Assembly (NCBI GenBank): GCA_014526335.1
Contig: JACTAT010000014.1
Location: 3,659,340 to 3,723,339, forward strand
DNA length: 64,000 bases
Source: Chrysaora quinquecirrha
Lineage: Eukaryota; Cnidaria; Scyphozoa; Semaeostomeae; Pelagiidae
Reading direction: 5' to 3'
Shown one piece after another: positions 1 through 64,000 of this stretch. The translations under genes were made by a program, and so were the position numbers. The notes beneath the pieces were generated by a model. That model was not told the origin of the DNA. It was given only the letters and a program-made list of their open reading frames with translations, and ran no database searches. Within the stretch, counting starts at the first letter, position 1. The number at the start of each line of letters is the position of its first letter.

Positions 1-278
1 GAATTACATTATAAATTGACTGACTCCTTTAGGCATGCCAGTGAATGCACAGAAAAAGGGGGTTATATTTCCCCTTAGAGTCAAACCATTGAAAATAAGT
101 ATTGCTTGCTCTTTTTATACATGCAAAGGGCCAGCTTAAAAAGACTTCATCTTTTTTTGATAGAGTCAGATTCCTTAATAGTCTCCAATCCAGTACTGGA
201 ATTCCTTTAGTTTTTGCCTATCCGAGTACTACCTTCTTTATAAAGCACTTCCTTATAAAAAATGCGTTTACTACTTAC

Positions 279-3200
279 CTCTTTAGGGATGCTGTGAACG
301 GAAATCCAGTCTCTCTTTCAGCACGCAGGGCTTGCAAAAAGGCGTCTTTGTCCATGCTATAGGAAGAAATGACTTATTAGAATTGTGAAGTGAAGTGTAT
401 ACCGCGTATAAGTAGCATATATAGCCACCGTCTTTGATATAGCGACCTCTATAGCTATCATTGATATACCAATTCATATAGCCACCGCTAAGTCCAAGCT
501 TTAATTCAGTAAGTCACTCAGGCTTGAACTGAAACAAAAAGAGTTGGACCATCTGACATGACAAAGAGACCCTATGCTTAACAGAAAGATGATTGTGGTT
601 AACGAAAGAGCTTGTTCATAGCAGATCTATTTCACATGAGTGAAGTAAATTAAATTCAAAGTCAAAAAACGCGCTATGATAACTGATACATAGACAGAAG
701 ACTTATAAATCTTCACCAAGAAGGAGCTATTGGCGACATTGACTCCTGATAAATTGAATCATTGTGGTTTTAAAAACTGCTGTTTTTTGGAAGAAAGCAT
801 ATTTCGAAAAAAGTTGATCGAATTTTGGTTAAAACAGTGATCTAAGTTTTAGTAAGATTCTGCAAAAACCAGGAAAATGCAGATTAATTGTGAAGCATTA
901 TTGAATACTACAAGTCGCTACGAGTAGAGTAATTTGATTGAAGTCTCAATTTCTGCCTTCAAAGAAGAGACAAAGTCTAATGCGCGCAAGAAGGCCTAAG
1001 CGTCCTAGACTTATTACCTTCCTCCCACTCTTTCGGAAACAATTTCTAACAACTACAACAACATACAGCTGTTTCCTACAGCTGTTTCTGTTTTCTAGTT
1101 GGAGCGGGGTGGTGGAGTGTGGAGGAGCGTAGACTACGACGAATGTAATAAGTCTATAAGCGTCCTGGGAAAGTCACTCTAAAGAATCACTCATTTTGAC
1201 GTTTCCTCTCTAAAGCAAACAATGTTGTTGCTGTAAAAACGTTGTTGTTGTTGTTGTTGTTGCAGAAGGTTCTTTCTGCTGCTTGGAAAGATCGTGACAA
1301 AATGTAGACTATATTGAAGTCAATAACATAATCATGGGTGACAAATTTCATTGTGCTTTGCTTATTGATATTCAAATTGTTAAAATAAAAAAGTGAACAA
1401 CACTTTCGTAGGTTATTTGAAGGTGGCCTCATCTTTTCTTATTGACATTCATATTTTTAGATAAAAGTAATGGTAATGAACAGTAAAAAGGACAAACCTT
1501 TCGCTTGGTAAATTGAAGGTGACTTTCTTCAGGTACCCTGATTTTATTCTGGTGCTTTCTCTAAACTGGTACAAAGAATGAAATGAATGTTCCCGAGCTT
1601 CTTCACGAAGAACGTGACCCAATGTTGGAAGAGTTTTCACGACGGACAGAGATGGGAAGAAACTCATTGCTGAAGTCAACCGGCCTTGTCCAATGTCAAT
1701 ATTGTCTTCCCTGACATAAAAACAAAAATAATACAATTAAGCTCGAATAAGCCGTCCCCTCAATCACACCCTAACGAAGCTATATGAACTACTATGGTGG
1801 ACAAGCACTACTGTGGTGGGTTATTATGCTTGACAAAGAATACACAAACATTGAAATAAATGCCTCCTTGTTATTAAATGGGGTAATAGGCAATTAAGGA
1901 CCATTGGGTCGGAAAAAATATATAAACATATAAAAAATTTATATAAAAATATAAATTAATAAGCGTCCCCGGAATTGCATTAAGCATTCAAGAGTAATAG
2001 CATAAAGGTATTAGAAATTCACTCACGCTGTGTATGTCCTTTCAATGTGTACAAGGAACCTCGGCAACCAATAAGACTTTAGTCGTTTCAGGATATCAAT
2101 CTGCGCTCTTAGGAAAAGGCTCTCCGAATATCCTTCACTTTCCAATGCAAGTTTGATTTGATCCTGAAAATCCATAAGAAACGGAATAATTTGTATAGGG
2201 TACAATGATCTGATCAAAGAACTGAAGAAAATTTTAGGAAGACTAAAGCCTAAGAGAGTCCAAGACGAATTAATGAAGTGCAAAACAATGCTTGCTAGGG
2301 TCATGGGAATATTTCCGAGACTTCTTCATATTTGTACTGCATCTGTACAGATTTCAGCAAAGCGTCAAATCTAACACGATAGATCTTACTGTTCTTACTA
2401 AATACAAATGTGGAAGATCTTTTCGACAGAACTACATTCATAGCGAACAATGCCTGAGAGGGGGAGTCACTTTACTTTCCAAAATACGAGGACATGCCGC
2501 TATAAAATCAATAAAATCACCCTGTCCAGGAGCCAACATTTTTAAAAAGGGTACCCTGTCTTGGAGATGATTCCTAAAAATGATACCCTGCAGGGGAGTT
2601 TTCTTTCACGGAATTACTCGTAAAACAAATGGAAAGAGTTTCCGTTGTTACTTGAATGAATACGGAAGAAGTATATTGTTTCAAACTAATCAAATTCTGA
2701 ATTGACCAAGCCGAAAACAGAAATGATATGGGCAGCGAGTTTCTGCGTAGCGTCCAATACAATTAGTATCAAATATACATAGTCACTTTCTCTAATTTTT
2801 GGCTTTTCAGCTCAAAAAATCAAATTTTAAATGCTTTACTTCATCTCTCGGTTTACGCTCGAGGGATTGAAATATAAAAGCACGAATTGTCCAACTTACC
2901 TTCGCATCAGCCGTCAGATGATGCTTATATCTGTCCTGCATAACCCTGAAAGACAAACCGTTATGTTCTGCTTATTGCTTCATAGCATACATATGAATTT
3001 TCAAAATCCAAAGCAAAAATAGCAAGTATAAGCACTTCTTTTTGGGTCTTATATAATACGCACTATTCAAAGGTCGAAAGGTTATGAAACATTATGAGAA
3101 ACGTAAGGAGAAGATTATGATGATGATGATGTTGATGTTACTGTAGATGGCGATGGTGATAATGATGATTATGGTGATGATGATGGTGATGATGATGGTG

Positions 3201-6200
3201 ATGATGATGATGGCGATGATGATGATCATGATGATGATGATTATAATCATGATGATGTTGTAGATGATGATGATGATGATGAGGATGGTGATGATTATGA
3301 TGGCGATGATTAAGATGACGATAATGATGATGATAATGATGATGATGATGATGATGATAATGATGATGATTATGATAACGATGATTATGATGATTTAATG
3401 ATGATCATGGATTAAACATCAACTGTAGGTTTAATAGTAAGGGAATTGGAAGCCAATGTACATCAACTGGCAACAATCTTTCACGAAGAAACTAACAGAA
3501 CAACATTTCTTTGGCGATTTCGAAACATATTTGGAATACTGCTGAAATTTGCTAGCCTAGACACGTGTCGCTAGAATTGATTCATCAGTTCAACTGAGTA
3601 ACAATAACTGCAATTTGTTTAACCCTATGGCCACCTCCTGTATCCTCTCTTAAAATGATATGAAATCAACTAAATACAGTAGAAAGCAATTAGGAATAAA
3701 ATACTGCAGAAACCTGAATAGCCGAACCCCAAGCTCTTTTTTCTCGACAGGATATTCTTGCCACCCTCGGATTTGATCTTTATAATATTCAGCATCGAGC
3801 CAAAATTGAAGCAACAAGAAACCATTCGTCTCTGCTAGGAATGATTTAAATCTTTCCATACCTTCCATCTGTAAGATATTAAAAAATTGAATTGATAAAA
3901 AGTATTACTCAAATCGTTGTTGCGGGTAAGACTAAGGTTGGATGAATGATAAAAGATCAGAATACAAGGGTTAGGGCTCGTGGGCTTAGGTCCTGCCAAA
4001 CGACCAAACATTGTTTTCAAACATTGGAGATTTGCAATTGAAACACAATGTTTGACCTTTTGGCAACATCACAAAATTGCTCGTCAAACATATTTTCTTC
4101 ATACAAGCATAAAATGTTTTTGAAATTATCAAAACATTGCTGAGGGAATTCTGTTTGTCAAGCAATGTTTATGACGTGGCCAAACGGTCAAACATTTCTT
4201 GTTAAGCAAATTTCAAATGCTAACCGAACAATGTTTTGTGAAGTTGCCAAACAGTCAAACCGAGAGCTCAATGAAATCGACGAGTAACTCCCTAAGTCAT
4301 ACAACTCAAGACTCTCTTCCCGTTTGACCAGAGATGGGAGGACAGCTTTGGGTTGTATGACTTTGGGAGTTACTCGGCGATTTCTCGAGCTCTGTAGCTC
4401 AATGGAAACGTTGTTGACTATCTGGTTCAAATCCCATCTATTGTTGTATGCCACTTGTGGAAAAATCTACCATAGTGTTCGCCATTTATGACAAATATAC
4501 ATGAAAAGCATGTCTGCTAAAGTAAAATCTAACATGGTTTCCATATACAAGGGAAGAAAATCTTACCGATCCGACCGACGCAAATTTCAGTTCATCCAAG
4601 GTTAGTTTTCGCTTGATCGATATTGACATGACGTCACATTCCGTTTGCTTCTCGAAGTCATCGTCGTCCTCGAATTCCAAGACAGTTTTTCGTTTCTCGG
4701 TTTCATCGATACAAAGTTCTTCAAGCTCCTTTTCTATATCACCATCAAAATCGTGACTCAAATGGCGATTATGGTTTCCACTCGTTGCTGGGCGAACGAG
4801 GTCCAATTTGCGATTGACAACACCGTCTGTAAAAAGACCAAAAAGATAGAAACGAAATTGAATCACAGTAGTTCAGAAATCACTCCCCTCGTTTTGGATT
4901 AATCACACATTAATCACAGCAATCACGTTTGCTGATAAATCCCTGCTATGATAAAAGATGCTGTGGCGACGTAGCCTAATCAAGCTGGCTCTTGGTGTCA
5001 GAAGCTTCGCGGGGTCGGGGTTCGAGCCCAAGCTACGGTAGCGTCACAGCCAGGGCGAGATCTCGATTAGTTAAACTACTACTGAGATCCTAGCGCGCGA
5101 CTGGCACTAAAACACCATTTCACCTTCGCCTTCACCGTTGATCGAAGTCCCGATCGAAGTCAACCATTGGGCTTGTGTAGCATAACGTTTCACGCCTATT
5201 TCCATTTGCATGGGAACATAAATAACTAAGTAATCCAAATAATCACAGATAAAACTGGCTTTAACGATAACCATGAGCGAAACTATACAAATTCAGGCTG
5301 ATACAAACAAGACGTTTAGTCGGTGCACAGTTCCAGAAAGTTTGAAATGTTCTACTTTTTCGATTAGTTGATAACTGATTCCCGCCGGTCGCAGTCGACA
5401 TGGGCGCTCTTGCGACCGCAATCAACTGTACCCTATCAGTTCTGGCTTTTGTTGTTCATATTTCGACATACGTTAGCAGTTACAACTAGTTGGGGTTAGT
5501 TCTATCGTATCGTAGATCCGATATTGGCCGGGCTCAAATTTTGCTCTACCTTTTCTAAATTCATCAAATAGCTGCGCCACAACTTGAACAGAAGTATTGA
5601 AACAATTTTTATAGGATCCCGGGGGTTACTTCATTGTTCAAATGACTAGACGTGCCGCCCAGTTTTTCCAAACCCACACATGTCTATCGATAAATTCTGT
5701 TCCTCGTAATACCCATGTATAGAAAAAACAACGAAATTTTTTACCCATTTATACCAATATCTCAAATGTTTTAACCCAATTTAACGCCCGAGGCAGCTCT
5801 GAATGCGTCGAAAACTCATTTGCACTGAAAACTAAAACGCACTTTTATCAGGCTTTTCAAAGCAATGCATGTCTAAAATTTTACACATTTTACTACCCAT
5901 GTGTAAAGATTCTTTACGAAAAATCAACCCATATGTAGGGAAATTGGGGCTGAAAAAGTTACCCATTTGGGCGGCACGTCTAGTATAACGAACAATGGAA
6001 GCAACCCCCCCTCCGGGGGGATATGATATTACAGATAGTTTATGGTTATCATATAGTGATCGAGTCAAAAATCTTCCTCTAACTTCAACTTACCCGTCAA
6101 AAACGGAGAACTGATACGCTCTTGACATAAACCAAAATTTGGTAGTGATGTTGCACGGCTAGGCATTCGTTCGAAGTCATCTGCAACTTGTGGCCATGAT

Positions 6201-8576
6201 TTCAAACTTGACTGACTGTAAGATCGTTCAGGGTTATCTTTTAAACTCGTAGTATATGCTGAGGACAAGGATGGACTAAATGCATTGTGGCTGAGTTGAC
6301 TGAAATGCACAGCAGAGAACTGACGATTTTCACTGTTGCTTAGAAGATTCTTGCATAATTTGTATTCGGAGTAATGCTTTGATCTGAGAAAGAAAAAAAG
6401 GGTTAATCCTGGTTTCTACGTCGTCGTAAGCGATTGGGACGTGTCTCCATCGTGTCCCCAACGTGACGGCGATGTTCATGTTCCCATATAATCGTAAGTG
6501 ACGAGAACGCGTCACCATGTGTCCCCGACGTGAGGGGGATGTTCATGTTCCCATATAATCGTATGCGACGGGAACGCGTCCCCATCGTGTCCCGGACCAG
6601 ACGGCGATGTTCACTTTCCCATAGAATCGTACGCGACGGGAAGGCGTCTCCATCGTGTCCCCGACCTGACGGCGATGTTCACGTTCCCATAGAATCGTAA
6701 GCGACGGGAGATGACGGGGACACACAGGAAAATCCTAAAAAAGTTGTTGATTTTACACGCAGCAATACATTATATTATCTTTACCCACCTCAGAAAAAAT
6801 GGAAGTCTGTTTGTTTTACACCAATCAATAAGAGTTTTGCTGTCGTCATATCTACTGGATTTTTTATCTGCTGAAGCTGATTTAGAACTAGTTGTTAAAA
6901 CACACATGAGCTGTGTATCTTCATCGTATTCAAGCTTTTTGTGAATGCCTGCAAAAACAAAGTAGCACTTTATAAGAACAAATGATATTCAAATTTTAAG
7001 ACTATCCACAAGGATGAAACTTGAACATTAGAATCTGTGCACTGTGCCAAATTATAAGAGCTTTAAATAATGCAAGCAAGCAAGCAAACAATTAAGCTGG
7101 TGAGTGCAAGCAGGGACAAGCCTGGGGGCTGGCTAGCCAGTGTTTGTGGGCACTTCACAGCTGATGTGAACATGCAGCTTGTGTCCCAGTACTGGTACTC
7201 AGTCTAGAACCTATTTCCCTTGATACTCATTTGCCAACATTTTTAGAGCTGGACAACTAAGCAGACAGTAGGCTTCACCCCCTTGACTAATCAACATCAA
7301 TTAGCCAACACTGTACCTCTTGATGATGAAAAAACTCCTTGATTATTGACAGAAATTTTTGAAGTGGGTGTGGCATCAGATACCCATTTTTTTGCCTGCA
7401 CATTTGCATATTTTTCTCAGTGCAGGCAGCTGGTCTGACACTGTCAAGCACAAGGCAAACCAATGGAAACTAAACTTTAAAACTAAAATTCAAAGAATTA
7501 GAATTTTTAAACAGTTCTATTGAGCCACTAAGTTAATATCTATGCCAACAAAGCAATAGAGAAAGCCTTCTTTTCATTCTTGCTGGCAACATGCACAATA
7601 CAGCTCATAAATCATGCAACTGTAGATATGAAACTTAACATTGTTATGGATAATCAACTTGCTTCCAGAACATCACAACATGATTTCATTTATATCTGAC
7701 TGCTATTGCACAGCCAATATTATCATAAATGTTTAATGTGAGTGAAGAATGTGTGAAAAATAACAGAGCAACCAGCAAGCTCAAGATATAAGTAAAATTC
7801 CCCAAATCAGGAGCTAACTCCCCCAGCAGAGAATTTTGTTTCACAAGGTGCCAGTGAAAATAGTTACTTCTTTAGGTTCATTTCAGGGTTGTCCTTCAAA
7901 TTTTCAATGAAAGCATGCCTATTGATTCTCTTTGACGACCCAAGGCACAGAGAGGGTTTAAGAGAGCTGTGACATACAGTTAAATTTAATGAAATACTTT
8001 TGCCTCTTGTAGGAGTATTTTGAGATCATGCTCTTGTTAAAGGGTAATAAATCAAATCATGCTCTTCTTATAGGGTCACGTTATGCTTTCTTTTCCTAGA
8101 CAAGTCAGCCCACTACCATGTTGGCCCACCCTTATCGGCCCCATGGACAAGTTGACCCACCACAATGTTGGCCAACAAGGTTATTTACTATGTGTTAGGA
8201 TATTGGGGGCTAACACCCCCAAACCCCTGCTGTAACAGTGCACATGTTTCAAATTTTTTATATCTTAGTGGGCCGACTTGTTAAACACGGACAGGCCGAC
8301 TTGTCTAAGACATGGTGGGTCGACTTTGTAATGGGCTGACTTGCCCTTTACCCATGTTATCACCCTGTTGCTAGATTCCCTGAGGCACATGTACACCATA
8401 TCCTGATAATATCATAGTTATCCTCCCCCAAGGACCAGTAACTTTTACCAAAGTTGTGAGGAAAGCATAGAGAAAAGCAAGGTGTACCTGCGATGTGAGG
8501 AAAGCATTGAAGTACTGGACAAACAATGGGTCCTTCTTCAAGTATTGTACAAAGGTACTAGCACTCAGTCTTCTTC
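279..8576 (-). CDS. RGS22: RGS22-like regulator of G-protein signalling protein (partial, 3' end off the left edge)
   Basis: Exons traced on the minus strand, in transcript order: 8488-8576, 7317-7395, 6789-6948, 6094-6383, 4567-4826, 3678-3868, 2900-2945, 2027-2163, 1498-1710, 279-356. All have GT..AG borders and the reading phase is consistent at every junction. The first exon found encodes FVQYLKKDPLFVQYFNAFL, like the N-terminal motif of RGS22. Later exons give LIDWCKTNRLPFFL, an RGS-like stretch (RFKSFLAETNGFLLLQFWLDA), then LKSYWLPRFLVH and FLQALRAERETGFPFTASL, in the same order as RGS22. The middle (4567-6383) is low-complexity and acidic (FEDDDDFEKQ). RGS22 is a multi-RGS-domain protein known mainly from testis and ciliated cells in vertebrates; that role is family knowledge. 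The start exon (needed with phase 1 above 8576) was not found, and a further phase-0 exon may lie between 7395 and 8488. Introns carry SINEs, MITEs and minisatellites. Confidence 0.75.
990..1165. mobile_element. short inverted-repeat element (MITE), CTAGACTTATTAC family
   Basis: The segment begins cctagacttattacc and ends gtaataagtctataagcg, so the ends are inverted copies. Related sequence occurs at about 46710-46915, at 51185-51335 and in part near 23055. It lies in an RGS22-like intron. No coding capacity was seen, and the boundaries are approximate. Confidence 0.5.
3115..3412. repeat. (GAT)n / (ATG)n trinucleotide array
   Basis: About 300 bp of imperfect GAT repeats with scattered ATT, GTT and GGC interruptions, inside an intron of the RGS22-like gene. 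Similar GAT arrays occur at 25037-25345, 39871-40199 and, in reverse complement, 54840-55022. Confidence 0.95.
4016..4258. repeat. dispersed repeat rich in AAACATTG/CAATGTTT
   Basis: Repeated words such as caaacattg, tcaagcaatgttt and gccaaacggtcaaac in both orientations. The same family appears at 45240-45295 with 45520-45570 (split by another element) and at 53020-53445. This is non-coding intronic sequence, and the ends are not sharply defined. Confidence 0.55.
4262..4495 (+). mobile_element. SINE family B copy with inverted 5' part
   Basis: 4330-4495 matches the family-B SINE: cgagtaactc region, gagctctgtagctcaatgg, a B-box-like ggttcaaatccc, then tgtggaaaaatctacc. 4262-4325 is an inverted copy of its first part, so the two halves can fold on each other. 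Other copies lie at 31622-31860 (minus), 49590-49785 (plus) and 50600-50815 (plus). The tRNA-like centre points to Pol III derivation; this is inference from the box motifs. Confidence 0.6.
4968..5135 (+). mobile_element. SINE family A copy
   Basis: Contains a tRNA-like T-arm/B box (cggggttcgagcccaagc), the conserved ggtagcgtcacagcc segment, a gattagttaaactactactgag block and a CACCTT-type simple tail. Matching copies lie at 29488-29630, 29648-29815, 43856-43960 (minus) and 59805-59940 (minus, diverged). The copy is intronic. Confidence 0.7.
5621..6010. mobile_element. MITE with ~40-bp terminal inverted repeats
   Basis: The left end reads gggggttacttcattgttca followed by actagacgtgccgccca. 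The right end is its near-perfect reverse complement, tgggcggcacgtctag followed by gaacaatggaagcaaccccc. About 390 bp long, AT-rich inside, with no ORF. It lies in the RGS22-like intron between exons 4567-4826 and 6094-6383. No clear target duplication could be read, and the superfamily is not assigned. Confidence 0.8.
6410..6712. repeat. 68-bp minisatellite, about 4.5 units, GC-rich
   Basis: The word aatcgta(a/t/c)g(t/c)gacg recurs at about 6490, 6557, 6625 and 6693, a period near 68 bp. Units contain cgtgtccc, gacggcgatgttca and gttcccata. It is clearly more CpG-rich than its surroundings and lies in an RGS22-like intron just beyond the exon that ends at 6383. Confidence 0.9.
7072..7290 (-). 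mobile_element. SINE family C copy (reverse orientation)
   Basis: Starts with a GCAA tetranucleotide run (aagcaagcaagcaaac), followed by the reverse complement of the family-C body seen at 34770-35165: cttgtgtcccagtactgg ... agtctagaacctatttccc ... tactcatttgccaac. It lies in an RGS22-like intron. The tRNA-like head appears lost or diverged. Confidence 0.55.
8097..8346. mobile_element. MITE with palindromic GGCCCAC/GTGGGCC ends
   Basis: The left part (ctagacaagtcagcccac ... gttggcccaccc) and the right part (gtgggccgacttg ... atgggctgacttg) are imperfect inverted copies around a cattgggggctaacaccccc-like centre. A truncated relative lies at 57604-57770 with the same attgggggctaccacccc core. 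Confidence 0.65.
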
Positions 8577-9665
8577 CTGAAATAAACAAAAAGTTTGATC
8601 AGTAATATTCTCATCATAGGGAGCTGGTTTTTTTGGGCAACAGTAAGTTTGGCCATACTACTGTAGTACCCAGACTGAATTTTGTGCACACCCTGCACTG
8701 AAAGCTATTGTTCTCAAAACAATAGGTGCATTTTTCTTTTGCTTTCTCCAAACTTTTGCACTGAATTGGTGCACTGCACATAGCACACTGGTGTGTCTAG
8801 TTTGATGAATGATATGTCTTCCATGAGTTGAAACACTTGCAGGAAAGTTGCATGCTCATTTGTTTCCTCCCTGGAAACATTGTTGTTTTGCATTAGTCAT
8901 ATATTGCTTGCAGAAATTTGGAGGAAGGGGGCTCTGACCAAAGCCAAGAAGCCCCCACCTCCACCTCCCTCATTTCATTTCAAGTCAACAAACCTGAAAC
9001 CAGATAAAAATGCAACCCGAAGAATTAAGTGCACAATTTTGGAGAATAAAGTAGAAAAATCTTTCGGCTTCAGGTTACCATAACAAGTCAATCTAGTCTA
9101 TGTATACAGCATCTAGGGTTAGGTACCGTACCTACCCGGCTATCAACCATAATAGGGTAGGCCTATAGGCCTTACCCATAGGTTATCGTGTAGCCTATAG
9201 GCCTAAAGGGTTTTATTTTAATTTTACATTTTCTACCCTATATGTCCTACATATGAAGTCCCTTTTATATTTCATGGGTGAAATTTTGTGATATCAAATA
9301 CCTTTCATGGTCTTTTGTTGGGTGGGCTTTGTATCCGGCGTGTTTCTATCATGAAATTATCTGCCATTGCTCTTTTTTGGTTGACACCATGTTCCAAGTT
9401 GCTGTTTTTGCTGTTTACAGAATTAGGCCTGGACCTAGACAGTTGTTATGGATATTGCTGCCATAGAAACACAGGCTATTTGCCTTTCCGCTTATTGAGA
9501 CCGGATTGACATAGAGGCAAAAAATCACAAAAAAATGAATAAAAAATACTAGACAGAAAGAAAGAAATAAAATAATAATTTAAGAATGCTGCATGAGCTG
9601 CGCGATAAAAATTTCGAAAATAATATTATCTCTCTGTACGGGCTTACTTTTGTTTTACAGGTTTC
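8577..9665. other. intergenic stretch without a supported gene
   Basis: The interval between the first traced RGS22-like exon and the palindrome should hold the RGS22-like first exon and promoter, but no confident exon was found. A plus-strand open stretch at 8915-9083 (proline run, then basic residues, behind a cttgcag acceptor-like site) and open frames at 9278-9509 were seen. They are short and lack supporting partners. 9540-9580 is an A-rich tract. Confidence 0.4.
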
Positions 9666-9666
9666 A

Positions 9667-9823
9667 CTTGTACACAATGCCGACAGCGTCCGGAGCATCG
9701 GGAACATTAGCCATGTTGACAGGCAGAGCATCCATGTATGACCTATGGAGAGGATTGAAATCTTCAAACGGATTGAAATTTCTGAATATAGCAGTATAGT
9801 TGTAGTCACTTGTACTGAATCCA
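9667..9823 (-). pseudogene. exon-like coding fragment spanning the outer edge of the left palindrome arm
   Basis: Read on the minus strand, an attcag acceptor-like site is followed by an open frame (TSDYNYTAIFRNFNPFEDF, then NPLHRSYMDALP, then VNMANVPDAPDAVGIVYK) ending in TGA. Composition looks protein-like and GC content rises locally. The part up to MDALP lies inside the inverted-repeat arm; the rest is unique flank. I do not recognise the family. The plus strand is also open here (MPTASGASGTLAMLTG from 9677, behind a tttgttttacag acceptor), so strand is uncertain and this could be chance. Confidence 0.3.
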
Positions 9824-9910
9824 TGTACACATACGAGTATCTAGTAGTATATATACATAGGATACATAGTATATACTGATGTGGCCTGCAACTGCCTGCA
9901 ACTGCTGTTC

Positions 9911-12560
9911 CAACAGATGTCTTCTTGAATATGGTGTATATAGTGTATATAGAGTATATATAAGTATATGGACGTATATACCCGTATATAGTGACCCAAC
10001 CTATGCTCTCACAGATGTCTTCTTGAATATGGTGTATATAGTGTATATAGAGTATATATAAGTATATGAATGTATATACCCGTATATAGTGACCCAACCT
10101 ATGCTCTCACAGATGTCTTCTTGAATATGGTGTATATAGTGTATATAGAGTATATATAAGTATATGAATGTATATACCCGTATATAGTGACCCAACCTAT
10201 GCTCTCACAGATGTCTTCTTGAATATGGTGTATATAGTGTATATAGAGTATATATAAGTATATGGACGTATATACCCGTATATAGTGACCCAACCTATGC
10301 TCTCACAGATGTCTTCTTGAATATGGTGTATATAGTGTATATAGAGTATATATAAGTATATGGATGTATATACCCGTATATAGTGACCCAACCTATGCTC
10401 TCACAGATGTCTTCTTGAATATGGTGTATATAGTGTATATAGAGTATATATAAGTATATGGACGTATATACCCGTATATAGTGACCCAACCTATGCTCTC
10501 ACAGATGTCTTCTTGAATATGGTGTATATAGTGTATATAGAGTATATATAAGTATATGAATGTATATACCCGTATATAGTGACCCAACCTATGCTCTCAC
10601 AGATGTCTTCTTGAATATGGTGTATATAGTGTATATAGAGTATATATAAGTATATGGACGTATATACCCGTATATAGTGACCCAACCTATGCTCTCACAG
10701 ATGTCTTCTTGAATATGGTGTATATAGTGTATATAGAGTATATATAAGTATATGAATGTATATACCCGTATATAGTGACCCAACCTATGCTCTCACAGAT
10801 GTCTTCTTGAATAGGGTGTATATAGTGTATATAGAGTATATATAAGTATATGGACGTATATACCCGTATATAGTGACCCAACCTATGCTCTCACAGATGT
10901 CTTCTTTAATATGGTGTATATAGTGTATATAGAGTATATATAAGTATATGGACGTATATACCCGTATATAGTGACCCAACCTATGCTCTCACAGATGTCT
11001 TCTTGAATATGGTGTATATAGTGTATATAGAGTATATATAAGTATATGAATGTATATACCCGTATATAGTGACCCAACCTATGCTCTCACAGATGTCTTC
11101 TTGAATATGGTGTATATAGTGTATATAGAGTATATATAAGTATATGGACGTATATACCCGTATATAGTGACCCAACCTATGCTCTCACAGATGTCTTCTT
11201 GAATATGGTGTATATAGTGTATATAGAGTATATATAAGTATATGAATGTATATACCCGTATATAGTGACCCAACCTATGCTCTCACAGATGTCTTCTTGA
11301 ATATGGTGTATATAGTGTATATAGAGTATATATAAGTATATGGACGTATATACCCGTATATAGTGACCCAACCTATGCTCTCACAGATGTCTTCTTGAAT
11401 ATGGTGTATATAGCGTATATAGAGTATATATAAGTATATGGACGTATATACCCGTATATAGTAGCCCAACCTATGCTCTCACAGATGTCTTCTTTAATAT
11501 GGTGTATATAGTGTATATAGAGTATATATAAGTATATGGACGTATATACCCGTATATAGTGACCCAACCTATGCTCTCACAGATGTCTTCTTGAATATGG
11601 TGTATATAGTGTATATAGAGTATATATAAGTATATGGACGTATATACCCGTATATAGTGACCCAACCTATGCTCTCACAGATGTCTTCTTGAATATGGTG
11701 TATATAGTGTATATAGAGTATATATAAGTATATGGACGTATATACCCGTATATAGTGACCCAACCTATGCTCTCACAGATGTCTTCTTGAATATAGTGTA
11801 TATAGTGTATATAGAGTATATATAAGTATATGGACGTATATACCCGTATATAGTGACCCAACCTATGCTCTCACAGATGTCTTCTTGAATATGGTGTATA
11901 TAGTGTATATAGAGTATATATAAGTATATGAATGTATATACCCGTATATAGTGACCCAACCTATGCTCTCACAGATGTCTTCTTGAATAGGGTGTATATA
12001 GTGTATATAGAGTATATATAAGTATATGGACGTATATACCCGTATATAGTGACCCAACCTATGCTCTCACAGATGTCTTCTTGAATATGGTGTATATAGT
12101 GTATATAGAGTATATATAAGTATATGGACGTATATACCCGTATATAGTGACCCAACCTATGCTCTCACAGATGTCTTCTTGAATATGGTGTATATAGTGT
12201 ATATAGAGTATATATAAGGATATGAATGTATATACCCGTATATAGTGACCAAACCTATGCTCTCACAGATGTCTTCTTGAATATAGTGTATATAGTGTAT
12301 ATAGAGTATATATAAGTATATGGACGTATATACCCGTATATAGTGACCCAACCTATGCTCTCACAGATGTCTTCTTTAATATGGTGTATATAGTGTATAT
12401 AGAGTATATATAAGTATATGGATGTATATACCCGTATATAGTTGCATATCCCATGCTCTCACAGATGTCTTCTTGAAAATTGTGTATATAGTGTATATAG
12501 AGTATGTATAAGTACATGGATGTATATACCCGTATATTGTGACCCAACCTATGCTACATA
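9911..12560. repeat. 98-bp satellite array, left arm (about 27 units)
   Basis: The period is exactly 98 bp over most of the array. Each unit contains agatgtcttcttgaatatgg, alternating TATA-rich blocks, a cccgtatatagtgacccaac segment and cctatgctctcac. Units fall into variants, chiefly atggacgtat versus atgaatgtat, plus ggtg/gggtg and tgaat/ttaat changes. The innermost units (12360-12560) are the most diverged. Because 98 is not a multiple of 3, the repeated ~64-codon frames seen across it are by-products of the repeat, not genes. Confidence 0.98.
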
Positions 12561-12582
12561 TTGTGACCCAACCAACCAAAAA

Positions 12583-13010
12583 ATAGATTTTGGGTCATTT
12601 TCCTATTTGGGGCTATATCTCATCGTCTTCTACGTATCAAAATGTGCATAACTGCAAATTTTCATATACATCTTATCATTTGTTACATTGTTATTGCAGT
12701 GTTCGTATTAGGGGGTCTAATAACTAATACCCCAATCTAAGAATAGATTTGGGGGCATTTTGCAATTGGGGCTATATCTCATCGTCTTTTACGTATCAAA
12801 ATGTGCATAAATGCAAATTTTCAATTTCATTTTACCATTTGTAACACATTTATTCCAACCTTAACATTATGGCGTGTTGATCTAAGTACCCCAGTCTAAA
12901 AATAGCATTTGGGGGCATTTTTCAGCTTTGGTCTATATCTCATCTTTTCAGCATGTTAAATTACCCTTGTGACCAATTTTCATGCTTTTATCACAAAGTG
13001 CGCAAGATTC
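12583..13010. repeat. ~160-bp direct repeat, three diverged copies (left arm)
   Basis: The words ggggctatatctcatcgtctt, acgtatcaaaatgtgcataa and gggggcattttgc recur at about 12592, 12751 and 12911. The mirrored set lies at about 15680-16110 in the right arm. Confidence 0.85.
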
Positions 13011-13031
13011 ATTTTTCAGGCTGCTAAGCTT

Positions 13032-13298
13032 CTACACTATTGAAATGCATGTTTCTCTATATTTGATCTTGTTGTAAATATTCGTTCGTATCGACAACCA
13101 CTTTAGAAACTGACAACTGAAATCCCGAAAATCCCCCATAGTGTTTAGAAAATCGCAAATATACCCCGAAATATAGTAGCCATCAAACCAAACAAATGAA
13201 TGAATCTCACTTATTCTAAAAGAATCTTTCGCTAAAACCGAATCGTTTCGCAACAAATTTACTATCGTTGCAGAAAAATTATGATGTTGCTGCTCCAA
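13032..13298 (-). other. 88-codon open frame in the left palindrome arm
   Basis: Open frame beginning MEQQHHNFSATIVNLL and ending YRETCISIV, pointing outward from the loop. The right-arm copy (15392-15658, plus) encodes exactly the same 88 residues. No recognised domain, no signal peptide, and many aromatic residues. Identity between arms may reflect recent duplication or gene conversion rather than selection, so coding status is unproven. Confidence 0.25.
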
Positions 13299-13654
13299 TT
13301 TTAACTAATATGCAGAAAATCGCTTTGGCATCCGGTTATGATTCAGAAAGAGTATGCTGCCTTTTTTCATCCATGGCAGGGCATCTTTGACTGCTCGGGC
13401 AAAACTTTCAAAGGGCCCATGCCTTCTAACTATGCAAATATGATTCCCGTGAGCTTATTCTCCTGACACAGGGCATATTTTAAGGATATTTCTCAAGACC
13501 ACTAGCGTTTTTGCGCCAAAGTCGCACAGCGCACTGGAGGTTTGTTTATCAAGGGGGCTCAGGGGGCATGCTCCCCCAGAAAATTTTCCAAAATACCACC
13601 TGCAGATGGCCTTAGATTGGTGGTTTTTCTTAATAGTTTTCGGAAACTATGTTA

Positions 13655-14003
13655 CACTCATTTTTTTATAAGAAACCCATTTATAAGAAACTCAGTAATG
13701 GGATCAATATTGGTTAAGAACTTTCAGTACTCGACCAAAAATGGTAAGAAACTTGCAGGTCTCAAGAATCTTTAGAATTAGAGATAAAGCATCGAGAAAA
13801 CAAACTTCTGTTGCACCATAAGTGTCTCGTGAATTGTATTTCTTCTTCTACTTGTAGAATTTAAGTGTCAATTGCCCGTTTTGGCACTTAGAAATTTTGA
13901 TTCTAAGAAACTGCTAAGAAACTTTCAGTATACCAAATTTGCCCCAAAACTAAGAAACTTTGAGTACTGACCAAAAATCTTAGTTTCTTATAAAAAAAGA
14001 GTA
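13655..14003. mobile_element. MITE of the CACTC..ATAAGAA family inside the palindrome loop
   Basis: The left end is cactcatttttttataagaa after TA, and the right end is ttcttataaaaaaagag followed by ta. TA flanks and CACTC termini suggest a Tc1/mariner-type non-autonomous element. Relatives lie at 29089-29439, 37252-37610, 48767-49116 and, less closely, 60297-60692, 61236-61577 and 63040-63405. Confidence 0.7.
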
Positions 14004-15102
14004 TATCAGAAATAACTTGAAACTTAACATCACCGTTTTGCTATCTTCACAAGAGGTTTTATGTTTTTTGAGAAAGAAAGACAGTAACACTTGTAGAATG
14101 AACAAGTTAAACTAGGTATTTTTGCTCAGAGCAACAAAATCATACCCCCAAAAATCTTGAAAAAAAAAAACTGGGTGGAGCTAAGGGGGTGAGCCTGCGG
14201 GTTCATCTGTTGTACTTGTACGTAACTCTATAAAAGAACACGGACAATTGGTAACTAAAAATATTGCTTCGCTTCAAAAGAAAAGTACACCCCACACTTT
14301 CAGATTTCCAAGACAACACTTTGGATTTCCAAGACCAAAAAGTGAGGGAAAAACACGCTAAAATATGCCCTACGAGAATGGTGCTTTTCGCCATTGATAT
14401 CGATTATCAACTGTTGCAAGTCAAAGAACTCAGTCTGAATGGATGTCTATTTACTTTACTGTACAGCGAAAACTGATAAACATTCTGATAATCAGTGAAA
14501 ACTTTTCTGCCTACTGTAATCTATGCGCATCATGCACCATCTTTCCAAAAATTGAATTACATTTTGATAATACCTATGTCAAAAGGGCCCATCACTGGTG
14601 GGGCAAAACCAGGATTTCAACGATCAGTGGTGGGGCAGCCGATGGGGCCTGGTGGGGCAATTACCCCACCACTCAGTATGTTAAAAGATGCCCTGAATTC
14701 CATGGCGTAATAAATTGATGCACCAAAAAGACAACGTAGCACCCCGTGAGGGGGGGGGGACTTCATTATTGTAATACATACTTGATGTTCCTAATGGACA
14801 TACAGTTGAAATTCATTGTTGTCTATGTTTGTTTACTATTATATCCATATGTTATACTCTATAATATATACTTGATGTTCTTTATTGACGTCAAGTTGAA
14901 ATGTATTAAAAATTGGTAGGATGGAATTTCTACTTTCCCTAGACAATTCCCTACACAAAAATTGCTAAATTTGGTACCCTTGGCTAGACCAATATTGTAA
15001 AAAAGTATGTCCTTGGCTAGACAAAAACAAATAAAAAATATACCCTCCAGCGCGGCACATTCAAAGGTACATTTACTATTGAGCATCCACCCCCACCCCC
15101 CT
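14004..15102. other. remainder of the palindrome loop, no gene seen
   Basis: Contains an A-run plus a G-rich tract near 14158-14190, a tggtggggca-rich patch at 14595-14690 with internal inverted copies, a G10 run near 14750, and similar words (acttgatgttc ... ttgaaat) at 14782 and 14871. Small open frames are present but none resembles a known protein. Confidence 0.5.
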
Positions 15103-15391
15103 AAAATTTTCTGGGGGAGCATGCCCCCTGAGCCCCCTTGATAAACAAACCTCCAGTGCCCTGTGCGACTTTGGCGCAAAAACACTAGTGGTCTTGAGAA
15201 ATATCCTTAAAATATGCCCTGTGTCAGGAGAATAAGTTCATGGGAATCATATTTGCATAGTTAGAAGGCATGGGCCCTTTGAAATTTTTGCCCGAGCAGT
15301 CAAAGATGCCCTGCCATGGATGAAAAAAGGCAGCATACTCTTTCTGAATCATAACCGGATGCCAAAGCGATTTTCTGCATATTAGTTAAAA

Positions 15392-15658
15392 TTGGAGCAG
15401 CAACATCATAATTTTTCTGCAACGATAGTAAATTTGTTGCGAAACGATTCGGTTTTAGCGAAAGATTCTTTTAGAATAAGTGAGATTCATTCATTTGTTT
15501 GGTTTGATGGCTACTATATTTCGGGGTATATTTGCGATTTTCTAAACACTATGGGGGATTTTCGGGATTTCAGTTGTCAGTTTCTAAAGTGGTTGTCGAT
15601 ACGAACGAATATTTACAACAAGATCAAATATAGAGAAACATGCATTTCAATAGTGTAG
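15392..15658 (+). other. 88-codon open frame in the right palindrome arm
   Basis: Exact protein-level duplicate of the minus-strand frame at 13032-13298, in mirror orientation. The same caution applies: an open frame conserved between arms, but without recognised family, splice context or promoter evidence. Confidence 0.25.
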
Positions 15659-16127
15659 AAGCTTAGAAGCCTGAAAAATGAATCTTGCGCACTTTGTGAT
15701 AAAAGCATGAAAATTGGTCACAAGGGTAATTTAACATGCTGAAAAGATGAGATGTAGACCCAAGCTGAAAAATGCCCCCAAATGATATTTTTAGACTGGG
15801 GTACTTAGATCAACACGCCATAATGTTAAGGTTGGAATAAATGTGTTACAAATGGAAAAATGAAATTGAAAATTTGCATTTATGCACATTTTGATACGTA
15901 AAAGACGATGAGATATAGCCCCAATTGCAAAATGCCCCCAAATCTATTCTTAGATTGGGGTATTAGTTATTAGACCCCCTAATACGAACACTGCAATAAC
16001 AATGTAACAAATGATAAGATGTATATGAAAATTTGCAGTTATGCACATTTTGATACGTAGAAGACGATGAGATATAGCCCCAAATAGGAAAATGACCCAA
16101 AATCTATTTTTTGGTTGGTTGGGTCAC

Positions 16128-19100
16128 AATATGTAGCATAGGTTGGGTCACAATATACGGGTATATACATCCATATACTTATATATACTCTATATACACT
16201 ATATACACCATATTAAAGAAGACATCTGTGAGAGCATAGTTTGGGCCACTATATACGGGTATATACGTCCATATACTTATATATACTCTATATACGCTAT
16301 ATACACCATATTCAAGAAGACATCTGTGAGAGCATAGGTTGGGTCACTATATACGGGTATATACGTCCATATACTTATATATACTCTATATACACTATAT
16401 ACACCATATTAAAGAAGACATCTGTGAGAGCATAGGTTGGGTCACTATATACGGGTATATACGTCCATATACTTATATATACTCTATATACACTATATAC
16501 ACCCTATTCAAGAAGACATCTGTGAGAGCATAGGTTGGGTCACTATATACGGGTATATACGTCCATATACTTATATATACTCTATATACACTATATACAC
16601 CCTATTCAAGAAGACATCTGTGAGAGCATAGGTTGGGTCACTATATACGGGTATATACATTCATATACTTATATATACTCTATATACACTATATACACCA
16701 TATTCAAGAAGACATCTGTGAGAGCATAGGTTGGGTCACTATATACGGGTATATACGTCCATATACTTATATATACTCTATATACACTATATACACCATA
16801 TTCAAGAAGACATCTGTGAGAGCATAGGTTGGGTCACTATATACGGGTATATACATCCATATACTTATATATACTCTATATACACTATATACACCATATT
16901 CAAGAAGACATCTGTGAGAGCATAGGTTGGGTCACTATATACGGGTATATACGTCCATATACTTATATATACTCTATATACACTATATACACCATATTCA
17001 AGAAGACATCTGTGAGAGCATAGGTTGGGTCACTATATACGGGTATATACATTCATATACTTATATATACTCTATATACACTATATACACCATATTCAAG
17101 AAGACATCTGTGAGAGCATAGGTTGGGTCACTATATACGGGTATATACGTCCATATACTTATATATACTCTATATACACTATATACACCATATTCAAGAA
17201 GACATCTGTGAGAGCATAGGTTGGGTCACTATATACGGGTATATACGTCCATATACTTATATATACTCTATATACACTATACACACCATATTCAAGAAGA
17301 CATCTGTGAGAGCATAGGTTGGGTCACTATATACGGGTATATACATTCATATACTTATATATACTCTATATACACTATATACACCATATTCAAGAAGACA
17401 TCTGTGAGAGCATAGGTTGGGTCACTATATACGGGTATATACGTCCATATACTTATATATACTCTATATACACTATATACACTATATTCAAGAAGACATC
17501 TGTGAGAGCATAGGTTGGGTCACTATATACGGGTATATACGTCCATATACTTATATATACTCTATATACACTATATACACCATATTCAAGAAGACATCTG
17601 TGAGAGCATAGGTTGGGTCACTATATACGGGTATATACGTCCATATACTTATATATACTCTATATACACTATATACACCCTATTCAAGAAGACATCTGTG
17701 AGAGCATAGGTTGGGTCACTATATACGGGTATATACATTCATATACTTATATATACTCTATATACACTATATACACCATATTCAAGAAGACATCTGTGAG
17801 AGCATAGGTTGGGTCACTATATACGGGTATATACGTCCATATACTTATATATACTCTATATACACTATATACACCATATTCAAGAAGACATCTGTGAGAG
17901 CATAGGTTGGGTCACTATATACGGGTATATACGTCCATATACTTATATATACTCTATATACACTATATACACCCTATTCAAGAAGACATCTGTGAGAGCA
18001 TAGGTTGGGTCACTATATACGGGTATATACATTCATATACTTATATATACTCTATATACACTATATACACCATATTCAAGAAGACATCTGTGAGAGCATA
18101 GGTTGGGTCACTATATACGGGTATATACATTCATATACTTATATATACTCTATATACACTATATACACCATATTCAAGAAGACATCTGTGAGAGCATAGG
18201 TTGGGTCACTATATACGGGTATATACATTCATATACTTATATATACTCTATATACACTATATACACCATATTCAAGAAGACATCTGTGAGAGCATAGGTT
18301 GGGTCACTATATACGGGTATATACGTCCATATACTTATATATACTCTATATACACTATACACACCCTATTCAAGAAGACATCTGTGAGAGCATAGGTTGG
18401 GTCACTATATACGGGTATATACATTCATATACTTATATATACTCTATATACACTATATACACCATATTCAAGAAGACATCTGTGAGAGCATAGGTTGGGT
18501 CACTATATACGGGTATATACGTCCATATACTTATATATACTCTATATACACTATATACACCATATTCAAGAAGACATCTGTGAGAGCATAGGTTGGGTCA
18601 CTATATACGGGTATATACGTCCATATACTTATATATACTCTATATACACTATATACACCATATTCAAGAAGACATCTGTGAGAGCATAGGTTGGGTCACT
18701 ATATACGGGTATATACGTCCATATACTTATATATACTCTATATACACTATATACACCCTATTCAAGAAGACATCTGTGAGAGCATAGGTTGGGTCACTAT
18801 ATACGGGTATAAACATTCATATACTTATATATACTCTATATACACTATATACACCCTATTCAAGAAGACATCTGTGAGAGCATAGGTTGGGTCACTATAT
18901 ACGGGTATATACGTCCATATACTTATATATACTCTATATACACTATATACACCATATTCAAGAAGACATCTGTGAGAGCATAGGTTGGGTCACTATATAC
19001 GGGTATATACGTCCATATACTTATATATACTCTATATACACTATATACACCCTATTCAAGAAGACATCTGTGAGAGCATAGGTTGGGTCACTATATACGG

Positions 19101-20100
19101 GTATATATACACTCTATATACACTATATACACCATATTCAAGAAGACATCTGTGAGAGCATAGGTTGGGTCACCATATACATTCATATACTTATATATAC
19201 TCTAAGAAGACATCTGTGAGAGCATAGGTTGGGTCACTATATACGGGTATATACATTCATATACTTATATATACTCTATATACACTATATACACCATATT
19301 CAAGAAGACATCTGTGAGAGCATAGGTTGGGTCACTATATACGGGTATATACGTCCATATACTTATATATACTCTATATACACTATATACACCATATTCA
19401 AGAAGACATCTGTGAGAGCATAGGTTGGGTCACTATATACGGGTATATACGTCCATATACTTATATATACTCTATATACACTATATACACCATATTCAAG
19501 AAGACATCTGTGAGAGCATAGGTTGGGTCACTATATACGGGTATATACGTCCATATACTTATATATACTCTATATACACTATATACACCCTATTCAAGAA
19601 GACATCTGTGAGAGCATAGGTTGGGTCACTATATACGGGTATATACATTCATATACTTATATATACTCTATATACACTATATACACCATATTCAAGAAGA
19701 CATCTGTGAGAGCATAGGTTGGGTCACTATATACGGGTATATACGTCCATATACTTATATATACTCTATATACACTATATACACCATATTCAAGAAGACA
19801 TCTGTGAGAGCATAGGTTGGGTCACTATATACGGGTATATACGTCCATATACTTATATATACTCTATATACACTATATACACCATATTCAAGAAGACATC
19901 TGTGAGAGCATAGGTTGGGTCACTATATACGGGTATATACATCCATATACTTATATATACTCTATATACACTATATACACCATATTAAAGAAGACATCTG
20001 TGAGAGCATAGGTTGGGTCACTATATACGGGTATATACATTCATATACTTATATATACTCTATATACACTATATACACCATATTCAAGAAGACATCTGTT
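16128..20100. repeat. 98-bp satellite array, right arm (about 40 units, inverted)
   Basis: Reverse-complement orientation of the left array, with the same variants. It is longer by roughly 13-14 units. Shortened or rearranged units occur at 19090-19215, where two units lose internal TATA blocks. A partial unit recurs just outside the array at 20140-20170. Confidence 0.98.
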
Positions 20101-20204
20101 GGAACAGCAGTTGCAGGCAGTTGCAGGCCACATCATATACACTATATACTATTCAAGAAGACATCTGTTGGATCCTATGTATATATACTATGTAGATACT
20201 CGTA

Positions 20205-20350
20205 TGTGTACATGGATTCAGTACAAGTGACTACAACTATACTGCTATATTCAGAAATTTCAATCCGTTTGAAGATTTCAATCCTCTCCATAGGTCATAC
20301 ATGGATGCTCTGCCGATTGATTTGGAAACAGCAGGAAGGAGATTGAAATG
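20205..20350 (+). pseudogene. exon-like fragment crossing the outer edge of the right palindrome arm
   Basis: Mirror copy of the 9667-9823 fragment: the same TSDYNYTAIFRNF ... SYMDALP frame read on the plus strand. Outside the arm it continues into different sequence, IDLETAGRRLKCYAFSRIF, and ends at TAA. Which flank is the original context cannot be decided here. Family not recognised. Confidence 0.25.
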
Positions 20351-20478
20351 CTATGCTTTTTCCCGAATTTTCTACCATTAATTACCAACATGTCATCACA
20401 TTCATATTTGAATGTAAAATTGCATACGTTTCAAATTAATTGCTCTATAGAATATTTTTAAGATGCTGGTGGCTCTAA

Positions 20479-20589
20479 GTTATTCTCCCTGGAGAGCAAT
20501 TTCAAAATCTAAAAGCAAGAATGAAAGCCCAGCTCTCTCGAGACGAAGAGGGAGAAATTGAGGACGCTTACATACAAGTTACAAATGTG
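20479..20589 (+). CDS. orphan exon of unknown gene
   Basis: Bounded by ggctctaag at the 5' side and a gtaaac donor at 20590. The frame starting with two carried bases reads ILPGEQFQNLKARMKAQLS then RDEEGEIEDAYIQVTNV, a charged, helix-like protein segment. It needs an upstream exon ending in phase 1 and a downstream exon starting in phase 0; neither was found. The LITAF-like exon downstream does not join in frame. Product unknown; it may be the edge of a gene interrupted by the palindrome. Confidence 0.35.
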
Positions 20590-21350
20590 GTAAACCTAGA
20601 ATTTTGCACGCACCCACACCCAATTTGGGTGACCCAAAGAAGGTGGACTTCTTTTGCACACTAGCACTGCACCCATACCCATTAAAGGATTTTTCTTCCA
20701 GGACCTTGGATTTTTTGTTCTAAATACAACAACAATAGGTACCTGGTTTGTGGAAATATAAAATGACCATGAGCATGCCCTGATAAGCATCTTATACCCA
20801 AATTCATTAATCTGCTTATGTGTCCATCACACAACCAGACTACAATCATGGCCAAAATTATTGAGACAACAGTGATGAAGCCATACCAGCCGACTGCCCC
20901 CCCCCCACCCAACAATGTGGGAGAGGGGGGGGTGCCACCAGCAAATTGTCTCACTTAATTCTGACCAGGATTGTAGAATTGGTGGGCACCACACTCTGGA
21001 GGCTATTGTTCTTGAAACAATAAGGGCATTGTTTTCTATTGTTTTCAAGAAAAATCTTGCACCAAAGTTCTTTGGCATGCACAGCAAGTTTCCCCCTTGG
21101 GACACCTGATCGCAGCAATCAAGACAGGGGGAGACCAGACTGGAATTTGTTGGCATGGCACATTAAAAGGCTATTGTTCTCCAAACAATAATGATATTAG
21201 CTATTTTCTTAAGACCAAGCCCTTATTTTTTGACCATGTCCTGTTGGCCCTCCAGTATTGGAGCTGGATATCTGACAATGCAACAGAATACTTTTGTTTG
21301 TATGCTGCACTTGTTCAAATCAAATGGAAACATTTATTTTCTTTTGATAC
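20590..21350. other. intergenic stretch upstream of the LITAF-like gene
   Basis: No exon supported. Holds a C-rich/G-rich pair (ccccccccaccc near 20899 and gagaggggggggtg near 20921) that can fold back, and several attgttct(c/t)gaaacaataa-like short palindromes (about 21005, 21172). The LITAF-like promoter or 5' UTR exon should lie here but cannot be placed. Confidence 0.4.
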
Positions 21351-21368
21351 AGAAGCTGATCATATAAG

Positions 21369-22832
<1,464 letters not shown>

Positions 22833-24712
22833 GATAGCAAAAAAACTGAAACTGTGATGCTGATTAGAAATGCTTAAAAATAGTAATTCATTGTCAAGAT
22901 AATTATTTGTATTTGTATGTACTTTGTTGTAATTTGACTTAGCTTGCAATTAAGCAAATACAGTAAGATTTGTACACCAGATTATTAGAGTTAAGTCACG
23001 TTTGACATCTGTTAGCCCTGCCTAAAAACTTTGCTTGTAAAACACCTTACTGGGACTCATGTAATAAGTCTATAGATCTCTTAAGGTCCACCATTCGGTG
23101 AAAGAAGTAAGGAGAGTCAGACTTCTCCCCTCCTTTATCTCTAACGGAATGGTTGACCAGATTAGAAGATTAAGAAAAGAATTGTGACAAGTCTAGCCAG
23201 AAACCACTGTTAGCAAAAACATAGGAACTTTTGCGCACTGTCTTCCCATTGTCAGTCGAGTCTGCAGGGCAGGCGAATCTAACCTGAACGGTTGCAACTC
23301 AGCTCATGTATTAAGTCTAGAAAAATCTTCAAATCAAGCTTCTTCTGTTTTACTTGGTAACGTAACTTGTGTAACCTGCTTAACTAATGATACATTTGAT
23401 TAGAAATGATTTATAATCTATAATTGGCATTATAATATTCACTAATGATGTCCATGTTTTTTCGCGCGAAAATAACCGTTCGACGATTTGAACGCGGATA
23501 ATCCGTAACTGGCAAGCGCTTGTTCTTCGAATTTCGGATCAAATACTGCCTTGAAGATGGCAACTAGTAACTACCTGTTATCCCGATAATGACTGTGCAC
23601 TGAGGAATGGCTATCACAACCATCATGTTAAATGCTTAGGTTTATTTAGCTATTCTTCGAGTTGTACAAATCTTCAAAATTGCTAGAATTAGCTGAAGCA
23701 TCTGTGAACATAGTGAGCTTTTTTTCGTCTGACACTTCTTTGAAAATAAGCGTCAGAAACACGCTGTTTCCCGCGATTGGTCACCTCGCTGTGTTCCGCT
23801 ATTATCGCATGTTAAATTTCTTTAACATTGCAAACAGTGATGTGTTAAAATTTTTACTGATTTTGGAAGGGGGGGGGCTCCGCCCCCCTAACAATTTCGC
23901 ACTGACCATGCTCTTGAGCATCTCCTGTGTCCAAATTCGCTTTTTTTTTAAACATCTTGACGCACAATTTACAGTAGTTCCTATTTCCCCTTTTCCTAGT
24001 ACCTTTTCGAGTTATGCCTATACCTGAAGGCTCTACTGCTTGTAAAAACTCCTGCTTTCCGGGCATCCATTAAACTAGATTCCGATATTCTTATGGTTTA
24101 TTGGGACTTTACAAATCGCTTTCTGCACGGTTTTTTTTTAAGCACTAGGCTATCAATTTTCATGGATTCATATGGGTGCGGTCACAAGAAACCGCACCCC
24201 TTCTAATGACGTCACCCCAGGAGCCCCCATTGAATTTGGTAGAAATCATCACTGCGTTGCAAAACCCGGTCCATTTCATTTCACACAAAAGAAAGATTTT
24301 TAAAGTACCTGGACTCTGCCCCCGGGCAAAAATATTTTGAATCTAGCGCTTGTGTACATCACATCCGTTGTCATGGTAACCGCACAAGCTGGCGAGGCAC
24401 CTGCGCAAAATAAATTAATTTTCTGCTGAACAGAGCTCTGTTTAATAACAATTCAAATCTGCATCTGCATAACAATTCAAATTTGCATTTCAAATATTTT
24501 TACAGTTTGTATTCGCCGCAAAAGAAGTTTCACAATTTTGAATTTAGTTTGCCTAGTCAAACACAGTGAGTCGGTAACTAATGAAAAGAGATTACAACTG
24601 TATTTCCTACAAATAGAATCGGGAATGAGTAGGAAGTATTTAATTTTTTATAAGATGCCGTTTAAAAGAAGTTTTGTGCAAGTTAACTTTTTGTTAGACC
24701 CTGATCGTACTG
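22833..24712. other. intergenic repeats, no gene seen
   Basis: Contains a diverged copy of the gtaataagtctat family near 23060-23310, a snap-back ggggggggctccgcccccc at about 23869-23887, and a short gcggtcacaagaaaccgcacccc palindrome at 24179-24201. The longest open frame (23662-24027) has no recognisable features and is not supported. Confidence 0.5.
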
Positions 24713-25036
24713 TTCCATAGAGGTTTCCGCAAAAGATGGCCGCCGTTTCTGTCAACCCTTTGTTCTTCATAAGGTTTTACGAAGGAATTCTGGGAATAAT
24801 TTCCTTAGCTACGAATTCAACGTCTGCAGCTATGTAAAAGACGTAACTAAGGAAATTATTCCCAGAATTCCTTTCGAAAATCCTTAATGAAAACAGTAGG
24901 CAAACATAGCAATGCTGTCGCAATGTGCGAAGGATGGCAGTACAACGCTTACCAAAGAGTGTTTGCAAGAATTTGCAACAATGAAACAATGATTTCACAA
25001 ATGAATCCATGTCCAGCAGTGCAACAGCTGCAGCAA

Positions 25037-25345
25037 AACTGATTATGATCATGATTATCATGATTATCACAATAATCATGACCATGACGATGATGATGAT
25101 GATGATGACCATGATTATCACAATGATAATGACCATGACGATGATGATGATGATAACCATGATTATCACAATGATCATGACAATAACGATGATGATGATG
25201 AAGATAACCACGATTATCACAATGATCATGACCATGACGATGATGATGATGATGAGGACCATGATTATCACAATGATCATGACCATGACGATGATGATGA
25301 TGACCATGATTATCACAATGATCATGACCATGACAATAACGACAA
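25037..25345. repeat. ATGATCATGACCATGACGATG-type microsatellite array
   Basis: Imperfect array built from atcatgaccatgacgatgat and attatcacaatg blocks, open in many frames because it is trinucleotide-based. The Met/Ile- and His/Asp-rich frames over it are not genes. Confidence 0.9.
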
Positions 25346-26077
25346 CGATAATGATAATAACATGCTGAATCTGACAGTGATGATGTCAATGATTATGATA
25401 ATGATGATTTTGGTGGTGTTGCTGATCGTAATTTCGTTCACTCGAATCTCGCGAGCACTTTCACCTTCAATTCTGGACAGCAATGGGCCGTTCTCGATTC
25501 CCAAATTTGCATATATAGTTATAAGATTTTGTGTTATTTTCAAAAAAGAGAACGGAGAGAGCTTGTGGCGTAATAGAAATTCTGGCATAAACTTGCATCA
25601 ACTCGATAAACAAAACAAAGAATCCATCTCCCGACCTAATTGCCAATGAGTAATCACCACCAATAGCTATTTTAACAGTTGATTGCCATTCGAAAACATG
25701 TTTATGTCGACTTTCACGTGCAATCCATGGAAATTACGCACAGCCGTGATTTTCGCTCAATCATAATCAATGTATTTAAAATAGTATTCCATAGTCATAA
25801 CTATATCAGCCTGAAAAATTTTTATTGAAATTTGAGGGACAGATCTCCAGTAAATAAATACTTATATGATCCATATGTATTCTTTTCATGGTACTCATTT
25901 GCTTTTATGCACCTGCGGACCGCGAAAGCATATAAAAGTAAACGAAACTATTGAAATTGAAGACTAAAAAATGAAAAACTTTATTGAAGGACATAAACGG
26001 ATAGAGTTGTTACGATCAATGATTCGAGTATGAAAACATGAAAATGAAAACCAAACGATTATAAAAAATATTGAGAG

Positions 26078-26150
26078 TACCGTGAAACGGGGATCGAACT
26101 CCAGACCTCTAGTTTAAGAAAGCGGTGGTTTAGACCAGTTCGCCACAGTA
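26078..26150 (-). other. tRNA-like sequence (degenerate, Leu/Ser-like)
   Basis: On the minus strand a 7-bp acceptor-like pair (TACTGTG with CACGGTA), an A-box-like tggcgaactggtctaaacc and a B-box-like gagttcgatcccc are present. The T-stem and anticodon stem pair poorly, so it is more likely a tRNA relic or a SINE head than an active tRNA. Confidence 0.35.
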
Positions 26151-26394
26151 GAAAATGCTGCTAATTGATGTTTATTGTAAATTAATTGCTTTTTGCTAAT
26201 GATATCATTAATGCCGACACTTACGGCGACTTCAAAGTTAATCTATTGTTACATTTTGGCAAAAAAAGAGCGTCTTAGGTCTCTCTCTCTATACCTGTAT
26301 CCGTGACATCGCATCCCCACATAATGTGCTCATCCTTCGCACATAAAAACGGCGGCCATCTTTTGCGGAAGCGTCTATTGTCGTTTCAATTTAT

Positions 26395-26815
26395 GGAACG
26401 AAAAAATTAGCTGTTCACTTCACACGGGAACGGAACACTCACATACTGGTTTTGATTGCTGTTCACACGAGAAAGAAATCGCTGCATTGAATTTTTTGCC
26501 GACGAAAATAAACCATCAGCTTAGCAAGAATTACAAAAAAACTTGGTAAGTGCGACATCTCGAGGTAATAGAAGTTCTTAGCAATAACACATGCCTTTAA
26601 CACAAAAAGGACCAGGTGTTCACACGGGAAGGAAACGGAACGATTGCATGCCCTTACACTTTTTGGATCGCTTTTAAAAGCGTTCCGATTTCTCAAACGG
26701 AACGATACGATCTGAATACGACCCAGTGTGAACGCTACCCCTTAGCGTACCAATTTTTGGAATGAAACGACTTGGAACGGTACGCAAACGTTCCCGTGTG
26801 AACGGGGCCTTAGAT
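26395..26815. mobile_element. element with ttcacacgggaac / gttcccgtgtgaa ends
   Basis: Begins near gttcacttcacacgggaacg and ends aacgttcccgtgtgaacggg then gcctta, imperfect inverted copies; an internal gttcacacgggaaggaaacg repeats the terminal motif. Related ends occur at 48065-48205 and 51990-52240 (cgttcccgtgtagacgctat, gtgtaaacggggtcc). Non-coding. Confidence 0.5.
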
Positions 26816-27972
26816 GATTCTATTTAATGGGACAGCCCACTTTAAAACTAGCACCTATACTGAAGGGTTACCAAACCGATGGCACCCCAGGACATAATCA
26901 ATAGAAGTGAGGTCCTCTTTCCTATTGACTCTGCCAAGGACAATGAACAAAATTGAAAACGACCTGAGCAACGGACGAACTGAAAATAGCATTGAGCAAT
27001 AACTGAACTGAAATGACCATATAGCTTCACAAGAACGTGAAGGTGGAGCAATTTAGAGGTTAAGGTCTATGCAAAGAGGTGGTCAGAGACGGGTATGGGC
27101 TAGTCGTTAACGAATATTAAATTGTCAGTCTTTAATCTTCCTGATCTGCAGTTTAAACAAGCTAAGAAAGTATATTTATTAAGCAGCGTAGGTGCGGGAA
27201 AAGTGCACGTCGTTACTGAAATGCCGGAATGTCCGTTGGCATCCGTGATTCGCATAATTTTAAGCAAAAGCGAAGAACTGAGTGTGCGACGCACTACCAG
27301 TCACACTTGCGTCGAGTATCAATAATAATAAAACAGAACTGATTGTGACTAAGTATGTATCGTATGAAGGGCGCTCCCTAGTTTGAATGTATGTATTTAT
27401 GTATATATGCTCGCTTAGATCCACGTCTTATCAACTGGATGCAACATCGTTTTTTCAAATCGGCTAAAAAATTGAATCACATTCGCAGAATGAAAGTAGC
27501 TTTATTACGAATCCCTCCGAATTTCCCGAAACGTTTCTAGAAAAAACATTCCCCTTTCACAACAGAAACTTGAAAAATTCAACCTGACATCGGCGGGCAC
27601 CAAGGCTATTGACAAAAAAATTACAAGGAGGAACAACGAAGAGGCGCAAGAGAAGAAACAAAAAATGAAGATGCATTTTTTCGTGCCAATATTTCGGACT
27701 GGCATACAGTCGTTTCTCGCGGGAAATGAAACTGTTTGAAAATCATTGATTTGAAACAGATTTTCCACTTGATTTGTTTTTCTTAGACAAATAGGCTTAT
27801 CAATGTTGTGGTTCCAGGATCCCTTGGTCTTGTTCTTTTTTAAAAAAAACCACAACAACGCACAAAAAGTGATTTTTTAATAAAATAAGCTCAAGTTTTT
27901 GTGCTTGCTCCAGACAAGGCAACCACTTTCACAACTTTCTCACTGCGTCATTTCTGAAAATTCGTTACCGAA
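26816..27972. other. intergenic stretch upstream of the acetyltransferase gene
   Basis: No exon supported. 27330-27640 is the TATG-led dispersed repeat noted at 21978. The acetyltransferase promoter presumably lies within 27800-27972, which holds A/T runs and ends cgttaccgaaATGG. No TATA box is convincing. Confidence 0.4.
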
Positions 27973-29009
27973 ATGGAAGGCATACGTTGCAGGAAAGCGA
28001 AGATTACCGACCAACCCTATATAGATGAAATATCTCGGGGTTTGTATTTTGGCACGGATTATACACCAAAGATATTCCCAAAGTGGTTGGCTGATGAAAA
28101 CTGGCAACTCTTCGTGGCAGAAACAGCCTTAGGCAACGTAGTAGGGTTCACAGCATTGCACATCATAGACAGCAGAACGAGTGTTGTTGTCCGCAGTTCA
28201 AGGGTAGCAGAGTCGCATCGTGGCAAGGGAATTTACACCTTCATGCTGGATTATGCCTTGTTCTCGATTCAACAGAAGTTTAGCAGTGTTCGAACCGTCA
28301 TCCGTCAGCGACTAACCGAATATAAAGTTCCAACAGGATATCAGTCTATGATGAAGTATGCGTTCACCCTCGTTCATCTGGATCCAAGCACAGTCTGTTG
28401 TAATGGCAAAAATGAATCTTCGTCGGAGAATGAGAATCCGAACCTCAATATGGCCATTCTTAAACCAACTGGCTATACTTCGCAACCTGTCATCGTTCGC
28501 GAAATTTTCTCCACTGTTTGGTCAAACAAACTGTGGGTGAGAGAGCTGTTCCCTAATAATATAATCAACATTGGGCACTATTTCTTTAATGCTGGCAACT
28601 TGGAATCCAAGAAACTCCTTGACATGCGAGATGACCTGCTCATTCACGTTTCTGAAGATGGGGACAGCAAAGTTTTGTCCATCGTCGATTTATCTTACAA
28701 GGAAACCGTCTCAGGAGTCAGTTTTTCACGCTAGATCTTTATGGTAATGATATCTACATAATCAAGAGCCACACCCTCAAAGCCGTTGACATCATATCGA
28801 GGCAAGTAAATGGGGCATTTGATCTGTTCGTTAACTTACATTCAAAGGAGGCTGAGGAGATGGTTGTGTTTTTCCAGCAATCGAAAAACTGTGAAATTGT
28901 AGTAAAAGGGTTATTCTTGCAGGTTTTAACAATAGATATAAACCAGCATCCTTATAAATATAAACCACATGAGCTGAATAACAATAATGACGTAGAAAAC
29001 GTTAAGTAG
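27973..29009 (+). CDS. NAT16 / histidine N-acetyltransferase-like protein, intronless, with one frameshift
   Basis: The first frame (27973-28734) runs 253 codons from ATG (context cgaaATGG). It starts as a GNAT fold: IRCRKAKITDQPYIDEIS, GLYFGTDYTPKIFPKWL, VAETALGNVVGFTALHI, then an acetyl-CoA loop RVAESHRGKGIYTFML. Its last four codons (SFSR) and stop do not fit, but from 28719 the other frame continues the family-like C-terminus (QFFTLDLYGNDIYIIKSHTL, AFDLFVNLHSKEAEEMVVFF) to TAG at 29007. One missing base between 28716 and 28720 explains this. Joined length would be about 345 residues, normal for NAT16/histidine-acetyltransferase relatives. Those enzymes acetylate free amino acids such as histidine; the substrate here is unknown. 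Whether this is an assembly error, an allele or a pseudogene cannot be told from the sequence. Confidence 0.75.
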
Positions 29010-29088
29010 ATGTATAAAATAGCGTTCTTGGGTGCATCGTTCTTGTTAGTTTCATCCAAAAATGAAAATGGTTCTGCACAAAAACTTA

Positions 29089-29439
29089 CACTCTTTTTTT
29101 TATAAGAACCAGGAATTTTGATCGAGGCTGGCTGTTCTTAAAATTTTGCCGTTTTTGAGACTGAAATGTTCATAATCTGTTCTTAATTCATTGGTTACTT
29201 AGATATCTAGATTTTTCAATGAATGTCTGGGGTGGTACTAGGTTTGTGTGAAAATGCAGCATTCTAGTCTATTTCTTTGTTTGCTTGCTTTTTACGTTCA
29301 GGCTGACTTACTTTCATATTTAGCTGATATTCTTGGGGTTTTTGAAAAGGTCAGCCTCAGCTTGTTCTTATTTTGTTCTTAAAATCTGGGCAAAATCAAG
29401 ACTCGTGTTCTTATAAAATTCTTCTTATAAAAAAGAGTG
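29089..29439. mobile_element. MITE of the CACTC..ATAAGAA family (Tc1/mariner-like)
   Basis: TA-flanked 351-bp element: cactctttttttttataaga at the left and ttcttataaaaaagagtg at the right. Strongly similar in opposite orientation to 48767-49116 and to the decayed copy at 61236-61577 (shared ccaggaattttgatcgaggc, tggctgttctta). Confidence 0.8.
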
Positions 29440-29487
29440 TAATGCTCTTGTTGTTAATTCTTGTTCGATCATAAATATAAAGGTACT

Positions 29488-29815
29488 GTCGCGTATAATT
29501 CAACTAGCTCGAGGTGTCAGAAGGTAAAAGAGGTCAAGGTTTGAGCTCCAGCCACGGTAGCGTCACAGCCAGAGTCGAAGTGTTATTCTCCCACCTACTT
29601 CTGTGATCCTAGCGACAGGCGCAACAAGTTCATTTTTCCTCTGAGAGTGTAATCTAGCTGACTCGTGGTGTCAGAAGCTCAGTATGGTCAGGGTTCGAGC
29701 CCTGCCACGGTAGCGTCACAGCCAAGGTCGAAGTCTCGATTAGTTAACCTATTACTGAGGTCCTAGCGACTGGCGCTAAAACACCATTTCACCTTCATCT
29801 TCACCTTCAGTTCTA
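29488..29815 (+). mobile_element. two tandem SINE family A copies
   Basis: Copies at about 29488-29630 and 29648-29815, each with a T-arm/B-box-like segment; the second reads ggtcagggttcgagccctgc, a near-perfect T arm. Both share the ggtagcgtcacagcc block and CACCTT-type tails. Confidence 0.7.
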
Positions 29816-30459
29816 AAGTCGATTATTAATGGTTATAAATGGTAAACAAAGGTAATTAATGGTTATTATGGTTATCGAAACCATAACGCGAAAAGGCTAA
29901 CTTGGTACCGCTTTGGAGTATTCACAGCTTGGAGGAGTTTGGCGATTGGCTTTGACCATGGATGTAAATTTCTTACGCAAGCTTCAGAGAGGAGATCAAG
30001 CCCGTCATTTTGTTGTTTTCTCCTTTGTTGTCTCCTCTTGGGATAATCTTAGTTAAAGCACTGGCAAGGCTGGACAGTTCTCCCCTACTCTTCTTTGCTC
30101 TCTTACACAATGGTGGACCTTAGGAGAAGGCAATTGAGAAAAAGACTTGGAGTAGGTCTAAGGCAAGGCTAAAAGACGGAACCAGGGAAAATGGAATGCA
30201 AATGAATCATGAAGGATTACTTAAAAAACTTTTAGCAAGGATAGATGTCATGACGTATACTTTACGCAGCATTTAAGCTGAACAAAACAGATTACAGTAA
30301 TAAAAGTAATGATAGTGTGTCATTAAGACATATATTTACAAAAGGAAAATAAAATACAAGACAAAAGTTGTAAGTCGTACAGTACGCAAATCCTGGTCGA
30401 AATAAGATCGTTAAATTCGTTATGAAAAAGCGACTCTCTGAAAATTCCGGCCTCAAAGA

Positions 30460-30960
30460 AGCATTCGGAATTTGACCACGATTCATTGATTCGTTTTAGT
30501 TTGGGGAAATAAAATGATAAGAAATATGGGTGCTCGACTTTGGAATAACCTCCCGGAGTCACTAAAAGTAACATCTAATGGAAAGGCTTTTAGCAAACAA
30601 TTTAAGAACCTAACTTTTGAAAGCTACTAATATCCTGGAAAAAAATGACCAGCGAACAGAGATGGGAAAACCTTATTTCCTTTTTTAGAATATTAGAAAA
30701 ATTTATTTTTTTAAGTTACCCCTTAATGTTAGTAGGGTATACTTAATGCAAGTAAGAAACTATGATGTCAATTAATAATATTATTATCCGCAACCTATTT
30801 TTCATCATTATAACCAATATTTTTAGAATTTAATAATTGTTAGTTTTGTCAGCTTTGTAGCGGCCCAAGCAAGATAAGCTCTACTTTACTTCGGCCGTGT
30901 AGAGTACATTTTATTATTGTAAATTGTATTTCTACGAATAAAAATGAATTGAATTGAATT
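30460..30960 (+). mobile_element. 3' end of a non-LTR retrotransposon (LINE)
   Basis: An open segment at about 30508-30630 reads IRNMGARLWNNLPESLK then VTSNGKAFSKQFKNLTF and stops. WNxLPxxLK-x(n)-FKxxLK is the typical C-terminus of CR1/L2/Rex-like reverse-transcriptase ORFs. A 3' UTR and a tail of repeated AATTG after aataaaaatgaattgaattg close the insertion. 5'-truncated, so no reverse-transcriptase core is present. Clade not assigned. Confidence 0.7.
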
Positions 30961-31286
30961 GAATTAGCATCGAATTTTCATAGAACTACTGTAACATTCC
31001 GCTAAGGGACACAATGCATTATGGCTATATGCCTCACAACGCCAGCTTCTACGTAACATAGAGTTGCTGCGAAATCGTCAATTGTTCTTGTTACTCGAAC
31101 AACAAACGAGTTACCTAATCGAATTACTGGGGTAAATTGCATTTACAACGTGCGGACGCAATGGCAAAATTGATACAATTCTTGATTTAACTATCTCAGA
31201 TCTGAACAATAGCTAGTAAAAGTACCTGTCAGTTCTCCAGATAAAAATCCCATTGAATCTGCTTCTAAACACAGTGGTGTCTTTCT

Positions 31287-34200
31287 TCAGATGTCAGTTT
31301 TATAAGAAACCATTGTCTCCACTTTATGTACAAGGGTGGAGAAATTTTTCATCTTTAATTCTTTGGAATTTGGAATGAAATGTGGATCTGCTTCCTCCCA
31401 TTTAAGAGGTACTTCTTCGCTCACATCAGTGTAAACCAGAATATCAAATGAACCTACGACAACAGTATTATGGACAGCCTATAGACACATTCGGAGAGAG
31501 ATATTATGGACAGCCTATGGACACGTTCCTATAACTATTGTTTTACTGTAATTAGTTCTTAGTTGATCTCTATGTGATGCTCGGATAGCATGTCTATGTT
31601 TCTCTCTCTATAACAAACAGTACATGTTTTTTATGAATGGCGAACACTAGGATAGATTTTTCCACAAGTTGCATCCAACAATAGATGGGATTCGGACCTG
31701 GACTGCATGATCAGAGAGCCAACGACGTTTCCATTGAGCTATAGAGCTCAATGAAATCGCCGAGTAACTCTCTCAATCACAGCCCAAGGCTCTCATCCGT
31801 TTGACTTTTTGTGTTTCGGCTATGTTGAGCCTTCTTCAGCACCATACATATTTGTACATTTTACATGAACAAAACCGCACTAACAAATCGTACTACTGTA
31901 CTAACAAAGTAGTGATCGGTATGAACTCCGATTTAAAACTTGTATAGCAGGGTGAAACTTGTGATAAATGTACGATAAATTAAATGCTAGGACAGTGCAA
32001 AAACTAGAGGCTTTTGACTTGAAATGCCTAAGACTGTTGGGAATTTCGTAGAAGAAGACGAAATCTAAATCGAACTCGTTAGGGATAAACTTTTCGGCCA
32101 AAGGCCATGACATATCGAGTTCTTTATGCTAAGAAGCATCTTGAGTGAAGCATCTAAAAATTAGTCTCGGTGCAAAGTTTCACTGTCTTAGCAATATTGC
32201 TATTGATTCAGTGAGCCTTCAAAGATCCCGATTCTATAAGGGGTTTGGGTTTGGCCATAAAAAGCGACTTGGGTTGAAACTTTTCACCCCAACTTGTCTG
32301 AAACCTTACTTATAAACTTATAAAATCGTATACTTTGAAAAGTCAAAAAATCAATGATACAAGCGCCAAGATAGTAAAACTAAAACTCATTGCAAATGAG
32401 ACAAAGTATAATAGTATAGAAAGTATAGACACCTCGAAAGCCTTCAGGAAATCACCAAGATCACTTGAAAATGTGTTGTGATGTATCAGAAATTTATGTA
32501 CTTACATGGTTCTGAAAGCAAAGGCAAGATTGTGACACTAGCAACAATGTGACGGAAGACTGATTGAATTTCTTGCTGGATTTCTTTAAGTGGCTTTTTC
32601 CTGGCATACCTGAAAAAAGATATACAGTTGACATCCGCTATCTCGAACTCTCAAGGGAAACTGGAATTTGTTCGAGATAGCGAATGTTCGAAATAACGGA
32701 TGCCCCATATAAATATAAAAAATGATAGTTTTTAAGTCAAAAAAGAAACCCCTATTAACAAGCAGGGTTACTGATCCCAAATTTCATCAAACAAGTCTGG
32801 TATTTTTAACATAGGAGTCAAAGCTCATCTGCTTTCATCCCTACTATTGGTGTAATTGAGATAATGGCGATGAAGCACATCTCGAAAGAGAACAGCTTCA
32901 TCTATTGTATACATGGGCAGCATATCACTTAGCTGGTGCCATTCCCGCTCCGCTAGGCGAACTTATACATATTTTCAGCCTGTCTCTTTATCCAGTTCAG
33001 CAGAAAATTTGGCAAAGTTTGAGATAAGGAGCAGGCTTTCCTCCATGGGAAATCGAAAATGGTTCGAGACAGCGAATGTTCGGGATAACGGGGTTCGAGA
33101 TAGCGGATGATTTTTCTATCCAAACCCGTATACCAAAACGAGGGGAAATGGAAAATCGTTCGAGATAGCGAATGTTCGAGATAGCGGGCAGTCGAGATAG
33201 CGAATGTCAACTGTAGTATGGCTAAGCATTTTCCAAGAAAAATGGGACCCAAAAAAAGTCACTGGGCAGTCTATAAATAAACTATTGTCTTTTGCTAATG
33301 AACAATGAACTGACTCTATTGTGCAGAGTATAATTTCATAACCGTGACAAACTGTCACTTAAATTCAAAGCAATTTGACTGGCTATTTAAAAATGCTTGA
33401 TATTTTCTACGTTCATTCGCTTCAGGGTGCGTTCTTAGAGCGAATCGGAGATCTGCACCGCTTTTTTGATTTTATGAAGACACGGAGAAACAAAAATAAC
33501 TCATTGATTAGATTTTACAAGAAAATTTCAGGTTTCCAAGAAGTATTATCTGGCTTTCAATAACTCTTAAAACCCATGCAGCTTATCAAAATTTTAATCT
33601 CACAGCTGACGTATACCTCTCCCGCAATTTTGGCGCGAATATCTGACTCGATCCAGTCCAAAATGCATAGTCTCGAAAAATAAAGAGGCACCAAGGAATA
33701 ACGACGAAAAACCGAATCAGACCCAAAAAATCACAGAAATTGTTTCTGCCTCACTAAGCAATAATTCGCTTGCTTCGGTCGGGAAAAGCGAGGTACTCTT
33801 AGCTTCACTACTGCAATTAAAAAACGGTACAATGTCCCCACAATGTCGAACCAAAATTCATCTTCGCTCTAAAACAAATCACCCTTAACGTAGCAATCAT
33901 AATTATTGTCCAGAAAACAAAATTTAGGGTAACTTACTCTGGGTCTAAAGATGCTTCCTTGTCACATTCAATATCAAACTGCCATCTCTCGATATCTTCT
34001 GAAGTTTCTAACGACGTTATAACCAGAACAATTTTTTGAATCGTCTTTGCGAGAAGCCATTCTGTAAGATATTACTTGATTAATCGAAAATCACTTTGAA
34101 GAAAATAACAGCAAAAGTAAATAGAAGGTGGCTAGTTTGAAATGTTTGCTTGACGTTTAACTTGATAATGCTTCAATTTCACAAAGTATTTCAGAGCGGG

Positions 34201-36139
34201 TACGAGACGAATACGTTACGAAACTATACCGTTTTGGTTTTGCCTCTACAATATACTGGCATAGTTTTGATATGAATACGGTACAAAATGGAGACCATAT
34301 GCTAACTGGCTTCATCTGAAAACGGCATAGCATAAACGCCTGAATACGGTACAGTTTGATGCTGCTTTCCTGAACAAATGAGAGAAAAAATTACTCTTTG
34401 TTCTTGTTGATATGAAACAATAGATTTTGCACAAAAAACGGCGACCTTGCTCATTGTATTCATTTCATACCTGCAGAGTGTAAAGGTGACCTAAGACAAA
34501 CAGCAATCTGAAAACCTATAGAGAATACAAGCATTGCGTCCCACACAGTACAACGGAACCAGATTTCTCAACCATTGGGTGTTCTTAGGCTTTCAGCTTC
34601 ATGAGGCCTTGATACTTTCGTCAACAAAGAAATAAAACCTATTCAATATAGGTTCTCAAGGTGTTTGGCTAACAGCAATTAGGTTGTGGATTTATTTCCT
34701 AAGGACCTCTTTCCACAAGCCTACAGTCAACTCAGCAACCCATACTACAGTCATTCAGCTGTCATTGGTGGTGTGGCCGAGTGGTTAAGGCATTCAGCTC
34801 ATGATTGTATGATTGTGGGTTCGAGTCTCATCGGGACCATTTTCTACAAGCCTACAGCCAACTCAGCTGTCCATCCTTCCGAGGTCAGTAAATGAGTACC
34901 CAGGGTATTCGTTCTAGAATATCAGTCTTGGGGCACAAGCTATACGTCCCCACCAGCTGCATAGCTGCTTCAAATCCCAACCTGCGTTAAAAATAAATAT
35001 GGCTTGCTGGCTTGCTTGCTCCCTCTGAAGTCAGTAGATGAGCACTCAAGGTACTTGTTCTTGAATATAATTCTGGGGGCACATAACCTGCAGGTCAATG
35101 AACTGCAGCAATGCTGCAGGATGAACCTGAATCTGCATTACCAAAGCAATATGCTTGCTTGCCTGCATTAACACAAATTAGGGACACTGGTAATGTCTCC
35201 ATGGATTTGATAAGTGTTTACTATTCTCACTGGGTGAGAGCTTCTTGCCACCTTCTGGGTACTTGAATGCAAAACCTTCCAGCTTTGGGGACTGAAGACT
35301 TTGGAGGCCTACAGAACGTGCCGCTGAAAACAGAATGTGACCAAAAAATATGCCCTTTATTTCAATAAAAAGAATACCTTTTATTTGCCCTAGAATACTT
35401 TCAAGATATTCAGCAAGGTCCTTCTGAGTTGTTACCACCATTGGGACACCAAAATATTTCTCTCTTCTGAAGGTTTCTTCAGCATAAATGCCTCTTTGAA
35501 ACAAAATACTGCAAAATATTTAAAATCGCAAGTGAGTGAATATAATCTGGATTTCGCCTTATAAACCGATCGTATTAAATGATAAAAAAATCAGAAATGA
35601 GGTTTATTACCTGTTAATTCCAAAATCTGAAATATAAAAAAATCCAAAATAAACATAATGTAACACACATTAAACAAGACTGTCGGAAGGAATCTCCGAT
35701 TTGGGGGGGGGGTTAACAACTGAAAAGTACTTGATGAGGTAATTATTTTATGACTTCATTCTATTGTTTTCAAAATTATTGGGGGCTCAACTCCCCCCAG
35801 CCCCCCACTTCGGACAGCCCTGTAAACATGGAACCTTTAAAAAAGTCATAAACCGGTTTGCAGAAAATTGCAGTTTTCAATGAGATCTTGGGTGTGCACA
35901 AGCTACTTTCTTTTGTTCTATCCTGTTGTAAGCCTATTGTAATCTCACGTTTGCAATCAAGTGCCATACTCTGCAGTCTGGGTCCCATCCCAGATCCCAT
36001 CCCGGAAAATTGGGCCTAGCTCTCCCTCTTATCTGTCTCCCAGTCTGTATATAGCTAACTTACTGAAAAAATCAACAACCATTTCTGCACTGCCTCGAAG
36101 CGTAAGTTTATCTTTCGTTTTTAAACTTGTTGCAGCCAT
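31287..36139 (-). CDS. MAD2L1: MAD2 spindle-assembly-checkpoint protein (HORMA domain)
   Basis: Complete minus-strand gene with six coding exons: 36064-36139, 35611-35626 (16 nt), 35378-35508, 33938-34061, 32506-32609, 31287-31453. The lengths sum to 618 nt, giving 205 residues, and all junctions keep phase. Family-diagnostic runs are visible: LTLRGSAEMVVDFF in exon 1, FGIN from the microexon, LFQRGIYAEETF, ERWQFDIECDK, ILPLLSEPCSFDILVYTD across the last junction, PLKWEEADPHFI and the C-terminal KVETMVSYKTDI. These cover the HORMA core and the mobile seat-belt that wraps MAD1/CDC20. MAD2 inhibits CDC20-APC/C until kinetochores attach. It is divergently arranged with ESF1, start codons 315 bp apart. 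A SINE, a pogo-like element and a small MITE lie in introns. Confidence 0.96.
31622..31860 (-). mobile_element. SINE family B copy
   Basis: Reverse complement of the family-B consensus parts: gatgggattcggacctggac (B box), ttgagctatagagctcaatg, cgccgagtaactc, and gtgtttcggctatgttgagc. It lies in the last MAD2 intron. Confidence 0.7.
32625..33213. mobile_element. pogo/Tigger-like non-autonomous element
   Basis: TIRs cagttgacatccgctatctc and gagatagcgaatgtcaactg flanked by TA on both sides. Internal gttcgagatagcgaatgttc motifs recur several times. CAGT-starting TIRs with TA targets and CGCTATCTCGA motifs are typical of the pogo/Tigger group; superfamily is inferred from the termini alone. The left end starts 15 bp from the splice acceptor of MAD2 exon 32506-32609. 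Confidence 0.75.
34768..35165 (+). mobile_element. SINE family C copy with tRNA-like head and doubled body
   Basis: The head at 34768-34842 has an A box (gtggccgagtggttaaggc) and B box (gggttcgagtctc) like a tRNA-Ser/Leu, though the acceptor stem is imperfect. The body (acaagcctacagccaactca ... gtcagtaaatgagtaccc) ends in a TTGC repeat tail near 35010-35025. A second, headless body (gaagtcagtagatgagcact) follows directly to another TTGC tail. It lies in a MAD2 intron. Confidence 0.7.
35680..35817. mobile_element. ~138-bp MITE with G-run, copy 2
   Basis: ctgtcggaaggaatctccga at the left, a G10 run, gttttcaaaattattggggg in the middle and cttcggacag at the right (inverse of the left end). Same family as 21791-21924. 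It lies between MAD2 exons 1 and 2. Confidence 0.7.
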
Positions 36140-36454
36140 TCTGTTTCTTCAATTTTTACAATACCTTTGTTCTTGTTTATAGACTTTGAGGAGAATTTCT
36201 CCGCAGCTTTTCCTGAATTTCGCGCGCTAAACTAAATGCTTACATGGCTCATAATTGGTTTGTTATTGAGCATGTTCAACTACCTCCCATCTTAAAAGTT
36301 AATTGTTCGATAACATGTGGTCAGTTACAACGCATGCGTAGCATTCATTTCATTACAGAGATTTTATAGGGCCTAAAACATTTTGCCGCAGTGTGGTACT
36401 CTTGGTGCACCAGATTTCTCTTCTTTCTTTATCTATACTCCATCAAAATTAAAA
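36140..36454. promoter_or_regulatory. shared MAD2/ESF1 divergent promoter interval
   Basis: 315 bp separate the two start codons on opposite strands, so both 5' UTRs and core promoters should lie here. No TATA box is convincing; the interval includes a gcgcgctaaac segment at 36221-36231 and a caacgcatgcgtagc palindromic block at 36329-36343. Factor sites are not assigned. Confidence 0.6.
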
Positions 36455-39400
36455 ATGAACGTCGATAAAAGGTTTGCGAGAATTGCAAAAGATGCAAGGT
36501 ACAAGGTGAGCATCATTAAGCCCTATTTGAACGTGTTTTTTCTGTTTGTTTTTTCCAATGAACTGAACCTGCTGACTGCTGTCCTGCCTGTCCTCTTTAT
36601 CTGTGCGTGTGCTATCTATATGCTATTTCAATTTTTCTTTTTCAGAAAATACCGAGAAAGGAGCGAAAAGTTAAGATTGATTCAAGGTTCAAGAGCATGT
36701 TTACTGATAGAAAATTTAAAACAAAATGTAAGTGGAATGGACTGCGAATCATCCCCATACAGCACCAGCAGGACTTCCTCTGAAATGTTTACTGTAATTT
36801 ATTATGGGAAAACAATAGATCTATTGTTATTATTATGGGAAAAACAATAGATCTATTGTTTTAAACAATAGATCGATTTCTTTAAAACAGTTAATCTCTT
36901 GTTTTAAAACAATTGATCTTTTGCTTTAAAACAATATATCTTTTGTTTTAAAACAATAGAAATTTGTACCCATTCCCCCATTTGTCTGAGTGACTATAAC
37001 TATGTAATGCAGGATACCTAAGTTCAGCACAAAAATGACAATACATGCACAACTTTTTGTGATCAACTTTTGATTGGCATTTGTGTTTCTAAAACATTCC
37101 TTGCTTGTTCTCTAAGCATGTTATCACATCCTTTTTCTGCGATGTGTAGAATTATCGTAATGCCAGTGTGCAAGAAGATGTGTACAGTTCAGTACTTAAT
37201 ACCTTAGTACCCCTTAGTAACAATTTAAAGATGCTGTAGCCTTGTGGTGTACATGTTTTTTTTATAAGAAACCAGTTAATAAGAAACCTGGAACTAAACA
37301 CCCCAAAAGTTAAGAAACTTTTAGATCTAGGAGGAAGGAGTTAAGAAACTTAAGAAATTTTTGTGTCAGTTTTCCAACATACTGATTTCACATTAGTAAT
37401 CAATCATAATCAATAGTCAATTCTCGAGCATTTCCATGCAATTTCTCGCACCAGCATGGCTAATTCTTTGTAATACAATAATATTAATAATTTGCTTGTT
37501 ATATTCACGTTTTTTATTATTTTCATTGCAATTTATTTTCATTAAATCAAGAAACTGTTAAGAAACTTTTAGAACTAGGCCCCGAGCCAGGTTTCTTATA
37601 AAAGAATGTGTAATCCAGCTGAGCTCTGTGCAGCTTGAATCCCTTGTCGCTGTGCCAGTTATCCATTTAAAATGTGCTTCTGCATAGCAGTTGGAAAATA
37701 GGAGATTCAAAAATATAAATTCTTCATTGAACGTTTCGATCTTATGATCTTCTTCAACAAACTGCATTTGGAAAATATTCTTTCTATAGCAAAAATAGTA
37801 AAATTGGGAATAAGTTACAAAACAAAACACTTTTTACCTGATATATTTTAGACCACATTGACAAAAGAGGAAGACCCATGATGAAATCATCTAAAGAAGA
37901 TTTAGAAAGGTTTTATGAAGTGGAGGATGATGATGAAGATGAAGTTATTGACAATTCAGGTATAGAAATTGATTTATTTGAAACTCGTTTTTATTGATGT
38001 AGATAAAGAATGGCAGGAGGTGCCTCCTCCCCCCCCCCCCCCCACACCAAGATTTTGTGGAGCAATTTGTTTGGATATTGTAACAGCTTGAATCTGTTGG
38101 AAATTTCCCCAAAGAAAATTATCATGTCTTTATTCTCAGAACATGGACACGCCCCTTTGTTTGAAAATTCTGGGATTTGCCATGCTGCTTAGAATTCCTA
38201 GCTACACATCTACAGTACTGCTATCGCGTGGTCTAACATCGTGGATAGAGTATCATGCACGTTACGCACAATCCGTGATACCCTGCGATGCTTGCTATTG
38301 CGGGATATCGTGGACCCCTCGATTGTGTATTGCAGGCTTCCTGTCAAGACCTCTGCAATCCAATCCTGAGCTCCGCGATCCTATCGAGACCTTCGCGATT
38401 GAATTGTGATCTCTTCAACAGAACAACACAAGTTTTCCAGCAGGTGTGAAGAACATGTGTCGGCAGCAAAGGAAAACGTAACAAATAATGTTTTGTAATG
38501 TATTCTATTGTCCTGGGACCCTTAAGGATGGATGATTGGCAAAATTCGAAAGTGCTGTTGAGTTGAGGTTGAAAATATAAGAGAAAATCATATAACGAGT
38601 CCGAAGTTTTATCAACAGATTGCCAAGGAAATTGTTATCAAAGGTTTATATTCTCAGACTTAGAATTACAATCGGACGGCAACGGGCAGAAAGTCACAAG
38701 GAGTAAGATCATAGTCAGTATGGTAATATGTACCGGTGTTTGTTCATAATGAAAGCTAATGTAATGCAAGTCTTTACTTTCAAGAAATTTTCATTGTTGT
38801 TGTTATCCTATTAGAGGAAGATTATTTCTTTCCTTAACTTCCTTCATCCCCCAGTATATAACAATAGAGCAATCACGGACTCCTCTACTGAGATCGCGTA
38901 CCCCTCGATCAAGATCGCGGACCCCTCGATAGAGCATAAGGATCGTGTGGATCGATGGGGTCTATCGTGGACCTCCACGATCTGAAAGCTCTATCGAGGG
39001 GTCCGTGATAGCATCGTGGATCGTGGGTGTCGTGCAAAATCTGGCAACGCAATGTTAGACCACACGATAGCAGTACTGTACCTTACTTTTGGTTTGCTTG
39101 ACCAAGTTTTACTTTCTTGGTGCTATGAGTCACCAAACTTTAAATGTATGTGTCACTGTATTTTCTTTTTCTTATTGTAGGAACTTTGAAAATTGAAAGC
39201 CAGGATAGAAAGCCAGAAACCCATGAAGAGGAAGAGAGTAATTCCGAGTCTGATGGTGACATCGATTTCTCTGATATTCGTGGAGGCATTGGTGGTTCTT
39301 CGTCAGACGATGAGGATATTGAAGAAGATGAAGACTCACAGGTCTTTGGTCTTGAAAATCTCTATTTTTAATTTTTTTGGCAATATATACTTCAGCTCCG

Positions 39401-39933
39401 TACAAATACCAGCTAAATATTGAAGGGTATTTTACTGCTGGGAAAAGGCATACAGGATACTCTTTGAAACGAAAGGATTTTGAAGGGATTTCTATGAAAG
39501 CATGGCCATTCCAGCAATAGATGTATGAGATTCCAAGGATTGAGCGGCCCTCTGTGTGAGATCTTTGCTCAGCTGTATTCGGTTTACTCATGTTTTCAAG
39601 ACTTCCACTTAACGTGTGACCCGTTTGATTTCTTGAATAAGACTTCAAATTGTAATTTCTCATTAGACTTGATTTAGCAGCTAAAGTCTTCTATAAGATT
39701 ATCTGATTTTTCAGGTAGTTGAACATAACTGGGGAGAGCTTGATAAAGATGTCCTGAGAAAAGAAGATGCAGTTACCTCACGGCTTGCAGCATGTAACTT
39801 GGACTGGGACCGTGTTACTGCCGATGATTTATTTGGTAAGCTGTTAGATTGTTGCTAGCATAATGCTTTTATGATGATGATGATGATGATGATGTTGGTG
39901 ATTCTGATGGTAATGATGTCAAAGATGATGACA

Positions 39934-40020
<87 letters not shown>

Positions 40021-40098
40021 GTGATAATGATGGTGATGATGATGATGATGACGATGATGATGATATTGATGATGATGATGGTGATAATGATGATGACA

Positions 40099-40152
<54 letters not shown>

Positions 40153-43100
40153 TCAAAGATGATGACAATGGTGATGATGATGATGATGGTGGTGGTGATG
40201 CTATCATGGGTATGATCATTATCTGGATCTTAATCATGATCATCAATTGTTGTATCAATTACTGTACAGTTCTGATTGTTATAATTATTATTATGCTCGT
40301 TTTTATTGTTATTGTTATTATTATGATTGTGATTATTTTTGTCTTTCAGTTCTTTTCAGCTCTTTGGGTGGGACAATCAAATCAGTAAAGGTTTGAATCT
40401 CAAATATTTTCTGTTGTGTTTGCAGTTTCGTAATTTCGTACATCTTGAGAAGATAAGATACTATAAAGAGTTCTGAGATGTTTCCACAGTAGTACCAGCT
40501 TGCAATTTCCGTTTTTTAGATATTTTTATCTGAGTTTGGCAAACAAAGGTTAGCTGAAGAAGACCTGAATGGCCCTGAAGAACTTATAAATGATGGCAGT
40601 GACGATCGGAATGGTGATGGAGACGAAGATTTAGATGACGGTGCTGACGATGATGGTGGTGGAGATGACGATGATGGTGGTGGAGATGACGATGATGATG
40701 ATAATAATATTGATGATGGTGATCCTAATAATTTGGAGGTTCGATTATATTGTTTTATTATCTAATGTTGAATGTTTTTAATGTTTATGGCATTCGCAAT
40801 TCCTGGTAGGGGGTAAATAAGCACACACACGAGCTCCCGGGAGGCGGGGGGGGGTATTTCAGTGTGGCCATGATTGGACCTGAATCTGGACTTTGACAAA
40901 AGGACCCATTTGTATGATGGGATTTTCAAGAATATTCGACCCATCTGCATGAATATCGGGAAATTTCAAGCTCGTGTGTATGAATTTGGTCGATTTTAAA
41001 ACACTTTTACAATGCTAGAATGCTTGCAAAGTCTCGCAAAATCGAATCAGACCACGATCCTTTGCAATCAATCTGACCGAGCTCTGTTGTTGCTGCTAAA
41101 TCATTGTTTCAAAAGCAAAATGCAAAGCAGAAAGGTTGTCAGCCATTTTGCAGTAAATCATAATGGGACCTATTCCTATTGGTAAGAAAATCCTAAAATA
41201 CCAACCCATCAACCAGGATCAAGCAGAATATGTGTAGGGAATTTCAGTTGAAAAAACTCATCCATATGAGCGGTAGGATCAGTATGTCTACATATTGAAG
41301 TATCTCCCCCCCTGGCACAAGCTGCGGTTATATTTAAGGTGTTGGTGCCCCAAACCCCTAACCAGACTGAAAAGCTAAAGATTTCTTTCTTGATTACTTG
41401 CATTCGCTTGCTTATTCGCCGTGATTTCGCTAATTTCTCAGTCTATCTGTCTTAATTTTTCAGGGCTCAAAATTTCATTTAGAAAAATTACGAAAGTATC
41501 AACTGAATAGACTGAAATATTACTATGCCGTTGTAGATTGTGACTCAAAACGTAAGTAAAGAGCAGCTCACTATCATTAGTTATTTTCCCGCATTACTGT
41601 CTAACAATAGAAATCTTGGCCTTAGCTGTTTTTACGTTCTTGTTAGAACACGAACGTCTTGGGTTTGAACCTGTGACAGCAATCTCAGGAGCAAAACCCA
41701 CTAAAAACAATATTTTGTCCTAATAGACCTTTTCGACAAACAGTTTCGATTATGGAAATGTTTTAAATTTCTAGATAGAGAGTCAAAGTTTGCAATTTTA
41801 CAAGGGCTCAGACCAGTTAAAGGGGGGTTACAAACAGTCGGACAATGAAACTTTGCGCTTAGAGAAGTTTTTAAGCTTTATATGATTTTCTTTTAGAAAC
41901 TGCTAATAAGATTTATGATGAATACGATGGAATGGAATATGAACTTAGTGCAACCCGGCTGGATCTCAGATTTATTCCTGAAGATATGGAATTCGAAGAT
42001 AAACCGAAATCAATCTGCACCCAAGCACCTTTGCTGGAAAATTTCCGTCCAACTAAGTAAGTAAAATGTAGTGTGTTGTTTGCTTGATTTGTATTTTGAC
42101 TATTTGATTCTCTTTATTTACCATTGAGTGGATAGTTTATCTTTTTTTATGATTATATTTCGTTATTTGATTAAATGATTTGTTTTTCATCATTCTTCAT
42201 TGATTGCTTGACTGAATTCACCCATGCTTAAAAAACCAGGAACATCTCCCAGGGTAGCTCATTGAACTGGGGTAGCTATATAGACAAATTCCTCACTACA
42301 TTCTCGACCCACAAGCAAGTCACCCCGGTATTATTCTTCCGTATCAGGGCAGTAAGCCCCCAAGCGCCCCGCTTCAACAGTAGACGTTTTAGCTATGTAA
42401 TGCCAAGTCTTGAATTCGGCCTAAACATCCTCTTAACTGCTGTCTGAGAATGAGGGTAACTAGGATAAGGAAGCCCGCTAAATCGCAATTTTATACATTT
42501 CTCGGAAGAAACAACACTCTCCCAAAACGTTTCTCCGAAAAGTATCAAGGGCTTGTCGTGATAAGCGTTCGTTATCATGTATAATACTCTACATGTAAGA
42601 AAGATGTTCACACTGATTTTTTCCCTTATAATACTTAGTTATAATTCTTTCAGATTCATCAACACAGCACTTCAACAAAGTACAGTTAGATCAACATGGG
42701 ATGAACCCGATCAGAAACGCCTTTCTGTAACAATGCGAAAATTTGGCAAAGACGAACTACTCGATATGGATTTCAAAGCTTACTTAGCCTCTTCTTCGGA
42801 CGAGGATGAGGTGGAGGCTCTGAATGAATCATCCGTCAAAAATCTGAATGGAAATTATAGTGAAGGAAAAGAAAATGAAGATCAGACTGTGGAAAAATAT
42901 CGAGTAAGCCATGTTTATTTGTTTATTCTTTTTGTTTTTACTCTAGTATTATTCCTTATAATCTTACAGCCCTATTCCTTAATATTTCATTGGTTAGATG
43001 AAAGATTTATCCATTCGTTTCACATGTATTCGGCTGTTGAAAGCATTTTTACAGAAATTTGCATACCTGTGTCAAATAAGTAGGAGAATTTCCCTGAAAT

Positions 43101-46100
43101 CCAGTGATAAAACTACGAACTCTGATCAAAAGTGGTAATCTAAAGGGGGGGAGCTCCTGTTTACATCGACAGAAAATTCTCTTTTCCATAGCAACTTTTT
43201 GAGTTGTTTCAATTGCTATATATTGCTCGTGATATATCCTTTTTCAGGTCTTCCCTTTTGCTTCATCACCCTGTTTTTATGGTTATTGAGACTTCATTGA
43301 TTGTTATTTATACTGTTTGGTTGCATCTGTGGTTGCCTATGCACTGGCTCATATTTTCATCGATGCCAACACACCCTCCCTACCACACCCTCCCCTTGTG
43401 AAATTTTTTATAATATCTCTTTATAGCACCACTGCTTTTAAGCCGATCTTGTAACCAACGTCGTCCCAAGGGTGAATAGGCAATAGAAATGTCAAGTGAC
43501 GTCACCGTTTCTTTAAAATTTCACACCAAAATAGGCCGAAAACTATGTGAATAACATCTATAAGAGCCAAAAAATGATGCTACATGAGATATTGTAGCGT
43601 GCCTTACAGTTATCAATGAAATTCTTTGCATTTCCTTTCTAAGAACATCTGCTTTCGGAATCTACATCTCGTTTTTATGCCTAGGCCAAAATTGCCAGTA
43701 TTTTGGCAGATTTTGTGGCCGGTATCAGAGCCAAAATCGATTTGACGGTTGAGATTCGAGGAAATTCGATTTGGGTCCTGGGGACGAGGTTGGTAGTTTA
43801 TTTGGGCTAAGTGTGGAAGTTAGTGCTATTGTTTAAACCAGCTTTAACTATATGCGAAGGGGAAATGATGTATTTAGCGCAAGTCGCTAGGATCTCAGTA
43901 GTAGGTTAACCGATCAAGATCATAACCCTGGCTTTGACGCCACCGTACCTGGAGTCTTAACATCTTAATCTTAATATATTAACACATAATCATAACATCT
44001 TAATATTTTCTACAATTCTTTTGTCTGGTTTAGGCTTTGCTGCAGGAGATCGAGGCCAAGGAACACAAGGATGACGATGAACAACATATGGAGATTTCTT
44101 GGGCACCTGGTCTCAGTGAAACTGCCGATAAAATCATAAAGGGTAAAATAGAAAAAGAGGAAGAGAAGTCTATGACTCCATGGGAAAAATACCAAAAAGA
44201 ACGGAAAAAGAAAAAGAAGGAAAGAAAACAAATTGGAAAGAGGTAATTAATTGAATATCAATTTTATTTGGTCTAGATATCGAAGTTCAACTTTGAATGT
44301 ATCATATGAATATATGTACGAGGTAGGAAATCATTGAAAATGTTGTCTTTTGACTTAGGAGACAGGAAGATTACGCTGAAGAAGAAATGGAAGCGAAAAG
44401 GAAGAACATGAACAAAACGATAGCGAAGAAGATCTTGGTTTCAATCATCCATTCTTCACTGAAGATTATGATATGGAAGATGATAGCAAAAATAGAAAAG
44501 AAAGAAAAAAGAAGAAGAAAAGCAGTTTAGATGGTGAAAATGACGAAAAAGACAAAGTAAGGGTTTTGGTTTATTCTATTTGTTAGGCACTGCGTCGGCT
44601 TTGAACGAATTTTAAAAGTGGAGACACACTTCCAATGAAATGATAAATTCCTCTGCCAATGATTAGGGGGAAAATTTACACTAAAGTTTTGGTACTATAG
44701 TCCACTATAGTTAATTTTGAAGGTTAGAACGACTATACAGGGTCGTTTAGGGGGTTAAATGCTCCTCTGTTCCCTTGAGAAATCCCCTTGTTCCCTGGAG
44801 TTCTGTAGGCATGTTCTACATATTGACAATCAAGCGGAATGATAGAGAGGGTTTTACCTGGTCCCTGTTTCATGATCTTCCCTTGTTCCCTTTTAATTTT
44901 GGTCATGTTTCCTTTTTCCCTGGATACATCTCGGCTGTTCCTATGTTCCCTGGAAGCCCAAAAGGACCCTCACTATACAACTAAATCCTTAAGTTTCTAA
45001 GGGCTCAAAATCTGGAATTCTCATCTAGCTGAAATAAAGACTGCCCGAAATAACAAACAGTGATAAAAACATGGTTCCTTAGTAAAAAAATGCGCAGCAA
45101 ATGCTATCTTTGACGCGAGTTGTAATATTGCTTTATTTTAGTGTGCATTAGTGTTCTTGTTACTATTGTAGGACTAACACTGAACAACAGTACAATTCAA
45201 TACATTTTTCTAGGACATTCTAGAATATTTTAATGAAGTTTTAAAAAATATTGCCAAGCAATTCTGCTTGTCAAGCAATGTTTTGTGACGTGGCCCAATA
45301 GACGCTTCTGCAAAAGATGGCCGCCGTTTTTGCCTACTGTTTTCATTAAGGATTTTCGAATGGAATTCTGGGAATAATTTCCTTAGTTACGTATTTTACA
45401 TAGCTGCAGACGTTGATTTCGTAGCTAAGGAAATTATTCCCAGAATTCCCTTCGAAAAACCTTAAGAAAAACAAGGGATTGAGAGAAACGCCGGCCATCT
45501 TTTGCGGAACCCCTATTGTCAGACATTGCTTGTGAAGCAAATTTTAAAAGTTTGTCCAAACATTTTTTATTGTTAGTAAGAAGGCTAATGTCCAAACTAC
45601 TGAGCCACACCGTCTGCGATGGAGAAAGCTACTAGGATAATTGTTTTGGTGTCAAATCCCTCACAGAGATGTCTTTATTTTAGGATGAGCTTGAGCTATT
45701 GTTAATGGACGGTAAAGAAGAAAAACAGCATTTCAATATGAAATCAATTATGGCAAATGAAAAGAGGAAAAAGAAGAAAAATAAAAATAGAGATGAATCA
45801 GCACAAAAGAAGACTGAAGATGACTTTGAAATTGATGTTCATGACGCAAGATTTGATGCCCTGTTTACGTCACATGATTATGCTCCAGATCCCTCAGATC
45901 CTCAGTTCAGGTAAGCCTGTCGAATCAGTTCCGAAGACGATTAAGGAAAAGGACGGAGGGCGTACTGAATATAATTTGGGCACCAGTGTGTGCTGCCCAT
46001 ATGGGTCAGCTTTCGGCTCTGAAAACCTCTAAACGTGGGTATGATTTTAACTAAAACCCCACATTAGAGGATGGGTTGCAGAAAACTCAAAAAGTCTTTG

Positions 46101-48505
46101 CCTTCACCTTACTTGAGACAAATAATGTTAAACTTGCGTTCGAAGTATAACTTTAAAAAGCCTAGAAAGTCTTATTATAGTCATATTCTGCTTTTTATTT
46201 CTCATAATAAAGGCTCTATGTTTACATTATCAGTTGGTTTGCTTGTAAAATCTGGGCAGCACATCTCCATCCGTCCATACGTCATCACCCCCCCCCCGAG
46301 GGCGTCGTGGGGTATTTTACCAAGATACTTTGCGCCCTGTCTTTTTAGTTGTAGCCTCGTTCAACAATTTTTTAGCTTTAATCGTAATATCTAAATTTCT
46401 TTTGTGTAGCTGTAATCTAAGACAAACAGGTTCAGTGACACACTCTAATTGTATACTAACTTCTTGTTTTTTAGAAAAACTAAAGCTATGGATAAAATTC
46501 TTGAAGAAAAACAGCGAAGGCGGAAAGAGGACAAAAACCAGCCAAAATTAGGTGAACAGTCATGTTTAAATTATCATTTCTGGTTTGCAGCATATCCGAG
46601 CTAACTTTTCCTTTCTCGAGTCGCTCAAAACTGAAGCCATTGTCAGTACTCATTGGAGAGAACCACATTTATCATTGCCCAATGATTGGAGTAGAGATTT
46701 CCAGAAACGGTGCTTTGATAAATATCAAAGGCTTGTCGTGATAAGCGGTGCAAGTCTAATTCTAGACTTATTACACGAGTCTCGTTTCCGCTCGTAAAAT
46801 CTGGACCAACAACAACAGCAATTTGCTACACTGGGCAGCTTTCCAAAAACAACAGCAACTTAAGACGTTAGCTGCGGTAACTGGGACTCGTGTAATTATT
46901 CTAGTCTAATACTGTGTGAGAATTAACTTTGATAAGTGTAAATGTATTCACTTCAGTATTCAATGTTTCTTGAAATTTTATTTAATGTTTGATTTCATTC
47001 CCCTTTTTAATTTTTCACTGTCGGGAAAAGGGTTTAAGTTTATGTAAGAAAATTATATTTACTGTTCAGAAGAAGACTAGCGAACAAGATAACTACATTC
47101 AAACAAACATTTTAAAAACAAGATATTTAGTAGAGTATGCAAGAAACGGAATTCCTGTTTAATTAGCTCAAACGAACACTGTATCATTCGTAGTAATGAG
47201 AGGGGGCTGTGCGCCAAATGGGAATCAGCAGGGTCCTCTACTTCTGAAGCATTTTTTTAACTTACTATTCGGCTATTTAGATTTCACGATCTTCCACTGT
47301 CAATTCTAGATACTGCCGTCGAAAATGGTGGGGAAGACAAGCGAAATATTGATCCAAGGTGAGAAAATTTGATCATTTTTGTTTAGGCCATATCGTCTCG
47401 TCAGCAGTTTAAAAGGTTTCTCCAGTTTTTCAGTCTATGATTCGAATCCCATGAATTATAATGTGTCTCTTGAATCAAAAATCTATCCTAGTGTTTGCCA
47501 TTAAAGAAATAAAAGAACATAATCCAACCTCGTCCCCAGACCCCAAATCGAATTTCCTCGAATCTCAACCGTCAAATCGATTTTGGCCCTGGTATCGGCC
47601 ACAAAATCTGCCAAAAAGTGGCAATTTTGGCCTAGACATAAAAACAAGATGTAGATTCCGAAAGCAGATGTTCTTAGAAAGGAAATGCAAAGAATTTTAT
47701 CGATAACTGTAAGGCAAAATACAATATCTCATGCAGCATCATTTTTTGGTTTTTTATAGATGCTTTTTCACATAGTTTTCGGCCTATTTTGTGTGAAATT
47801 TTGAAGAAACTGTGACGTCACTCAAAATTTCTATTGTTTGAACAGCAAATCAAATTGCGAATAGACAAGGCCGGTACCAGGGTCGAATATGGACAGCGGA
47901 GTTTCACGTAGAGACCTATTCACCCTGGGGACGAGGTTGAACATAATCATTGAAGGCCCAGAGAAGGCTATTACAAGGAGCCAGTAAGGAGAAGAGCTTT
48001 GGGATCTATGACTTGAGAGCTGCTCGGTAATTTCGTAGAGCTCTTAGAAACCATTTATCAGATCCGTTTCAAAAAAAGTTCACGATAGGCTTTTCTGCTT
48101 GTCACGTTTGGGGAACGAGATCTTAGCCTATACCTTTTTGGATACGTAGAAAAGCGGATCCATTTGAATCCGTTCCCGATATGTTCCCATGTAAACGCAA
48201 TGAAATCGTACCGTATTGTACCAATCTTTTTCTCTCACATAGACGGAGTATTAAGCTCTTAAACGTAGTAGAAACGTCCCATCAGCATTCTCTCGTGAAT
48301 AGGTTCAATTCTTCCCTTTACCTTAAGAAAACTAGTTACCACAAAATGGATAGTCTTCTCCCTGATATATTACTTAATGTTATAAGTTGTTTAGATATAA
48401 GTTGTTTAGTTTCTTTTTCTATTTTACAGTTTATCAGCGCTTATAAAGACTGTTAAATCAAGAACTGAACAATTTCAAAAAAGAAAGAAAAATAAGCTGA
48501 GTTGA
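36455..48505 (+). CDS. ESF1: ESF1 nucleolar pre-rRNA processing protein
   Basis: Sixteen exons: 36455-36505, 36646-36727, 37852-37959, 39181-39341, 39715-39835, 40350-40390, 40520-40738, 41464-41551, 41897-42056, 42654-42903, 44034-44242, 44359 (or 44382)-44556, 45684-45910, 46475-46551, 47310-47358, 48430-48505. Family runs in order: [118 protein letters not shown] (NUC153-type region) and [20 protein letters not shown] at the C-terminus. About 697-705 residues. ESF1 acts in the nucleolus in 18S rRNA maturation (family knowledge). Exon 12 needs either a 1-nt correction or a downstream acceptor (see findings). Exon 7 encodes an unusual Asp/Gly-rich tract. Confidence 0.95.
37252..37610. mobile_element. 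MITE of the ATAAGAAACC subfamily
   Basis: catgttttttttataagaaa at the left; ggtttcttataaaagaatgtg at the right, flanked by ta. It shares aagaaacttttag words with the loop element at 13655-14003. ESF1 intron 2. Confidence 0.7.
38213..39078. mobile_element. 866-bp inverted-repeat element with GATCGCG-rich ends
   Basis: TIRs cagtactgctatcgcgtggt and accacacgatagcagtactg with TA on both sides. Subterminal blocks repeat gatcgcggacccctcgat-like words (38300-38400, 38875-39030). CAGT ends and TA targets suggest the Tc1/mariner group. It fills much of ESF1 intron 3; no transposase frame. Confidence 0.8.
39871..40199. repeat. (GAT)n array in ESF1 intron 5
   Basis: About 330 bp, with a pure GAT stretch from roughly 39932 to 40020. 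Poly-Met and poly-Ser frames over it are artefacts of the repeat. Confidence 0.97.
40835..41312. mobile_element. element with G-run and C-run ends in ESF1 intron 7
   Basis: Begins gcggggggggggtatttcag then tgtgg and ends attgaagtatctcccccccc then tggca, inverse of each other; ttcgacccatctgcatgaat and aaaactcatccatatgagcg are likewise inversely related. No ORF. Confidence 0.5.
43454..43793. mobile_element. CCAACCTCGTCCCCAG-type MITE, copy 1 (ESF1 intron 10)
   Basis: Ends ccaacgtcgtcccaagggtg and cctggggacgaggttgg are inverted. The interior matches the copy at 47524-47939 in reverse orientation over most of its length (cagatgttcttagaaaggaa, gtcaaatcgattttgg). Confidence 0.8.
43856..43960 (-). 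mobile_element. SINE family A fragment
   Basis: Reverse complement of the family-A 3' body: agcgcaagtcgctaggatct, cagtagtaggttaaccgatc, ctttgacgccaccgtacc. ESF1 intron 10, directly after the MITE. Confidence 0.6.
45296..45518. mobile_element. short copy of the AAAGATGGCCGCCGTT element
   Basis: 223 bp: caatagacgcttctgcaaaa then gatggccgccg, an internal 25-bp hairpin (ggaattctgggaataatttc / ctaaggaaattattcccaga), and cggccatcttttgcggaacc then cctattg. It is inserted within an AAACATTG-family repeat in ESF1 intron 12. Confidence 0.75.
46710..46915. mobile_element. CTAGACTTATTAC-family MITE in ESF1 intron 14
   Basis: ctagacttattacacgagtc ... gggactcgtgtaattattct then ag, with accaacaacaacagcaattt inside; the relative at 51185-51335 also has accaacaacaacagctc. 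Confidence 0.6.
47524..47939. mobile_element. CCAACCTCGTCCCCAG-type MITE, copy 2 (ESF1 intron 15)
   Basis: ccaacctcgtccccagaccc at the left and ccctggggacgaggttg at the right. Opposite orientation to copy 1 within the same gene. Confidence 0.8.
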
Positions 48506-48766
48506 ATTTATTTGTAAAGAATAGGACAATATAAAATTTCTATTATCACATTTCTAATGCAAAGATTATTTTTTTTCAACTTGATTACATTCTATCTACA
48601 ACTGGGCTAGACTTATACCACGAGTCGTAGGTTTCGCTTTTTAGGCCAATTTGATAGATATGTCACTCAGAACTATTCTGAGCATTAGGCCATCCAATTC
48701 AATTTGTTCACGTAAATGGTTGTTGCTGTTAAGTCTGGTGATGATGTTTGCTTAGAGTGGGATGTA

Positions 48767-49116
48767 CACTCTTTTTATTGCAACAATTTTATAAGAACAC
48801 GAGCCTGGATTTTGCCCAGATTTTAAGAACAAAACAAGCTGAGGCTGGCCTTTTCATTAGCCCAAAGAATATCAGCTGAATATGAAAGTAAGACAATCAG
48901 AATGAATGTAAAAAGCAAGCAAACAAAGAAATAGACAAGAATGCTGCATTTTCACACAAACCTAGTACCACCCAAGGCAATCATTGAAAAGTATAGATGT
49001 CTAACTAACCAGGGAGTTAAAAACAGATTAAGAACATTTCAGGCTCAAAAACGGCAAAAATTTAAGAACTGCCAGCCTCGATCAAAATTTCCTGGTTCTT
49101 ATAAAGAAAAAGAGTG
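48767..49116. mobile_element. CACTC-family MITE downstream of ESF1
   Basis: TA-flanked; cactctttttattgcaacaa then ttttataagaacacgagcc at the left and tggttcttataaagaaaaag then agtg at the right. Near-full-length inverse of 29089-29439. Confidence 0.8.
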
Positions 49117-52100
49117 TATGCAATAAATCTACAACTGCAGCCCATGGGCTAAGTGTTTCTGCACTTCTAAAAAGTTACAGGTTGAACCATGTTGTGTAAC
49201 TAAGACAGGAAGATCCACGTTGTTGTGCTTAGGTCATAGACTGATTATGGTCTGTACCAACGGTTCATGGTTGTGGAATTTTTAGGTCCTGAAGTATGCC
49301 ATTTGAAAAATCATTTTTTTCCAACTAGCCTGTTTTTAGCTTTCGAAATTGCACCGATTTTCTTAATAGTTTTCTTGAGATATTAATGAATCCTAAATAT
49401 TATTAAAGGCGGATCTAGCTATCTCAAAATAAAATATTTCTTTTTCGGGAGAAATTTTCACATGCGAGAAAATGCCAAAACTTAAACTCCATTAGGAAGA
49501 TTATTATTTGAATCGCAATGGTAATCTAATATAAATTAATTTAAGTATGGGTTTATAAGTATAAGTACAAGTAAAAATATGTATGATGCTGAAGAAGGCT
49601 CAACATAGCCGAAACACAAAAAAGTCAAACGGAAGGAGAACATTGGGCTGTATGACCCAAAGAGTTACTCGGCGATTTTATTGAGCTCTATAGTTCAGTG
49701 GAAACGTCATTGGCTCTCTGATCATGCAGTTGAATCTCATCTATTGTGGTATGCCACCTGTGGAAAATCTACCGTAATATAAATTATAGGCCGTTGCCCT
49801 TTCATGGTATTACGTACTAGTGGTTAAATAGTATAGGTTAGTGTTCGGTAAAACAAAAATTATAATCTTAGAAAAAAGCAAACTAGTCAGCTTTCCCGGA
49901 TTTCTGAGCATTCATAACACTGAAAAATCACTTGGTTTCCTCGAAAAAGGGTGAAATATTTTTCTTTTGAACGTAAGAAAATACATTTTCACTGCTCGTG
50001 CCTTAATGTGTTTCCCGTCTGACCGTCCTTCGGAAGGGACGTTAAACTAGGGGTCGCATGCCTGGATGCGGCGTGCTTAGTAGGCCTAAATTAGCTGAAG
50101 GAGTTACAAATAACAGCCTACTCAAAATAAAGTAGCAACAACTTGCCCGAAGTCTATTTCTCAGTATCCCTCTCCAAAGGTCCACCATTCCGTGGAAACA
50201 AAGGAGTGTGCCGCATCGTGGATCCTTGGAGAAGGATATTGAGAAACAGACTTGGAACAAGTCTAACCGTCTGGTAGCAACGTCTGGTAAAACCACGAGG
50301 CAAAATGTAAATAACCTGTAAGAGATAAAGAAAATCACTGAAACCGTTGGTTTATACCAAATAATGTTTTATAAACACATAAAAACAAGACTGGTTCGCT
50401 ACAGAATTTGTTTATTGCCGATTCAGGTTTGTGCAGCGTGGTAGAAAGCTTGAAGATAATAAACTGGACTGTATGAACTCGTATGGTCTAATTGCCAACA
50501 AAGGCTCCCGCAAATGATAGTTTGCTGTTCCTGTCCTTTGGTCTTCTGGTCCTCTGTTTTTATTTTCACCATTCATGACAAATGTATAGAAAAATGTGTG
50601 GTGCTGAGAAAGCTCAGCATAGCCGAAACACAAAAGTCAAACGGGAGGAGAGCACTGGGCTGTATGACCCAAAGAGTTACTCAGCGATTTCATTGAGCTC
50701 TGTAGCCCAGTAGAAACGTCGTTGGCTCTCTGATCACGAGTCCAGGTATGGATCCCATCTACTGTGGTATGCAACTTGTGGAAAAATGTATCCTTGTGTT
50801 CGCCATTCATGACAAATATGTTTTTATAAGAATTTCCGAACGGAATTCTGGGTAGAATTTCCTTAGCTACTGCAGCTGAGCTGAAAAACGCTTATTCCAC
50901 GAGTCGTAGTTTTCGCTCCTTATAGACCAATCTGATATACATAATAGATGTAAATAGCCGGTGCGCAGTGGAGTCACAACATCGCAACCAGACGAGTCTG
51001 CGCGCAAGGTAGGTAAAGGTCGCTAAGAACTACTCTGAGCATTAGGCCATCTTATCCGATTTTTTAAAGGCTGCCGATGCCGTTTGCGTAGAATGGGACA
51101 CCATCATCCGCAATATTTATGCGAGGCTGCTCCTGAAATTCCACTGAATCCAAAAAGAGGCTGACAGATTTCGTTTAAACCTAGACTTATTACATTTATC
51201 TCTGCTCATCAAATCCAGACCAACAACAACAGCTCTTCGCTACAGCCGACAGTTTGAGCTGCCCATATATAACAACAACAACAACATGGTGACGGATAAC
51301 TTACGCTAACTTACCCTCGCGTTATAAGTCTAGTTTTAATTAACTGGGAGACTTTGAGAACGAAACAGCAAACAGCTGGTGAAGTCTGATTCTGAAAACG
51401 AATTTCGATGAATGATGCAAAGGCAAAAACCACAAAATTATATTCTCGTGATTTGAATTTCAATACTCATGTGTTCCTTGACGTCACAATTTAACATAAC
51501 AATAACAAATTAAAAAACATGATCTATATGAATCTCCTGTTTATTGCAAACAAAGTAGCGAATTTATTTGTCGATTCAAGTTGAGGTTTCAACAGCTCCA
51601 CATGGTTGTAGCAGGACAGCATGAGTCTCGGTCTGGGTTATTATAACCTCTCTATCGTGTTAAATGTAATGTACGGAGTTTCTCTTTATCTTTCGTTCCT
51701 TTGTTCTTTCCGTAATTAATTCCGTTAGAAAGTGTACATAAGTTGTATGTAATGTAAATTCTAGTCAGTCTTGAATTACGATAATGTCACAAACTGTCGT
51801 GTTCCTGGCTCCGTGTCTTCACACGTTAAAGAGAAGCATGTAACAACATCGATCCCTATTACACGGTTTATGGGGAGGTGCAGCTCATACCGGGAAATCG
51901 CTGATAAAGACCATGTTTACAGAGAGGGGCAATTCCTTTTTGAAAAGGATTTCCAAGAGATTTTTCTCAATAACAGAAGCCGCGGCAAAGGGTAGCTATA
52001 CAAGATTCCGAAGGAGTGAATTACAATCCCTGATTTACACGGGTACGCCTGGATTCGTTTTCTTTTTGGAGACGGGATCGGATCTTATCCTTTACGCTAG

Positions 52101-52560
52101 AAAAGCAGATCCAAGCTCCATTTGGTTCCGTTTGCAAACCGTTCCCGTGTAGACGCTATGAAATCATATTCATATCTTACCCGAAAGACACGGATCTTTT
52201 TTACATGTATTTTCTTCTCTCGTGTAAACGGGGTCCAAAGGTGGATTTTACGTCACGGTGTGGTCGGAAAACGGTGAACGGCAAACGGTACGGAAATTTT
52301 TCCGTCTATTGATTTCCACTTGTTTTTGGCGCCATAGTTTGGAAGCAAAAGCTTTTATTAATGAGATGAGGTGAATGGATAAATTAATAACGTATGCCTC
52401 GAATGTGATTGGCTCGTTTGGATGCAGCACAAGACCAAACATTTCAACCACCGTAAAAATTGTCTTTCGATACAAATACAATTAACCTTGTGCCATATAA
52501 CTCGGGGCGTGGTTTTGCGGTTCATGGCAATGCTTCTTGTTATTGTTTATCTTTCATTTT
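49117..52560. other. intergenic repeats without a supported gene
   Basis: Family-B SINEs at 49590-49785 and 50600-50815 (both with gccgaaacacaaaaagtc or gccgaaacacaaaagtcaaa), a gtccaccattc-type repeat at 50060-50300 (related to 23080 and 30060-30180), a CTAGACTTATTAC-family copy at 51185-51335 and a gttcccgtg-end repeat at 51990-52240. Open frames at 51771-52152 are short and unsupported. Confidence 0.5.
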
Positions 52561-52779
52561 TTTATTGAATGCTTACCGCTAATTCAATTTTAATTTTCTT
52601 GAGCTTAAAATTTATTACAGAATTTTCCTTAATTGAAACAAATTGTGCTGTTTCATTCTTATTTGAAATGTAGGGTGCGGTGCGAGTGCCTATTTCAAGG
52701 GACGCTTGGCTTAATCTCACAATGACATTGATGAAAATCGGATATCGTGGATTTGTGCGCACCCCGTACAACGTGATGT

Positions 52780-53010
52780 GCAGTAACGTGGATGATGTGC
52801 AGTATAGTGGAGGATGCCAATACAACGTAGAGGGATATCATCAGTACAGTGGAGGGTGCCAATGCAATGTGGAGGGTTATCATCAGTACAGTGGGCTGTT
52901 ATCACCAGGAACATGTGGGGATATCATAATGAAAGTGGAGGATGCGGAGTATCGTGGAGTTCTATCATCAGTACAGTGGAGGGCTATCATTTATGGCGTG
53001 GAGGGATTTC
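52780..53010. repeat. degenerate minisatellite with cagtacagtggagg units
   Basis: Repeated cagta(c/t)agtggagggtgcca, a(t/c)gtggag(g)g(a/t)tatcatca units of variable spacing; open in several frames because of the repeat. It resembles 63405-63550. Confidence 0.7.
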
Positions 53011-53019
53011 TTAACGTTC

Positions 53020-53445
53020 AAACATTTTGCTTGACAAATAAATTTCAAATGTTTGACAAACAATTTTGATTGCTGTGCAGGGCCTAGAACTAACCTTGAT
53101 GCTAACCGTATGTAGCTACTAATAAAAACGTATATTTAGCACTAACCCCAACGCTAAACGTGAAAAATCTAAGTGCCTAGCCAAACTATCAAACATTGTT
53201 TGTCAAACTTTTGAAATTTGCTTACCAAGTAATGTTTCAACGTTTTGCCACGTCACAAACATTGCTTGTCAAGCATAAATCAGCAGAAGTCGTCGCATGG
53301 TGCGTTTGGAAAAACATTCAAAAACAATTTCGCTTGGACGCAAGCAAAGATATTTGACGAGCACTGTTTGTTGACGTTGCCAAACGGAAAAAAGATTTTT
53401 GCTTTAAAAGCAAAGTTCAAATGTTTGATAAACAATGTTTGGGCG
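53020..53445. repeat. AAACATTG-family dispersed repeat
   Basis: Words caaacattgtttgtcaaac, acattgcttgtcaagcat and gacaaacaattttg recur in both orientations, as at 4016-4258 and around 45240-45570. Confidence 0.55.
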
Positions 53446-56210
53446 TCGAGCTTGAAATAAACCACGATTTTCGCTCCTGCTGATCTTTGTAGGAATACCA
53501 TCCACTCTTGAATACCATCCATTCTTTAATCTCATGTTCATAAATTTTTTCGCTTCTGAATTCCAGTTGCTTGGGAAATCAAGGCCAATCAACAATACAT
53601 CTAATCTTTGTTGTGTGAAGAAGCATGTTTCTAAGGCTCAGTAGGTGCTTCGCCACCTTCATTCCTTTGTTTTTCAACCTGTAAAGCGTTTAGCTATCCA
53701 TAGCAGTGTTGCACGTGCCCCAAAGAGTATCTTTGTATCTTGGTTACAATAAAACAAATGCTGCTGTAATCGAACGAGTTTTAGCCGAAGTTTCTTTGAG
53801 GGGGGTTGAGATAAGGAACAAATATAGGACTTTTCCCACACAATGTTTAGTGATATTAGTCGAAGTTTTTCGTGAATTGTATGTAACAGCAAATTTTAAA
53901 GCATATAATAGTTTATCCAAGAAGGCTTGCATACTATATTAGGACCGAGGGGCAATTCACCTCTTGGGAATCTCCTACACCCTAGCTTGAAAACCTATTG
54001 TTCTCATGAAAATCTCTCAAAAATCCCTTTGATTGAACGAAAATCTTTTACGCGATTTTGAAGAATGAAAAGCCCCTCACTAAGAACCAATAAACTCTTG
54101 GCCAATAGCATTTTTTGTTGATTAGAAATCTACTCCTGTCACCCTTGTGACGTTCTTTGGCTTAATTAAAGCATTCCCAAAGGGTGACAGGCCTGCTTCA
54201 ACTTCAGCGTTTCTCAACAAGGGTATAGAATAGAAATATCTAAAGAGTAGCTGTGTTTCTTTTGGGTTCTTTTGAATTCTCTCTGTTTTGTGAAACTTTC
54301 GATGTATGAAGCTAGGCGCAAAGGCAAACGACTCAGTGAATAGAACGAAGATGTGATGCAATGTTTCGAGTGGTACTTGTAGAGAAAAATAAAGCTAGTT
54401 AGAAGGACTGCTAATGCAAGCAGAAGGATAAGAGGAAGAATAATTGTTATAAAAGACAAAAGTAGAAGACAGGAGAAGACATAAGATGCGTTGGCCAGTG
54501 AGTAATGTTTATTTCAAGGTTGTTTTTTCTTTGTTTTCTGAAATACTATTCTGAATTTCACCCGTCCTCGTAACCCTCGTAACCGCTGTATTTGACTGAC
54601 TTGTTCAGTTCCCGCATTCCTAAGATACTGTAAAACAAACCGAATTTTAAATGTTGTGATTCTACAGAAACACATTAGTAAATTTGTTATTTTCGTCCCC
54701 CTTTCGTCTGACACTCCTCAGCCAGAGTTCAAACATCAGTAACTAAATGACGGAAACAAATCGAGTAAGTTGGGATTCATACCCATATTCGGAAATATTT
54801 TCCTGAAATTGAAATAATGCTGGTACCCAGGGCATTCCATCATCATCATCATCATACCTGATCATCATAATCATAATCATAATCATAATCACAATCATAA
54901 TCATAATCATAATCATAATCATAATCATAATCATAATCATCATCATAATCATCATCATAATCATAATAATAATAATCATCATCATCATAATCATCATCAT
55001 CATCAACATCATCATCATCATCTTCATCCGATCATATATATCTATCAACTTTGTCACTTCGTCGTTTTAGCATCCTCATCGTCATCATTGTCGTCATGAC
55101 GCTGTTGTCTTTTGTGTCTTGTCTATTCCTATTCTGGGGATGTTTCCTCGTGTAAAAAAGAAACTACTGAGTTTTTTCAACAGATTTATTTTGAAATCTC
55201 TGAGAGTTGTTGAAATTTTTCTCACTAAATGTTTTCAAATTTTGAAACATTTTTGATTGAAAATTCATTGTGAAAATTTAGTTATTTCGTAATGTTCGTC
55301 AACTTGTTCCCAGTCCCCTTGGAAGTGTTCCTTCTTCCTGAGTTGACCTGTTCTTCTTGTTTGGCGACACCTTCAGAATTGAGGAAAGGAGTTGCGTTTC
55401 TGTTATATTATTCAGCCATCATATCTCCAAGACGTTGAAGGATATATTAAAGGAGTATTTAGGAGACATCGTGCTTCAGGTTGGCAGACATGATCTTAGC
55501 TTGGTAAGGATAAAGAAGCTCGTTTTCAAGGCCATTTGTTCAAGGTCATCACAGCAACTTTTAGGCACCACCACGTGGAATCCGTGCGGATTTCGCCATT
55601 ACTCCATCAATATAATCAATTCTGCTGTCTTTTTACGACCCATCTACATTCCAAGTTAAAGAGATATTTTGCCAGAATCATTGAAATTTATTGGAAAATG
55701 CTGACTTGAAAACTTCGAGGAAGTGAGCTCAATTCCTTTCAACTGTTGTCTGGTAGTCCGTCTCGTTATAATTTCAAGAGTTGCAATTTTGCTATTTGTT
55801 CTGAGTTACTGCCCACTTATTATTGTTGCTATTAAAGTTTCTTCAGCGGATAAACTGATATATAAATATCATATAAGCTGCTCGTATCCTTGGTTAATGG
55901 TTGTGTTTGGAAACGGAGACTGAATTTGAGTAGTCTATGTTGTGTAAAAATTGGTGACGAAACAATATTTACAAGACAAATACAGTTGTCTGACGGTCTC
56001 AGAAATATTATTGTGAATTTTGCTAAATATTATCGTACTGTTTTAACAACTCGAAAGTTGCTGTGTCTGCATAAAACCAACCTGAAGAAGTAGGAGGAAG
56101 ATCTCTCAACTCTCAGCGTAACTGCAACTCATCAATATAAAATTAGTAAAGTACAGTGATAAGACACTTTCACTGCTTGGAACAGCCTGTCTCATCACAA
56201 GAATAACCGT
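53446..56210. other. intergenic stretch upstream of LARP4
   Basis: No confident gene. A near-palindromic CACCC-type segment occurs at 54136-54192 (ctgtcacccttgtgacg ... aagggtgacagg). 54840-55022 is an ATC/ATAATC array. Open frames at 55357-55659 and 55723-56093 include one hydrophobic stretch (ISRVAILLFVLSYCPLIIV) but stop codons interrupt any longer protein. The LARP4 promoter should lie just upstream of 56211. Confidence 0.45.
54840..55022. repeat. (ATC)n / (ATAATC)n array
   Basis: Pure to near-pure catcat and aatcataatcat tracts, reverse-complement type of the GAT arrays elsewhere in the window. Confidence 0.95.
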
Positions 56211-59200
56211 ATGACAACTGGAATCTCTACAAACGCTGATTTGGGAGTGGATACACAGCCCTTTAACGGAACAGAAGTGGTATGGGTTTAAATATCTTTT
56301 ATTTCTTGACATAGTGAGAAGAAAAACAGACCATAAACATCCGTAGCCCAGCCCTTGGCGACGGCCTGTGTGATTACAAAACCTTTTGTTGCCTACTAAA
56401 AATACTTCAAACAGGTTTAACAGAAAAAGAAATTCTAGATAGTTTTTATCTTGTACGAATTTCAAAACTATCTATTTCACTTCAATCAAATCTAAACACT
56501 TTCTAATTAGTCAAAAACTTTGTTGTTATGGTTAGTTTTCACAACGCTCCGTCTCTACCACAAGATCAGCTAGAATTTCCGAATTAGTTCGTTAGTTCGT
56601 GTTAGGAATCAAAATCTGTGCTCTTGATCAGGAATAAGAAAAGAAAACTGTCAGACCACAAGCCCATTCATACTAACTGTAAACAAGCAGGGAAATTTGC
56701 ACTTTTTAGGCTACTTTGCTTTTGTCCGACATTGCCAACAGGTGGCAAGCGAGTTTGTTTACCATGACGATTTTTCTCAGAGGCTAATTTTCTTCCCTGA
56801 CTCTTAAATGTGCACTTAAGCTCTCATTATTCGCTAATTTCAAAATGTCTGTTATATTTGTTAAATCGAATGATTTATTTCACAATAAATTACCACCCAA
56901 TTGAGTTACCAATCTCTGCTGATCTCCCAGACATACCAGAAATTATTTACTGTTTTTAATCAATTTTATCTTTATTTTACAGCTTTTAGTTTCTTGACTT
57001 AACTGCTTTGCAAAATATCTAATCGCCTACAATTTCAATCACTGGGCTGTAGGAAATGTCATTTTGACAATTTGTGGGAAAATTTTGAACAATTTTGATT
57101 ATAATGATTTAAACTAAGTTAATTTTGTGTGTTTTAAAGGACAATATTATTTTTGGAAAAATACATTTCCCTTTCTCGATATTGTACTATTTCAAATTGC
57201 TATCATTTTAGAAAAATGCAGAGCTCACCAAAATTTCTTCATTTCATCAAAAAGTAAAAAGATATTCAACCTAAAAACATAATAATTTTTTAACCACCAG
57301 CCATAAAAACAGCAAAACTATATTATTTTTGCTGTTTCTTGGGAATATTTCTCAGCAAGTGTTTTGTTTGAGACAATGATTCATGTCTTCTGGTTTTGTT
57401 ATCACAGTTATGTTGTGAAGGCTTAACCACAAACTTAAGTATAAATAATTTTTGCTTTGTTTACAAAAACCATCTCAGGATTGCTTTCTGGAGAGGCATG
57501 GATCTAAGCACTTCATTCCAGTTTCCAAATAATTGAACAATTAAACAATTGGTCTAAAATTGTGTAAATATCCAAACAACAAATAATTTTTGATACCAGG
57601 AATAAGTGGGCCCACTTTCTAGACAAGTTGGCTCACTGTGAAGTTGGCCCACTACTATGTCTTCCAACCTCCATGGACAAGTAAGCCCACTGGAGTGGTG
57701 GCCCACAACATTATTTACTAGTTATTTTGTTATGTGTGGAGGTATTGGGGGCTACCACCCCTGTCAACCACAACAAAAGGCCAAACAACATAAAAATGAT
57801 AGCATTGTTAGCCATATCTTGGTTCCAGTAAGTTAAGACTTCATGAATTTCACAGATTTACCGAAATAACCGTTATTCAATTTAAAGCTATTTAAATAGG
57901 ATGCTGGTCATAAGCCATAGTAAAGGGCATGTTTTCCCTGAGGTTCTGTTCTCCTCATTTTTTTTCACTTTTTAGCCCCAACATATCAATAAATTGCTCT
58001 GCTTTCCTATTATAGTTCTGATGTTACACTTATCCATTCTAGTGTACAGCAATTTTTGCAGGACAGAAAACTCTGTGTGTTTCATAGATTCTCAAACAAA
58101 GAAAAAACCTAACTAGCAGCAAAAATAGCCATAACTTTATATCATCAACCACAAATACCAACATGGGGATGGTTGAGGGTGTGTCACAAATTTTGATTGC
58201 AATATAGTTTGTCTCCTAACGTTTTAGAACAGCACCCTGTGTAGCACAGTAGAATTTCAGTAGTTTTTTGCTCAAAGTAGAATTCTAAGTCTACAAATTC
58301 ATTTTACTGTTATTTTTTAGAGTTTTCATGATTTATTAATTATAATTTTTGTTTTTTTTTTCAGGGTACTGGTGTGCTCACAGCTGAAGGGGCCTTGAGC
58401 ATTGGTGCTCCTGTGTTCACTGATACCAGGTATGTGGTCCTATACTTCTGTCAGATAAGAAACAAAATTTATAAATCTTCTCAAAGTTTTACCCCTTAAC
58501 CATTTGTCGAGTTTGTCAATGTCTTTCCCAAGGTGAATATGCCTTTACCATAAACTTTGCTGTTTATTAGACTCTGGTATTGGCTAATGTCTATGGTTGT
58601 TCAAACAATGGAAATCTTTCAATCAAACCAATTTATTCTTTGTTTTTAGTTCAATGAATCCTGTGGCTGTAGCAAAGTCACAGGACAGCCAGCCTGAAAG
58701 ATGGAAGACCAACAACATTGAAATTCCCACTTCAACAATGCAGCTTGAGCTGTCACCTGGCTTCATTAGCCCAGAGCCTATATATTACGTGACCCAAGAG
58801 TTTGTGAATGGCTTTGTCAGTCCCATCACACTGACAAATGGTGAGGGCATTCAGTTTCAGCAAGGGAATATCCCTGAACCATCAAGTCCGATGAATGGTA
58901 ATGGTGATGCATCATCAAGCCAAGCAGAGCCCAGCAGCCCAGAGGAATTGAAAGCACTAATTTGTCATCAATTTGAGTATTACTTCTCCAGGGAAAATCT
59001 TGCTAATGATGCTTATCTTGGTAAGTGATCAGTTCTTTTCTCATTTCCACAACTACTACCTTGTTTAATTCAGAATCTTTTACATCTTTTTCATTAGCAA
59101 ACTAACTAACTTAGGACAACATTTATTAGATCACCCAAAGTGTGCGGAAAATTACAATGAGGGTTGTTTTAGAATAATTGGCAGGGCTAGATCGTCATTT

Positions 59201-62200
59201 CATATCAGCGTTTTGGAATCTCTCCAAATCAAAACCAAAAAGCCGGTTCTGTGTGGACAGAAAGAGTTCGTTTTCTCACTTGGACTCTTCAATTAATTCT
59301 ATTGGTCTTCCCGCTGTGTCCAACCAGCTGAATTCTGCTTTTCTTTCTGATTGGTGCATTTTGAGCCACATCTGGGTATAAATTCCGCCTTAGTCCATTG
59401 TTTCGGTCTGTTTCTGACTTTCATACTCTAAGGAGTGTCAGACTTGAAAAGCTTTTAAGTATGCCTGAAAATGTTTCCGCTGTTTATCGCAATTTTGACG
59501 TTTTGTACAACTCAAAGACTATTCATTAGCAAAATGTTCAAGTGCTTGCTCTTTGCCACATGGTCAGTTAAGAGCTAAAGGTAGGAAAATGTCACCTTGA
59601 TGAAGGTTGTTTGCATCTCTTCTATATTAAGGGGCAGGGTAATGTAGTCGCTAGCACTTGCACCATTAGTTCTTAAGGTCTGCAGTTCAAATCCAGGCTA
59701 GAGAGCACAAATTACAAGGTTTAAACCTGCTCTCTGTGACTTGCATGATCATGTGAAATGGTGGGCCCATCTCAAATATTAATTGAGATGTGAAAAAACT
59801 ACTAAGGATGTAAAAAAACCTCTGGCAGTGACCACCGTCAGTGCCAGTGAAGTTGTTTACCATCTGAAAAATTTACATCAATAGTAGGTAAACTAATGGG
59901 GACCTTGACCCTAGCTGTGAAGCTACCATATCTAGGGCTTTTAATGGAAATAATACAGTAGTTCACTTTCAGTTCTGACCCCTGTGGGTTTGTGGTTGTG
60001 AGTACTGATTTCTAAAAAGTAAAAATAGAAAGTTCATCCTTGTTTATCCTTCCAAAAAATGAGTAAAATTCTGAAGATACATCCCACTTCTCATTCTGTG
60101 ATAAGACCTTTTCTCTCTGCTGACACCAGACAAAACCAAAAAAAACTTTCTGGCTATGGGTTTGTGATTTGATCTTGCTAAACAACCCTAAAGAGTTCAG
60201 TATTGCACAATTATTGCATACTTTTATGCGAGACAGAATCAAGAAGTTATGTAACAAATCATAGCTTTTCAAGGATCAGTCCCTCGTTTTCAACCTACAG
60301 GCTTTTTTTACCTATAAAGAACCACTTTTTAAGGAAATTAGATTTAGAAAGCCTGAGAATTTAAAGGACTTATACGACTAAGGAGAAAATCACGATGGAA
60401 CTTTTCAATGCTGAATATTTTTTCATAAAAGAATAAAATATGAGAAAGCTGGTTCCATTTACTTGTAGTCGAACATCACATAAATTGTACGTATCTCATG
60501 TATCAAATGTTTCCTTGAGTAGTCTCAACCTTTTCTTACAAGTGTCTCTGTAATAGACATGGCACTAAATATGCAGTTAAAATTAAAGAGCTATTAGGGA
60601 ACTTTTCGAACTACAATTTAATGAAAATAGGTCCAAAGATAGGAACTTTTTGAACTAGGCCTTGAGCTAGGCTCTTTATAAAAATACCGTGTAGCACAAA
60701 AACACGATATGTATGTGTAATGAAATTCTGTATAACATCTAGAAGTTTCAACACTAATGAATTATCTGTTTTCTTTAATTTCAGTGTCACAAATGGACAA
60801 TGATCAGTTTGTGCCAATAGCAACTGTAGCAAAATTTAACCAGGTGAGACAATAATGCATATTTATCAATCGCTAAGCAAACGCAAAAGATGACCGGAAA
60901 TTCGGCGATGTCACCCCCTAGGAAATCTCCCTCTAAGCAAGGGTGACAAGCACGAAGGAGGAAAAAATTGGAGCATTTGAAGGAAACTGCTTTCTAGCGT
61001 TCGTAATGCAAATAAGTCCTTTATTTAATGGGAAAGTAGCTACCACTATCAAACTCGAAAAGTGTCTTACGTTTGAGGGCAATCAGTAAAATAAGAAAGT
61101 ATTTGATTGCCGATTCTTCTTGGGCTCCAAGAATCTCTATATTTGCCAAGACTGAGACTCAACTCTGTGGCCTGCAACTATGCTGTTGCATAAACAAGTC
61201 CACTCAAGGTTTTTTTGTGAAAATATCGTTGTGAAAATACCAGGAAATTTTGATCGAGGCTGGCTGTTCTTAAGATTTTGCCGTTTTTGAGCCTGAAATG
61301 TTCTTAATCTGTTCTTAATTCCTTGGTTACTTAGATATCTATATTTTTTAATGAAAGTATAGGGTGGTACTAGGTTTGTGTGAAAATGCAGCAATCTTGT
61401 CTATTTCTTTGTTTGCTTGCTTTTTACGTTCAGTTTGACTGTCTGGCTTACATATTTAGCTGATATTCTTAGCGCTTTTTAAAAGGCCATCCTCAGCTTG
61501 TTCTTAATTTGTTCTTAAAATCTGGACAAAATCCAGGCTCGTGTTCTTATAAAATTGTTCTTCTGAAAGAAAAAGAGTTTAGTGGATTAAGGTGCCAAGG
61601 GCACTAAAGAAAACAACGAAGTTAATTATTTGTTAAGAAAGTGTTAGGAAAGTTTGAATACTGAAATTCTGGGATTGCTAACAAAGTTTGAGCAACGAGT
61701 TCATTCAAAACTTTCTTATTAAAAACCTTGTAGTTTGTACTGAAAACTGAACAGACGTAGGTTTGAGACCCATCTTGGTTGTAGAGACGCAAAAACCCTA
61801 CACACCTACACACCTGGTTTGGAGGAAGGTTTTGGCTAGAAATGAGGAAGCTTTTGTTAAATTTTTTTCATATATTTGAATATTCAATTGTGGAAAATAA
61901 ATCACCAACAAATCAGGCTTGCTCGTTCAGAATATCTGTAAGGAGATATTGCCTATGTATGTTGCCTATGATAGTTTTTTAGCCCTTTATTTTACCTGAA
62001 CTGAACTTGTCTATTTGGACGTCTTATGTTATATGTTTACAATAATTTTCAGCCCTTACACTATGAAATCAAAGAAATAAGTATGCATTTAGCTTTGACA
62101 TAAGATTTTCTCGTTTGCAATCAACCCTTTGTGGGCCAAGGTATATTTCGTTAGAATGAGGAAGGTTGATAACATGGATTTCAGGTTTGGAGGAAGGTCG

Positions 62201-62390
62201 ATAAGTTTTTGTAACTCTGCTTGGTTGTAGTAAAATACGTCAACTCTTAATGAATTCTGGCAATTCAAGCCCTGCCATCTTCAATTCACGTAGCGATGTT
62301 TGTACAATTTAATCATCTTCTTAAATCTTCTTGCTTTCTAGATTAAGAAGCTGACGTCAGATTTGGAACTAATAGCTGAGGCACTGAAAG
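56211..62390 (+). CDS. LARP4: La-related protein 4 (partial, 3' end beyond the right edge)
   Basis: Exons 56211-56279, 58365-58429, 58650-59020, 60785-60843, 62342-62390, all phase-compatible; the gene continues past the window. The first exon (MTTGISTNADLGVDTQPFNG) is inferred from its ATG, phase and gtatgg donor and is the least certain. Exons 2-3 give GTGVLTAEG and SMNPVAVAKS, in the position where LARP4 proteins carry the variant PABP-binding PAM2w motif (consensus LNPNAKxW; poorly kept here). The La motif follows from about residue 140: ELKALICHQFEYYFSRENLA, NDAYLVSQMDNDQFVPIATV, IKKLTSDLELIAEAL. LARP4 binds poly(A) and PABP and stabilises mRNAs in the cytoplasm. The RRM and C-terminal region are not in the window. 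Confidence 0.9.
57604..57770. mobile_element. truncated GGCCCAC-family MITE in LARP4 intron 1
   Basis: ctagacaagttggctcactg, catggacaagtaagcccact and attgggggctaccacccc match the element at 8097-8346; the right inverted end is missing. Confidence 0.6.
59632..59940. mobile_element. tRNA-like SINE head and diverged family-A fragment
   Basis: 59632-59745 has A-box-like tagtcgctagcacttgcacc and B-box-like gcagttcaaatcc. 59805-59940 is a decayed reverse copy of SINE A (gtaggtaaactaatggggac, gctgtgaagctaccatatct). LARP4 intron 3. Confidence 0.45.
60297..60692. mobile_element. CACTC-related MITE subfamily in LARP4 intron 3
   Basis: tttttacctataaagaacca at the left and aggctctttataaaaatacc at the right. 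Its interior (aaaggacttatacgactaag, gtttccttgagtagt) is shared with 63040-63405. The right end lies about 90 bp before the exon acceptor at 60784. Confidence 0.6.
61236..61577. mobile_element. decayed CACTC-family MITE in LARP4 intron 4
   Basis: ccaggaaattttgatcgagg, ttgccgtttttgagcctgaa and gtgttcttataaaattgttc match 29089-29439 in the same orientation; the left terminus has degenerated. Confidence 0.65.
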
Positions 62391-63039
62391 GTAAATATCT
62401 TGCTTGTTTGATGATTTTAATCCTTTTCCAGTAGGAAAGTCTTGCAAAGAACACGTGCCTTTACAAAAACGTACGAGACTGCCATGAGAGCAAGCGGATT
62501 TCTGCACAATACCTGGAACTTCGCGAACAATACGTATACGAACCTAAGGACAGTGGTTAGCCCTTGGAATACCCCTATGAGTCATTTGCTGATACATGCA
62601 AAAATTTAGCACCCTTTTCCGTGATGACCCCCCCTTGAAACATCTCTAACCGTACTCTTCAGTGCCAAATAATCAGGGGATGCTTATTAATTTTCAAAAA
62701 ATTCAAGAATTTTAAGGTGTTTCTAATCTAAAAGTCTTTGCCGTCAGGCACGAGATTAAGGTTCGTGTGTTCTAGGTGTGGTCAATGAGTCATTAACAAA
62801 ATAGCCCCCTCCTAACGTTCAACACGGCACCCCTACCGACTTCTTTTGTGATCGGATCGGTCGAAGTTATGGTCAATCGCAGGGAGAACTGCGTGGTATT
62901 TTTCTTAAAACAAAAGGCTTCATGGTCTTTTGAACCGAAAGGACTTTTGCCAAATTTGGAAGTTTTTGAGAGTGCTTTTCTATTTGAATATACAGTAAGG
63001 CACCAACAATGATAAAACCTAAAAGTGGAAATTCTTTAC

Positions 63040-63405
63040 ACCCTTTTTTATTAAGAACCATTTAATACGGAACCTACATGTAGATGGTCGACAAATTTAA
63101 AGAACTTATACTACTACTAATAAAATCGCTGAGGAACTTTTCCATTTTGAATATTTTAATCAATGCAAACAATAAAAAATTAGAAAGCCGATTCCATACA
63201 TTTGCAGTCAAAACCCACATAAATTGTATGTTACCCATGTATCAAATGTTTCCTTGAGTAGTTTTTAGCTTTGCTCATATCCAAATGTCTCTTTATAATA
63301 GTCATTGCACTAAATATGCAGTTAAAATTAAGGCAATATTAAGGAACGTTTTGTACTACAATGAAGTCAAAAGAGGTACAAAAATAAGGAACTTCTGGAA
63401 CTAGA
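63040..63405. mobile_element. right-truncated CACTC-related MITE
   Basis: caccctttttattaagaac at the left; interior as in 60297-60692 (tatgcagttaaaattaa, gtttccttgagtag). The expected right end is replaced by the minisatellite at 63405. Confidence 0.6.
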
Positions 63406-63550
63406 CCAGTACGGTGGGGGATACCATGATGCCTGTGGGGATACCAAGATTGCTGTGGGGAGGCATCATGATTGCCGTGGCGGATATTCAGTACGGTGGG
63501 GGGATATCTCTGAGTACGGTGGGGGATGTTCAGTACGGTGGGGGTAAAAT
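63405..63550. repeat. degenerate minisatellite with agtacggtggggga units
   Basis: agtacggtgggggatacca, ctgtggggataccaagattg, agtacggtggggggatatc and agtacggtgggggatgttc follow each other with variable spacing. It resembles the 52780-53010 array (cagtacagtggaggg...tatcatc). Confidence 0.7.
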
Positions 63551-64000
63551 ATGATCTTATCAACTAAATCATCGTAAATCAGGGACGGGGGCTTAATATT
63601 TCTGCTTCAGCAACAGTCGTCGAGCCTTTCTCCATTTCAAGCGTTAATCTTAGCTTCTCGAAGCTCGGTGGGATTCAAGTGGGATACAAGTACTTCGTTT
63701 CTTAAATTTTGGTTGATTTCGATACTCAAACTTTCTTGTTTCATTTTTCTATTAGCAAAGTGCTAAAGGGCTACTTTGCAGATTGACGAATAGATCAAAA
63801 TTTCAAATAAAAAGGCTAGTATGCACAAGAGATGCTTTAACTGATTAAAGTACAGCATTTCATGCATAATTTTGATGTGGTAAATGCAATTTTAACGATT
63901 ATTTGCTGGCAAGCTTTAGAAAACTTCAAAACGAAACAAGATCGCGTACCTCGGTAACAAAGACGTTTGTGTAACGCAACCTCTCCAATAGTGGCTCTAA

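Follow-up and report, generated by a model that had tools for sequence, protein, structure and literature searches.

A probable foldback-type DNA transposon family with tandem-repeat arms in the jellyfish Chrysaora quinquecirrha

Results

We analysed a stretch of 64,000 nucleotides (the window; contig JACTAT010000014.1, positions 3,659,340 to 3,723,339) from the Chrysaora quinquecirrha assembly GCA_014526335.1 (328 Mb, 740 contigs), which was also the source of all loci compared. A palindrome proposed from the letters of the window proved to be real: its inverted repeat was recovered by computation, and its edges coincide with terminal motifs (tips) that recur at 16 further loci (Table 1). The main inverted repeat pairs 9899-13587 with 15103-18791 over 3689 nt at 98% complementarity, and the loop, predicted at about 1.5 kb, measured 1515 nt. 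Outside the palindrome, the window contains a 68-bp minisatellite of 4.2 copies at 6424-6709 and, to the right of the element, LITAF-like zinc ribbon and La-domain gene pieces (21360-21758 and 58588-59025) together with a GNAT acetyltransferase frame (27958-28731).

Table 1. Features of the palindrome and its flanks, in window coordinates. Periods and copy numbers of the tandem arrays are from Tandem Repeats Finder.
Feature	Position	Strand	Remarks
Left 8-bp flank	9714..9721	.	TGTTGACA; no match on the right
Whole foldback-type element	9722..20314	.	10,593 bp; A tips (GGCAGAG) at both ends
Left end block	9722..9910	+	189 bp; A tip GGCAGAGCATCC; 31 matches in its own genome
Left 98-bp tandem array	9913..12555	+	27.0 copies, 97% matches
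Left inner domain	12556..12950	+	159-bp repeat, 2.3 copies; among the 17 loci, matched in the window and C467a copies only
Left inner arm	12951..13587	+	Holds the 90-codon minus-strand frame
Loop	13588..15102	.	1515 bp; whole, inverted, 99% in C467a
MITE-like insert	13655..14003	.	Limits approximate; inverted ends around TTTTTTTATAAGAAAC, TA context; also in C467a
Right inner arm	15103..15739	-	Inner parts of the two arms 99.0% identical
Right inner domain	15740..16134	-	With the 159-bp repeat
Right 98-bp tandem array	16135..20099	-	About 40 units, one of them shortened; 30.3 and 9.1 copies in two rows, 97-98%
Right end block	20102..20314	-	A tip; 213 bp, 24 bp longer than the left block
Right 8-bp flank	20315..20322	.	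GATTGATT; no target duplication

The original prediction described two mirrored, near-identical arms. They are indeed inverted and complementary to the extent given above, and their inner parts share 99.0% identity across 1032 bp, but they are not of equal size (3866 versus 5212 bp), because the left array has 27 units and the right one about 40. A piece of the right end block, at about 20135-20168, resembles the 98-bp unit. The inner repeat, described as threefold with a unit of about 160 bp, comprised only 2.3 copies. An 88-codon frame noted in the arms fits a stop-to-stop frame of 90 codons (13035-13304, minus strand); a Pfam search gave it no match at E values up to 1, so it is probably not coding. 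The MITE reported in the loop was found as a MITE-like insert with an 81% relative elsewhere (L041:6632-7012). The absence of a target duplication at this copy was also confirmed, the two 8-bp flanks being different; other copies do have one.

The palindrome belongs to a family dispersed over 17 loci of the assembly, the window copy included. Matches to the end block were for the most part inverted pairs. We searched the whole assembly with a 21-base tip pattern, allowing up to three mismatches and taking the reversed pattern as a control, and obtained 45 matches: 28 exact, two with one mismatch, and 15 with two or three (a single two-mismatch match at C115:116579 and fourteen three-mismatch matches). 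All 30 matches with zero or one mismatch sit at the 17 loci, and the reversed control gave two matches. At this stringency, the assembly-wide pattern search revealed no further locus that might be an autonomous partner. Both tips, in inverted order, were present at 13 out of 17 loci, bounding elements of 2,485 to 16,067 bp. The arms follow one plan, a 189-bp end followed by a 98-bp array of variable length. In the 11 main-family copies that have two tips, uninterrupted arm arrays comprise between 7 and 102 units; C1a and C467b each have a left array that is broken. The copies share the boundaries of the window palindrome, a point that the original prediction had proposed to check, with the tip sequence at the edge of all 25 aligned main-family ends. 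A transposase, which had not been visible in the window copy, was found neither there nor in any other copy as a component of the family itself.

Several copies depart from this plan. C374 and C376 lie at near-identical loci, with left flanks that are 98% identical, and each holds a diverged family member (76% identical in C374); judged by sequence, they look like one insertion held twice. The one frame scanned in C374 had no Pfam match. At the left tip of C376, 15 extra bases resemble a tip remnant and are perhaps a trace of excision or re-insertion. C420 is a 2.5-kb copy that has no core, its inverted arrays nearly touching, and has kept an exact 8-bp duplication. C424 lies inside a 112-bp tandem satellite, with many units on its left and one matched on its right. 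For C429, no second tip was found within about 26 kb downstream of its tip with up to five mismatches allowed, and within C1c the element passes into a run of N, possibly an assembly gap.

Target duplications, for which the original prediction had proposed to look in other copies, were exact and 8 bp long in 7 out of 13 two-tip copies (C246, C257, C313, C399, C420, C467a and C467b), with a chance expectation of about 2e-5 per copy. As a control, none of 156 cross-pairings of flanks matched; in this set, the right ends of C374 and C376 were entered 4 bp off. With tips placed by pattern and flanks read by hand, 7 out of 8 positions matched for C374 and 5 out of 8 for C376. C1a, C1b and the window copy had no target duplication, and the flanks of C424 look, at best, like a decayed one. 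For the window copy, a search of the assembly with the joined flanks returned no empty site, each flank occurring only at its own place, and the flanking 8-mers identified no reciprocal exchange partner. Among the 8-bp flanks of all one-ended or duplication-less copies, the sole reciprocal pairing was a 7/8 match between C1a and C424. We took this match for chance and did not retain it as a reciprocal product, C424 lying in satellite and having flanks that themselves resemble a decayed duplication.

These results bear on whether a transposon is present at all. The arms are mostly 98-bp satellite, as they would be if a satellite array had simply been duplicated in inverted orientation. Such an origin is contradicted by boundaries that recur at 17 loci and by the 8-bp target duplications, and we regard it as wholly improbable. 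Nor did the 98-bp repeat occur as a plain satellite lacking mirrored ends among the matches listed of 402 (39 out of 47 candidates scored). The foldback-type reading offered in the original prediction is borne out by the long inverted arms of tandem sub-repeats, the dispersed and bounded copies, and the duplications at 7 out of 13 of them. The palindrome is thus very probably one member of a foldback-type family of cut-and-paste DNA transposons, apparently non-autonomous, and the window copy is probably a rearranged one.

We aligned 25 main-family ends, omitting those of the diverged C374, C376 and C429 and the tipless left end of C224. Twelve ends start with GGCAGAG (A) and 13 with GGCTGAC (B). 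Columns 4 and 7 separate A from B in 25 out of 25 ends, and none of the other columns among the 190 does so. The two ends within a copy were 1.1-4.7% apart in ten copies, the lowest value, equal to two positions, being that of C1a and C424; the window copy reached 14.4% because of an insert. Between copies, ends differed on average by 4.5% when they had the same tip and by 5.7% when they had the other tip, where both means include the window right end with its insert and the A-B mean includes both tip columns. Sharing or homogenisation of the ends thus extends to roughly the last 8 bp. The 11 main-family copies with two tips comprise nine A/B copies, the window copy, which is A/A, and C1b, which is B/B. 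Both same-tip copies are without a duplication: an exact duplication was absent from 2 out of 2 same-tip copies versus 2 out of 9 A/B copies (a one-sided Fisher test calculated by hand gives 6/55 = 0.11). The unlike tips could be explained by selection for heterotypic pairs, as a functional left/right code bounding the satellite-bearing arms, but we think this rather doubtful. The difference may instead reflect conversion that fails beside unrelated flanks.

Five copies (C313, C1b, C424, C257 and C467b) have a common core of 3.3-3.6 kb, whose frame is at most 295 codons long. In the two core frames scanned, we detected the hAT C-terminal dimerisation domain (PF05699, E values of 6e-10 and 9e-10). 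The hAT protein also occurs at no fewer than seven other places at 93-97% identity, in several of them with its parts further apart (135 out of 1294 candidates scored). Three of the 19 matches to relatives of the hAT piece carry a species name, and all three are cnidarian. Comparison of C202, C91 and C222 delimited a separate hAT element with CAGGGGCG-type tips (C202 being L042, and the hAT family L042, L043 and L044). At two of these loci it stands free with its own duplication: C202 (L042:3444-6083), of 2640 bp with the duplication TACTTTCA, and C222, of 2302 bp with the duplication CATGTAAC. C91 is a hAT copy with no duplication. A stretch of TATAC repeats flanks the C202 element on either side, and the two stretches give inverted matches.

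In the foldback cores, a deleted version of this hAT element, of about 1.04 kb, lies between its own tips and has the duplication CCAGAAGC in 4 out of 5 cores. In C257, the left tip is present and similarity reaches to 3 bp from the right tip, which the pattern did not find. Three of the five hAT-bearing copies have differing foldback duplications (AGATGCTC, AGGGTCCT and AAAACGAT). The foldback moved as a unit after the hAT insert had hit it, as is shown by the presence of one nested insert at five sites, three of them with different foldback duplications. The window copy and C467a likewise have their loop and its MITE-like insert in common.

It follows that the hAT frame is silent on the transposase of the foldback itself. 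hAT elements make 8-bp target duplications. A family that belonged to the hAT superfamily, with the hAT piece as its own, would accordingly fit the duplication length, which the free hAT copies share, and the hAT frame in five cores. However, the frame belongs to a nested element that has tips and, in 4 out of 5 cores, also a duplication of its own, the same element stands free at two loci, and the foldback tips begin with GGC. We consider this assignment unlikely and dropped the PF05699 match as a basis for membership. Mobilisation of the foldback in trans by some other hAT element is possible.

The order of core and tips varies among copies. C313, C424, C257, C399, C246 and C467a have the standard B-core-A order, and the core is flipped relative to the A and B tips in C467b, with an intact duplication, and in C1a. 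Exchange between the inverted arms would flip the core and thereby explains the presence of both orientations. The extent of the inverted part also differs. In the C313 core, the one hAT-bearing core examined, there was no inverted repeat beyond 27 nt at 70-72%. A further 1.03 kb is inverted in the window copy and C467a, and about 0.56-0.84 kb of other sequence in C399, C246 and C1a. The inverted part has thus grown inward.

We compared 650 out of 703 extracted array units, namely those of exactly 98 bp with no N; further partial units were dropped. Units were nearer between a copy's own arms than to other copies in 7 out of 12 copies (C1a, C1b, C313, C399, C420, C467a and the window). In C224, C246, C257, C424 and C467b, the left-right distance was not clearly below the distance to other copies. 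For 155 out of 617 units, the nearest unit outside the unit's own arm was in the opposite arm, where numbers alone would give 25. Unit distances were 2.6% between the window copy and C467a, 2.6% within C467a and 2.3% within the window copy; common sub-family ancestry explains part of the likeness between arms. No homogenisation was seen in the inner arms of these two copies. With the effect clear in seven copies only, homogenisation between arms as a general rule was unsupported.

The inner arms of the window copy and C467a also help to place the tip switch of the window copy. Among 15 variable columns, 11 are singletons; the 4 informative ones all link the left arm of the window copy to the right arm of C467a (the B side), and its right arm to the left arm of C467a (the A side). 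The crosswise pairs differ at 4 and 7 positions, respectively, and the opposite pairs at 11 (left/left) and 8 (right/right), with 10 and 9 differences within a copy; by total differences, the window-right arm is thus hardly nearer to C467a-left (7) than to C467a-right (8). On the informative columns, therefore, the window core is in standard order even though its left tip is A. This puts the tip switch farther out than the inner arm, and the left 98-bp array is its simplest location. If another copy had recombined with the window copy in that array, replacing the left end by an A end, this would account for both the two A tips and the missing duplication.

An assembly misjoin of two copies inside the near-identical 98-bp arrays would produce the same picture. 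Over kilobases the arrays are 97% identical, the variants in the inner arms point to a switch farther out, and the C1c copy meets its run of N inside the element. Against this, the switched arm, with 27 units and 2.8 kb including the end block, would be short for long reads, if the assembly was built from such reads, and the joined-flank search placed each flank only at its own site. We judge a misjoin to be a real contender but somewhat the poorer side of an even bet. The window copy is probably a rearranged copy whose left end was replaced.

Discussion

The copies suggest how the family may work. Insertion made an 8-bp target duplication, and the element moved together with its nested insert. 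A transposase supplied in trans would recognise the tips. The 98-bp repeats may serve as extra transposase binding sites, by analogy with Galileo. The arrays would lengthen and shorten through unequal exchange, and recombination of the inverted arms would flip the core and now and then join halves of two copies.

Tetris, a foldback element of Drosophila virilis, is described with a terminal domain, a variable array of repeats of about 220 bp, and inner and middle domains (PMC4079207), an architecture like that of the present family. Its description likewise reports no transposase, and gives duplications of 8-10 bp, compared with 8 bp here (PMC4079207). Repeats cluster within the copy in two of three complete copies of Tetris (PMC4079207); the present family has 13 two-tip copies. 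The repeat length is unlike the 98 bp found here, the two families being compared by description only, and Tetris repeats are reported to form large free satellite arrays (PMC4079207), of which there were none here among the matches listed.

Galileo, a P-superfamily element of Drosophila, is similar in its long tandem-repeat arms and inward arm extension, in having chimeric copies with no matching duplications, and in having middle segments in either direction (PMC3573991, PMC2775673, PMC3688188). Galileo duplications are given as 7 bp (PMC3573991), whereas those here are 8 bp and so do not fit Galileo. Galileo also has a P-type transposase (PMC3573991, PMC2775673, PMC3688188); in the copies studied here, no transposase of their own was found. 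Inversions are described as arising from ectopic recombination between Galileo copies (PMC2775673), and experiments with its THAP domains are reported to show the repeats as extra binding sites (PMC3688188).

The third relative, Tm1, is a Mutator/Phantom foldback of the nematode Meloidogyne with two unlike 7-bp outer tips, usually one per end, outside its tandem-repeat arms (PMC3169594). One Tm1 copy is reported with the same tip at both ends (PMC3169594), as in the window copy (A/A) and C1b (B/B). Tm1 differs in its repeats of about 14 bp, its mostly 9-bp duplications and the MULE transposase in one element (PMC3169594). A further difference is that in the present family the tips form part of the inverted repeat, with just two positions setting A and B apart. 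Similar unlike tips are said to occur in other Mutator-like elements (PMC3169594, Discussion), and MULE duplications are reported to range over 8-11 bp (PMC6446971). A Mutator-like, Phantom-type transposase may therefore mobilise the family, as in Tm1. All seven exact duplications are 8 bp and none is longer, by contrast with the 9 bp usual in Tm1 (PMC3169594), and no MULE protein was encountered; we hold this source of mobility to be credible without thinking it the probable one.

The family described here is a new one of a known kind: set beside them by their descriptions, Tetris, Galileo and Tm1 show nearly all of its features. The architecture, the variable arrays, the chimeras with no duplication, the inward growth of the arms and the unlike tips are each described in one or other of these accounts. 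The titles and opening parts of abstracts in the open-licence literature gave no account of this family or of any cnidarian foldback family.

Foldback elements have been proposed as seeds of satellite DNA (Tetris) and are reported as demonstrated drivers of inversions (Galileo). Here, one assembly provides a clean set of 11 two-tip copies from the main family, with varied arrays, flipped cores, same-tip copies and a nested insert in common. If there were a tip code, copies that lose it by recombination, such as the window copy (A/A) and C1b (B/B), should be immobile. With this set it can be tested whether crossovers take place in the arm arrays, and why A and B ends have kept their difference in the outermost 7 bp but not farther in.
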